From IMG/VR virus record IMGVR_UViG_3300027906_000058, positions 1 through 37,766 of that record: DNA of 37,766 nucleotides; one strand, given 5' to 3'. The stretch's first letter is position 1; every line of letters begins with the position of its first letter. Made by a program: the position numbers and the translations under genes. Below the pieces are notes generated by a model that saw only the letters and a list, made by a program, of their open reading frames with translations, ran no database searches and was not told where the DNA came from. Positions 1-37,766 of the stretch are shown here, piece after piece. The stretch comes from a virus.

Positions 1-327
1 GTCACTCCTACAGAAGGAGCCAAGTGGCACCTCATTCAAACATGTGCCGGAGATCAAACCGATGGCTATGGAGGAATTTCTGGAATCGGGATTAAACGAG
101 CTGTTTCACTCTTCGAAGAAAAAGGATGGTCCTGGAAAACTGTAGTCGATGCCTTTGTTGAGAAAGGTCACACAGTAGAAGAGGCTTTAATTAACGCCCG
201 ACTTGCAAAGATCTTAACAGCAAAGGATTATGACTTTAAAAAACGAAAGCCAATCTTATGGTCCCCCTCCTCCGATTACAGAATTGACGATGGAGCAGGA
301 TCTAAAGATAAGGTTACTAAAGGATAG
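1..327 (+). CDS. 5'-3' exonuclease, C-terminal part (T7 gp6-like)
   Basis: The gene is cut by the left edge, and its last 108 codons remain. The segment GDQTDGYGGISGIGIKRA is the helix-3-turn-helix DNA-binding motif of FEN/T7 gp6-type 5'-3' exonucleases, and it is followed by a helical tail (SLFEEKGWSWKTVVDAF, then LTAKDYD). In T7 this enzyme degrades host DNA into nucleotides and removes RNA primers. The catalytic acidic residues would lie upstream and cannot be checked. The 3' end overlaps the next gene from 290. Its position just before nucleotide metabolism genes fits recycling of host DNA for phage replication. Confidence 0.85.
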   Translation, partial: VTPTEGAKWHLIQTCAGDQTDGYGGISGIGIKRAVSLFEEKGWSWKTVVDAFVEKGHTVEEALINARLAKILTAKDYDFKKRKPILWSPSSDYRIDDGAGSKDKVTKG

Positions 328-505
328 GTTAAGCAGTGATGAAGTTAAACGAGAAGACATCATTACTGTTTTCTTAGCCTTACAGAAACAGAACTTTGTT
401 CTGGCAAACTCAATGATTAACTTAGTAAAGTCATGGCCAAAGGCCCCACCTATTACCAACGAGGTTCCAGCGATGTTTGGGATTTTATTAGAGAGCAAGG
501 ACTGA
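290..505 (+). CDS. Small hypothetical protein, 71 aa
   Basis: This small charged protein (MEQDLKIRLLKDRLSSDE...) is predicted to be mostly helical and is not recognised. The frame is open from 230, but the ATG at 290 gives a sensible N-terminus and a 38-base overlap with the exonuclease gene, like the other tightly packed genes here. Its 3' end overlaps the DUF3310 gene from 433. The C-terminal part (SWPKAPPITNEVPAM) is less charged. Its place between the exonuclease and nucleotide genes suggests an early or middle replication role, but nothing in the sequence states a function. Confidence 0.6.
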   Translation: MEQDLKIRLLKDRLSSDEVKREDIITVFLALQKQNFVLANSMINLVKSWPKAPPITNEVPAMFGILLESKD

Positions 506-723
506 ACTTCCACCTCGGAAATGCTATTAAGTATATCTGCAGAGCAGGTTACAAGGATAGTAAGATACAAGATTTAGAAAAAGCAATCCACTACCTAGAG
601 AATGAACTTGAGCATGAAGAAAACCTTTCTATCAGAGCAGGCGAAGGAATTCCGTTCCAAGTACGGCATCAAGAATTCACGTGCGAGGCCAGTGAACTCA
701 TATCAGAAAAATCTGATTGTTGA
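433..723 (+). CDS. DUF3310 family protein
   Basis: Residues 14-60 carry the DUF3310 signature: VWDFI, then LNFHLGNAIKYICRAGYKD, then IQDLEKAIHYLENEL. The family is common in T7- and T4-like phages. It is often called nucleotide-kinase-like, but its biochemical role is not established. The domain ends near residue 62. The last ~35 residues (from NLSIRAGEG) overlap the start of the MazG-like gene in another frame, so this tail may carry little function. The ATG at 433 lies inside the preceding small gene. Confidence in the family is high; a function cannot be given. Confidence 0.85.
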   Translation: MAKGPTYYQRGSSDVWDFIREQGLNFHLGNAIKYICRAGYKDSKIQDLEKAIHYLENELEHEENLSIRAGEGIPFQVRHQEFTCEASELISEKSDC

Positions 724-994
724 AGAGTTCAAAGAATTCCTAGAAGCTCAAGGCATGCTATTTATGCATGGTAATAATGTTCAAGCAGATTGTTTGAAAG
801 AACTAGCTGATCTAGTTTATGTATGTTATCAGTATGCTGAAAACATGGGTTGGTTCTTAGATGAAGCTCTAAATCGTGTCCACTTAAGCAACATGTCCAA
901 ACTCGGTGAGGACGGTAAACCTATATACCGAGAAGATGGAAAGGTTCTTAAAGGACCAAACTATAAACCACCTGATCTATCTGATTTATTTTGA
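602..994 (+). CDS. MazG-like nucleoside triphosphate pyrophosphohydrolase
   Basis: The 130 residues fit the all-alpha NTP pyrophosphohydrolase (MazG/HisE-like) family common in phages. The acidic helix VEEFKEFLEA and the second helix KELADLVYVCYQYAENMG carry the EExxE-like and ExxD metal-binding pattern. The tail NMSKLGEDGKPIYREDGKV is typical of phage phosphoribosyl-ATP pyrophosphohydrolase-like proteins. The family hydrolyses NTPs or dNTPs to monophosphates. The start may be ATG 602 or ATG 614; both keep the conserved N-terminus. The first 122 bases overlap the DUF3310 gene. nrdA begins one base after the stop, which fits one nucleotide-metabolism operon. Confidence 0.75.
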   Translation: MNLSMKKTFLSEQAKEFRSKYGIKNSRARPVNSYQKNLIVEEFKEFLEAQGMLFMHGNNVQADCLKELADLVYVCYQYAENMGWFLDEALNRVHLSNMSKLGEDGKPIYREDGKVLKGPNYKPPDLSDLF

Positions 995-995
995 A

Positions 996-2369
996 ATGAC
1001 ACAACTCATATCTCGCACAGGGCGGGTTCAGTCTTGGCTGGATAATCCTGAAGCACGTCTCCCAGTTTCATGCACCGTTTTCGTCGTAGAGGATTCTATG
1101 GAGGGAGAAAATGGCATTGAAGCAAGCTGGCGATATGTATCGCATGGACTCAGATTTGGCGCAGGAGTTGCGGTCCATCTATCTAAGCTCCGTCCCAAAG
1201 GAGCAGAAAACGGCAGAGGTCTTACGGCTTCTGGCCCTGTATCATTCGGAAAAATCTACTCAACCTTAAATGAAACATTACGGAGAGGAGGTGTCTACAA
1301 GAACGGTGCTGTTGTACTTCATCTTGATCTCAACCATCCTGACATCCTTGAGTTTATTACTACTCCCAGGACGGAACTCCCATGGGTCAAGAGGTGCGTC
1401 GACATTGATTCGGGATGGTGGAACAACACTAATAATCAAATAAAAGACGCCTTATTACACGCTATAAAATCTGGCGATGTATGGTTAAACAAAGTAAAAC
1501 ACGATGACAATGGAATTAGAATCTATGGCAACGTCTGTCTTGAGGTTTACTTGCCCTCACGTGGAACATGCTTGTTACAACATGTCAATCTCGCAGCCTG
1601 TGAAATTCGAACCCTCGAAGAGGCTTTCGTTGAAGGTATGTCCCAGTTGTGCGAGCTCCATGGTAGGACAGGTGTTGGAGCAACTGGAGAATACCTGCCA
1701 GCTGATATCGACCGCCAAGTTGGGCTCGGAGTACTCGGTCTCGCCAACCTCCTCGGAAGATACGGAGTAACATATGAAGAGTTCGGTGACGCATTAGAAA
1801 ATGTAAACATCGGACAATACAGTCAAGGCGTTGGGTATGAATTAGCTTTCAACCTTATGCTTGGTATACAAAAAGCAGCTGACATAGCTGAAGAAAATAA
1901 TATGGTAAGAGCTTTTGCTATAGCTCCTACTGCCTCTTGTTCCTATAAGAGTAAGAGCTTGGATGGATTCACAGCCACGCCTGAAATAGCACCACCTATC
2001 TCTACCTGGGTTGATCGTGACAGCGGTACCTTCGGTGTTAATAGGTACAAATATGGTGATGTAGAAATTGCCAGTAAAGTTGGTTGGGATGCTTACAAGA
2101 AAGTAGCTGATCAACTGATGATAATGTATGATAATACGGGACTTCTTCACGGATACTCATTCAACTCTTGGAGTGATGTGGTAACCTACGATCGTGAATT
2201 CGTGGAAGAGTGGTTGCTATCACCGCAAACCTCCCTTTACTATAGTCTACAAGTAATGGGCGACGTGCAAGATAAGACCGATGCGTATGCAGCATTAGAT
2301 CAGGCAGAAGTCGATGATTATTTGCAGGACATTTTAAATGAACCGATACCCTGCGATTGTCAAGAATGA
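996..2369 (+). CDS. nrdA: Ribonucleotide reductase, catalytic (alpha) subunit, compact class I type
   Basis: It reduces ribonucleotides to deoxyribonucleotides for phage DNA synthesis. Over 457 residues the key active-site groups are visible: C26 (LPVSC), the N179-x-C181-x-E183 motif (GNVCLEVYLP) and C192 (TCLLQHVNLAA). Near the C-terminus two adjacent tyrosines, Y415-Y416 (SLYYSLQ), match the class I radical-transfer pair, and the protein ends with a CxC pair (CDCQE) suited to disulfide exchange. It is much shorter than the ~760-residue E. coli enzyme and no N-terminal ATP cone is seen. The frame is open from a GTG at 906, but ATG 996, just after the MazG-like stop, is preferred. It shares an ATGA overlap with nrdB. 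Confidence 0.88.
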   Translation: MTQLISRTGRVQSWLDNPEARLPVSCTVFVVEDSMEGENGIEASWRYVSHGLRFGAGVAVHLSKLRPKGAENGRGLTASGPVSFGKIYSTLNETLRRGGVYKNGAVVLHLDLNHPDILEFITTPRTELPWVKRCVDIDSGWWNNTNNQIKDALLHAIKSGDVWLNKVKHDDNGIRIYGNVCLEVYLPSRGTCLLQHVNLAACEIRTLEEAFVEGMSQLCELHGRTGVGATGEYLPADIDRQVGLGVLGLANLLGRYGVTYEEFGDALENVNIGQYSQGVGYELAFNLMLGIQKAADIAEENNMVRAFAIAPTASCSYKSKSLDGFTATPEIAPPISTWVDRDSGTFGVNRYKYGDVEIASKVGWDAYKKVADQLMIMYDNTGLLHGYSFNSWSDVVTYDREFVEEWLLSPQTSLYYSLQVMGDVQDKTDAYAALDQAEVDDYLQDILNEPIPCDCQE

Positions 2370-3088
2370 GAAAACATCCTTACGATAAATTATTAGAACG
2401 AAAACGAACATGGACACCAGTCCAAGGTACAAAAGGTACGTTTCGTGATGGATCAGAAGAAACCATCAAGCGTGCTTTGGCAATACGCCATATGGAGTTG
2501 CCAGTTGGAGAGTTTATTACTGAGGCACTTGAAAAGAGTGTCCCAGATAACGCCCGCAAACTCCTTGAATCAAATGTTAAAGATGAAATAAAGCATGATA
2601 TCGCCCTACAGTACATAGTAAATGCTGTAGGTGCAGATGAAAATGCAGAAAATGAAGCACTTAAATTAAGAGATGCCTGGATTGCACACCCTGACCACAC
2701 AATTACAAAGGCTTTGGTCGCCGAGCGGGCCATCTTCTTTGTTCTACTCCCTTTTTTTAGGTTTAATGGGGATGCTGCTCTTCGTACAGTATCTGCTGAC
2801 ATATCGCGCGACGAACAGATCCACGTCGGAAGTAATTCTCTTGTATGTGCTGAGCTGGGTCTACTTCCTTCTCCTTCTTTGGATAAACTTAGGAAGGCCA
2901 CCATTAACTGGATTGTTCAGCCCCTAGGTATTAATACTACCTGTAAATATTTGGATAAAAAATTTTGGCTGGATGCGAGCGATCGCTTAATGTATGAGGG
3001 CAAGGCACCAGAATTAATCTCCACCAAGACGGCACGTATGCCAGCATTCTTTGAACACTCAAATGTCAATCTCCCTCAGTACGCTTAA
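2366..3088 (+). CDS. nrdB: Ribonucleotide reductase beta subunit, ferritin-like, lacking the usual tyrosine
   Basis: This is the partner of the upstream alpha subunit. In 240 residues it shows two ExxH metal motifs (E74-I-K-H77 and E150-Q-I-H153) plus E120 (LVAERAIFF) and probably E44 as ligands, which completes a dimetal ferritin-like site. In standard class Ia R2 a radical tyrosine lies four residues after the first motif histidine; here that position is L81. This resembles tyrosine-free dimetal subunits reported for related cyanophages and class Id. The ATG at 2366 overlaps the nrdA stop; an in-frame TTG at 2357 is less likely. E. coli R2 is about 375 residues, so this is a compact form. 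Confidence 0.82.
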   Translation: MRKHPYDKLLERKRTWTPVQGTKGTFRDGSEETIKRALAIRHMELPVGEFITEALEKSVPDNARKLLESNVKDEIKHDIALQYIVNAVGADENAENEALKLRDAWIAHPDHTITKALVAERAIFFVLLPFFRFNGDAALRTVSADISRDEQIHVGSNSLVCAELGLLPSPSLDKLRKATINWIVQPLGINTTCKYLDKKFWLDASDRLMYEGKAPELISTKTARMPAFFEHSNVNLPQYA

Positions 3089-3248
3089 GCTACACAACCA
3101 AAGACTGGATGAACTAATCAGCAGGCTTGACTCTAACTTCGGTTGGAAACCAGTTCATCCTACAGAACCAATCGAATCTATTATGTATCGTGCGGGTCAA
3201 GCTAGCGTCATTGAATACATTAAATCTATTATGGAGGATGAAATTTAA
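3063..3248 (+). CDS. Small hypothetical protein, 61 aa
   Basis: A short, probably helical protein (MSISLSTLKLHNQRLDELIS..., ending IKSIMEDEI), not recognised. ATG 3063 was chosen over the TTG at 3051; it overlaps the end of nrdB by 26 bases. The stop is three bases before the proline-rich gene. It sits at the boundary between the nucleotide metabolism and virion blocks, so either assignment is possible. Confidence 0.55.
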   Translation: MSISLSTLKLHNQRLDELISRLDSNFGWKPVHPTEPIESIMYRAGQASVIEYIKSIMEDEI

Positions 3249-3251
3249 AAA

Positions 3252-3509
3252 ATGTGTTTCCGATTTAAAGCCCCAGATCCCCCAAAGCCGCCTCCTTTAC
3301 CTCCAGCACCGCCACCACCAATAGCTCCTACAGCACCATTACCTGAAGATGATTTAGTAGCTGATACTGACATCAATCCAAAGGTTCGTGATGCTAAGAG
3401 TAAAAAGGAAGGTAATCAACAAGCGCAAGGTACCCAAGGTTTGAGAATTAATAGAGATCCTCAAGTAAATACTGGTACTAGTGCCGCTGGTGGAGGAATT
3501 AACGTATGA
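3252..3509 (+). CDS. Proline-rich protein upstream of portal
   Basis: The 85 residues begin MCFRFKAPDPPKPPPLPP and continue with a proline-rich N-terminal third, then a charged, glycine/glutamine-rich tail ending AAGGGINV. Small proteins of this design occur directly upstream of the portal gene in many podoviruses and are treated as possible virion or head-tail joining components; the function is unproven. Its stop overlaps the portal ATG (ATGA), so translation of the two is probably coupled. No membrane segment is visible. Confidence 0.65.
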   Translation: MCFRFKAPDPPKPPPLPPAPPPPIAPTAPLPEDDLVADTDINPKVRDAKSKKEGNQQAQGTQGLRINRDPQVNTGTSAAGGGINV

Positions 3510-5092
3510 ATACGGCACGTGAGAGGTACAACAAATTATCCAGCGGTAGGAATCAGTTCTTAACAACCGCTGTTGAATGTTCTGAACTCACGTTGCCTTA
3601 TCTAATTGACAATGATTTAAGTTCACATCCTAACCATAAAAGGATTAAAACTCCTTGGCAAAGTGTTGGTGCGAAGTGTGTAGTAACGTTAGCAGCTAAA
3701 TTAATGTTAGCTTTACTACCACCTCAAACCACCTTTTTCAAACTACAGGTTAGAGATGATAAACTCGGGGAAGATATTCCACCTGAAATACGCAGTGAAC
3801 TTGACCTATCTTTCTCTAAGATGGAGAGAATGGTCATGGAATTCATCGCTGCTTCAAGTGATAGAGTTGTAATCCATCAAGCATTGAAGCACCTCATTGT
3901 AGGTGGTAATGCTCTTATCTTTATGGGTAAGGATGGATTAAAGAACTTTCCTTTGAACAGATATGTTGTCAATCGAGATGGTAACGGTAACGTATTAGAA
4001 ATAGTAACTAAAGAACTGATAAGTCGTAAGGTTTTAGACTTCGAACTGCCTGAACCTGACCCCAGTACTGTGGTCGACGAAACAGGTTCGAATGGAGACG
4101 ACGTTGAGGTATACACCTGTGTCAAATTGGATGAGAAATCTGGTCGTTGGGTTTGGTATCAAGAGGTTGATGGTTTAATCATCCCTGGTACTAGAAGCAC
4201 AGCACCTAAGAATGCAAGTCCATGGTTGGTACTCCGATTCAATACAGTAGATGGTGAAGATTATGGTAGAGGTAGAGTAGAAGAATTCATTGGTGACCTT
4301 AAGTCACTTGAAGGACTCTCTCAGGCCCTCGTAGAAGGCTCTGCAGCAGCAGCTAAAGTCATCTTCCTTGTATCACCATCATCAACCACTAAACCCGCTA
4401 CTCTAGCGAAATCTGGTAACGGTGCAATCATTCAGGGTAGACCTGAAGATGTTGCAGTGGTACAAGTTGGTAAGACAGCTGACTTCTCAACTGCAGCTAA
4501 CATGGCTCAACAGATTGAGCGTAGATTAAGCGACGCATTCTTATTAATGAATGTAAGAAATGCTGAACGTGTTACAGCTGAAGAAGTTAGATTAACACAA
4601 CTGGAACTAGAGCAACAGCTCGGTGGTATTTTCTCACTGTTAACTGTTGAATTCTTAGTACCATATTTAAACAGAACACTTCTCGTACTACAACGTAGAA
4701 ATGAGATACCAAAACTACCTAAAGATTTGGTACGTCCTTCTATAGTAGCTGGAGTTAATGCATTAGGCCGTGGTCAAGACAGAGAAAGTCTTACACAATT
4801 TATCGGTACTATTGCTCAGACATTAGGACCAGAAGCTTTGATGCAATACATTAATCCTTCAGAAGCTATCAAGAGATTGGCAGCTGCACAAGGTATTGAT
4901 GTGTTGAACCTTGTTAAGACTGAACAACAGTTACAACAAGAAGCAGCACAAGCTCAACAAGCACAAGCTCAACAAGCTTTAATAGGACAAGCAGGTCAAC
5001 TAGCCTCATCTCCTATGATAGATCCTTCTAAGAATGCTACCCTAGCTAACAGTATAGATAACGATGAAGTAGACCTACCACCACAAGAATAG
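3506..5092 (+). CDS. Portal / head-tail connector protein (T7 gp8-like)
   Basis: At 528 residues it matches the length of T7 gp8 (536). Typical features are the N-terminal region with SELTLPYLI and AAKLMLALLPP, the middle segment VDGEDYGRGRVEEFIGDLKSLEGLSQALVEGSAAAAKV, and MNVRNAERVTAEEVR, all characteristic of podovirus portals. The C-terminal ~80 residues are Gln/Ala-rich (QQLQQEAAQAQQAQAQQA), probably a helical barrel. It forms the dodecameric ring at one vertex through which DNA is packaged and the tail attaches. It is followed one base later by the scaffold gene. Confidence 0.93.
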   Translation: MNTARERYNKLSSGRNQFLTTAVECSELTLPYLIDNDLSSHPNHKRIKTPWQSVGAKCVVTLAAKLMLALLPPQTTFFKLQVRDDKLGEDIPPEIRSELDLSFSKMERMVMEFIAASSDRVVIHQALKHLIVGGNALIFMGKDGLKNFPLNRYVVNRDGNGNVLEIVTKELISRKVLDFELPEPDPSTVVDETGSNGDDVEVYTCVKLDEKSGRWVWYQEVDGLIIPGTRSTAPKNASPWLVLRFNTVDGEDYGRGRVEEFIGDLKSLEGLSQALVEGSAAAAKVIFLVSPSSTTKPATLAKSGNGAIIQGRPEDVAVVQVGKTADFSTAANMAQQIERRLSDAFLLMNVRNAERVTAEEVRLTQLELEQQLGGIFSLLTVEFLVPYLNRTLLVLQRRNEIPKLPKDLVRPSIVAGVNALGRGQDRESLTQFIGTIAQTLGPEALMQYINPSEAIKRLAAAQGIDVLNLVKTEQQLQQEAAQAQQAQAQQALIGQAGQLASSPMIDPSKNATLANSIDNDEVDLPPQE

Positions 5093-5093
5093 T

Positions 5094-5975
5094 ATGGCAG
5101 AAACACTAACATATGATCCTGGTTCTGATACAGTAACCCAGGGAGACAACCTTACACCTGATGAGCAAGAGTCTCTACAGGTTGGTGAGGAGATGCAAAA
5201 GCAAGAGGGAGAACTTCTTGCTGGTAAATATAAAAATGCTGAGGAGCTAGAGAAAGCTTACGCTGAACTTGAAAAGAAACTAGGTGATCAAGGTACTGAA
5301 AGTACTAAAGCTGAACCTGATACAGAATCTAAAGCAGAGACAACTGATGAACCTCAGTACTATCTAGAAGATGGTGCTGTTAATTATGATTCAGTTAACG
5401 AAGCTTACGGTGATAAACTAGGTGAGGTATTCAAAGCATCTAAGGTAGATCCTTGGGCTATTAGTGAACATTTTCATAATAATAATGGGACTATCACTGA
5501 TGAAATGTATTCTTCTTTAGAAGGAGCAGGGTTATCACGCGGTTCAATCGATGCTTATCTAGCTGGACGTGCAGTAGAATCTGGTTACAATCAAACTGCT
5601 GAATCAGTAGATATGTCTGATGCAGATATTACTACTATAAGAAATGCTGCTGGCGGTGAATCAGAGTACAATAAACTTACTCAATGGGCTGCTAATAATT
5701 TAGATACTAATAGTATACAAGGTTATGATAGCCTTTTAGAAACTGGTAATCTAAATGCAATCAAGCTAGCCTTATCAGGAATCAAAGCACAGTATGACGA
5801 AGCAAATGGTTATGAGGGTAGAATGTTAACAGGCAAATCAACTAAATCTGGTGGAGATGTATTCAAAAGCCAGGCTCAACTAGTAGAAGCTATGGCTGAT
5901 CCTAGATATGATAGAGATCCAGCATATAGACAAGACGTTATAGAGAAATTAGATAGATCTGACGTACAATTCTAA
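5094..5975 (+). CDS. Capsid assembly scaffold protein (T7 gp9-like)
   Basis: This acidic 293-residue protein has the length and position of T7 gp9 (307). It shows a low-complexity acidic N-terminus (PDEQESLQVGEEMQKQEGELL), a coiled-coil-like stretch (YKNAEELEKAYAELEKKLG) and a C-terminal part with FKSQAQLVEAMADPRYDRDP, which is typical of phage scaffolds. It guides procapsid assembly and is then released. After its TAA the same frame stays open for 58 codons into the structured region that follows. Confidence 0.88.
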   Translation: MAETLTYDPGSDTVTQGDNLTPDEQESLQVGEEMQKQEGELLAGKYKNAEELEKAYAELEKKLGDQGTESTKAEPDTESKAETTDEPQYYLEDGAVNYDSVNEAYGDKLGEVFKASKVDPWAISEHFHNNNGTITDEMYSSLEGAGLSRGSIDAYLAGRAVESGYNQTAESVDMSDADITTIRNAAGGESEYNKLTQWAANNLDTNSIQGYDSLLETGNLNAIKLALSGIKAQYDEANGYEGRMLTGKSTKSGGDVFKSQAQLVEAMADPRYDRDPAYRQDVIEKLDRSDVQF

Positions 5976-6161
5976 AATAAAGGCGGCTCGATAGTCGAAT
6001 CAGTAGAAGCCACAGGCAACCGCGTCCGTTCATTCCTTAATGGAACGCATGAAACCACATCATGGAACGGGGGTGTGGTACTATGGAGAAAGTCAATGCA
6101 AAAAAAGACTCAACTAAAGTATCGCGGTGTGCCTTATACAAAGAAAACTTAAACTTTTTAA
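5976..6161 (+). other. Structured intergenic element with overlapping short ORFs
   Basis: This spacer between scaffold and the beta-barrel gene is G-rich compared with its surroundings and holds three predicted stem-loops: TCGA-TAG-TCGA at 5988-5998; CGTTC/GAACG (6027-6047), extended by ATT/AAT with one bulged G; and an 8-bp ACCACAUC/GGUGUGGU helix with one G-U pair (6054-6061 with 6072-6079). Two frames look protein-like. One starts at ATG 6040 (MERMKPHHGTGVWYYGES..., stop 6117). The other is open from the scaffold stop to 6152 and ends QLKYRGVPYTKKT. A seven-A run (6100-6106) lies where they overlap. It could be a regulatory RNA, a frameshifted mini-gene, or both. Confidence 0.5.
6096..6152 (+). 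CDS. Putative 18-aa peptide with LKYRGVPY motif
   Basis: ATG 6096 gives the peptide MQKKTQLKYRGVPYTKKT. The core LKYRGVPY resembles the YRGV-x-Y motif of small cyanobacterial and cyanophage proteins (DUF4278-like), a resemblance from memory that has not been searched. The same frame is open upstream to the scaffold stop (...NGGVVLWRKS), so the true product may be longer and start at a non-standard codon, or arise by frameshifting from the ORF beginning at 6040. No clear ribosome binding site is present. Confidence 0.35.
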   Translation: MQKKTQLKYRGVPYTKKT

Positions 6162-6527
6162 ATGAAAACATTAGCACTAGCACTCGCTTCCACACTCGTT
6201 GCCGTACCGGCTTCCGCCGGAGTCTACGTGAACGTGGAGAGCAACGCATCTTATACAGGATCCGATTACCAATCTGCTGTAACTGACTTCCATGTTGGTT
6301 ATGAAGGCGCTGTTGATAAGCTTGGATACTATGTACAAGGTGGCCCCGCAGCTGTAGCTGTTGATGGAGCTGACTCAGATACCAGACTATCTGGTAAGGT
6401 TGGTGCAAACGTAGCTGCTACCGAGAAGCTTGACTTCTATGGAGAGCTATCAGTACTCACTGCTGACTCAGATACTAATGAAGATAATGCTTGGGGTACC
6501 AAGATTGGAGCGAAGTATAGCTTCTGA
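6162..6527 (+). CDS. Exported beta-barrel (porin-like) protein
   Basis: Residues 1-19 form a clear Sec signal peptide (MKTLALALASTLVAVPASA) with an AxA cleavage site. The mature ~102 residues alternate polar and hydrophobic positions in strands (GVYVNVESNASYTG; DFHVGYEGAVDKLGYYVQGG; GKVGANVAATEKLDFYGELSVL) and end in an aromatic residue (GAKYSF), the hallmark of outer-membrane beta-barrels. Similar small proteins occur in marine cyanophages, where they are called porin-like or virion proteins; the role is unknown. It lies between scaffold and capsid genes, an odd place for a membrane protein. It may alter the host outer membrane or be incorporated in virions. Confidence 0.7.
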   Translation: MKTLALALASTLVAVPASAGVYVNVESNASYTGSDYQSAVTDFHVGYEGAVDKLGYYVQGGPAAVAVDGADSDTRLSGKVGANVAATEKLDFYGELSVLTADSDTNEDNAWGTKIGAKYSF

Positions 6528-6529
6528 TA

Positions 6530-6727
6530 ATGAAAACAGCTGAAGAGATCGGACACAATCCGTTCTACCCTATCGTCGAAATGCTGTTATTGAGTCCACA
6601 TGACCATACTTTCTGGTATGAAAGAGAGGATGGTACACGTTACATGGCTCATAGACGTAAGAAAATACAAGTTGATTATTTCTACACTGAAGTAGATGAT
6701 TATCAATTAGAATTAAAACTTACATGA
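6530..6727 (+). CDS. Hypothetical protein, 65 aa
   Basis: The protein (MKTAEEIGHNPFYPIVEMLL..., ending YQLELKLT) is rich in aromatic and charged residues, with HDHTFWYEREDGTRYMAHRR in the middle. It is not recognised. It starts two bases after the stop of the porin-like gene, and its stop overlaps the ATG of the next small gene (ATGA), so the three are likely cotranslated. No signal or membrane segment is seen. Confidence 0.6.
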   Translation: MKTAEEIGHNPFYPIVEMLLLSPHDHTFWYEREDGTRYMAHRRKKIQVDYFYTEVDDYQLELKLT

Positions 6728-6870
6728 GGGATTTAATGGACAATGCAAAGGTAACACCGTATGGTTATCAACCTGAAATTAAAGATCCTCCTCTTGACAC
6801 ATTACCTAGCGACCAACAACCGCCTGGAGTAGATGAGGAGAGAGAAGCTCAACCATTAGAAAAAGGTTGA
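6724..6870 (+). CDS. Short acidic proline-rich protein, 48 aa
   Basis: The sequence MRDLMDNAKVTPYGYQPEIK is followed by a Pro/Asp/Glu-rich tail (DPPLDTLPSDQQPPGVDEER). The ATG at 6724 overlaps the previous stop by four bases; a second ATG at 6736 is also possible. It resembles short disordered proteins found near capsid genes, but no family is recognised. A hairpin terminator-like structure begins six bases after its stop. Confidence 0.5.
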   Translation: MRDLMDNAKVTPYGYQPEIKDPPLDTLPSDQQPPGVDEEREAQPLEKG

Positions 6871-6875
6871 GTAGG

Positions 6876-6906
6876 AAGGGAGGCACCTCAGAGTAGGACC
6901 TCCCTT
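6876..6906 (+). terminator. Hairpin with 8-bp stem upstream of capsid gene
   Basis: AAGGGAGG (6876-6883) pairs perfectly with CCTCCCTT (6899-6906) around a 15-base loop. Only a weak T tract follows (TTTCATT), so it may be an attenuator or RNA processing site rather than a full terminator. It separates the small genes from the highly expressed capsid gene. Confidence 0.45.
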
Positions 6907-7022
6907 TCATTGGCACTGGCCCTGTACGCAGGATACCCTTTGCCGTCTAGACGGTGGGAAAGACCACACAATTGATCAACAATTACGCGTAAGAAAGTTA
7001 ACAATACAATTATTTTTTTATA
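6907..7022 (+). promoter_or_regulatory. Capsid gene leader with perfect 12-base palindrome
   Basis: This 116-base non-coding leader has a perfect palindrome CCGTCTAGACGG (6943-6954), the almost palindromic ATTGATCAACAAT, and an A/T-rich run (TTATTTTTTTATA) just before the capsid ATG. No Shine-Dalgarno sequence is evident. Longer leaders before the major capsid gene often carry a late promoter or RNA stabiliser. The phage polymerase promoter is not known here, so none can be named. Confidence 0.35.
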
Positions 7023-8339
7023 ATGGCTAATGCTAATCAGGTCGGTATAGGTAGAGCTAATCTATCTTCCGGCGTAGGTTATGATGGTGCTGCTGATAAG
7101 TATGCTCTCTATTTGAAACTGTTTTCAGGAGAGATGTTCAAAGGCTTCCAACATAACACAATTGCTCGTGATCTAGTCACGAAGCGTACCTTGAAGAACG
7201 GCAAATCATTGCAGTTCATCTACACAGGACGCATGAAATCTGAGTACCATACTCCTGGTACACCTATCTTAGGTAATGATGACAAGTCACCTCCAGTAGC
7301 TGAGAAGACCATCGTAATGGATGATCTTTTAATCAGCTCTGCATTCGTCTATGACCTAGATGAGACGCTTGCTCATTACGATTTGAGAGGAGAAATCTCA
7401 CGTAAGATTGGTTATGCTCTTGCTGAAAACTATGATCGTAAGATCTTCAGAGCTATTGCTCGTGGTGCTCGTAAGGCTTCACCTATCACTGCCTCAGGTT
7501 ATGTAGAACCAGGTGGAACTCAGATCCAACTACACGCTACTAATAATAATACTAACGCAACTAGTGCTTCTAACTTAGTTACAGGTTTCTTTGATGCTGC
7601 TGCTGTATTAGATGAGAAGGGTGTAAGTCAAGATGGACGTGTTGCTGTTCTTAACCCAAGACAGTACTATGCACTAATCCAACAGACAGGTGATAACGGA
7701 CTCATCAATCGTGACGTACAAGGTACTGGACTACAGTCTGGTGAAGGCGTTGTATCGATTGCTGGAATCAAGATCTACAAGTCGATGAACATACCATTCC
7801 TTGGTAAGTTCGGTACTGCTAACACTATCGATAACGCTGGATCATTCGTAGGTCAATCTATGGATTCTGCAGCTGGTAGTCAGACCGGTGCTTATGCAAG
7901 ATCTGGATACGTTATTACAGTTACTAAGACTGCTCACGGTATCGTTGCTGGTGACAAAGTAGTATTCAACGCTACTGCAGGTGGAGGTACTTCTGGTACT
8001 TATACTGTAGCTAGTGTTCCTGATGCTAACACCTTCACGATCACTGACACTGCAACTGGAACAGTTTCTAGTTCAGCTTGTTCGTTTAACGTTGCAGGTA
8101 TCAACAACAACTACGGTGAGTCTAATGACTTTGCTGGATCTTGTGGCCTTATCTTCCAGAAGGAAGGCGCAGGTGTTGTTGAAGCTATTGGACCTCAAGT
8201 TCAAACAACTTCAGGTGACGTCTCCGTGATTTATCAGGGTGATGTTATACTTGGACGTCTAGCAATGGGTGCAGATTATCTAAACCCAGCTGCTTGTGTT
8301 GAACTATATGTTGGTTCTTCAGGCGACGCTGCATTCTAA
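7023..8339 (+). CDS. Major capsid protein (T7 gp10-like) with inserted beta domain
   Basis: The 438 residues form the HK97-fold shell subunit. Family features include YLKLFSGEMFKGF, KSLQFIYTGRM, the segment SSAFVYDLDETLAHYD, and VAVLNPRQYYALIQQ. T7 gp10A is 345 residues and related cyanopodovirus capsid proteins are about 375, so this one is long. The extra length is mostly at residues ~293-357, a Gly/Thr/Ser-rich unit (VTKTAHGIVAGDKVVFNATA, then GTYTVASVPDANTFTITDTA) resembling a small beta domain that recurs in phage tail proteins, here inserted near the C-terminus, perhaps on the outer surface. A strong terminator follows. It begins after a long leader. Confidence 0.93.
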   Translation: MANANQVGIGRANLSSGVGYDGAADKYALYLKLFSGEMFKGFQHNTIARDLVTKRTLKNGKSLQFIYTGRMKSEYHTPGTPILGNDDKSPPVAEKTIVMDDLLISSAFVYDLDETLAHYDLRGEISRKIGYALAENYDRKIFRAIARGARKASPITASGYVEPGGTQIQLHATNNNTNATSASNLVTGFFDAAAVLDEKGVSQDGRVAVLNPRQYYALIQQTGDNGLINRDVQGTGLQSGEGVVSIAGIKIYKSMNIPFLGKFGTANTIDNAGSFVGQSMDSAAGSQTGAYARSGYVITVTKTAHGIVAGDKVVFNATAGGGTSGTYTVASVPDANTFTITDTATGTVSSSACSFNVAGINNNYGESNDFAGSCGLIFQKEGAGVVEAIGPQVQTTSGDVSVIYQGDVILGRLAMGADYLNPAACVELYVGSSGDAAF

Positions 8340-8355
8340 GTTTACTTTTATACAT

Positions 8356-8389
8356 AAAAAGGGAGGGTTCTCACGCCCTCCTTTTTTTT
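8356..8389 (+). terminator. Rho-independent terminator after capsid gene
   Basis: The G-rich arm GGGAGGG (8361-8367) pairs with CCCTCC (8376-8381) around a short loop. It is preceded by five A and followed by eight T (8382-8389), so the stem can extend through A-T pairs. This is a classic intrinsic terminator just after the capsid stop, as after T7 gene 10. Confidence 0.88.
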
Positions 8390-8409
8390 ATTCACAAATA
8401 TTTATACCT

Positions 8410-9255
8410 ATGGCAATCCCCACTACTATTGACACCGATACCGAACTATCCGCAGTGAACTCAATTCTGGGTGCTATTGGTCAGTCCCCGGTTACAACAC
8501 TTGGAGCGATAACAGAAATAACAGGAGAATTATTAGGCGCTGGTGATGGTTCTGATACCACACCTATTGCATCTATAGCTGATATATCAAGGTCAGCTGA
8601 TAGTGAAATAAAAGTATCAGTTGATGGTGTAGAAACAGCTGCATTCACCATAAGTGGTAATGTATTAACCTTTACATCCGCACCTGGTAATGGTGCTAGT
8701 GTTAGAATATGGAGAGAAAAAGAAATAGCTAACACTTTAGCTAACCCAGAAATTTCATTTATATATAATATATTAACGGAAGTTAATAAAGATGTACAGA
8801 ATGAAGGATGGGTATTTAATAAAGAATATAATGTAAAAATAGAACCAGATACTAATAAGCACATCAGTATACCAGCTAATGTATTGAGTTATGATTTACA
8901 TAGAGACGATGAGAACAGAGACAAAAATTTAGTTAGAAGATCAGGTAAGCTATGGGATACAATCGGTCAAACCTTTGAATTCGATAACGATGCCTATTTA
9001 GATATACTATGGTTATGGCCTTATGAAGATCTACCTAGTCCATTTAAAAGGTATATAATAGCCAGAGCTTCTGTTAGAGCTGCCACTCAATTAGTCTCTA
9101 ACCCACAACTTGTTCAACTTTTACAGATACAAGAAGCTCAGACACGTGCGACTTGTACAGAGTATGAGTGCCAACAAGGTGATTTCTCTTACTTAGGACT
9201 ACCTGAGAAAAGTAACTATACACCTTACCAACCTTATGTAGTTTTAGCACGCTGA
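8410..9255 (+). CDS. Tail tubular protein A (T7 gp11-like) with insertion
   Basis: The N-terminus (DTELSAVNSILGAIGQSPVTTL) and the later part (ILTEVNKDVQNEGWVFN; DLHRDDENRDKNLVRRSGKLWD; PSPFKRYIIARASVRAATQLV) are clear gp11 features. gp11 forms the ring linking the portal to the tail nozzle. The protein has 281 residues against 196 in T7. The difference is an insertion at about residues 35-108 resembling the anchor domain of T7-type fibres (IKVSVDGVETAAFTISGN, then APGNGASVRIWRE). The open frame runs back to a TTG inside the capsid gene, but ATG 8410, after the terminator, matches the family start. Confidence 0.9.
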   Translation: MAIPTTIDTDTELSAVNSILGAIGQSPVTTLGAITEITGELLGAGDGSDTTPIASIADISRSADSEIKVSVDGVETAAFTISGNVLTFTSAPGNGASVRIWREKEIANTLANPEISFIYNILTEVNKDVQNEGWVFNKEYNVKIEPDTNKHISIPANVLSYDLHRDDENRDKNLVRRSGKLWDTIGQTFEFDNDAYLDILWLWPYEDLPSPFKRYIIARASVRAATQLVSNPQLVQLLQIQEAQTRATCTEYECQQGDFSYLGLPEKSNYTPYQPYVVLAR

Positions 9256-12200
9256 TGGCAAGTATTACACAACAAATACCTAATTATATAGGAGGTATTT
9301 CAGAACAGCCTGATGAATTAAAGATGCCAGGCCAAGTCAGAAAACTAAATAACGCATTTCCTGACGTCACTTATGGACTCATGAAACGACCAGGTGGTGT
9401 GTTACTTGGAACTAATATGAATTCAGATACCAATGGTAGATGGTTTCATTATTATAGAGATGAAGGTGAACAGTACATTGGACAAATTAATAGGTCTGGC
9501 GTAGTAAAAATGTGGAGCTGTCTTGATGGTAGCTCTGTAACTGTTACATACGATAGTAGCACTGAGTCTGATTTAAAAACATACTTAACACATTCAGTTG
9601 ATGATGATATACAAACATTAACTTTAAACGATTACACATACTTAACTAATCGTTTGAAAGAAGTTAAGATGAATACAACCGTAACAGCACCAGCTAAACC
9701 TTTTGAAGCTTTTATTGAATTAAAGAAATTATCATACGCTAGTCAGTATGCTTTGAATTTATATGATTCAACTTCTACTGAATCCGTATTTACAGCTACT
9801 AGACTTAGAGTAGATAGAATAATTGATAGCAGTAATTCTTGTACGTCAGGTCATGTACTACCTGCATCTGGAAACTTACCTGATGATGGGTATGTTTGTG
9901 GTGGTTCTGCTGCAGGGGAAAGAGATTCCTATTGTCCTTGTGTAGCAACTGAAGTATTTTCAATTAATCATGGTGACAGTGGCGATGCTGCTGATGCTAA
10001 CGGTACAGCTCATACTTATACTGTAACACCAACTGGTGGTTCTGCGTCGGATAGAAAAAATTTGTATCTGCGTATAACTACTACAGGTCAAGCTGTGCCT
10101 TCGTCAGGATCTAGTACTGACTATATGTGTAGGTATACAACTATAAATGATTTATTATATGGTGGTGAAGGTTGGAGAACAGGTGACTTTTTTTATATTT
10201 GGTTGAAAAATGCTCAGTATAAAGTAACTGTAGAAGATCATAGTGAATCACAAGTCCAAGCTAACTTAGGTTTAGTAAGGCCATTACCTACCCCATTTGA
10301 TAACAAGCAAACTATAACTGCTGAAAGTGTATTAGGTGACCTCAGAACTGACATATTAGCAGATACATTTGGATCTACAGCAGGTGCTAGTGTATCACAA
10401 ATCGGTAACGGTTTGTATATAACAAGAACATCAGCTAACTTTAATGTTAATACACCTGTTGCTGATTTATTAAATGTATTTACTCATAGTGTTAAAGATG
10501 TAGCCGACTTACCAACTCAATGTAAGCATGGGTATGTTGTTAAAGTAGCTAATAGTGAAGCCGATGAAGATGATTATTATGTTAAATTCGTAGGTAATAA
10601 TGATAGAGATGGAGAAGGTGTATGGGAAGAATGTGCACAACCTGGTAGAATGACATCGTTTGATGCAGGTACTATGCCCATCCAATTAGTTAGACAAGCT
10701 AATGGTACCTTTAAAATATCACAAGTTTCATGGGACGAGGCTGCAGTAGGTAGTGAAATCACAGCAGGTAAACCAAGTTTTGTCTCTGGTTACGGTGTGG
10801 CAGGTACTACTGAGAATGATGTAGATGCTTCAGACTATAAAACATTAGATACTAATAGAAAAAAATACATAAATAAAATGTTATTCTTTAGGAATAGAAT
10901 GGTTATGCTCAGTGATGAGAATGTAATCATGTCTAGACCTGGGGACTTCTTTAATTTTTGGCCGAAATCGGCTATTATGTTTACAGCTAGTGACCAAGTA
11001 GATTTATCTTGTAGTTCTGAATACCCTGCTATCGTGTATGATGGGATACAGGTCAACACTGGCCTACTGTTATTTACTAAGAACCAGCAGTTTATGTTAA
11101 CTACTGACTCTGACGTACTTAGTCCTAATACTGCTAAGATAAACTCTTTATGTACCTATAATTTTAACGAACAAACTAATCCAATTTCACTTGGTACTAC
11201 TACAGCTTTCTTAGATAATGCTGGTAAGTATACTAGATTCTTTGAAATAGCTAGTGTATTAAGAGAAGGTGAACCTGATGTATTAGAACAAAGTAAGCCT
11301 GTTGCTAGATCATTCCCTAAGGATATATCATTAATCACTAATTCAAGAGAGAATTCTATTGTATTCTTTGGTACAAAAGGTAAGTCTGAGATATTTGGGT
11401 TTAGATACTTTGCTGCAGCAACAAAAAGGAAACAACAAGCTTGGTTTAATTGGGATCTAAGTGGTGATGTACAACATATAGCTATGTTAGATGATGCTTT
11501 GTATGCAGTTGTTAGGAATGGTTCAACTGATGTATTACAAAAATTCAGTATCAAAATAGATAATGATGGTGATTTTATAACAGATGATAATGATACTGAA
11601 GATACTTCAGATGATATTGTTTATAGAATCCATTTAGATAATGCTAAGATATTCCATTCGAATTCTTTAACATATGTCCCAAGTGGTAACTACACTAAGT
11701 TTGCTTTAGGTAATGGTTTTAACAACACAACTGGTCAACTCACTGCTTTCATCAGAGAGTTCCAATCAGACAAACAAGGCGTTACAGCAGTTGCATCTTT
11801 ATTCGATGACCAAGGCACCAAGAGTGTTAAGCTTCATGGAGACTGGACTAAAGGTACTCCCGCTGGTAATGATAACTACTTAACTTTAGGTTATACATTT
11901 GAAATGGAAGTGGAATTCCCTACCATTTATGTAACTCAGCAAAGTGCTGATATTGTCAAAGCTGATGTACATGGTTCATTAGTGGTTCATAGAACTAAAT
12001 TCAGTTTAGGACCATCTGGTGTCTATGAAACAACACTAGAGAGATTAGGTAAACCAGTTTATAAAGAGTTGTTTGAATCAACTAGAGCTGATCAAACATT
12101 CTCTTCTGCTTTATCATTTAATACAGATCAAAAAACGACGTTACCTATTTATGAGAAGAATGTAAACTTAACATTAAAACTTAAATCCAAACATCCATCC

Positions 12201-12266
12201 CCTGCTACATTATATTCCATGACATGGGAAGGAGAATTCACACCTAAATACTACCAACGTGTCTAA
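9255..12266 (+). CDS. Tail tubular protein B (T7 gp12-like)
   Basis: This 1003-residue protein starts MASITQQIPNYIGGISEQPD, a strong gp12 signature, followed by VRKLNNAFPDVTYGLMKRPG. Later family segments are NRMVMLSDENVIMSRPGDFFNFW and DGIQVNTGLLLFTKNQQFML. It builds the nozzle at the tail tip and contacts the fibres. It is longer than T7 gp12 (794). The extra length probably lies in the Thr/Ser/Gly-rich region around residues 190-420 (ATEVFSINHGDSGDAADANG), consistent with added surface domains. The ATG overlaps the preceding stop by one base (TGATG). Confidence 0.93.
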   Translation: MASITQQIPNYIGGISEQPDELKMPGQVRKLNNAFPDVTYGLMKRPGGVLLGTNMNSDTNGRWFHYYRDEGEQYIGQINRSGVVKMWSCLDGSSVTVTYDSSTESDLKTYLTHSVDDDIQTLTLNDYTYLTNRLKEVKMNTTVTAPAKPFEAFIELKKLSYASQYALNLYDSTSTESVFTATRLRVDRIIDSSNSCTSGHVLPASGNLPDDGYVCGGSAAGERDSYCPCVATEVFSINHGDSGDAADANGTAHTYTVTPTGGSASDRKNLYLRITTTGQAVPSSGSSTDYMCRYTTINDLLYGGEGWRTGDFFYIWLKNAQYKVTVEDHSESQVQANLGLVRPLPTPFDNKQTITAESVLGDLRTDILADTFGSTAGASVSQIGNGLYITRTSANFNVNTPVADLLNVFTHSVKDVADLPTQCKHGYVVKVANSEADEDDYYVKFVGNNDRDGEGVWEECAQPGRMTSFDAGTMPIQLVRQANGTFKISQVSWDEAAVGSEITAGKPSFVSGYGVAGTTENDVDASDYKTLDTNRKKYINKMLFFRNRMVMLSDENVIMSRPGDFFNFWPKSAIMFTASDQVDLSCSSEYPAIVYDGIQVNTGLLLFTKNQQFMLTTDSDVLSPNTAKINSLCTYNFNEQTNPISLGTTTAFLDNAGKYTRFFEIASVLREGEPDVLEQSKPVARSFPKDISLITNSRENSIVFFGTKGKSEIFGFRYFAAATKRKQQAWFNWDLSGDVQHIAMLDDALYAVVRNGSTDVLQKFSIKIDNDGDFITDDNDTEDTSDDIVYRIHLDNAKIFHSNSLTYVPSGNYTKFALGNGFNNTTGQLTAFIREFQSDKQGVTAVASLFDDQGTKSVKLHGDWTKGTPAGNDNYLTLGYTFEMEVEFPTIYVTQQSADIVKADVHGSLVVHRTKFSLGPSGVYETTLERLGKPVYKELFESTRADQTFSSALSFNTDQKTTLPIYEKNVNLTLKLKSKHPSPATLYSMTWEGEFTPKYYQRV

Positions 12267-12705
12267 ATACATTCACCCACTAACCGTTGAGGCTGCCAAA
12301 GAGGTGGCCTCTAATTTACGCCCAGATGACCGCAGAGAGATCGAAGAAGGTTGGGGGTTAGTTCCTATGGAACACTTACCTTTGGCTGCTGAGAATAGCT
12401 CTGGGGTATGGTTTGAGGTGCCTAACGGCAAGACTGCCGGTATGGCAGGAGTAGATGAAGGAGGTCTTATATGGATGATCTGCACACCCGCTATTCATGA
12501 ATACCCGTTAACATTCGCAAGAGAAGCGAAAAGGTTTGTTGAGAGTAGAACAGAACCTTTGTTATGGAATATCGTTGACAAACGAAACACAGTCCACTTA
12601 AAATTACTCAAATTTTTAGGCTTCAAATTTCTACGAGAAATTTCCCACGGGCCTAACAACTTACCCTTTATAGAGTTTTGCCGTGTGCTTAGGAGAAGGA
12701 GCTAG
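12259..12705 (+). CDS. Internal virion protein A (T7 gp13-like, GNAT-like/DUF2833)
   Basis: The 148 residues resemble T7 gp13 and the acetyltransferase-like DUF2833 family. Seen are IHPLTVEAAKEVASNLRPDD, GVWFEVPNGKTAGMAGVDEG, a conserved IWMICTPAIHEYPLTFAREA, and LLKFLGFKFLREISHGPNNL near the end. Catalytic acetyltransfer is not assumed; gp13 is needed for virion morphogenesis in T7. The first usable codon is GTG 12259, overlapping the tail tube B stop; the next ATG (12367) would remove the conserved N-terminus. Its 3' end overlaps the next gene by 23 bases. Confidence 0.82.
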   Translation: MSKYIHPLTVEAAKEVASNLRPDDRREIEEGWGLVPMEHLPLAAENSSGVWFEVPNGKTAGMAGVDEGGLIWMICTPAIHEYPLTFAREAKRFVESRTEPLLWNIVDKRNTVHLKLLKFLGFKFLREISHGPNNLPFIEFCRVLRRRS

Positions 12706-13303
12706 AAACGCTAACAAAGCTGCCATGAGGCAGTACAATTACCAACTCAAAGTCAGAGAACGTAATTGGATGAATACACTGGCCTTAGAAAACGTGGCCC
12801 GTGTTCAATATGACCAAACCTTAGATGCTACTCATGTAGGGTTAGGTAATACTTATGCAGAGATACAAGAAAAATACAGAGATTTAATTGGTCAAGCCCT
12901 GCAAGAAGACGAGAGTTTGCGGAAACAATTCTTGAAAGAAAATGTAGGCGATCAATTAGCAGCATCAGGACGAACTGGTAGATCAGTTAATCGAATGAGG
13001 ACTGTCGAGCTTGGTAATTATTTAGCTCAAGGTTCACGTAAGGCTTACCAACTAACACAAGCTAGAAGAGATCTAAGTAAAGCAGGAGCTAAAGCTGCAG
13101 GTCAAGCAAGGCAACAACAGCTACAAGCCTTTGCTCAGAATAATATTATCAAGAGCCCTGACATTGCACCTCCACAACCTGTTATGCAGAATGTAGGGAT
13201 GGCAGCGTTTAGGGATGCACTTAGTATTGCTGGTAGTATTGCTAGTATAGGTGCCACACCTTTAGGTGCTAATAAAACATTACTCGGTTCAATCTTAAAA
13301 TGA
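12683..13303 (+). CDS. Internal virion protein B (T7 gp14-like)
   Basis: The 206 residues (T7 gp14 has 196) begin MCLGEGARNANKAAMRQYNY, the usual start of the family, which supports the GTG start codon at 12683. The middle is helical and Gln/Arg-rich, and the C-terminus has a small hydrophobic stretch (ALSIAGSIASIGATPLG). In T7, gp14 is ejected first and forms a pore in the outer membrane during infection. It overlaps the gp13-like gene by 23 bases and the gp15-like ATG by four. Confidence 0.85.
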   Translation: MCLGEGARNANKAAMRQYNYQLKVRERNWMNTLALENVARVQYDQTLDATHVGLGNTYAEIQEKYRDLIGQALQEDESLRKQFLKENVGDQLAASGRTGRSVNRMRTVELGNYLAQGSRKAYQLTQARRDLSKAGAKAAGQARQQQLQAFAQNNIIKSPDIAPPQPVMQNVGMAAFRDALSIAGSIASIGATPLGANKTLLGSILK

Positions 13304-15687
13304 AATCATCTAAATATTTAATCGCAGGTGGTACTGTTAATTGGACTGAAGGTTTAGCCAAGTACTACGCTGAAGACGAGCGGAAACGCAGAGAGCATGG
13401 TGAACGCTTAGCACAAAGAGATGCTCAACAGCTAGAAGCAGATAGAAAAGCTTCACCGATTGGAGCACTAAGGGATCTTGCAAACTTATCTACAACTGTA
13501 AGTAAAATAGTACAGCAACAGAAAGTAAATGAAGAGAAAGAAAAGCAAAAACGACTGTATGAAAACGAAATAGAATGGCTAACTGCAGAAAAAGATGAGG
13601 CAGGTGCTAAATTACGTAAAGAGTTTGGTTACAAATGGAGTGCAGATGTTAATGATATAAAAAGACAAAAAATAGAACTGAACAAGAGGATGAACCTTTC
13701 TGGAAATAAAGAAAGGTTTGAAGCGTATCCAGAATTAAGAGATCTTATACTTAAGTCTTCAGCTGCTAGTATTATAGAACAGCAGGAATGGCGAGGGCAC
13801 GAAATAAGTAAAACTTCTCATATTGTGTGGAATGATGCTGTAAATAATGATCCAGCTACCCAAGTTGAATTTGAGAAAATAAAAAATAATCCAATAGAAG
13901 TTCGTAAACATTATAAACGATTTGTTAGTGATTTGTTATTGGACCAAGGCTTTACAAAAGAATTTATTGCTGCTAATTATTCACAACAAATTAATAGAAT
14001 AGCTGATTCTAAATCAGTTATGGCAAAGCTAGATTATAATAGAGTAAGTTTAGCAACAAAAGAATTAGAAAGTGCAGCAACATTAAAGGCTTCACTTGAG
14101 AAGGGTGCGGATCAAGTTGCCTTCACTGCTCAGAGTCTTATATTAAATGGTGTTGATACATCTAGAGGAATAACTCATGCAGATTCCCAGCAGAATTTTA
14201 CTAATATGGTATCTCGTTTAATTGCAGCAGGGGAGATATCACCTGATATAACAGATTTAATAAAGATCGGTGAAGTCAAGCATGAAGCTGGTAGTATAAT
14301 TAAAGTAGATACTGTCACAGATGAAATTACTGGAGCAGAAAAATCAGTCAGTAATAAGTATGCTCCAGGTTCTATATTATTAAAAACTGAGCAGTGGCAA
14401 CAAATCCAAGGAGCTTATAATAAATATGCTACTAAACTTACTGCAGCAAAAGACGCTGAATGGGAACAAAGAGGTACAAATCTAGTAGCACGTATGTATA
14501 GTGGTGACTTGACTCAAGCAGAGAAAGATAAGTTTGAGTTAGATGCTGAGATAGCTGGTCAAAGGAATAAACAATGGTTCAAAGATTTTAAAACAATGGG
14601 TCTTGCAGAACAATCTCCTGAAACCTATGAGTCTTTAAGAACTACGTGGGAAGTTAATAAGGCAACAGGCTTTCCTAATCAAAGTGAAGCTAGTATTAAG
14701 GCAATACCACATGCAGGTTTGAGAAAAGAAATGCTAACTGCATTTAATGTGCAGAAAACTGCTGAAGGACAAATTGGTTATAAACAATTCCAATTTAATT
14801 CTACAATACATAACGCTAGATCGTCAGTACCTTGGGCAGAAGGATCAACAAAGTTGAGTCCTGTTGACTACCAAATAAGTCTTGATGTAGAAGCTGTTCG
14901 CAAACAAGTAACATCTAAACTCATCGCAGCTAATATTCAAGCAAATAATGGTGTATTCCGACCTGACGCTGCGATTCTAATACAAGCAGATCGAGCTGCT
15001 CAAGACTATTGGGATGCTAATGATGGTGGAGTAATTGGAGGAACTGGTAAATTTGCTATTGATAAAAAGGATGGTGAGTATGTTAATTGGAATAAATATC
15101 AAGAATACATAATACCAGTAAGTTATGATCACGATGTAAAATTTTCAGATATAACAGCACCAAAGTTTTATTCAAATTTAGAACGACAGAAAATAAATTA
15201 CAGGAAATCGGATGGTACTTTAGATTTACAAGGATTAATAAATTCTGGGGTTTATAATAAGAATCAGATAGCCTCAACACTATCAACTCTTAGATATTCT
15301 GAGGAAATGGCTTTTATAGCAGAACAGCTGCAAGTACCGATACATGAATTATTTCAAGCATCAGTTAATGCTTTTATAAATAGTCCAGAAGGTTCACCTG
15401 GTAGAAACTTTGCAGAACTATTAAATTTAGAAAATACTACATCTAATGATGGGCCTATCTTAGAAAGGTTGAAGCAGAAAGGTGCTGAATTGACAGGTAT
15501 TAAAGGTATACATTTTAGAAATGCAATACGTTACATTGAAATTCATGGTTGGAACGGTACAAATAATTCTATGAAATTGCGTATTTATAAAGGATTACTA
15601 GAAAATTCTCCTGAACTTGAGGGTACTGATAAACAACTAGAAAATATTCAAGAATACTATGGCCCAGCAGATGGTCCTTTAATGTAA
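13300..15687 (+). CDS. Internal virion protein C (T7 gp15-like)
   Basis: The protein has 795 residues (T7 gp15: 747) and follows the gp14-like gene with an ATGA overlap. It is almost entirely helical and charged (YYAEDERKRREHGERLAQRD; LYENEIEWLTAEKDEAG), with few aromatic clusters, as expected for a core protein that refolds into the periplasmic ejection conduit. Identification rests on gene order, size and this composition; specific motifs are weak. Codon use is more A/T-rich than in the neighbouring head genes. Confidence 0.82.
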   Translation: MKSSKYLIAGGTVNWTEGLAKYYAEDERKRREHGERLAQRDAQQLEADRKASPIGALRDLANLSTTVSKIVQQQKVNEEKEKQKRLYENEIEWLTAEKDEAGAKLRKEFGYKWSADVNDIKRQKIELNKRMNLSGNKERFEAYPELRDLILKSSAASIIEQQEWRGHEISKTSHIVWNDAVNNDPATQVEFEKIKNNPIEVRKHYKRFVSDLLLDQGFTKEFIAANYSQQINRIADSKSVMAKLDYNRVSLATKELESAATLKASLEKGADQVAFTAQSLILNGVDTSRGITHADSQQNFTNMVSRLIAAGEISPDITDLIKIGEVKHEAGSIIKVDTVTDEITGAEKSVSNKYAPGSILLKTEQWQQIQGAYNKYATKLTAAKDAEWEQRGTNLVARMYSGDLTQAEKDKFELDAEIAGQRNKQWFKDFKTMGLAEQSPETYESLRTTWEVNKATGFPNQSEASIKAIPHAGLRKEMLTAFNVQKTAEGQIGYKQFQFNSTIHNARSSVPWAEGSTKLSPVDYQISLDVEAVRKQVTSKLIAANIQANNGVFRPDAAILIQADRAAQDYWDANDGGVIGGTGKFAIDKKDGEYVNWNKYQEYIIPVSYDHDVKFSDITAPKFYSNLERQKINYRKSDGTLDLQGLINSGVYNKNQIASTLSTLRYSEEMAFIAEQLQVPIHELFQASVNAFINSPEGSPGRNFAELLNLENTTSNDGPILERLKQKGAELTGIKGIHFRNAIRYIEIHGWNGTNNSMKLRIYKGLLENSPELEGTDKQLENIQEYYGPADGPLM

Positions 15688-15702
15688 AATACAATTCTAA
15701 TT

Positions 15703-18700
15703 ATGGATGAAGAACTTAATGTTAATGATTTTGAAGTTGATTTACCAGCTTTAAATAAATTAGCAGATTCTGTATCGTTAGAACCGGAAGCATCTACGGA
15801 TACTTCTCCACCTCAATCTAATCAAACAGAGGAACCTTCTACGGAAGGAACAGCAACAATACCCACCAGAACTTATGATGACCCAAGTCTAGGTGGTATC
15901 GTAAAGAATACAGCTATAGGTACTCTAGAAGATCTAGCACCTTTCGTTGGTATATCTGATACTATTATAGATACAATTAATTTAGCAGTACCTGGTGATA
16001 GTTTAGATATTCCTAAAATACCTGAATATGAAAATAACGCTGTACAAGCTTTACGTAACATATCAGGACTAGTGATACCATCATTAGGTTTAAGGGGGAT
16101 GTTATTGAAAGCTGGTACTAAAGCACACGCTGCAGCAACAGCACCTAAGTTCTTACAGAATCTAGGTAACAGTGCATCGTTTCAATACTTTGCTAAATTT
16201 GGTGCTGATATAGGCACAGCTGGGCTTGTAGATTATGTAGCTAAGCAAAACCAGGAAGATGATAACCTGGCTGGAACTTTGCAAAAGTATTGGCCTAAGA
16301 CTTTCCAATGGATACCTGAGAGTATAGCGACAAATAACGACGATACACCTGGTGAGAAACGTACTAAGAACGTTAACGAAGGTGCTATCTTTGGTGTGCT
16401 AGCTAGTGTAGTAGAAGGTATAGCTTACCTAACTAAAGCTGGTTCAAGCTTACAACGTACTGCTAAGTTTGTACCTGCTAAAGATAGTTCTACTAGCACT
16501 AAAGCACTGAAGGAATTAACTGAAGATGAATTTACTAATGTAAAATTTTCTGATAAACCAGTTGAAGATGCAACACTTAGAGGATTTGCTAGAAAAGAAC
16601 ATGAGCTAAATCAGTTATCGGAGTACTATTTAAGTAAAGGGGAAGAACCTCCTAATTGGCCCGACTTTGATGAAGGTGAAAAACTAGTACGCACTAGAGA
16701 TGCTGATGGAGTTGCAGGCGCAGCTGCTGACGCTGCTCAAATCCAAAACAATATCGAAACAGGATGGGGTAGGCTTGGTAACATAGTAGGTGAAGCTGCA
16801 AGAAAAGAAGGAATAGAATTAGAAAACTTAGCAAATCGTACACTCGTTAGTCAGGTGGCTGAGGAGCTCAAGAGAGCAGGTAAGTTTAGTAAGACCCTTA
16901 GATCAGGTAAACGCTTGACTGAGAGGCTTATAGAGGATGCTGGTAAGCATCTAGCTGCTACTCTCCTACACCCACGAGTAGATACTGATGATATTCTTGG
17001 AATTCTAGATGAGTTCAAGAGGTCAGTAGACGGATCAGCAATTAGAATTGCAGGTAAAAAGGGTATTAGTTCTGCTGTAAAGCAGTTGAAAGCACAGATG
17101 CTAGACCTGGACGTACATAAAGCTAGAGCATATCTCGCTACTTCAGAAGCTGGTCAGGTTGCTGACTTTGCTGAAGGTGCAAGACTTATGGAAGACGGAG
17201 CCTCTGTTCTAAGAACAGTTGAACTTATGGCTGATCGCTTAGAAGTTCTATCAGTAGAGAAAGCCTTAGCCAACTTCGAAGCAAACTCCATGTTGTCTAA
17301 TATGAACACTTGGAAGTCTGCTGTAGAGACAGGTGATGCACGTGTGATGAACGCAGCTGCTGATACAATATTAGGTAATACACAGGATAGACTTACAGAG
17401 ATTATACCTAAAGCTAAGGCTTGGTCTGAAACTATCAAAGAAGTGGCAAGTGAGAATCCTCAATTCCTTAGACCTTTCCTCCTTGCTAATGAATTCACTG
17501 ATGGTAATGTTGACTCTTTATATAAACTACATGATTGGGCACAGAACAATCTAGGAGTATTTAAGAAAGCCATATATGATAGGAACCCAGATGTTCCTTC
17601 AATCATTAACAAAGCTTGGTGGAGTAATTTATTTAATTCTGCACTCTCTGCTATTGGTACACCATTCAGAGCTGGAGCTGGTAACTTAACAGGTTTGCTT
17701 GGTAGAGGTGCTGCTACTACATTCGGTGCTGTAGCTCAAGGTGATTTAGCTAATGCAAAAAAGGCTATGGTAGCTCATTTTGCTTTAGATGATACCTTAC
17801 AAAAGTCCTTAGACCATATGAGATTGGTATTCAGAAAAGCATCAACTAATCCCAAAGAAGTTAGTTATGTAATGCGTAGTGATATTGCAGTTAAAACTGA
17901 GAAAGGTTTAGATACTTTACGAGCTTATGCTGATGCTGCTTCTGAGAATGGAGAAGATGGAGCTAAAATGCTACTTAGTGTTTTTGAAGATCTTGATGCT
18001 TTATCGGTAGACCCACTGCTTAGATTAGGCGGTAACTCTATGACAGCACTTGACGGCTTTGCTAAGTCTGTTGTAGCTAACACAGAAGCTAAGTATATTG
18101 CTATTAATAAACTAACTCAAGCTGGTGAAGAAATAACTGATAAGAAACTGAGAGCAATATCTGAAGAAATATATAATAGTTGGTTTGATAAGAATGGGAT
18201 GATCAGTAACGATGCAGTTGACAGCATCACTAGTGAGATAGCTTTGAATGCTGACTCACCTGTTGTAGATGGTTTTAATACTTTCCTTAAACGCTTCCCA
18301 GCTGCTAGATCTTTCATTTGGTTCCCTAGAACTACTGCTAATGTTATTGATACCTTTGGTAAATGGAGCCCTGCAGGTGTGCTATCAGCTGATTACCAGA
18401 AACTATGGGGCCCATTAGGTAGAAAGAAAGTAACTGACTTTACAACTGATGAAATAGTTCAATTCTTACAAAGTAAAGGTAGGCCAGTAGATGAATTTGC
18501 TCAACAAACCTTTGAAATGATACGTTATGAAACTAAGGGTAAAGCAGCTATAGGAAGTCTATTCATCACTGCTGCTGGTTTTGCTGCTACTAATGACAGA
18601 TGCACCGGTACAGGCCATTATGACAAAGGTAGGCAAAGAGCAAGAATAAAAAGTGGCTGGAAGCCTAAAACTTGTAAAATACCTGGTACTAATAAAGTAG

Positions 18701-19632
18701 CTAGTTATGAGTGGATGGGACCACTAGGCGATTGGTTAGCTCTTACAGTTGATGTTGTTGATAACTTTGATAGTTTATCATCTTCTGTACAAGAGGATAT
18801 ATATAATAAACTTATGTTCCTACTTGGTTCAGCTGTTACTAATAGATCAGTTCTTTCTCAACTAGAACCTTTACATGATGTATTACAAGGTAATGGTGCA
18901 GCAGCTTCAAGATTCGCTTCAAGTTTTGGTAATAACGTAGTACCTTTAGGCAGCTTAAGGAATGAATTAGGTAAGCTTTTGTACCCTGGATTACGTCAGA
19001 TACGTGCTGAATTAGATGAGAACTTGAGAAACAGGAATGCTTGGTTAGATGCTTTTGATCCTAGTCGTGCTCTACCTCCTTTAGTAGATCCTATAGATGG
19101 TAAACCAGTAGGATATCAAGAGAATTTCCTCATTAGAGCTTTTAATATGGGTCCAATCAAGATCCACGATAAACCATCTAAAGAACGTCAGTTCCTTATT
19201 GATATTGAATTCAACAGTTCTCCTACTATGAATCTAAGTCAAAGAGGAGTGCTTTTAGAAAATCATGAGATAGCAGCAATTAATAGTAAGATAGGTGAAC
19301 AAGGTATTTATCAAGAGAAGATCCGTGAAATCAAAAGAGATGCCGATAAATTGACATATACTGCTCCTGATGGTACAGTGTATAAAGGGTTTGTTAACAT
19401 TCTCCAAGCTGCTAGACGTGGTGGTATCTCATCTGAAATACTAGATTCAACTAAATTTGCTAATATCTATGCTAGACTTACTCAAGCTTACTCTCAAAGT
19501 AAACGGTTTGCTGAAGATAACTTAGATGAACCTATGAGATCTGCTATCAGAGAACGTGAACTTGATAAAATAAATGCTGACTTGAACCAAAAAGCTGGCA
19601 ACATAGATCAACTAATCAACATACCTAAATAA
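15703..19632 (+). CDS. Internal virion protein D (T7 gp16-like), no visible transglycosylase domain
   Basis: At 1309 residues this is the largest protein, equal in size and place to T7 gp16 (1318). The N-terminal ~65 residues are Ser/Thr/Pro/Glu-rich and disordered-looking (PEASTDTSPPQSNQTEEPST). Hydrophobic stretches follow, such as ALRNISGLVIPSLGLRGMLL and GAIFGVLASVVEGIAYL, then long helices; the segments KRFPAARSFIWFPRTTANV and KAAIGSLFITAAGFAATNDR occur late. gp16 makes the inner-membrane end of the ejection channel. T7 gp16 starts with a lytic transglycosylase domain; I see no such motif here. Its ATG lies 15 bases after the previous stop. Confidence 0.85.
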   Translation: MDEELNVNDFEVDLPALNKLADSVSLEPEASTDTSPPQSNQTEEPSTEGTATIPTRTYDDPSLGGIVKNTAIGTLEDLAPFVGISDTIIDTINLAVPGDSLDIPKIPEYENNAVQALRNISGLVIPSLGLRGMLLKAGTKAHAAATAPKFLQNLGNSASFQYFAKFGADIGTAGLVDYVAKQNQEDDNLAGTLQKYWPKTFQWIPESIATNNDDTPGEKRTKNVNEGAIFGVLASVVEGIAYLTKAGSSLQRTAKFVPAKDSSTSTKALKELTEDEFTNVKFSDKPVEDATLRGFARKEHELNQLSEYYLSKGEEPPNWPDFDEGEKLVRTRDADGVAGAAADAAQIQNNIETGWGRLGNIVGEAARKEGIELENLANRTLVSQVAEELKRAGKFSKTLRSGKRLTERLIEDAGKHLAATLLHPRVDTDDILGILDEFKRSVDGSAIRIAGKKGISSAVKQLKAQMLDLDVHKARAYLATSEAGQVADFAEGARLMEDGASVLRTVELMADRLEVLSVEKALANFEANSMLSNMNTWKSAVETGDARVMNAAADTILGNTQDRLTEIIPKAKAWSETIKEVASENPQFLRPFLLANEFTDGNVDSLYKLHDWAQNNLGVFKKAIYDRNPDVPSIINKAWWSNLFNSALSAIGTPFRAGAGNLTGLLGRGAATTFGAVAQGDLANAKKAMVAHFALDDTLQKSLDHMRLVFRKASTNPKEVSYVMRSDIAVKTEKGLDTLRAYADAASENGEDGAKMLLSVFEDLDALSVDPLLRLGGNSMTALDGFAKSVVANTEAKYIAINKLTQAGEEITDKKLRAISEEIYNSWFDKNGMISNDAVDSITSEIALNADSPVVDGFNTFLKRFPAARSFIWFPRTTANVIDTFGKWSPAGVLSADYQKLWGPLGRKKVTDFTTDEIVQFLQSKGRPVDEFAQQTFEMIRYETKGKAAIGSLFITAAGFAATNDRCTGTGHYDKGRQRARIKSGWKPKTCKIPGTNKVASYEWMGPLGDWLALTVDVVDNFDSLSSSVQEDIYNKLMFLLGSAVTNRSVLSQLEPLHDVLQGNGAAASRFASSFGNNVVPLGSLRNELGKLLYPGLRQIRAELDENLRNRNAWLDAFDPSRALPPLVDPIDGKPVGYQENFLIRAFNMGPIKIHDKPSKERQFLIDIEFNSSPTMNLSQRGVLLENHEIAAINSKIGEQGIYQEKIREIKRDADKLTYTAPDGTVYKGFVNILQAARRGGISSEILDSTKFANIYARLTQAYSQSKRFAEDNLDEPMRSAIRERELDKINADLNQKAGNIDQLINIPK

Positions 19633-19634
19633 TC

Positions 19635-20816
19635 ATGGCAACAGAAGTAAGTTATAATGGGGACGGTTCTAATAAAACATTTTCTATAACATTCCCATTT
19701 ATAAAATCAGATGATGTAAAAGTAAAAGTTGGTACAGAAACTTTATCTTCATCTGACTACAGTATTACTGGAACTGTGGTTACAACAGACACAGCTCCAG
19801 CTTCAGGTACTGGCAACGTTAAGCTTTATAGATCCACACCAATAGATTATCCTGTACATGATTATTCAGCAGGATCTACAATAAGAGCAAAGAATTTAAA
19901 CGATAATCAAAAACAAGTTTTATATGGTATTGAAGAAGCTAAGTTAGTTACAGTTACCTCAGGAGGTATAACTACGGGTGCTAAGAATGATATCCATGTA
20001 AATAGTGATACAGATTGGTATATAAGAACCGATGCTGTAGAACAAGGCATGTTAGCTGACAATAGTGTTGGTACTAATCAGATAGCAAACGATGCTGTAA
20101 CATCTATTAAATTAAAAGATGATGCCTCTACTGATGGTAATAGAGCAGTTACAACAAATCATATAAGAGATTCTGCTATTACAACTGCTAAACTAAACAA
20201 TGAGGCTGTTGAAACTGCTAAAATAGATGATGATGCTGTTACCTATGCTAAGATGCAGAATGTTGGAACAGCTAATCGTGTACTAGGCAGTACTTCTGCT
20301 GGTGGTGTAGTATCAGAAGTACAGATAACTACAAATATGATAGCTGATGGCGCTGTTACAACTGCTAAAACGTCTGGTGGTGCAGGTGTTCCTGTAGGTA
20401 CCGTTATATGGATGTGTTCTTCAGCAGCTCCATCAGGTTATTTAAAAGCTAACGGAGATGCTATCTCTAATGGTACTGGTACTACCCAAGGTGTTACAGC
20501 TAACTTTTCTGCTCTTTATGCTCTTGTAGGCGCTAGTTTACCTGATTTACGTGGTGAATTTATAAGAGCTTTGGATGATGGTAGAGGTGTTGATGGTGGA
20601 AGAAGTATCTTGCAAACTCAAGCAGATGAACTGAAAAGTCACCAACATACTTCAGATGGTGCTAGATATGGTTCAAATAGTAATCATCCAGGTTCTAATT
20701 TCTATTCTAGTGCAGGAGATAATACAGGTAATAATGTTGTAAACAGTATAAACGCAACAGGCGGTACGGAAACAAGACCAAGAAACGTAGCTTTACTTGC
20801 ATGTATTAAATACTAA
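19635..20816 (+). CDS. Tail fibre with T7 gp17-type anchor and tail-collar-like end
   Basis: The 393 residues start with the T7 gp17 N-terminal virion-binding domain (VSYNGDGSNKTFSITFPFIK; DYSAGSTIRAKNLNDNQKQ). A shaft of short repeats follows at residues ~150-250 (the pattern AITTAKLNNEAVETAKIDDD). A C-terminal tail-collar/microcyle-type domain begins at about 255 (PVGTVIWMCSSAAPSGYLKA; LPDLRGEFIRALDDGRGVDG) and ends with ALLACIKY. It should attach to the gp11/gp12 interface and reach the host surface. It begins two bases after the gp16-like stop. Confidence 0.88.
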   Translation: MATEVSYNGDGSNKTFSITFPFIKSDDVKVKVGTETLSSSDYSITGTVVTTDTAPASGTGNVKLYRSTPIDYPVHDYSAGSTIRAKNLNDNQKQVLYGIEEAKLVTVTSGGITTGAKNDIHVNSDTDWYIRTDAVEQGMLADNSVGTNQIANDAVTSIKLKDDASTDGNRAVTTNHIRDSAITTAKLNNEAVETAKIDDDAVTYAKMQNVGTANRVLGSTSAGGVVSEVQITTNMIADGAVTTAKTSGGAGVPVGTVIWMCSSAAPSGYLKANGDAISNGTGTTQGVTANFSALYALVGASLPDLRGEFIRALDDGRGVDGGRSILQTQADELKSHQHTSDGARYGSNSNHPGSNFYSSAGDNTGNNVVNSINATGGTETRPRNVALLACIKY

Positions 20817-20832
20817 ACTATACGTATGTTTA

Positions 20833-21294
20833 ATGGCCACAACAACTCAATCATACACAGGAAATGGAAGTGCAAAAACTTATTCATTCACCTTTCCTTA
20901 TTTAAAAACTGAAGATGTGAAAGTATCGTTAAACGGTACTGTACAAGCAACAAATAAATATTCCGTGTCGGCCACCTCCCTCACGTTTGTAACAGCACCA
21001 ACTAATACAGACGCAATTAAAATTTATAGAGAGACAGATGTAGATTCTGCTAAAGCAGTCTTTGCATCAGGAGCTTCTATTAGAGCTAGAGATCTCAACA
21101 ACAATGCTGAGCAGAGTTTGTACTTTGCTCAAGAAGTTGCTGATCCTGCTAATCCTATAGCTAGTACTGGTTTCAATTTAGATGAATCTGCTAAAGTAGA
21201 TGGTTCTGTTATTTATTACAGTTCATCAGCTTCAAAGTTTAAAGCTGATGCTGATCAAACCTTAACAAAAATCGTGGATGGAGGATCCTTTTAA
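20833..21294 (+). CDS. Second gp17-type fibre anchor protein, 153 aa
   Basis: This short protein is nearly all gp17-type N-terminal domain: QSYTGNGSAKTYSFTFPYLK, IYRETDVDSAKAVFASGASI and RARDLNNNAEQSLYFAQEV parallel the upstream fibre. It then has a tail of ~45 residues (YYSSSASKFKADADQTLTKI) with no receptor domain. It likely works as an adaptor that binds the tail and carries another fibre, perhaps one of the following two proteins. The frame is open from a TTG at 20797 inside the previous gene; ATG 20833 gives the family N-terminus. It ends directly at the next ATG. Confidence 0.8.
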   Translation: MATTTQSYTGNGSAKTYSFTFPYLKTEDVKVSLNGTVQATNKYSVSATSLTFVTAPTNTDAIKIYRETDVDSAKAVFASGASIRARDLNNNAEQSLYFAQEVADPANPIASTGFNLDESAKVDGSVIYYSSSASKFKADADQTLTKIVDGGSF

Positions 21295-22566
21295 ATGGCA
21301 CAGTTAAGAATTAAAAGATCTACAGGATCAACTGCACCTAGTAGCAGTGCATTAGCTAACGCTGAACTAGCGTTTACAGAAGGCGATGATATTCTCTATT
21401 ATGGTGAAGGGACTAGTGGAGCTAATGCTGCCAGTGTAATTAAGATCGGTGGATCAGGTGCTTTTGTAGCTCTAGATGGAGCACAGACAGTAGCCGGAAA
21501 TAAAACATTTAGCAATAATGTTATCGTTACAGGCGATTTAACAGTTAATGGTACTACTACAACTTTAAATACAACTAACTCTGTAGTCAAAGATGCTCTG
21601 ATTGAGCTTGGTAATGGTACATCAGGTTCTCCAGCAAATGACGCTGGTTTAGTAATTGAACGTGGAAATGAGAATAATGCTTTTATTGGATGGGATGAAT
21701 CAGTAGATAAATTTAGAGTAGGTACTGGTACATTTACTGGAGCAACAACAGGTGATTTATCACTTACTACTGCTACTCTTGTAGGTGATCTAGAAGGTAC
21801 TGTAACAGGTAATTGTACTGGAACATCTGGAGGCTTTACAGCAGGTAGTGCTTCTAACTTAAATTCTGGTACAGTTCCAGTTGCAAGATTAGCTGATGAC
21901 TCAATTACAGAAGCTAAGTTAGATATACATAACACCCCTACTACTAATTACATTCTTAAATATACCTCTAATGGTATGGAATGGGCTGCAGCTGGTGCAG
22001 GTGGAGAGAATAACCAGAATGCCTTCTCTAATGTCGCTGTTAGTGGTCAAAACACTGTAGCAGCAGATTCATCTACAGATACTCTTAATTTGGCAGCAGG
22101 TAGTAATATAACTATAACTACTAATAATTCGAATGATACAGTTACGATTACATCCACAGATACTAATACTACATATACAGCTGGATCAGGTTTATCTTTA
22201 AGTGGTACAACATTCTCAGTTGACACACTTAACCAAGATACATCTGGTAATGCAGCTACAGCAACTGCTTTAGAAACTGCTAGAACAATAGCTGGTGTAT
22301 CCTTTAATGGAACAGCTAATATATCTTTAAATAACAATGCTATTACTAATGGCGCTGGTTATATAACAAGTTCAGGTAACACAGCTACATCAACAACAGC
22401 GACAAATGTAACTGCATCAGCTAATAACTCAACTAATGAAACAGTTTACTTAACTTTCATAGATGGTGCAACAGGAGCACAAGGAATAGAAACTGATACA
22501 GGATTATCATATAACCCTTCCACTGGTTTACTTACCGTAGGAAGTATCGACGGAGGTACATTCTAA
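21295..22566 (+). CDS. Fibre-like structural protein with shared N-terminal module, 423 aa
   Basis: The N-terminus MAQLRIKRSTGSTAPSSSAL, followed by ANAELAFTEGDDILYYGEG, resembles the module (K-R-x-T/S ... L-A-x-x-E-L-A) found at the start of many marine phage fibre proteins. The middle is Thr/Asn/Gly/Ser-rich and repetitive (TVAGNKTFSNNVIVTGDLTV; LNLAAGSNITITTNNSNDTV), as in beta-helical or triple-stranded shafts. It ends GLLTVGSIDGGTF, and the previous gene ends with the similar VDGGSF. It is probably part of a fibre complex with its neighbours; the binding target is unknown. Its ATG comes immediately after the previous stop. Confidence 0.72.
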   Translation: MAQLRIKRSTGSTAPSSSALANAELAFTEGDDILYYGEGTSGANAASVIKIGGSGAFVALDGAQTVAGNKTFSNNVIVTGDLTVNGTTTTLNTTNSVVKDALIELGNGTSGSPANDAGLVIERGNENNAFIGWDESVDKFRVGTGTFTGATTGDLSLTTATLVGDLEGTVTGNCTGTSGGFTAGSASNLNSGTVPVARLADDSITEAKLDIHNTPTTNYILKYTSNGMEWAAAGAGGENNQNAFSNVAVSGQNTVAADSSTDTLNLAAGSNITITTNNSNDTVTITSTDTNTTYTAGSGLSLSGTTFSVDTLNQDTSGNAATATALETARTIAGVSFNGTANISLNNNAITNGAGYITSSGNTATSTTATNVTASANNSTNETVYLTFIDGATGAQGIETDTGLSYNPSTGLLTVGSIDGGTF

Positions 22567-22569
22567 GTT

Positions 22570-24474
22570 ATGGCAACTATCAAACATAAGAGAGGTACTA
22601 GTAATCCTAGTACTTCTAATGTTGCGGTAGGTGAACTCGCCATTAATACCACAGATGGTGGTTTATTTACTCAAACGGACGGAGGTTCAGTTGTAGAGAT
22701 AGGTGGAAGTGGAAGTGTAAGTGAACTATATGCTGGTTCTAACAAAGCTCTAGAAGCAACTAATCAAGGAGTAAAAGTTTATGGAGATGAAGGTAATATA
22801 GGAGCCTTATATTTATCTGCAGACCAAGGTGATGATAATCCTGATAAATGGGCTTTATGGTGCGACAACAGTAGTGTCGTTAAATTACAAAATTATAATA
22901 GTGGAAGTTGGGAAACAAGTATAGAGTGTAATGGTGATGGGAATGTTGAGCTCTACTATAATAACGCTAAGTGTTTTGAAACTTTAAGTGATGGATCAAA
23001 AGCCTGGGGTGATCTTTATGTAGAGAATGATTTACATGTTGGTGATGATATAATATTGACAGATAATTTGTTTGTTGCTGATGATGGTAGAGCATACTTT
23101 GGAGCTGGCAACGACCTTTCAATATACCATTCAAGTAGTACCAACGCTTCTTATATTACAGAATCAGGGAGTTCAAATCTTTATTTACTAGCCGATGATT
23201 TTCAAATATATAATGCAGCAGGAACTGAAGTTAAAGCTAAGTATATAACAGATGGGGCTGTAGAGTTATACTTTAATAACGCTAAGAAAGCAGAAACGGT
23301 AACTGGTGGATTCAGTGTAACAGGCAATATAACAGTTAGTGGTACTGTAGATGGTCGAGATTTACAGACAGACGGTACTAAGTTAGATGGTATAGCTTCT
23401 TCTGCTAACAACTACTCTCACCCCACAAGTGCAGGTAACAAACACGTACCTACAGGTGGTAGTTCAGGACAGTATCTTAAGTATAGTTCCTCAGGCACTG
23501 CAGTTTGGGCTGATGTTTCTGCTGGTGTAACTTCTGATGGTTCTAATAATACTTTTGCAGGTAGCAATGCTGGTGAAGATTTAACCTCAGGAAGCTCTAA
23601 TACTGGTTTTGGTGCTGGTGCTTTAAAAGATCTTACAGATTCTGAATATAATACTGCCGTTGGATATGAAGCTGCTTATAAATTAACAACTGGTGATTAT
23701 AACACTGCAATAGGTGGTTACGCTTTTGGCTCTGATGGTCCTATAACTGGTAATAGAAATACTGGTGTAGGATATTATGCCTTTGGTAAACTAACCTCTG
23801 GAAGTTGGAATGTAGGGATTGGAGATCAGATAGGCCAAGAAATTACTACTGCTAATTACAATGTTTTACTGGGACATCAAGCTGGTAGGAATATATCTAC
23901 TGCTCATAATAATGTATTTCTCGGATATCAAGCTGGTTACTATTTAAATACTGCTGAAAATATAGCTATAGGGATGCAAGCTCTTAGCCATACTTCAAAT
24001 ACAGGTGGTCAAAATATAGTAATAGGAAAAGATACTGGTAAAGCAATCACAACAGGCTGGGGAAATGTATGCCTAGGACATGAAGCTGGTGATGCACTAG
24101 CTACTGGTGGTAATAATATTATAATCGGAAAGACAGCTGCTGCTAGTTCAACAAGTGTTGATAATGAAATAACACTTGGCAATAGTTCTATAACTAAGTT
24201 CCGTGTACCTGGACTTAACTTTGTAGTTAAAGATACTACAGCTACTGAAGATTATGTTCTTACAGTAGACGCTAATGGTGAAGCCGGATGGGAAGCTGCA
24301 AGTGCTGGTGGTCCGACTGATGTTAACGTATCTAAAGGTTTCGAAGCACCTGCAACAGTACCAAGTAATTGGTCAATAGGTGCTAACAATAATGCAATGT
24401 TCCCTGGACCAATGACAGTAGCAAGTGGTGCAACAATCACTGTTCCTGCAAACAGAACACTTACGGTAGTTTAA
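22570..24474 (+). CDS. Long fibre protein with YadA-like repeats, 634 aa
   Basis: The N-terminal module MATIKHKRGTSNPSTSNVAV, then GELAINTTDGGLF, parallels the preceding protein. Residues ~125-260 are shaft-like, with twice-repeated ELYYNNAK/ELYFNNAK. Residues ~325-530 hold tandem repeats of about 23 residues of the form N-T-A-V/I-G-x-x-A (NTAVGYEAAYKLTTGDY; NTAIGGYAFG; NVGIGDQIGQEITTANY; NVFLGYQAGYYL). These resemble YadA/Hia head repeats of trimeric adhesins. The last ~50 residues (GFEAPATVPSNWSIGANNNA; PANRTLTVV) form a small cap also seen in the 90-residue protein at 26247. It is likely a trimeric receptor-binding fibre. Confidence 0.75.
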   Translation: MATIKHKRGTSNPSTSNVAVGELAINTTDGGLFTQTDGGSVVEIGGSGSVSELYAGSNKALEATNQGVKVYGDEGNIGALYLSADQGDDNPDKWALWCDNSSVVKLQNYNSGSWETSIECNGDGNVELYYNNAKCFETLSDGSKAWGDLYVENDLHVGDDIILTDNLFVADDGRAYFGAGNDLSIYHSSSTNASYITESGSSNLYLLADDFQIYNAAGTEVKAKYITDGAVELYFNNAKKAETVTGGFSVTGNITVSGTVDGRDLQTDGTKLDGIASSANNYSHPTSAGNKHVPTGGSSGQYLKYSSSGTAVWADVSAGVTSDGSNNTFAGSNAGEDLTSGSSNTGFGAGALKDLTDSEYNTAVGYEAAYKLTTGDYNTAIGGYAFGSDGPITGNRNTGVGYYAFGKLTSGSWNVGIGDQIGQEITTANYNVLLGHQAGRNISTAHNNVFLGYQAGYYLNTAENIAIGMQALSHTSNTGGQNIVIGKDTGKAITTGWGNVCLGHEAGDALATGGNNIIIGKTAAASSTSVDNEITLGNSSITKFRVPGLNFVVKDTTATEDYVLTVDANGEAGWEAASAGGPTDVNVSKGFEAPATVPSNWSIGANNNAMFPGPMTVASGATITVPANRTLTVV

Positions 24475-24476
24475 TT

Positions 24477-25112
24477 ATGGCAATAGCAATTAATGGATCC
24501 GGTACTATTACTGGAATTAGTTCCGGTGGTTTACCAGATAATATAATAACAAATGCCGAAATGGCAGATGATGCTATAAGCATTGCCGATTTATCAGCAA
24601 CAGGCACAGCGAGCTCAAGTACATTCCTTCGCGGGGATAACGCATGGGCAGCAGCTGGTGGTGGTAAGATTTTACAAGTAGTATCAACAGAAAAATCAGA
24701 TGTATTTACTAGTTCCGGTGGTTGGTTTGATATAACTGGTATGAGTTTAGCAATAACACCTTCAGCTACCTCTAGTAAAATATTAGTACAAGTACATATG
24801 CCTGTAAGTGCTACTTCTGCTATTCACGCTGCATCTAGACTGGTGCGAGGTAGTACACCTATATCCGTAGGTGATACAGGTCCAGGTTCTAGTACAGAAT
24901 GTTCAGCTGGAGGTTACTATACTATTTCAGATGTATGGAATGTAGGGATTGTATATTTAGATTCTCCTAGCACTACTAGTGCAACTACTTATAAAATGCA
25001 AGGTTATGCATATAGTGGTACTTTAGCTGTCAATAGAAATGGATACACTGACAACGCTGGGTATAACTTTCGTTGGTCATCGTCTCTAACACTTACGGAG
25101 GTAGGAGCATGA
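24477..25112 (+). CDS. Tip-like protein, paralogue 1 of 5
   Basis: Residues 1-60 are a fibre-type lead-in (DNIITNAEMADDAISIADLS; STFLRGDNAW). From GGGKILQVVSTEKSDVF onward is a ~150-residue domain with landmarks ITPSATSSKILVQV, RLVRGSTPI, YLDSPSTTSATTYK and the end TLTEVGA. These landmarks recur in the four other genes of the set. The alternating Ser/Thr-rich pattern suggests a beta-sandwich, perhaps a receptor- or glycan-binding tip; no family name is certain. The last codons contain GGAGGT (25097-25102), which would serve as ribosome binding site for the ATG at 25109. Confidence 0.65.
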   Translation: MAIAINGSGTITGISSGGLPDNIITNAEMADDAISIADLSATGTASSSTFLRGDNAWAAAGGGKILQVVSTEKSDVFTSSGGWFDITGMSLAITPSATSSKILVQVHMPVSATSAIHAASRLVRGSTPISVGDTGPGSSTECSAGGYYTISDVWNVGIVYLDSPSTTSATTYKMQGYAYSGTLAVNRNGYTDNAGYNFRWSSSLTLTEVGA

Positions 25113-25153
25113 GTATATTAACAGCAATTAAACTTACATCACACAATACTTAA
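25109..25153 (+). pseudogene. 14-codon ORF at a cassette start, possible gene remnant
   Basis: ATG 25109 overlaps the preceding stop and sits six bases after GGAGGT, exactly as in the true starts of this array, yet the reading frame (MSILTAIKLTSHNT) ends after 14 codons. It may be the stub left when a tip cassette was deleted, or a tiny leader peptide. No longer homologous frame follows before the gene at 25163. Confidence 0.35.
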
Positions 25154-25162
25154 TTATTAATC

Positions 25163-25498
25163 ATGGCATTAGATCACGAAGCAATTAGAAAGGCATATCC
25201 TGAAGCTGTCACTATCGATGATGGTACTGGAGCCTTCGATAATGTGGGTGCAAAAATCACCCTTGTACAATCAAAAATTGACGAAGCACGTACTACATTA
25301 AATACAGAGGCTGCGGCAGTCAAATATAAAGAAGATAGAGTAGGTAGCAGACCTGGATCTTCAACAGATACCATTTATCCTACAATCGGAGACCAGCTCG
25401 ATCTACTCTATAAAGACATCGTAGCTGGAACAGTTACAACTAGTGGCGGCTTTGCAACAGCAATTAAAGCAACAAAGGATAAGTATCCTAAACCTTAA
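25163..25498 (+). CDS. Conserved phage protein, possible fibre chaperone, 111 aa
   Basis: The protein starts MALDHEAIRKAYPEAVTIDD, is rich in charged helices, and ends YPTIGDQLDLLYKDIV followed by IKATKDKYPKP. The YPxIxDQLDxLYxD segment is shared by small proteins that lie among tail fibre genes of many marine phages (XkdW-like in my memory, not verified). Such proteins are often suspected to be fibre assembly factors or tip components. It interrupts the tip cassette array and does not itself contain the tip domain. Confidence 0.55.
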   Translation: MALDHEAIRKAYPEAVTIDDGTGAFDNVGAKITLVQSKIDEARTTLNTEAAAVKYKEDRVGSRPGSSTDTIYPTIGDQLDLLYKDIVAGTVTTSGGFATAIKATKDKYPKP

Positions 25499-25500
25499 TT

Positions 25501-26250
25501 ATGAGTCAAGTAAAAGTAACAGCCGATTCAGGGGGCGGTACCGTCTCCCTTAAAGCTCCGGCTTCAACAACAAGTAATGCTGCAGTTGTCTTGACTCTAC
25601 CAGTAGATGACGGTGCAGCAAATACATTTTTAAAAAGTAATGGCAGTGGGGTTACCAGTTTCGCTGCCCCTACTGCTACAGAAATAGGAACAACATCAGG
25701 TACAGCCTCAGCTTCTACATTTCTTTGTGGAAATAATACTTGGGCAGAAGCTGGTGGCGGTAAGATTTTACAGGTAATTAGTAATCCAAAAACAGATGTT
25801 TGGTCATCAACTGCAACAGGTTGGCTAGATGTAACAGGTACAGATCAGAATGGTTCTGGCTCAGTTTGGTGTATAAAAATAACACCTAGTGCTACTTCTA
25901 GTAAGATTCTAATTGATGCTATTACAGCCATCCATCAAGGTGTAAATGATGTAGGTAGTGCTAAATTAGTAAGAGGTTCAACTGACCTAGGTGTTGCAGA
26001 TGCATATAATAGCAACCTTCGTGCTGGTATGGGTTTCTATGATTATCCAACTAGTAACTACGGTCTATATGGTAACGGAACAATACGATTCCTAGATTCC
26101 CCTAATACAACTAGTGAAGTTACCTATCAATTAAAGATATACACATATAGTAGTGATACTACATATATAAATAGGGGTATTACTTTGAATAACGAACATA
26201 CTTCTCCTGTTACTGCTAGTTATTTTACAGCTATGGAGGTATCAGCATGA
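25501..26250 (+). CDS. Tip-like protein, paralogue 2 of 5
   Basis: At 249 residues it has the longest N-terminal lead-in of the set (VKVTADSGGGTVSLKAPAST; LTLPVDDGAANTFLKSNGSG), then STFLCGNNTWAEAGGGKILQ, almost identical to paralogue 1 (STFLRGDNAWAAAGGGKILQ). The shared domain shows ITPSATSSKILIDA, KLVRGSTDLGVAD and FLDSPNTTSEVTYQ and ends with MEVSA. Compared with paralogue 1 there are differences in the predicted loops between these landmarks. The end codons contain GGAGGT before the ATGA that starts the next gene. Confidence 0.65.
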   Translation: MSQVKVTADSGGGTVSLKAPASTTSNAAVVLTLPVDDGAANTFLKSNGSGVTSFAAPTATEIGTTSGTASASTFLCGNNTWAEAGGGKILQVISNPKTDVWSSTATGWLDVTGTDQNGSGSVWCIKITPSATSSKILIDAITAIHQGVNDVGSAKLVRGSTDLGVADAYNSNLRAGMGFYDYPTSNYGLYGNGTIRFLDSPNTTSEVTYQLKIYTYSSDTTYINRGITLNNEHTSPVTASYFTAMEVSA

Positions 26251-26519
26251 GTAAAATAGTAGCCGATACCTACAGGCATTCAGGAGCTAGTAGTGATTCT
26301 ATCACCTTAGATAGTTCAGGAAATGTTACTGTAAATGGTAATTTAACTGTATCAGGTTCAGGTTATGTTTCTGCAGCAGACGGTTGTATAATGACTAACA
26401 ATCAAACAATTTCAAACGCATACACATTCCCAGCCACAAAAAATGGTGTTTCAGCCGGACCTATAACACTGTCAGCAACAGTGACTATACCTTCCGGTGC
26501 TAGTTGGAGTATAGTATAA
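26247..26519 (+). CDS. Short fibre segment with cap-like C-terminus, 90 aa
   Basis: The start MSKIVADTYRHSGASSDSIT is followed by a short shaft (TVNGNLTVSGSGYV) and a C-terminal cap (NAYTFPATKNGVSAGPITLS, then ATVTIPSGASWSIV). The cap resembles the end of the long fibre at 22570 (MFPGPMTVASGATITVPANR). It lacks the tip domain of its neighbours. It is probably a minimal fibre subunit or trimerisation unit. It is coupled to the gene before (ATGA) and after (TAATG). Confidence 0.6.
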   Translation: MSKIVADTYRHSGASSDSITLDSSGNVTVNGNLTVSGSGYVSAADGCIMTNNQTISNAYTFPATKNGVSAGPITLSATVTIPSGASWSIV

Positions 26520-27058
26520 TGGCAGTAATTTCAAGCAATGCCTTGACAGGCATAACAACACGGATGGCAGACGCTGGAATGTCTGCAGGAAGTATTATTC
26601 AAGTAGTTCAAGCACATAAAACAGATACATGGGACTCGTCCTCATCTAGTTATGCAGATGTAACTGGATTAAGTGTAGCTATAACTCCATCAGCTACCTC
26701 TAGCAAAATTCTAGTAAGTGTCAATGTGAATTGCGGTGCAAGTACTAGATATGCCGCATTTTATCTAAGTAGAGGATCAGACACTATAGGTCTAGGTGAT
26801 GGTGAGGGGTCCAGGGCACGTATAGGTTTTCAAACACATAGCAATCATTCTGCAACCAACTCTAGTTATATGATGAATAATAGCAGCTTTCAGTTGTTAG
26901 ATAGTCCTAACACAACAAGTGCTACAACTTATAAATTAAAAGCCAAGATACATTATGGATCTGGTACTATCTATGTAAATAGAGGTGTTAATAATGACGA
27001 CTATGGTTATACTGCTAGAGGATCCAGCGTGATTACAGTAATGGAGGTAGCAGCATGA
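26519..27058 (+). CDS. Tip-like protein, paralogue 3 of 5
   Basis: The 179 residues have a short lead-in (MAVISSNALTGITTRMADAG), then the shared domain from GSIIQVVQAHKTDTW. Landmarks are GLSVAITPSATSSKILVSV, FYLSRGSDTIGLGD, LLDSPNTTSATTYKLKA, IYVNRGVNNDDYGY and the end SVITVMEVAA. The ATG at 26519 overlaps the previous stop (TAATG); an in-frame TTG at 26504 is less likely. GGAGGT near the end precedes the next ATGA start. Confidence 0.65.
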   Translation: MAVISSNALTGITTRMADAGMSAGSIIQVVQAHKTDTWDSSSSSYADVTGLSVAITPSATSSKILVSVNVNCGASTRYAAFYLSRGSDTIGLGDGEGSRARIGFQTHSNHSATNSSYMMNNSSFQLLDSPNTTSATTYKLKAKIHYGSGTIYVNRGVNNDDYGYTARGSSVITVMEVAA

Positions 27059-27633
27059 GTGGAAAATTAAGACTCAACGGAGCTACTTCCGGTTATATAG
27101 AATTACAAGCTGCAGATACTGCTAACAATGCAACACTTACTATCCCTAATGATGGTTTTAGTGGAGGTAAGGTTTTACAAGTAGTGAGTACAACTAAAGA
27201 TGATGTTGCTTCTACAACTTCTACAACTTTCGCTGCTATTGCAGGACTTACTGTAGATATAACACCTGCAGCAACCACAAGTAAAATATTTGTTTCCTAT
27301 ACTCTTAGATCTGGTAATGGTGCAACATTAGCTAGGTATAAATTATGGAGAGGTTCTACACAGATATATATGGGAGCTGAAGCCACTAATAAAACACAAA
27401 ACGCAAGTGCTTACTATGGTCAAAGTGGTAGCGAAGGTTATTATGGTATGGCTGAACTCTCTGGTCAGTATCTTGATAGTCCTAGTTCAACATCTCAATT
27501 AACATATTCATTTACTTGGGCAGTTTCACACAGCGGATACTATAACTATTTGAACCGGTCTTATCACGATGATACTAACTACTATAATGCACGAGGTGCT
27601 TCAACTATTACAGTTATGGAGATAGGCGCATGA
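27055..27633 (+). CDS. Tip-like protein, paralogue 4 of 5
   Basis: The lead-in MSGKLRLNGATSGYIELQAA, then NATLTIPNDGFSG, differs from the other members. The shared domain starts GGKVLQVVSTTKDDVA and is the most diverged: ITPAATTSKIFVSY, KLWRGSTQIYMGAE, QYLDSPSSTSQLTYSF, and the end STITVMEIGA. The variable part is rich in Tyr and Ser (AYYGQSGSEGYYGMAELSG), a composition typical of binding surfaces. It is coupled on both sides through ATGA overlaps. Confidence 0.65.
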   Translation: MSGKLRLNGATSGYIELQAADTANNATLTIPNDGFSGGKVLQVVSTTKDDVASTTSTTFAAIAGLTVDITPAATTSKIFVSYTLRSGNGATLARYKLWRGSTQIYMGAEATNKTQNASAYYGQSGSEGYYGMAELSGQYLDSPSSTSQLTYSFTWAVSHSGYYNYLNRSYHDDTNYYNARGASTITVMEIGA

Positions 27634-28190
27634 CAACTTTAAACGTAACTAATTTAAAAAACGCTTCTTCTTCAACTAATAATCTTGTATTAAATTCCAA
27701 TGGTTCAGTTACAGGTGCAGGTAAGATTCTTCAAGTAGTAGAAGCAATAAAAAAAGATACTGCAACAAATACATCTAGTTCTTGGGCAGATATATCTGGA
27801 TTAAGTGTAAGTATTACTCCAAGTTCTACTTCAAATAAAATACTAGTTCAAGCAAATATTCAATTAGCTGCTAATAGTTCTAACTGTCATATGGCATTAA
27901 AACTTATAAGAGGTAGTACTGATTTCAACGTTGGTGATGCAGATAGTAGTGCTAATAGAGCTGGTTATGGTGGTTATATACACTCAAATGCTACTATGTT
28001 TAATGCAACTTTATCAGGTTTAGACTCTCCTAGTAGCACTAGCTCTCTTACTTATAAGGTTCAAGGTAGAGTCACTCATGATGCAGGGAGTGATTCCTTT
28101 GCAATTAATATGAACCCAGCTTATAATAATGGTAATCTATATTTTAATAAATGTGTATCTAACATTATAGTTATGGAGGTAGCAGCGTAG
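27630..28190 (+). CDS. Tip-like protein, paralogue 5 of 5
   Basis: The short lead-in MTTLNVTNLKNASSSTNNLV precedes the domain GKILQVVEAIKKDTATNTSS. Landmarks are GLSVSITPSSTSNKILVQA, KLIRGSTDFNVGDA, GLDSPSSTSSLTYKVQG and the end NIIVMEVAA. Unlike the earlier members, the stop is TAG and no ATG overlaps it, although the GGAGGT (28175-28180) that normally drives the next start is intact. This is the last copy before the lysis region. Confidence 0.65.
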   Translation: MTTLNVTNLKNASSSTNNLVLNSNGSVTGAGKILQVVEAIKKDTATNTSSSWADISGLSVSITPSSTSNKILVQANIQLAANSSNCHMALKLIRGSTDFNVGDADSSANRAGYGGYIHSNATMFNATLSGLDSPSSTSSLTYKVQGRVTHDAGSDSFAINMNPAYNNGNLYFNKCVSNIIVMEVAA

Positions 28191-28582
28191 TAATACCGAA
28201 GCTAACGCTACCTAAATCACCACCCATACCAAACCCTCCTACAATCGACCTGAAGGTGCCTTCGGCTCACATACCATCCTTTCCTCCTATAGTGATACCT
28301 CCGAGCGATCTGGAGGCTCCTGAGGGGGTAAAGGCAGAGGATACAGGTTCAACTGCACCTGAGGCACCAAAACTTAGCATACCTTATATTGACATACAAG
28401 TACCATTACCGACAGCAGAGATAGTAGCTACAGCTACATACGCAGCAGTTACTGCAGTAGCAGCTACTACTTTAGCGACCCCTTTCTTTGATACAATAAA
28501 GAAAAACCTTCAGAAACAATTACAAGCTAAAGTTAACAAATGGAAGGAAAACCGGAAGGCAAAAACCTCCTCAATAAGCTAA
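28187..28582 (+). CDS. Proline-rich protein with one membrane-like segment; start unclear
   Basis: The frame is open from 28163 and reads as proline-rich protein throughout (IPKLTLPKSPPIPNPPTIDL; IPSFPPIVIPPSDLEAPEG), then AEIVATATYAAVTAVAATTL as a possible membrane helix, then a basic tail (KKNLQKQLQAKVNKWKENRK). Similar proteins sit before the holin-like gene in cyanophages. No ATG exists in this frame; the first usual codon is GTG 28256, which would cut off ~23 proline-rich residues. The site six bases after GGAGGT, where other cassettes have ATG, is GTA (28187). The start given here is therefore only a frame marker. Confidence 0.6.
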   Translation, partial: VVIPKLTLPKSPPIPNPPTIDLKVPSAHIPSFPPIVIPPSDLEAPEGVKAEDTGSTAPEAPKLSIPYIDIQVPLPTAEIVATATYAAVTAVAATTLATPFFDTIKKNLQKQLQAKVNKWKENRKAKTSSIS

Positions 28583-28845
28583 AAGATGCAGCGGAGGATA
28601 ACGAATCTCAAATTCAAATCCTATCTACCTTCGTCAGATTGGGCGTAGTTGTATGGGCAGGATTTATAATCACTCTGAATTATGTAGAATTACCAGTCAT
28701 AAAGAAAGCAGGAAGCTCCGATATAACTTTTGTAGCTAGTATTTTTACTGGGGCTTTAGCTAGTTTCGGTTTGAATACATCAAACTCTAAAAGTAAAGGA
28801 ATGCAACCTGTAAATTGTCCTATGGCTAAAAAGAAAGAAGAATGA
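28540..28845 (+). CDS. Putative holin, two membrane segments
   Basis: The 101 residues have a charged N-terminus (MEGKPEGKNLLNKLKDAAED), one hydrophobic helix (FVRLGVVVWAGFIITLNYV, about 31-50), a second one (ITFVASIFTGALASFGL, about 61-78) and a charged tail (KKKEE). Size and layout match class II holins such as T7 gp17.5, and the position between the fibre and terminase genes is the T7 lysis position. No endolysin is in the window; in T7 the amidase gene lies much further left. It overlaps the proline-rich gene by 43 bases. Confidence 0.6.
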   Translation: MEGKPEGKNLLNKLKDAAEDNESQIQILSTFVRLGVVVWAGFIITLNYVELPVIKKAGSSDITFVASIFTGALASFGLNTSNSKSKGMQPVNCPMAKKKEE

Positions 28846-29213
28846 AAAAATGGCTATTACTCTTAATGCTGTTATCCCCCTCGGTAGCAAGAGCAGAGCT
28901 GGTCACCCCGAACTTCACACAGGGGTCGATGCAGTCAACCACCACTACCACCCAAGAAATAACGGAAACCATAGATACAACAACCTATGGCTCCGCTTTA
29001 AACAAATGGACTGGAGAAAATATCACTCATACTTCAGCATCCTCTGGAGGAATTGTAGATACCGACTCGGTATTCACGATTCATACAGTGGGAGATCCAT
29101 TCACCTTAGAGATAACAACAAGAGCAGCAAGTCAAATACTATCTCTAACAGAAGTAGAAAGAGAAATCGAAACTACTTCTACCACTACATCATTATCAGT
29201 ATTCTCACAATAG
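28842..29213 (+). CDS. Exported Thr/Ser-rich protein, 123 aa
   Basis: A signal peptide is clear (MKKWLLLLMLLSPSVARA, cleavage after ARA). The mature part is Thr-rich (GSMQSTTTTTQEITETIDTT; YGSALNKWTGENITHTSASS) and ends TTTSLSVFSQ. Cyanophages carry similar secreted proteins near the lysis genes; the function is unknown. The start overlaps the holin stop (ATGA). Its whole length is overlapped in another frame by a stop-free reading frame that continues into the next gene. Confidence 0.65.
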   Translation: MKKWLLLLMLLSPSVARAELVTPNFTQGSMQSTTTTTQEITETIDTTTYGSALNKWTGENITHTSASSGGIVDTDSVFTIHTVGDPFTLEITTRAASQILSLTEVEREIETTSTTTSLSVFSQ

Positions 29214-29764
29214 GAGCACCAGCACATGCTGAAGAGGGAGAGACCAAGAATGTATCAAATCCTGTGGCAGCAGCTACTGGAAACGTTACAAATCAAGCCG
29301 TACAATTCCAGAATAATGGCGCTCCGAGCCGTCAAAATTACGGCCCGAGCATATCCTGTAATGGAGCGACAATGACCTTCAGCCCATTCTTTATGGGCAA
29401 CCAGGTTCAACCTAAGATACCGGCTGATCCTGATGGTTATGTTTTAAATGAAAACTGGGGAGCCCAATTAAACTTTATGGTTCCCCTTGATGGTGGTATA
29501 GTTGAACAATGTAAAGCTATAGCAGCTCGTCAAGAAGAGAAAATGCAATTGAATTACGAACTTGTCAGAATTGATAACTGCACTAAGTTTATGCAACGTG
29601 GTTTCATGTTACGACCTGGAACCCGTGTATATCATCTTTGTCATGACGTAATTCCAATTGCTGCTTATAAACAAGAAGTGAAAGAACTTCAAAACAATCC
29701 ATTCAAAATAAATTACAATGACACTACTAATCAAGCCCATCCTTTTAGCGTTCCTCAAAAGTGA
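29189..29764 (+). CDS. Exported conserved protein; no canonical start at expected place
   Basis: From about 29189 the frame reads a signal-peptide-like segment (IIISILTIGAPAHA, AxA site), then AATGNVTNQAVQFQNNGAPS, SISCNGATMTFSPFFMGN and GGIVEQCKAIAARQEEKMQL. Similar periplasmic or virion-associated proteins of cyanophages share the CNGxTMTFSPF segment (from memory). No ATG, GTG or TTG lies near this N-terminus in frame; the next candidates upstream are deep inside the previous gene, up to ATG 28850. An ATT/ATC/ATA start, a frameshift, or a fully overlapping 304-residue protein are all possible. The end overlaps the next small gene. Confidence 0.55.
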   Translation: MIISILTIGAPAHAEEGETKNVSNPVAAATGNVTNQAVQFQNNGAPSRQNYGPSISCNGATMTFSPFFMGNQVQPKIPADPDGYVLNENWGAQLNFMVPLDGGIVEQCKAIAARQEEKMQLNYELVRIDNCTKFMQRGFMLRPGTRVYHLCHDVIPIAAYKQEVKELQNNPFKINYNDTTNQAHPFSVPQK

Positions 29765-29873
29765 TTCAGTTAAGCAACTCGTAGTTGACTTACTCTCGGC
29801 TTATGTAAAGAGGACTGATAATAAGCTTGACGATAAAGCGTTGGAAATCGTTAAAGAAAAACTATTCTCATGA
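29718..29873 (+). CDS. Small conserved-looking protein, 51 aa
   Basis: ATG 29718 begins MTLLIKPILLAFLKSDSVKQ and continues with an amphipathic helix (LVVDLLSAYVKRTDNKLDDK) to the end IVKEKLFS. The N-terminal hydrophobic run suggests membrane association. The first 47 bases overlap the previous gene, and the stop overlaps the terminase small subunit start (ATGA). The tight coupling and regular composition support a real gene; the role is unknown, possibly in lysis. Confidence 0.6.
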   Translation: MTLLIKPILLAFLKSDSVKQLVVDLLSAYVKRTDNKLDDKALEIVKEKLFS

Positions 29874-30115
29874 AGAAAGCCGCAGAAGACCAGTTTAATG
29901 AATTACATAGCCTTGTCACAACTGAATTCCTACAACGGGTCAAAAGTGGCGAAGCTTCAACACAAGATCTTAAAGCCGCCTGTGATTGGCTTAAGACTAA
30001 TGACATCACAGGAGTAGCTTATGAAGGTAGTCCTTTAGATAAGCTAGCTCAATCAATCCCCAAAGTCGATTCATCACTTATACAACGGAGTGTATATGGC
30101 AAAGTCATCAACTGA
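29870..30115 (+). CDS. Terminase small subunit (T7 gp18-like)
   Basis: The 81 residues (T7 gp18: 89) include EDQFNELHSLVTTEFLQRVK, then EASTQDLKAACDWLKTNDIT, the typical helix-turn-helix-like segment of podoviral small terminases. It binds phage DNA and hands it to the large subunit for packaging. The ATGA overlap with the gene before fits one late operon. Its 3' end overlaps the basic protein gene, whose ribosome binding site (GGAG) lies inside this frame. Confidence 0.82.
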   Translation: MKKAAEDQFNELHSLVTTEFLQRVKSGEASTQDLKAACDWLKTNDITGVAYEGSPLDKLAQSIPKVDSSLIQRSVYGKVIN

Positions 30116-30341
30116 TACATATAGAACAAATGCTAAAGCGAGAGCTAAGCATGTGAAGGATAATAGTCCTGGTGGTAAGTATGCTCACACCAAAGCCTAC
30201 AAGAAAGCCCATTCTAAAGCTCGTAGGAAGCTTGGAATCATGGGTAAGGGTGGAAAGGACGTTGTTAAGAGAAACGGTAAACTGACGGGTACAGAGAGCG
30301 TTAAGATAAACCGCGGTAGAGGCGGTGCTCAGAGGAAGTAG
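30096..30341 (+). CDS. Small highly basic protein, 81 aa
   Basis: This protein is dominated by Lys and Arg (NAKARAKHVKDNSPGGKYAH; KAYKKAHSKARRKLGIMGKG; RGRGGAQRK) and probably binds nucleic acid. It is not recognised as a known family. ATG 30096 is chosen because GGAG lies six bases upstream; an in-frame GTG at 30090 is less likely. Its internal MGKGGK motif is the same as the first residues of the next protein, which may reflect a local duplication. It sits inside the packaging block, so DNA condensation or packaging is a possible role. Confidence 0.6.
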   Translation: MAKSSTDTYRTNAKARAKHVKDNSPGGKYAHTKAYKKAHSKARRKLGIMGKGGKDVVKRNGKLTGTESVKINRGRGGAQRK

Positions 30342-30343
30342 AA

Positions 30344-31861
30344 ATGGGAAAAGGAGGAAAACGCTTTAAAGATAGTAAATGGATCCAAGATATTACGGAT
30401 CTTAAAGTACCTAATTGGGTTAATGAGTATTCTATGTTTAGATCTCCTTCAGGAGCTTTTGATATAGGTACAGTACGTAAAGAGTATAAAGAAGCTTTAG
30501 ATCAATGGTTAAAAGGTGGTGGCGAAGATCTAAATGATTTTCGTAATAAACACGGTATTATCATAGATGAAAAAGGTAATGAACTTTTAAGTTCTGATTG
30601 GTCTGGAGAACGGCGACGTTTTATAAGAGATAAGCAGCAAACACACTCTGGTAAAGGTGGTAAAGCTGAAGGTAAGCAAGTACCTAAAGAACCATGGTGG
30701 AATGCTATGGTTGATCAAGATGGTAAACCTGTTTTAAATTCTAAAGGTAAACCAATAAAGTATACTAAACTTGAAGGACATCATATAGTAGGATTAGCTC
30801 ATTTAGGTCCATTCTTTGAAGGTGCTACAGATCAACAAGCTTTTGAATTAAGGCAAAGAATACTTAATGAAACTAGAAGAGGCGCAGTTGGTACTGATAA
30901 ACGTAATTGGGCATGGTTAACTAATAAACAACATGATCTTGCTCATAGATTATATGGATATGCTTCTGATGATATAGTTAACGACCCTTCTAATAAAGGA
31001 GTGGTCTTTTATGATATGGAGCAAAAAGGTAAAAAAGGAGTGCCAAGTTTAGGTGAGACTATATTTCCAAGATCTGGAGAAGTTAAAGCAAAAATAGATG
31101 CAGCTCCTTTTGGTAGACCACAATGGCAAACAGATCTTCTGAATAAAAATGTACCAGCAAAGAATATTGAAGGATTAAATGTTACTAAAGGTGATTATTT
31201 AATTGAATATCTTAATTTAACTGATGAAGCTTATGAGGATTCTATTCTTAGAGCAAGAAAAATGGAACCACATCCTATAAAGTTAACTGAAGTATCTCCT
31301 GATTTAGCGGAAACAAGTGGTAAAGGTTTATTCAATATTAATCCTAAGAGTGGTAATGCACTTATTGATTCTTTAAATCTTGATAAATTAAGTAGTAAAA
31401 CTAGAACAGCTGATTTAGTAGCTCAAACTGGTATGAATGTTGCATCTGGTAATGTAATAGGTGCTGGTATTTCAGGTGGTACTTTGCTTGCTAGTGAAGC
31501 TATGAAAAGTCCTGCAGCTCAAAAAGCTATAGCAAAACAAATTTCTAAACTAATAGCTGAACGTGGTGCCAAAACCGCAGCAAAATTAGTACCTGGCTTA
31601 GATGTAGCGTTATCTGGTAAAGAAGCTTGGGATTATGCGTCACAAGGTAAATGGGATCAAGCTGGCCTTGCTGCTTTAAGTGGTGCTGTCGGTTGGATAC
31701 CAGTTATTGGTGATGGTGCTTCAGCTGCACTTGATTTAACTAATACAGGTATTGATATTTCTAGATTAGATTATAATCAACAAGCAGATGCTAAGAAGAA
31801 GAAAGTTGATACAGATTTACCTAATCAACGAGGATTAAAAGCCCTCTCTAGAGCTATATGA
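30344..31861 (+). CDS. HNH-like nuclease candidate with hydrophobic C-terminus, 505 aa
   Basis: The N-terminal part is basic. Residues 143-201 carry a possible HNH/ENDO VII-type site: EGHHIVGLAHL (H146, H147), then N188 in RNWAWLTNKQHDLAH with H197 and H201, the order H-H...N...H-x3-H seen in HNH nucleases and toxin domains. The C-terminal third has Gly/Ala-rich hydrophobic segments (SGNVIGAGISGGTLLASEAM; GLAALSGAVGWIPVIGDGAS) like membrane-interacting or pre-toxin regions. It lies between the terminase genes and is coupled to the large subunit by ATGA. It may be a packaging-associated nuclease or an ejected virion nuclease; neither is proven. Confidence 0.6.
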   Translation: MGKGGKRFKDSKWIQDITDLKVPNWVNEYSMFRSPSGAFDIGTVRKEYKEALDQWLKGGGEDLNDFRNKHGIIIDEKGNELLSSDWSGERRRFIRDKQQTHSGKGGKAEGKQVPKEPWWNAMVDQDGKPVLNSKGKPIKYTKLEGHHIVGLAHLGPFFEGATDQQAFELRQRILNETRRGAVGTDKRNWAWLTNKQHDLAHRLYGYASDDIVNDPSNKGVVFYDMEQKGKKGVPSLGETIFPRSGEVKAKIDAAPFGRPQWQTDLLNKNVPAKNIEGLNVTKGDYLIEYLNLTDEAYEDSILRARKMEPHPIKLTEVSPDLAETSGKGLFNINPKSGNALIDSLNLDKLSSKTRTADLVAQTGMNVASGNVIGAGISGGTLLASEAMKSPAAQKAIAKQISKLIAERGAKTAAKLVPGLDVALSGKEAWDYASQGKWDQAGLAALSGAVGWIPVIGDGASAALDLTNTGIDISRLDYNQQADAKKKKVDTDLPNQRGLKALSRAI

Positions 31862-33597
31862 CAAACGTTGTAACCGCCCTACAAGAAGACTTCAAGCTGT
31901 TCCTCCAAGCCTTATGGCAACAACTTGATCTACCCCCTCCTACTAGGGCTCAATATGCTATAGCAGACTACTTACAAAATGGACCAAAGAGACTACAGAT
32001 CCAAGCCTTTAGAGGTGTTGGTAAATCTTGGATTACTGGCGCTTTTGTCCTTTGGACCTTGTTCAAAGATAAAGAAAAAAAGATAATGATTATCTCTGCT
32101 TCTAAAGAAAGAGCAGATAATATGTCAATTTTCCTACAAAAACTAATCATTGAAACCCCATGGCTCAGTCACCTCCAACCGAAATCAGACGACTCTCGCT
32201 GGAGTCGCATCAGCTTCGACGTCGCTTGTTCTCCTCACCAAGCCCCAAGCGTAAAGTCAGTCGGCATCACTGGACAACTCACAGGAAGTCGCGCAGATTT
32301 AATGATTTTGGACGACATAGAGGTGCCTGGAAACTCCATGACGGAGCTAATGCGTGAAAAATTACTTCAACTCTGCACGGAAGCAGAGTCAATTCTTACC
32401 CCCAAAAGCGATAGCCGTATTATGTATCTCGGGACTCCTCAGACTACTTTTACTGTTTATCGTAAGCTGGCAGAGCGCTCGTACCGTCCATTCGTTTGGC
32501 CAGCAAGATACCCCCGAAAAGGTAACTTATCAAAATATGACGGACTTCTAGCACCTCAGATCCAGGAAGACCTTGATTCTGGTGTTGAAGAATGGGGTTG
32601 TACAGACCCAGAACGTTTTGACCACGAAGACCTACTCGAGAGGGAAGCCTCTATGGGTAGGTCAAACTATCTACTCCAATTTCAACTCGACACGAGTCTA
32701 AGTGATGCCGATAAATTTCCTCTTAAGATGTCTGACCTGGTTATTACTAGCGTCAATCCTGACAGTGCTCCCGACAACTGCATATGGTGCAGCGATCCCG
32801 CTAACCTCATTAAAGATCTTCCAACCGTTGGACTTCCTGGGGACTACTTTTACTCTCCAATGCAGCTCCAAGGAGAATGGACGCCCTACACAGAAACTAT
32901 TTGCAGTGTTGATCCCTCCGGACGCGGTTCCGACGAGACAGCGGCAGCTTTCATTTCTCAAAAGAACGGGTTTCTATACCTCCACGAAATGCGAGCTTAT
33001 AGAGACGGATACTCCGACAACACTCTCCTAGATATCCTAAGAGGTTGTAGGAAATATAATGCTACTACTCTCCTAATCGAATCTAACTTCGGTGATGGTA
33101 TTGTAGCTGAACTCTTTAAAAAACATATCCAACAGACAAAACAAAGTATATTTATAGAAGAAACTAGAGCTAATGTGCGTAAAGAAGATAGAATCATCGA
33201 TAGCTTGGAGCCAGTTCTTAATCAGCATCGTCTTATATGTGATAGGTCTGTTGTTGAATGGGATTATGCATCTAATAAAGACGCTGCTCCTGAAGAGCGC
33301 CTTCTATACATGCTATTCTATCAGATGTCCCGTATGTGTAGAGAAAAAGGTGCTGTTAAACATGACGACAGATTAGACTGTCTAGCACAAGGTGTTAAGT
33401 ATTACACAGATGCTCTCTCTATCTCAGCTAATCAAGCTGTTGTTGATAGAAAAAGAATTGAATGGGATTCTATGTTGGAAGACTTCGTAGATAATCCTCA
33501 AAGTTCCGCTAATCACCTAGTCTTTGGAATGAATAAAGACCAAAGAGAAGAAGCTAAAGGTAAGGATTCTGGAAAGCCAGTGTCCACCTGGGTTTAG
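31858..33597 (+). CDS. Terminase large subunit (T7 gp19-like)
   Basis: The 579 residues match T7 gp19 (586). The ATPase part has a Walker A-type FRGVGKSW (51-58), a Walker B LMILDDIE (148-155) and a coupling-type MYLGTPQT (189-196). The C-terminal RNase H-like nuclease shows D352 (SVDPSGRGSDETA), E408 (LLIESNFGDG) and KHDDRLDCLAQ (501-511). It pumps DNA into the capsid and cuts the concatemer. The ATG overlaps the upstream stop. The first ~300 codons use more G/C-rich codons than the rest and than the neighbouring gene. Confidence 0.95.
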   Translation: MTNVVTALQEDFKLFLQALWQQLDLPPPTRAQYAIADYLQNGPKRLQIQAFRGVGKSWITGAFVLWTLFKDKEKKIMIISASKERADNMSIFLQKLIIETPWLSHLQPKSDDSRWSRISFDVACSPHQAPSVKSVGITGQLTGSRADLMILDDIEVPGNSMTELMREKLLQLCTEAESILTPKSDSRIMYLGTPQTTFTVYRKLAERSYRPFVWPARYPRKGNLSKYDGLLAPQIQEDLDSGVEEWGCTDPERFDHEDLLEREASMGRSNYLLQFQLDTSLSDADKFPLKMSDLVITSVNPDSAPDNCIWCSDPANLIKDLPTVGLPGDYFYSPMQLQGEWTPYTETICSVDPSGRGSDETAAAFISQKNGFLYLHEMRAYRDGYSDNTLLDILRGCRKYNATTLLIESNFGDGIVAELFKKHIQQTKQSIFIEETRANVRKEDRIIDSLEPVLNQHRLICDRSVVEWDYASNKDAAPEERLLYMLFYQMSRMCREKGAVKHDDRLDCLAQGVKYYTDALSISANQAVVDRKRIEWDSMLEDFVDNPQSSANHLVFGMNKDQREEAKGKDSGKPVSTWV

Positions 33598-33644
33598 GTA
33601 ACAGGACATGTATACAGGGGAAGGGAAGGGTGGACCCGACCCCC

Positions 33645-33770
33645 ATGAGGAAGCTGATCTCCTTCGGAGACCACTTCCTCTTAATACTTATATTACTTTT
33701 ATCCACAATTCCACCACAGGATTCAACGAATCTTTGGATATACTTAATATACATATTATACTTACTTTAA
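33645..33770 (+). CDS. Putative small membrane protein, 41 aa
   Basis: ATG 33645 opens a frame with two hydrophobic helices (HFLLILILLLSTIPP; LWIYLIYILYLL) joined by QDSTN. The start codon lies at the base of the hairpin described at 33647, so translation could be inhibited by, or depend on, that structure. No good ribosome binding site is seen. It ends five bases before thyX. It is plausible as a small membrane peptide but could be chance in A/T-rich DNA. Confidence 0.3.
   Translation: MRKLISFGDHFLLILILLLSTIPPQDSTNLWIYLIYILYLL
33647..33680 (+). terminator. Two-part hairpin after terminase gene
   Basis: The outer stem GAGGAAG (33647-33653) pairs with CTTCCTC (33674-33680); the inner stem TCTCC (33658-33662) pairs with GGAGA (33666-33670) around TTC. 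The downstream sequence is T-rich (TTAATACTTATATTACTTTT) but not a pure T run. This probably terminates, attenuates or protects the end of the late transcript. Confidence 0.6.
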
Positions 33771-33774
33771 CTAT

Positions 33775-34428
33775 ATGTTGCATAGTGCATCTTTAGTTCA
33801 TGCTACAGAGAAAGGTGATGAGCTTATCTCTTATATGGCTAGAGTTTCTAACCCCGCTAACCAAAACAAACCTTCACCTAAACTAATTAAATACTTAATT
33901 AAACATAAACACTGGTCCCCTTTTGAGATGGTGAATATGTGTGTGGAGATAAATACAACTAGATCGATTGCAGCTCAAATACTAAGACATAGATCGTTTA
34001 GCTTTCAAGAGTTCTCTCAACGGTACTCTAATGTAGAGGATTTAGGAGAACCTAGCATCCCAAACCTACGTAGACAAGATAAAGCTAATAGACAGAATAG
34101 TATTGATGATATTAAAGATAGAGATAAAGAAATTTGGAATATGATGATTAAAAAGCAGTTCGATAGCTCTTTTGCTTTGTATGAGAATATGTTGGATAAT
34201 GGTATAGCTAAAGAATGTGCTAGAGAGGTGCTTCCGTTAGCCTCTCCAACGAGAATGTACATGAATGGTACCTTAAGGTCCTGGATTCATTACATCAACC
34301 TTAGAACCGACGAGAGCACCCAGAGAGAGCATAGATTAATAGCATCTGCTTGTAAAGAGCAGTTTAAATTACAATTCCCCCTAACTTTTGAAGCTATTTG
34401 GCATGACAACACCCCCACCTCAACATAA
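33775..34428 (+). CDS. thyX: Flavin-dependent thymidylate synthase
   Basis: The ThyX signature RHRSFSFQEFSQRYS is at residues 71-85, and the family segments HWSPFEMVNMCVEI (46-59) and LRSWIHYINLRTDESTQREH are present. The enzyme makes dTMP from dUMP using FAD, NADPH and methylene-tetrahydrofolate. It has 217 residues, normal for the family. It lies after the terminase, far from the RNR genes, but complements them in dNTP supply. ATG 33775 was taken. Many marine cyanophages carry thyX, and Synechococcus and Prochlorococcus also use ThyX. Confidence 0.93.
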   Translation: MLHSASLVHATEKGDELISYMARVSNPANQNKPSPKLIKYLIKHKHWSPFEMVNMCVEINTTRSIAAQILRHRSFSFQEFSQRYSNVEDLGEPSIPNLRRQDKANRQNSIDDIKDRDKEIWNMMIKKQFDSSFALYENMLDNGIAKECAREVLPLASPTRMYMNGTLRSWIHYINLRTDESTQREHRLIASACKEQFKLQFPLTFEAIWHDNTPTST

Positions 34429-34579
34429 ACAACGTTATTATTACATATTCTGGAGTATTGCTACATTAGCTGTGGTAATTGGACAGATAAGTGTAGTTAA
34501 GACCTATAACCGCCTATCTGATAACTTAGAGATGATTATTATTGAAAAAACATACGAAAAGATTAATAAAACTGAATAA
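34403..34579 (+). CDS. Small single-span membrane protein, 58 aa
   Basis: ATG 34403, inside the end of thyX, gives MTTPPPQHKQRYYYIFWSIA, with a hydrophobic stretch (YIFWSIATLAVVIGQISVV) and a charged helical tail (NRLSDNLEMIIIEKTYEKIN). The layout (short N-terminus, one membrane helix, coiled tail) is seen in small phage membrane proteins such as spanin-like or inhibitor peptides, but no family is recognised. It overlaps thyX by 26 bases and the next basic peptide by 38. Confidence 0.5.
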   Translation: MTTPPPQHKQRYYYIFWSIATLAVVIGQISVVKTYNRLSDNLEMIIIEKTYEKINKTE

Positions 34580-34655
34580 GAAGGCTGATAAGTGTGTGTC
34601 TCGTGTTAAAGCTGTTAAACTGCTTAAAAAATGGGATAAATTAGTCAGGGCATAG
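34542..34655 (+). CDS. Putative basic peptide, 37 aa, TTG start
   Basis: The frame from TTG 34542 encodes a Lys-rich helix (LKKHTKRLIKLNKKADKCVS, then RVKAVKLLKKWDKLVRA). The regular heptad-like placement of Leu and Val looks more like a real peptide than chance, but the start is non-ATG and overlaps the previous gene. It would be the last gene before the long non-coding junction. Confidence 0.4.
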   Translation: MKKHTKRLIKLNKKADKCVSRVKAVKLLKKWDKLVRA

Positions 34656-34712
34656 CCTTATTGAGAACGGTTCGCAATACCCCCATAGGGGGGAGTCGAA
34701 GTGCCCACATCC

Positions 34713-34736
34713 CGCTCGAGGCTTCGCCTCTCGCTC
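34713..34736 (-). repeat. Palindromic repeat, copy 1 (inverted)
   Basis: Read on the minus strand, it has the arms GAGCGAG and CGAGCG around a perfect 4-bp hairpin AGGC-GAA-GCCT. It is an inverted partner of the copy at 34787. The two differ at five positions, four of which keep base pairing. Confidence 0.7.
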
Positions 34737-34786
34737 CCTTTAATGATGTTTTTTCCCGTGCAATATGTATATTATCTGCGCTAAAC

Positions 34787-34810
34787 GAGCGAGTTGCGTA
34801 GCAACGAGCG
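34787..34810 (+). repeat. Palindromic repeat, copy 2
   Basis: The arms GAGCGAG and CGAGCG are identical to copy 1, and the hairpin is TTGC-GTA-GCAA. Because the copies are inverted, the arms of one can also pair with those of the other and form a large cruciform around the 50 bases between them. Confidence 0.7.
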
Positions 34811-34921
34811 ACACATTAGTGTTGCTTATGTAACATATTGTGTGCACATCTGTATGCGATGCTATCATGATTACAGAGTGTTAAGCTTTATTTGTTTATA
34901 CTCCCAAACAGGACCAATCCG

Positions 34922-34930
34922 TGCTATGAT
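34922..34930 (+). promoter_or_regulatory. Possible extended -10 promoter
   Basis: TGCTATGAT is an extended -10 element (TGn plus TATGAT). The -35 position at 17-base spacing (TCCCAA) is poor. Transcription would start near 34937 and serve the gene at 34958. Confidence 0.4.
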
Positions 34931-34957
34931 AACTATGTTAACAAATGAGGTTCTTAA

Positions 34958-35134
34958 ATGAATAGATACCAACAACAATTATGCATGAATTTAAGTGAAT
35001 TACTCACTGAAGATTACGCTCTATTAAATGAAGTAATCGAAGAGTATGTAACACTCTTAGGTAACTCAAATAGAATGCATGATTTACATGATTATACTTC
35101 TCAAGAAATCGAGAATGATTGGGGACGTGGGTAA
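34958..35134 (+). CDS. Hypothetical early protein, 58 aa
   Basis: MNRYQQQLCMNLSELLTEDY begins an acidic helical protein ending SQEIENDWGRG. A GAGG sequence lies seven bases before the ATG, the only clear Shine-Dalgarno sequence in front of the first genes of this early block. Not recognised. Small acidic early proteins of T7-like phages often inhibit host enzymes, but no such function can be assigned here. Confidence 0.6.
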   Translation: MNRYQQQLCMNLSELLTEDYALLNEVIEEYVTLLGNSNRMHDLHDYTSQEIENDWGRG

Positions 35135-35146
35135 CACAAACCTCAA

Positions 35147-35200
35147 GGGATTATGAAAGAGTTGTTAACAACAACGTGAGTGCAATTCTCACCAGTCCCA
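35147..35200 (+). ncRNA. tRNA-like element lacking a D arm
   Basis: The acceptor-like pairing is GGGATT (35147-35152) with AGTCCC (35194-35199), including one G-U pair. A 5-bp/7-base T-arm-like hairpin GTGAG-TGCAATT-CTCAC (35176-35192) sits directly before the 3' acceptor strand. A middle hairpin GTTG-TTAACAA-CAAC (35161-35175) has the size of an anticodon arm, with a 7-base loop. Only seven bases replace the D arm. The T loop is not canonical (TGCAATT rather than TTCRANT), so a functional tRNA is unlikely; a decayed or mimic tRNA is more likely. Confidence 0.35.
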
Positions 35201-35230
35201 TTGATACTAACTGTTCAACGTTATGTATCA
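35201..35230 (+). repeat. TTGATAC...GTATCA hairpin, copy 1
   Basis: TGATAC (35202-35207) pairs with GTATCA (35225-35230) around a 17-base loop. It begins directly after the tRNA-like element at 35147. Confidence 0.5.
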
Positions 35231-35253
35231 TTATTACAGAGTGTAACAAAGCA

Positions 35254-35282
35254 TTGACATCACGTTCAAACTCTGCTATACT
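35254..35282 (+). promoter_or_regulatory. Consensus sigma70-type early promoter
   Basis: TTGACA (35254-35259) and TATACT (35277-35282) are separated by exactly 17 bases. This is a full -35 consensus and a one-mismatch -10, which is rare in A/T-rich phage DNA by chance. The start of transcription would be near 35289, giving a ~53-base leader before ATG 35342. It should be read by host RNA polymerase immediately after DNA entry. Confidence 0.88.
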
Positions 35283-35341
35283 ATGTATATAAGATGAATG
35301 AGTAACATTTTTCATCTTTAATCTTTCATTCAATTGTTATT

Positions 35342-35554
35342 ATGAATCAAGTTCTAATTCACTGCAAACCTGAATACTTACCACAAGTAAAAGAGTTAGG
35401 TTTGAGTTACATTCATTCTCAAAATGATGAGATTGATGTAACAGTTTCAGACATTGATTATGATTCTAATCATCACATTGTTGATCCAGATGAACAACTA
35501 TGTTATCTTTACAAGATTGATTACGATCAAGTTAATTGTATGGAACTTGTTTAA
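35342..35554 (+). CDS. Hypothetical early protein, 70 aa
   Basis: MNQVLIHCKPEYLPQVKELG begins a small alpha/beta-looking, strongly acidic protein with HSQNDEIDVTVSDIDYDSNH and a terminal YKIDYDQVNCMELV. It is the first gene after the strong promoter. The leader is T/A-rich without a Shine-Dalgarno sequence. An early host-takeover role is likely by position only. Not recognised. Confidence 0.65.
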   Translation: MNQVLIHCKPEYLPQVKELGLSYIHSQNDEIDVTVSDIDYDSNHHIVDPDEQLCYLYKIDYDQVNCMELV

Positions 35555-35558
35555 TCCT

Positions 35559-35602
35559 GCTGGATCTGGTGATTACATAAGGGTTCGATTCCCTTTCCAG
35601 TT
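35559..35602 (+). ncRNA. tRNA minihelix-like element (acceptor plus T arm only)
   Basis: A perfect T arm AAGGG-TTCGATT-CCCTT (35579-35595) is flanked by GCTGGA (35559-35564) pairing with TCCAGT (35596-35601, one G-U pair), as in the acceptor/T-arm half of a tRNA. D and anticodon arms are replaced by 14 bases. The T loop is canonical. It may be a tRNA remnant, a processing signal recognised by RNase P or RNase Z, or a sequence matching the 3' end of a host tRNA gene. Confidence 0.5.
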
Positions 35603-35603
35603 A

Positions 35604-35621
35604 TTGATACTTTAAGTATCA
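35604..35621 (+). repeat. TTGATAC...GTATCA hairpin, copy 2
   Basis: TGATAC (35605-35610) pairs with GTATCA (35616-35621) across TTTAA, two bases after the minihelix-like element. Confidence 0.6.
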
Positions 35622-35628
35622 CAGTCAC
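35619..35628 (+). repeat. TCACAGTCAC decamer, first of four
   Basis: The same ten bases occur at 35619-35628, 36137-36146, 36870-36879 and 37708-37717, all on the + strand and all within the early block. Three copies are in untranslated or gene-end sequence and one (36870) is inside a coding region. The function is unknown; it could be a protein or small-RNA binding site. Confidence 0.6.
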
Positions 35629-35648
35629 ACCGCTAACTAACAACAACT

Positions 35649-35810
35649 ATGTTCCACCTTGTTCAACAAGATCCTGGCGAAACTGTACTACTAAGTACAA
35701 ACGAGTCAAGAGAACGGTTACTGTTTATTATGGGTCAAAAGAAGATGCGTAATCCTCAATGTTTTTATGAGATTATGACCTCTGATGAACTCAAACTAGC
35801 AAACAGTTAA
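35649..35810 (+). CDS. Hypothetical early protein, 53 aa
   Basis: MFHLVQQDPGETVLLSTNES begins a small protein ending EIMTSDELKLANS. It is preceded by an unstructured leader (CTAACTAACAACAACT) with no ribosome binding site and followed by a double hairpin. It looks like a real gene from its amino-acid balance and its spacing between RNA elements. Not recognised. Confidence 0.55.
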   Translation: MFHLVQQDPGETVLLSTNESRERLLFIMGQKKMRNPQCFYEIMTSDELKLANS

Positions 35811-35822
35811 TGTTACTTTCTC

Positions 35823-35861
35823 TCTCCCCAATTAGGGAGACTGAAGGAAACTAACTCCTTC
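35823..35861 (+). repeat. Double-hairpin module, copy 1
   Basis: Hairpin A is TCTCCC/GGGAGA (35823-35840, six-base loop). CT follows, then hairpin B GAAGGA/TCCTTC (35843-35861, seven-base loop). The same design recurs at 37237. It lies between two early genes and may serve as terminator, mRNA stabiliser or RNase site. Confidence 0.65.
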
Positions 35862-35886
35862 ATTATTCACCCTATCTAACTACAAC

Positions 35887-36123
35887 ATGACTAACCTCAA
35901 AGTAAACAACTCTTCTGCTATTACATCACTAAATGTTGATGAGCTTGAGCAAACTGCACAAGTTGAGTTCACAAATGGCAGCAAGTACACATACTTTGGT
36001 GTAGCTAAGGATGCAATTCGTAACCTTCTTTATAAGTCAACACCTGACACATCACTAGGTCAATGGGTTAACAATAACCTGTTATCTGCTGGCTGTCGTT
36101 ATCAGTTTGGCTTCGAAGGTTGA
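35887..36123 (+). CDS. KTSC domain protein
   Basis: The 78 residues match the KTSC domain: VNNSSAITSLNVDELEQTAQ, then VEFTNGSKYTYFGVAKDAIR, and a TSLGQWVNNNL segment. KTSC is a small domain found in phages and bacteria, in some cases fused to other proteins such as lysyl-tRNA synthetase; its function is not settled. It is translated from a leader with no Shine-Dalgarno sequence just after the double hairpin. It is followed 54 bases later by tRNA-Asp. Confidence 0.85.
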   Translation: MTNLKVNNSSAITSLNVDELEQTAQVEFTNGSKYTYFGVAKDAIRNLLYKSTPDTSLGQWVNNNLLSAGCRYQFGFEG

Positions 36124-36177
36124 TTGTTAATTAACTTCACAGTCACGCGTGGTTCTTAATACAAACTGCGCTTTACT

Positions 36178-36249
36178 GGAGCTATAGATTAACGGCTAAA
36201 TCATATGCTTGTCACGCATAAGATCCGAGTTCGATTCTCGGTAGCTCCG
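36178..36249 (+). tRNA. tRNA-Asp (GTC)
   Basis: The acceptor GGAGCTA/TAGCTCC is a perfect 7-bp stem, the discriminator is G, and the T arm is CCGAG-TTCGATT-CTCGG. The anticodon arm TATGC-TTGTCAC-GCATA displays GTC, with U33 and A37. The D arm is present. CCA is not encoded. It lies between KTSC and the next early gene. Confidence 0.92.
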
Positions 36250-36268
36250 TTGATACTTTATGTATCAA
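36250..36268 (+). repeat. TTGATAC...GTATCAA hairpin, copy 3
   Basis: A perfect 7-bp stem TTGATAC/GTATCAA with a five-base loop TTTAT starts directly after the tRNA-Asp discriminator base. It could mark the 3' boundary for RNase Z or exonuclease trimming. Confidence 0.7.
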
Positions 36269-36291
36269 ATGTTCACTCACTATTTGTTACT

Positions 36292-36621
36292 ATGCTTTCA
36301 GCAATTGAACAGATTAAATCAGACTATGACTATGAAGATGCAAAGCAAATTGTTAACTCTGGTTGTGAATCTGGTGTGTGCTTCAAACACATATATTATG
36401 CTGATACCATCGGCTTCTTTAACAAGTATCCCGATGAAATCACCCGATATATTGTTGACGAACTCTCTATTGAGTTCTTGAAGGATACACTTGAGCGCCA
36501 TGATGGCAATCTTGATTGTTACTTAAACGATCTAACTTGGGCCTTCATTGAATTAGTTTCTGGTGAAATCGTTGATGAGTATGAATCAACAACATGTGAA
36601 GAGTTAAGTTATGCTTACTGA
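36292..36621 (+). CDS. Conserved-looking acidic early protein, 109 aa
   Basis: MLSAIEQIKSDYDYEDAKQI, then VNSGCESGVCFKHIYYADTI, LDCYLNDLTWAFIELVSGEI and the end TTCEELSYAY. I have the impression of similar proteins in many cyanophages but cannot name the family. It is strongly acidic. The frame is open upstream through the tRNA, but ATG 36292 follows the hairpin and is the sensible start. The gene end overlaps the membrane peptide at 36611. Confidence 0.7.
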   Translation: MLSAIEQIKSDYDYEDAKQIVNSGCESGVCFKHIYYADTIGFFNKYPDEITRYIVDELSIEFLKDTLERHDGNLDCYLNDLTWAFIELVSGEIVDEYESTTCEELSYAY

Positions 36622-36691
36622 GTTAATCGTCTTAGTTTGTATCACTATTCTCATTTACATATTCTTGAAGAATACAATCAACCATTCTTGA
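36611..36691 (+). CDS. Putative single-helix membrane peptide, 26 aa
   Basis: ATG 36611 encodes MLTELIVLVCITILIYIFLK and six more residues, almost all one membrane helix. It overlaps the last bases of the previous gene in another frame, a common arrangement for small phage peptides, and ends 15 bases before tRNA-Gly. Confidence 0.45.
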   Translation: MLTELIVLVCITILIYIFLKNTINHS

Positions 36692-36706
36692 CTAAATATC
36701 AAGAAC

Positions 36707-36777
36707 GCGGGTATAGTTTAATGGTAAAACTGTAGCATTCCAAGCTATTGTTGCAGGTTCGAATCCTGTTACCCGCT
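36707..36777 (+). tRNA. tRNA-Gly (TCC)
   Basis: The acceptor GCGGGTA/TACCCGC is perfect and the discriminator is T. The D arm GTTTAATGGTAAAAC contains the usual GG. The anticodon arm GTAGC-ATTCCAA-GCTAT displays TCC, and the T arm is GCAGG-TTCGAAT-CCTGT with one G-U pair. CCA is not encoded. This tRNA reads GGA and GGG codons. Confidence 0.92.
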
Positions 36778-36779
36778 TT

Positions 36780-36793
36780 GGGATTAACGTCCC
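36780..36793 (+). repeat. Short hairpin after tRNA-Gly
   Basis: GGGA (36780-36783) pairs with TCCC (36790-36793) around six bases, just after the tRNA. It holds the place that the TTGATAC hairpin has after the other tRNA-type elements. Confidence 0.45.
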
Positions 36794-36815
36794 TATTGTT
36801 CACTAACTGTTTATT

Positions 36816-37133
36816 ATGACAGCAACACCTAAGCTACAACCAAAACCTGTTCGAACTAATAACAATAGTTCACAGTCACAGCCGGTTGTTATTACTAAAC
36901 AGCAGAACTTTACACACAAAGAACCAATTATCATACCATCTCACCTCGATGAGGTACCAGTTATTAGTGCAGCATCTTATATCAAGGACGCTCGCAATCG
37001 CTGGTTCATTCACACAGTGGAAGTCAAAGAAGTGTGGGACGTGCATGTTAATTTGTTTAATAATGTAAAGCCTCATGTACTCAATGCTCATGATTACGTT
37101 GTTAAGCGTTATCAGGAGTTAAGTAATGACTAG
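36816..37133 (+). CDS. Hypothetical early protein, 105 aa
   Basis: The first ~35 residues are Pro/Asn/Gln/Ser-rich and likely disordered (TPKLQPKPVRTNNNSSQSQP). The rest has order (SYIKDARNRWFIHTVEVKEV, then VNLFNNVKPHVLNAHDYVVK). Not recognised. It begins after a T/A-rich leader without a ribosome binding site. It ends overlapping a membrane peptide. Confidence 0.6.
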   Translation: MTATPKLQPKPVRTNNNSSQSQPVVITKQQNFTHKEPIIIPSHLDEVPVISAASYIKDARNRWFIHTVEVKEVWDVHVNLFNNVKPHVLNAHDYVVKRYQELSND

Positions 37134-37227
37134 TTGGGTTATACCTATCTACATGTGCTTATGTTTGTTCATGTTCTGGGTACTGTTTGTATCAGATAGC
37201 AACTCACCTAGGCCACCTAGATATTGA
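37126..37227 (+). CDS. Putative membrane peptide, 33 aa
   Basis: ATG 37126 opens a frame with one hydrophobic helix (WVIPIYMCLCLFMFWVLFV) and a polar tail (SDSNSPRPPRY). GGAG at 37114-37117 lies eight bases before the ATG, a good ribosome binding site. It overlaps the previous gene by eight bases and is followed by the second double hairpin. Confidence 0.5.
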   Translation: MTSWVIPIYMCLCLFMFWVLFVSDSNSPRPPRY

Positions 37228-37236
37228 AGCTCTCTC

Positions 37237-37274
37237 CCTGCCTTCTAGGGCAGGCTGAGGGACTCACACTCCCT
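37237..37274 (+). repeat. Double-hairpin module, copy 2
   Basis: Hairpin A is CCTGCC/GGCAGG (37237-37254, six-base loop). After CTG comes hairpin B AGGGA/TCCCT (37258-37274, seven-base loop). Loop lengths and the CTGA link equal those of the copy at 35823, while the stems differ in paired fashion. Confidence 0.65.
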
Positions 37275-37292
37275 TATTCTTTACTTTAAACT

Positions 37293-37475
37293 ATGGACAA
37301 TTACAAAAAGTATGAACTCACTATTAAAGTGAAGACTAATCATGATCCTAGAGAAGATCTTTGGCGCATAGTCAATAAGATCAAGGACTTGATGCCTGTA
37401 TTATCTATTGAACATCAATTAATAGATGAGAGGCCAACAACAGATGAGCATCATGGAGGTATGCAAGATGGATGA
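37293..37475 (+). CDS. Hypothetical early protein, 60 aa
   Basis: MDNYKKYELTIKVKTNHDPR is followed by EDLWRIVNKIKDLMPVLSIE and a His/Asp-rich tail (RPTTDEHHGGMQDG). The composition suggests a beta strand, helix and disordered tail. Not recognised. No Shine-Dalgarno sequence. Its end carries GGAGG, which serves the next gene, and overlaps that gene by eight bases. Confidence 0.6.
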   Translation: MDNYKKYELTIKVKTNHDPREDLWRIVNKIKDLMPVLSIEHQLIDERPTTDEHHGGMQDG

Positions 37476-37686
37476 GAATACTCTTATTGAGAATGCTATC
37501 TTAGCTTTCTTGCATCACTACCCTAATCACAAGTGGGCTGTTCCTTATGCTGAACTATTAACTAAAATTAGGAGTTTAAAAAATGAACAGCCAAAGGATA
37601 GTACCGTTCAAAAACGGGGACGTCCAGCGAAAAGACAAAGGAAGGCGAAAGCCCCAAGCAATACGTCAAGCGAAAGCGAAGACTAA
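37468..37686 (+). CDS. Small protein with AT-hook-like basic tail, 72 aa
   Basis: MDENTLIENAILAFLHHYPN, then HKWAVPYAELLTKIRSLKN, forms an acidic to neutral helical part. The tail has KRGRPAKRQRKAKAP, whose GRP flanked by basic residues matches an AT-hook, a motif that binds the minor groove of A/T-rich DNA. ATG 37468 is preferred over 37426 because GGAGG lies eight bases upstream. The tail region is also coded in another frame by the next ORF, so it may partly reflect that second frame. Confidence 0.55.
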   Translation: MDENTLIENAILAFLHHYPNHKWAVPYAELLTKIRSLKNEQPKDSTVQKRGRPAKRQRKAKAPSNTSSESED

Positions 37687-37726
37687 AGCTTTAACTAACA
37701 AACTAACTCACAGTCACAATGCCTAA
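37583..37726 (+). CDS. Basic protein nested in the preceding gene, 47 aa
   Basis: ATG 37583 with GGAG eight bases upstream encodes MNSQRIVPFKNGDVQRKDKG, then RRKPQAIRQAKAKTKALTNK. It is strongly basic. The first 104 bases overlap the AT-hook gene in another frame. The good ribosome binding site and the protein-like start support it at least as well as the tail of the other gene. It ends five bases after the next ATG begins. Confidence 0.5.
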   Translation: MNSQRIVPFKNGDVQRKDKGRRKPQAIRQAKAKTKALTNKLTHSHNA

Positions 37727-37766
37727 GTATCATGTTACCCTGTCATCTGGCAGGGACTTTATTATG
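37719..37766 (+). CDS. Start of a gene cut by the window end
   Basis: ATG 37719 gives MPKYHVTLSSGRDFIM, open to the window edge. It overlaps the stop of the nested basic gene and follows a copy of the TCACAGTCAC decamer by one base. Sixteen residues are too few to name it. Confidence 0.5.
   Translation, partial: MPKYHVTLSSGRDFIM

Follow-up and report, generated by a model that had tools for sequence, protein, structure and literature searches.

The presumed early region of a cyanopodovirus genome (IMG/VR record IMGVR_UViG_3300027906_000058; the complete stretch of 37,766 nucleotides is referred to as the window) carries tRNAs and tRNA-like elements between small genes, raising the question of what such elements do in a polycistronic mRNA. 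Intergenic positions in the window hold tRNA-Asp, tRNA-Gly, and two tRNA-like elements lacking an anticodon, all on the + strand and each with a hairpin at most two bases 3' of it; no element in the window encodes CCA. The initial annotation of this DNA had placed tRNA-shaped elements at three junctions, and all are present: element 1 at exactly the positions proposed, tRNA-Asp by ARAGORN/Rfam, and element 2 with a one-base error in its coordinates (35558–35603, not 35559–35602).

Elements at the early gene junctions

The presumed early region opens with a small + strand ORF (34958–35134; 58 amino acids by ORF scan and translation) with no match in a Pfam search. Element 1 (35147–35200) lies 3' of it and has an acceptor of 6 bp (GGGATTA/CAGTCCC) with a mismatch at 7:66, a 22-nt linker containing a small GUUG/CAAC arm, a T arm (GUGAG-UGCAAUU-CUCAC), and a discriminator A; its fold has a z-score of −3.2. 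The same element occurs in the relative L033 (5826–5879), with compensatory changes in the acceptor and T stem and no hairpin after it, and was absent when sought at the same spot in the closest relatives (L003, L004, and L005). The + strand hairpin after element 1 in the window (35202–35230; TGATAC, a 17-nt middle, and GTATCA) is looser than the others, and part of its 3' arm overlaps promoter-side sequence conserved in relatives. A sigma-70-type promoter-like site (35254–35282, + strand; TTGACA-17-TATACT) was identified by consensus scan with 11 of 12 matches, and the aligned sites read TTGACT..TATACT in L003 and TTGACA..TATACT in L005. Given this good promoter-like site, element 1 may belong to a different transcript from the other three.

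Element 2 (35558–35603) is a 46-nt mini-tRNA situated between two + strand ORFs from the ORF scan, one of 70 amino acids (35342–35554) whose stop codon ends 3 nt 5' of the element and one of 53 amino acids (35649–35810) located 45 nt past its discriminator base. A scan with the protein of the upstream ORF gave no match. The element comprises an acceptor, a 3-bp D-like arm with a UGGU loop, a 5-nt linker in place of the anticodon arm, a 5-7-5 T arm (loop UUCGAUU), the acceptor 3' strand, and a discriminator A. Its tRNA-like fold is conserved in relatives with compensatory changes: in a gap-free 46-nt alignment of the family (10 distinct sequences), 97% of cells are paired, 9 of 14 pairs are changed on both sides, and the covariation score is 0.737 versus 0.273 for shuffled sequences. 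Single-sequence folding, which is too weak to decide, rates the element alone no better than shuffles (z −0.7) and predicts a different fold in context.

Both full tRNAs were detected by ARAGORN and Rfam, the latter showing a complete cloverleaf with anticodon. tRNA-Asp(GUC) (36178–36249; 67.9 bits; discriminator G) is located between a KTSC-domain ORF (35887–36123; 78 amino acids; Pfam KTSC E 1.2e-7) and a DUF7222 ORF (36292–36621; 109 amino acids; Pfam PF23864 E 1.7e-10) that starts 42 nt past the tRNA discriminator base. tRNA-Gly(UCC) (36707–36777; 68.8 bits) is followed after 38 nt by a 105-amino-acid ORF found by ORF scan (36816–37133); all three ORFs are on the + strand. Directly 5' of tRNA-Gly, a + strand hairpin (36685–36705; TTCTTGA-CTAAATA-TCAAGAA) is a candidate 3' end structure for the upstream mRNA, and stems of other sequence occupy this site in L041, L044, and L046.

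A class of anticodon-less mini-tRNAs

GenBank phage protein searches with the early genes returned no useful relative, so relatives were taken from IMG/VR. A structure search in which T54, C56, R57, and A58 were imposed as criteria identified dozens of minis in sense orientation in uncultured relatives among the cyanopodoviruses, viruses of marine cyanobacteria, together with matches in the cultured phages P-SSP7, P-GSP1, NATL1A-7, and Syn5. Minis are nearly missing from antisense strands, shuffled sequences, and unrelated phages. The relatives gave 40 sense matches versus 1 antisense and 0.4 per shuffle, later loci gave 35 versus 2 and 0.5 per shuffle, and each of the 4 matches in 492 kb of other sequence fell within a real tRNA cluster. 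The minis have no anticodon arm and cannot serve in decoding, and neither ARAGORN nor the Rfam tRNA model reports any of them. Rfam gave no match to minis at lax thresholds (E 5 in the window region), nor at E 1 in nine loci holding minis or the capsid-slot hairpin described below, and none of the GenBank records inspected has a feature annotated at mini positions.

Across 44 distinct minis, 89.6% of cells are paired (versus 53.9% in shuffled and at most 48% in slid alignments), the covariation score is 0.944 versus 0.208, and 11 of 12 pairs are changed on both sides. The T arm is invariant, and so is G53-C61, although this pair was not a search criterion. Acceptors usually have 5 or 6 pairs, with 7:66 unpaired in 32 of the 44 minis and 1:72 in 14, and linkers of 8 to 22 nt, which vary greatly between families, stand for the D arm, anticodon arm, and variable loop. 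The circularity of choosing sequences by pairing was checked with a capsid-slot set picked on the T arm alone, the acceptor strands of which were permuted; acceptors matched against their own 5' strand gave a mean run of 5.06 versus 3.88, with a maximum of 4.61 in 2000 permutations. MAFFT places the 5' acceptor strands wrongly when given full minis with linkers; for this reason pairs were counted on linker-free alignments and the gap-free 46-nt family and not through a covariance model. A lack of conservation in relatives had been named beforehand as a result that would refute a processing function, and conservation was found instead, with the exception of element 1 in the closest relatives.

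Adjacent hairpins and interchange at gene junctions

The hairpin at element 2 (TTGATACTTTAAGTATCA; 35604–35621) starts directly after the discriminator base, and that at tRNA-Asp (TTGATACTTTATGTATCAA; 36250–36268, of which TTGATACTTTATGTATCA forms 36250–36267) directly after base 73. Both are on the + strand and have compensatory variants in relatives, including TTGACTC..GAGTCAA in L004 and L014 for the former, and 0.02 chance occurrences of the TTGATACTTTAAGTATCA/TTGATACTTTATGTATCA pattern are expected in the window. The different hairpin previously noticed at 36780, after tRNA-Gly, is also present (GGGATTAACGTCCC; 36780–36793, + strand), with variant stems in L044, L046, and L062. The earlier description of one TTGATAC...GTATCA hairpin within two bases of three elements was correct in position but needs correcting as to sequence: the element 1 hairpin is looser, and relatives have TTGACTC..GAGTCAA, TTGACAC..GTGTCA, or TTGATAG..CTATCA at the same position. 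What is conserved is the placement of a hairpin there, whereas the sequence varies. A downstream hairpin was found after 25 of 33 tRNAs (2.5 expected) and 15 of 26 early minis (1.6 expected), versus 0 of 23 control tRNAs from other phages; an upstream hairpin was found at 26 of 32 tRNAs (7.2 expected). Observations counted against punctuation include the lack of a qualifying downstream hairpin at the other 11 of 26 early minis, the z-score of −0.7 for element 2 and the different fold predicted for it in context, and the absence of element 1 from the closest relatives.

Minis, full tRNAs, and another hairpin substitute for each other at the same junctions among relatives. The junction 3' of the KTSC ORF is occupied by tRNA-Asp in the window but by a mini-tRNA in L010, L050, and other relatives. 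At the junction before the ORF at 36816–37133, the window has tRNA-Gly where L010 has tRNA-Asp and L003 lacks a tRNA. The location of these elements on the coding strand at gene junctions is evident from the sense-strand counts above and from L050, where one element is found at each of five consecutive junctions. A mini-tRNA also precedes the major capsid gene in most P-SSP7-like phages, so the elements are not confined to early genes. The mini in this slot, which another hairpin can replace, lies downstream of a Glutamine-II riboswitch and of a short peptide ORF; the window has a + strand hairpin with a conserved CACCTCAGAGTAGGA loop there (6874–6909), and L133 has a degenerate tRNA-Gly-like element missed by ARAGORN. 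The proposal in the initial annotation that complete and reduced tRNAs serve as processing signals for early mRNAs is partly supported, by the shared junctions, interchange, acceptor/T-arm covariation, and excess of hairpins; its restriction to early genes is not.

Proposed mRNA processing and alternative explanations

The sequence, structure, covariation, position, interchangeability, and adjacent hairpins of the elements are established. With a probability of roughly 0.6, these elements are conserved tRNA-mimicking marks that punctuate cyanopodovirus polycistronic mRNA and are cut by the RNase Z of the host (RNase P acting as well at full tRNAs and some minis), leaving hairpin-protected ends; cleavage, the identity of the enzymes, and end protection are what we infer. 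RNases P, Z, E, and J are present in cyanobacteria (PMC10989914), hairpins consisting of an acceptor plus T arm are substrates of Escherichia coli RNase P (PMC11143913), and P-SSP7 infection raises host RNase E (PMC9692554). Full tRNAs and anticodon-less minis would act as interchangeable junction modules offering an acceptor/T-arm domain to RNase Z and RNase P. RNase Z would cut immediately 3' of the discriminator base, and the downstream mRNA would then start with a short hairpin, resisting attack by RNase E or RNase J on its 5'-monophosphate end. At full tRNAs, RNase P would cut too, freeing a working tRNA and leaving an upstream mRNA that ends in its own hairpin. In 6 of 26 early minis, the element contains the upstream stop codon, and this is evidence against RNase P regularly cutting at those sites; a canonical RNase P cut would create a stop-less mRNA, so a lone 3' cut by RNase Z or translation coupling fits better. 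The likeliest course at these minis would be the 3' cut alone, with the mini left in place to cap the 3' end of the upstream mRNA. Because 7:66 and 1:72 are often unpaired, minis are imperfect substrates on paper. More tentatively, and at somewhat under even odds, cyanopodoviruses may have evolved dedicated anticodon-less processing tRNAs as transferable mRNA punctuation, where one RNase Z cut per mark would create both an upstream 3' tRNA-like cap and a downstream 5' hairpin cap, allowing messages to survive the raised host RNase E.

The tRNA mimics could instead work uncut in cis, setting the translation or stability of their neighbors as stable 3' or 5' structures or as sites bound by EF-Tu, the CCA-adding enzyme, an aminoacyl-tRNA synthetase, or a phage protein. 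Stop codons within several minis suggest that ribosome and fold meet there, and the capsid-slot mini, with its preceding riboswitch and peptide ORF and its replacement by another hairpin, is consistent with such a role. This explanation is considered unlikely, given that the same slots hold full tRNAs, whose function requires excision, and that the hairpin begins right after base 73, the expected RNase Z cut site; the large linker differences between families also do not suggest one specific binding protein. It is quite improbable that released minis are small RNAs that act in trans, for example by competing for the RNase P/Z of the host or by serving tRNA-targeting defenses as bait, with their intergenic place being secondary. 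The minis are tRNA-like and abundant in some genomes, and their excision would yield stable RNAs of ~40–55 nt, but they are found at junctions with hairpins alongside, where a full tRNA or other hairpin replaces them, and no cluster of unlinked minis came to light. Anticodon nucleases, moreover, could not be baited by RNAs that have no anticodon.

Codon use is the usual explanation of phage tRNAs, and the degenerate element in the L133 capsid slot indicates that minis may derive from tRNAs. An explanation in which the full tRNAs alone have a role, in decoding, and minis are decayed tRNA genes or attachment-site remnants is nevertheless very improbable, being contradicted by the compensatory changes at 11 of 12 pairs, the invariant T-arm bases, the adjacent covarying hairpins, and the many minis of differing sequence per genome. 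Least probable is that the hairpins serve as terminators of transcription or as RNase III sites, with the tRNA-like parts being incidental. RNase III cleaves the early mRNA of T7 at intergenic hairpins, and a terminator-pattern scan lists the tRNA-Gly hairpin, yet this hairpin has no real T run of the kind that follows the G+C-rich hairpin of an intrinsic terminator. Neither the element 2 hairpin nor the tRNA-Asp hairpin appears in the same scan, and both lack a T run; stems of 5 to 8 bp are short for RNase III; and the T-arm signature is invariant. The terminator, RNase III, attachment-site, and decayed-tRNA explanations were rejected or ranked low on this evidence.

No description of such mini-tRNA punctuation was found in the open-access papers searched, and the minis represent an RNA class so far unannotated in long-sequenced model cyanophages, including P-SSP7 and Syn5. 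Punctuation by tRNA mimics would offer a reason other than codon supply for single intergenic tRNAs in small podoviruses, and a testable account of how phage mRNAs could mature and be protected while the phage itself drives up RNase E in its host. In T7, also a member of the Autographiviridae, a host nuclease likewise cuts early polycistronic mRNA between genes, but the sites are RNase III hairpins and not tRNA mimics, and the structure search found no minis in T7. MALAT1 mascRNA and related tRNA-like 3' ends likewise have a tRNA-like fold embedded in a longer RNA, which acquires a mature end through processing; unlike the minis, mascRNA belongs to a eukaryotic noncoding RNA, is of larger size, and does not recur as a module between cistrons. 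M3 RNA, P1/P7 C4 RNA, and T4 tRNA precursors are also phage RNAs cut by host RNase P, although they are single RNAs or tRNA clusters and not repeated marks between protein genes (PMC11143913). The synthetic minimal-domain system has the minimal domain and T loop of the phage minis, which differ in being natural and in often having a small D-like arm or linker hairpin; if the proposal is correct, they are stripped-down natural RNase P/Z substrates of a kind hitherto known mainly as laboratory models. Punctuation of this kind would also provide a bacterial-virus counterpart to that by mitochondrial tRNAs. In both systems, tRNAs are intergenic, RNase P and RNase Z ends would set the mRNA ends, and reduced tRNA-like elements serve junctions without a full tRNA; here, the setting is a bacterial DNA phage, the marks are mostly minis that lack an anticodon arm, the presumed cut sites are flanked by dedicated hairpins, and the elements swap between relatives.

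Elements of the probable early region and their source virus

The source record (IMG/VR) is linear and 37,766 bases long. Its head, tail, and terminase genes are of T7-like type, and ribonucleotide reductase and thyX are also present. Its terminase gene region shares 72-78% DNA identity with the marine T7-like cyanopodoviruses P-SSP7, NATL1A-7, P-GSP1, and P-SSP2. Because the Syn5 genome ends with a thymidylate synthase gene, the small genes past thyX (from about 34.9 kb) are taken as the probable early region. A repeated sequence, TATCATNATTACAGAGTGT, is found at 34863-34881 and 35226-35244, upstream of promoter-like sites, and is kept in relatives; it is possibly a regulator site of early promoters.

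The initial annotation placed two tRNAs and two elements of tRNA shape between genes here. tRNA-Asp(GUC) (36178-36249) and tRNA-Gly(UCC) (36707-36777) are genuine tRNAs, and element 1 (35147-35200) and element 2 (35558-35603) are indeed tRNA-like, lacking an anticodon arm (mini-tRNAs). The proposed common TTGATAC..GTATCA hairpin, of which 0.02 occurrences are expected per window, lies directly 3' of element 2 and tRNA-Asp, but element 1 has only a looser version. The hairpin behind tRNA-Gly is present and differs from it, as described.

Conservation and covariation of the mini-tRNAs

Using the DUF7222 protein (ORF 36292-36621) as a query, eight loci of related uncultured cyanopodoviruses were retrieved from IMG/VR. 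Element 2 and its hairpin occupy the same place in L003, L004, and L005, and the L004 hairpin (TTGACTCAATCAAGAGTCAA) is a compensatory replacement. A pattern scan identified further element 2 loci (L014 and L019) and a second group (L010, L020, L027, and L033) with a gap-free 46-nt alignment to element 2 despite a differing acceptor and T stem. In the element 2 family (10 distinct sequences), 97.1% of cells are paired, both sides change in 9 of 14 pairs, and the covariation score of 0.737 compares with 0.273 in shuffles and no more than 0.248 when partners are slid. In the small D-like arm, A-U is replaced by C-G at the outermost pair. Element 1 is not present in L003-L005; L033 has it, with compensatory substitutions (A1-U72 for G1-C72, plus two pairs of the T stem).

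The wider class was examined with a detector whose criteria were a T stem of 5 bp, the loop T[TG]C[AG]A.., at least 6 of 7 acceptor pairs, and an 8-24-nt linker. Applied to non-redundant relatives (256,770 bases), it returned 40 sense-strand cases (including a few within true tRNA genes), of which 25 have a hairpin behind them, versus one antisense case and an average of 0.4 in 20 dinucleotide shuffles (0 with hairpin). Unrelated sequence (491,662 strand-bases, T7 and tRNA-rich phages included) gave four matches, all within known tRNA clusters and none with a hairpin behind it. Later loci, retrieved with the KTSC protein (ORF 35887-36123) and partly overlapping the earlier contigs, gave 35 distinct sense mini-tRNAs (19 previously unseen), 22 with a hairpin, versus 2 antisense and 0.5 per shuffle. 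Among cultured phages, the same settings detected mini-tRNAs in NATL1A-7 (record 23770-23724, minus strand; 7-bp acceptor; identical hairpin TTGATACTTTATGTATCAA), P-GSP1, and Syn5; those of P-SSP7 (602-649 and 20631-20680) were detected once the acceptor requirement was lowered by one pair. SS120-1 and T7 had none. In the predicted fold of P-SSP7 20631-20720 (z -3.5), acceptor, small arm, and T arm form a three-way structure with a hairpin behind it. No feature is annotated in GenBank at this P-SSP7 site or at its counterparts in P-SSP2, P-SSP3, and P-GSP1.

When 44 distinct mini-tRNAs were cut down to acceptor and T arm, both sides changed at 11 of 12 pairs, 89.6% of cells were paired (53.9% shuffled), and the covariation score was 0.944 (0.208 shuffled; at most 0.205 slid); position 7:66 is mostly without pairing. 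G53 and C61 are invariant and neither was imposed by the search, unlike T54, C56, and A58, which were search requirements. Since most of the 44 were selected partly by pairing, permutation at the capsid-gene slot is a cleaner test. The P-SSP7 capsid protein retrieved 80 IMG/VR loci, of which 70 extend 180 nt or more upstream; by hand count, 46 of these have a mini-type T arm, 21 instead a hairpin with the conserved loop CACCTCAGAGTCGGA or a near variant, one a mini-tRNA whose T loop is altered, and two are incomplete. This set was picked by T arm alone, so acceptor pairing could be tested without circularity. The mean longest paired run for 18 distinct 3' acceptor strands was 5.06, versus 3.88 (sd 0.19, maximum 4.61) when strands were swapped among phages (2000 permutations), and at least 5 acceptor pairs formed in 16 of 18 (permuted mean 5.0, maximum 11). 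The NATL1A-7 slot holds a full tRNA-Gly. That of L133 (about 629-695) holds a degenerate tRNA-Gly-like element carrying UCC in an anticodon-like loop; ARAGORN does not call this element, which may represent a step between tRNA and mini-tRNA.

Other structures accompany this slot. The alternative hairpin (CACCTCAGAG) is near the SS120-1 capsid gene and at 6874-6909 in the window. Its CACCTCAGAGTNGGA loop is strongly conserved while its stems vary; it replaces the mini-tRNA in the window, L082, L084, L098, and other loci, occurs also at L074 35271-35285, and is perhaps another processing signal. Directly 3' of mini-tRNA or alternative hairpin is a conserved structured leader, TTGGC..GGATACC..GCCGTCTAGACGGTGGGATAGACCACA (window 6909-6965; capsid slots of L078-L156). 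A Glutamine-II riboswitch aptamer lies upstream of the capsid region (window 6024-6079; L084, L107, and L123); P-SSP7-like phages have a short peptide ORF after it, with the stop apparently within the mini-tRNA.

Flanking hairpins and exchange of elements at junctions

Of 33 early-region tRNAs, 25 have a hairpin starting within 2 bases of the element end (2.5 expected), as do 15 of 26 early mini-tRNAs (1.6 expected); among the tRNAs of three other phages, the count is 0 of 23 (1.7 expected). The stems are kept while the sequences differ widely. Hairpins also lie just upstream of 26 of 32 tRNAs (7.2 expected), with stems as different as AAGGAC..GTCCTT, AGGGAC..GTCCCT, TTCTTGA..TCAAGAA, and TCCTTGA..TCAAGGA, and of 17 of 26 mini-tRNAs (5.6 expected), several within the upstream ORF.

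The elements are interchangeable. At the KTSC/DUF7222 junction, the window has tRNA-Asp, and L010 and L050 have two different mini-tRNAs; 5' of the 105-aa gene (36816-37133), the element is tRNA-Gly in the window and tRNA-Asp in L010, and L003 has neither. Hairpin TTGCCTCTCAATGAGAGAGG is behind tRNA-Asp in L050 and behind a mini-tRNA in L053. L050 has exactly one element at each of five consecutive junctions.

A second recurrent intercistronic element, with a CTCTC start and hairpins of varying stems, occurs at 35821-35862 and 37230-37276 and in relatives (L003:4432-4490, at the window's tRNA-Gly junction; L005:1624-1675; L006:4288-4335). L004 also has two near-identical copies (1852-1896 and 2512-2556) of a structured element, GGCGGTGACCTGC..GCCGCC, one adjoining tRNA-Gly.

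Proposed processing and relation to tRNA punctuation

No Rfam family matches the mini-tRNAs, and a full-text search of mainly open-access papers found no description of such elements in phages. An acceptor/T-arm hairpin is the minimal unit cut by E. coli RNase P (PMC11143913), and RNase P, RNase Z, RNase E, and the 5'-3' exonuclease RNase J all occur in cyanobacteria (PMC10989914). P-SSP7 induces host RNase E, and protection of phage transcripts by antisense RNAs has been proposed (PMC9692554). Given how RNase E and RNase J generally act, a hairpin starting right at the RNase Z cut would shield the new 5' end. Of 26 early mini-tRNAs, 6 contain the upstream stop codon, and for 9 it ends at the element or up to 8 nt 5' of it; the short peptide ORF of P-SSP7 apparently ends inside the acceptor. 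Canonical cutting by RNase P would take away stops inside the element, so these mini-tRNAs may undergo the 3' cut alone and remain as a 3' cap. The phage elements would work like tRNA punctuation of polycistronic mRNA, which they match in position and structure, with putative cleavage by host RNase Z and RNase P.
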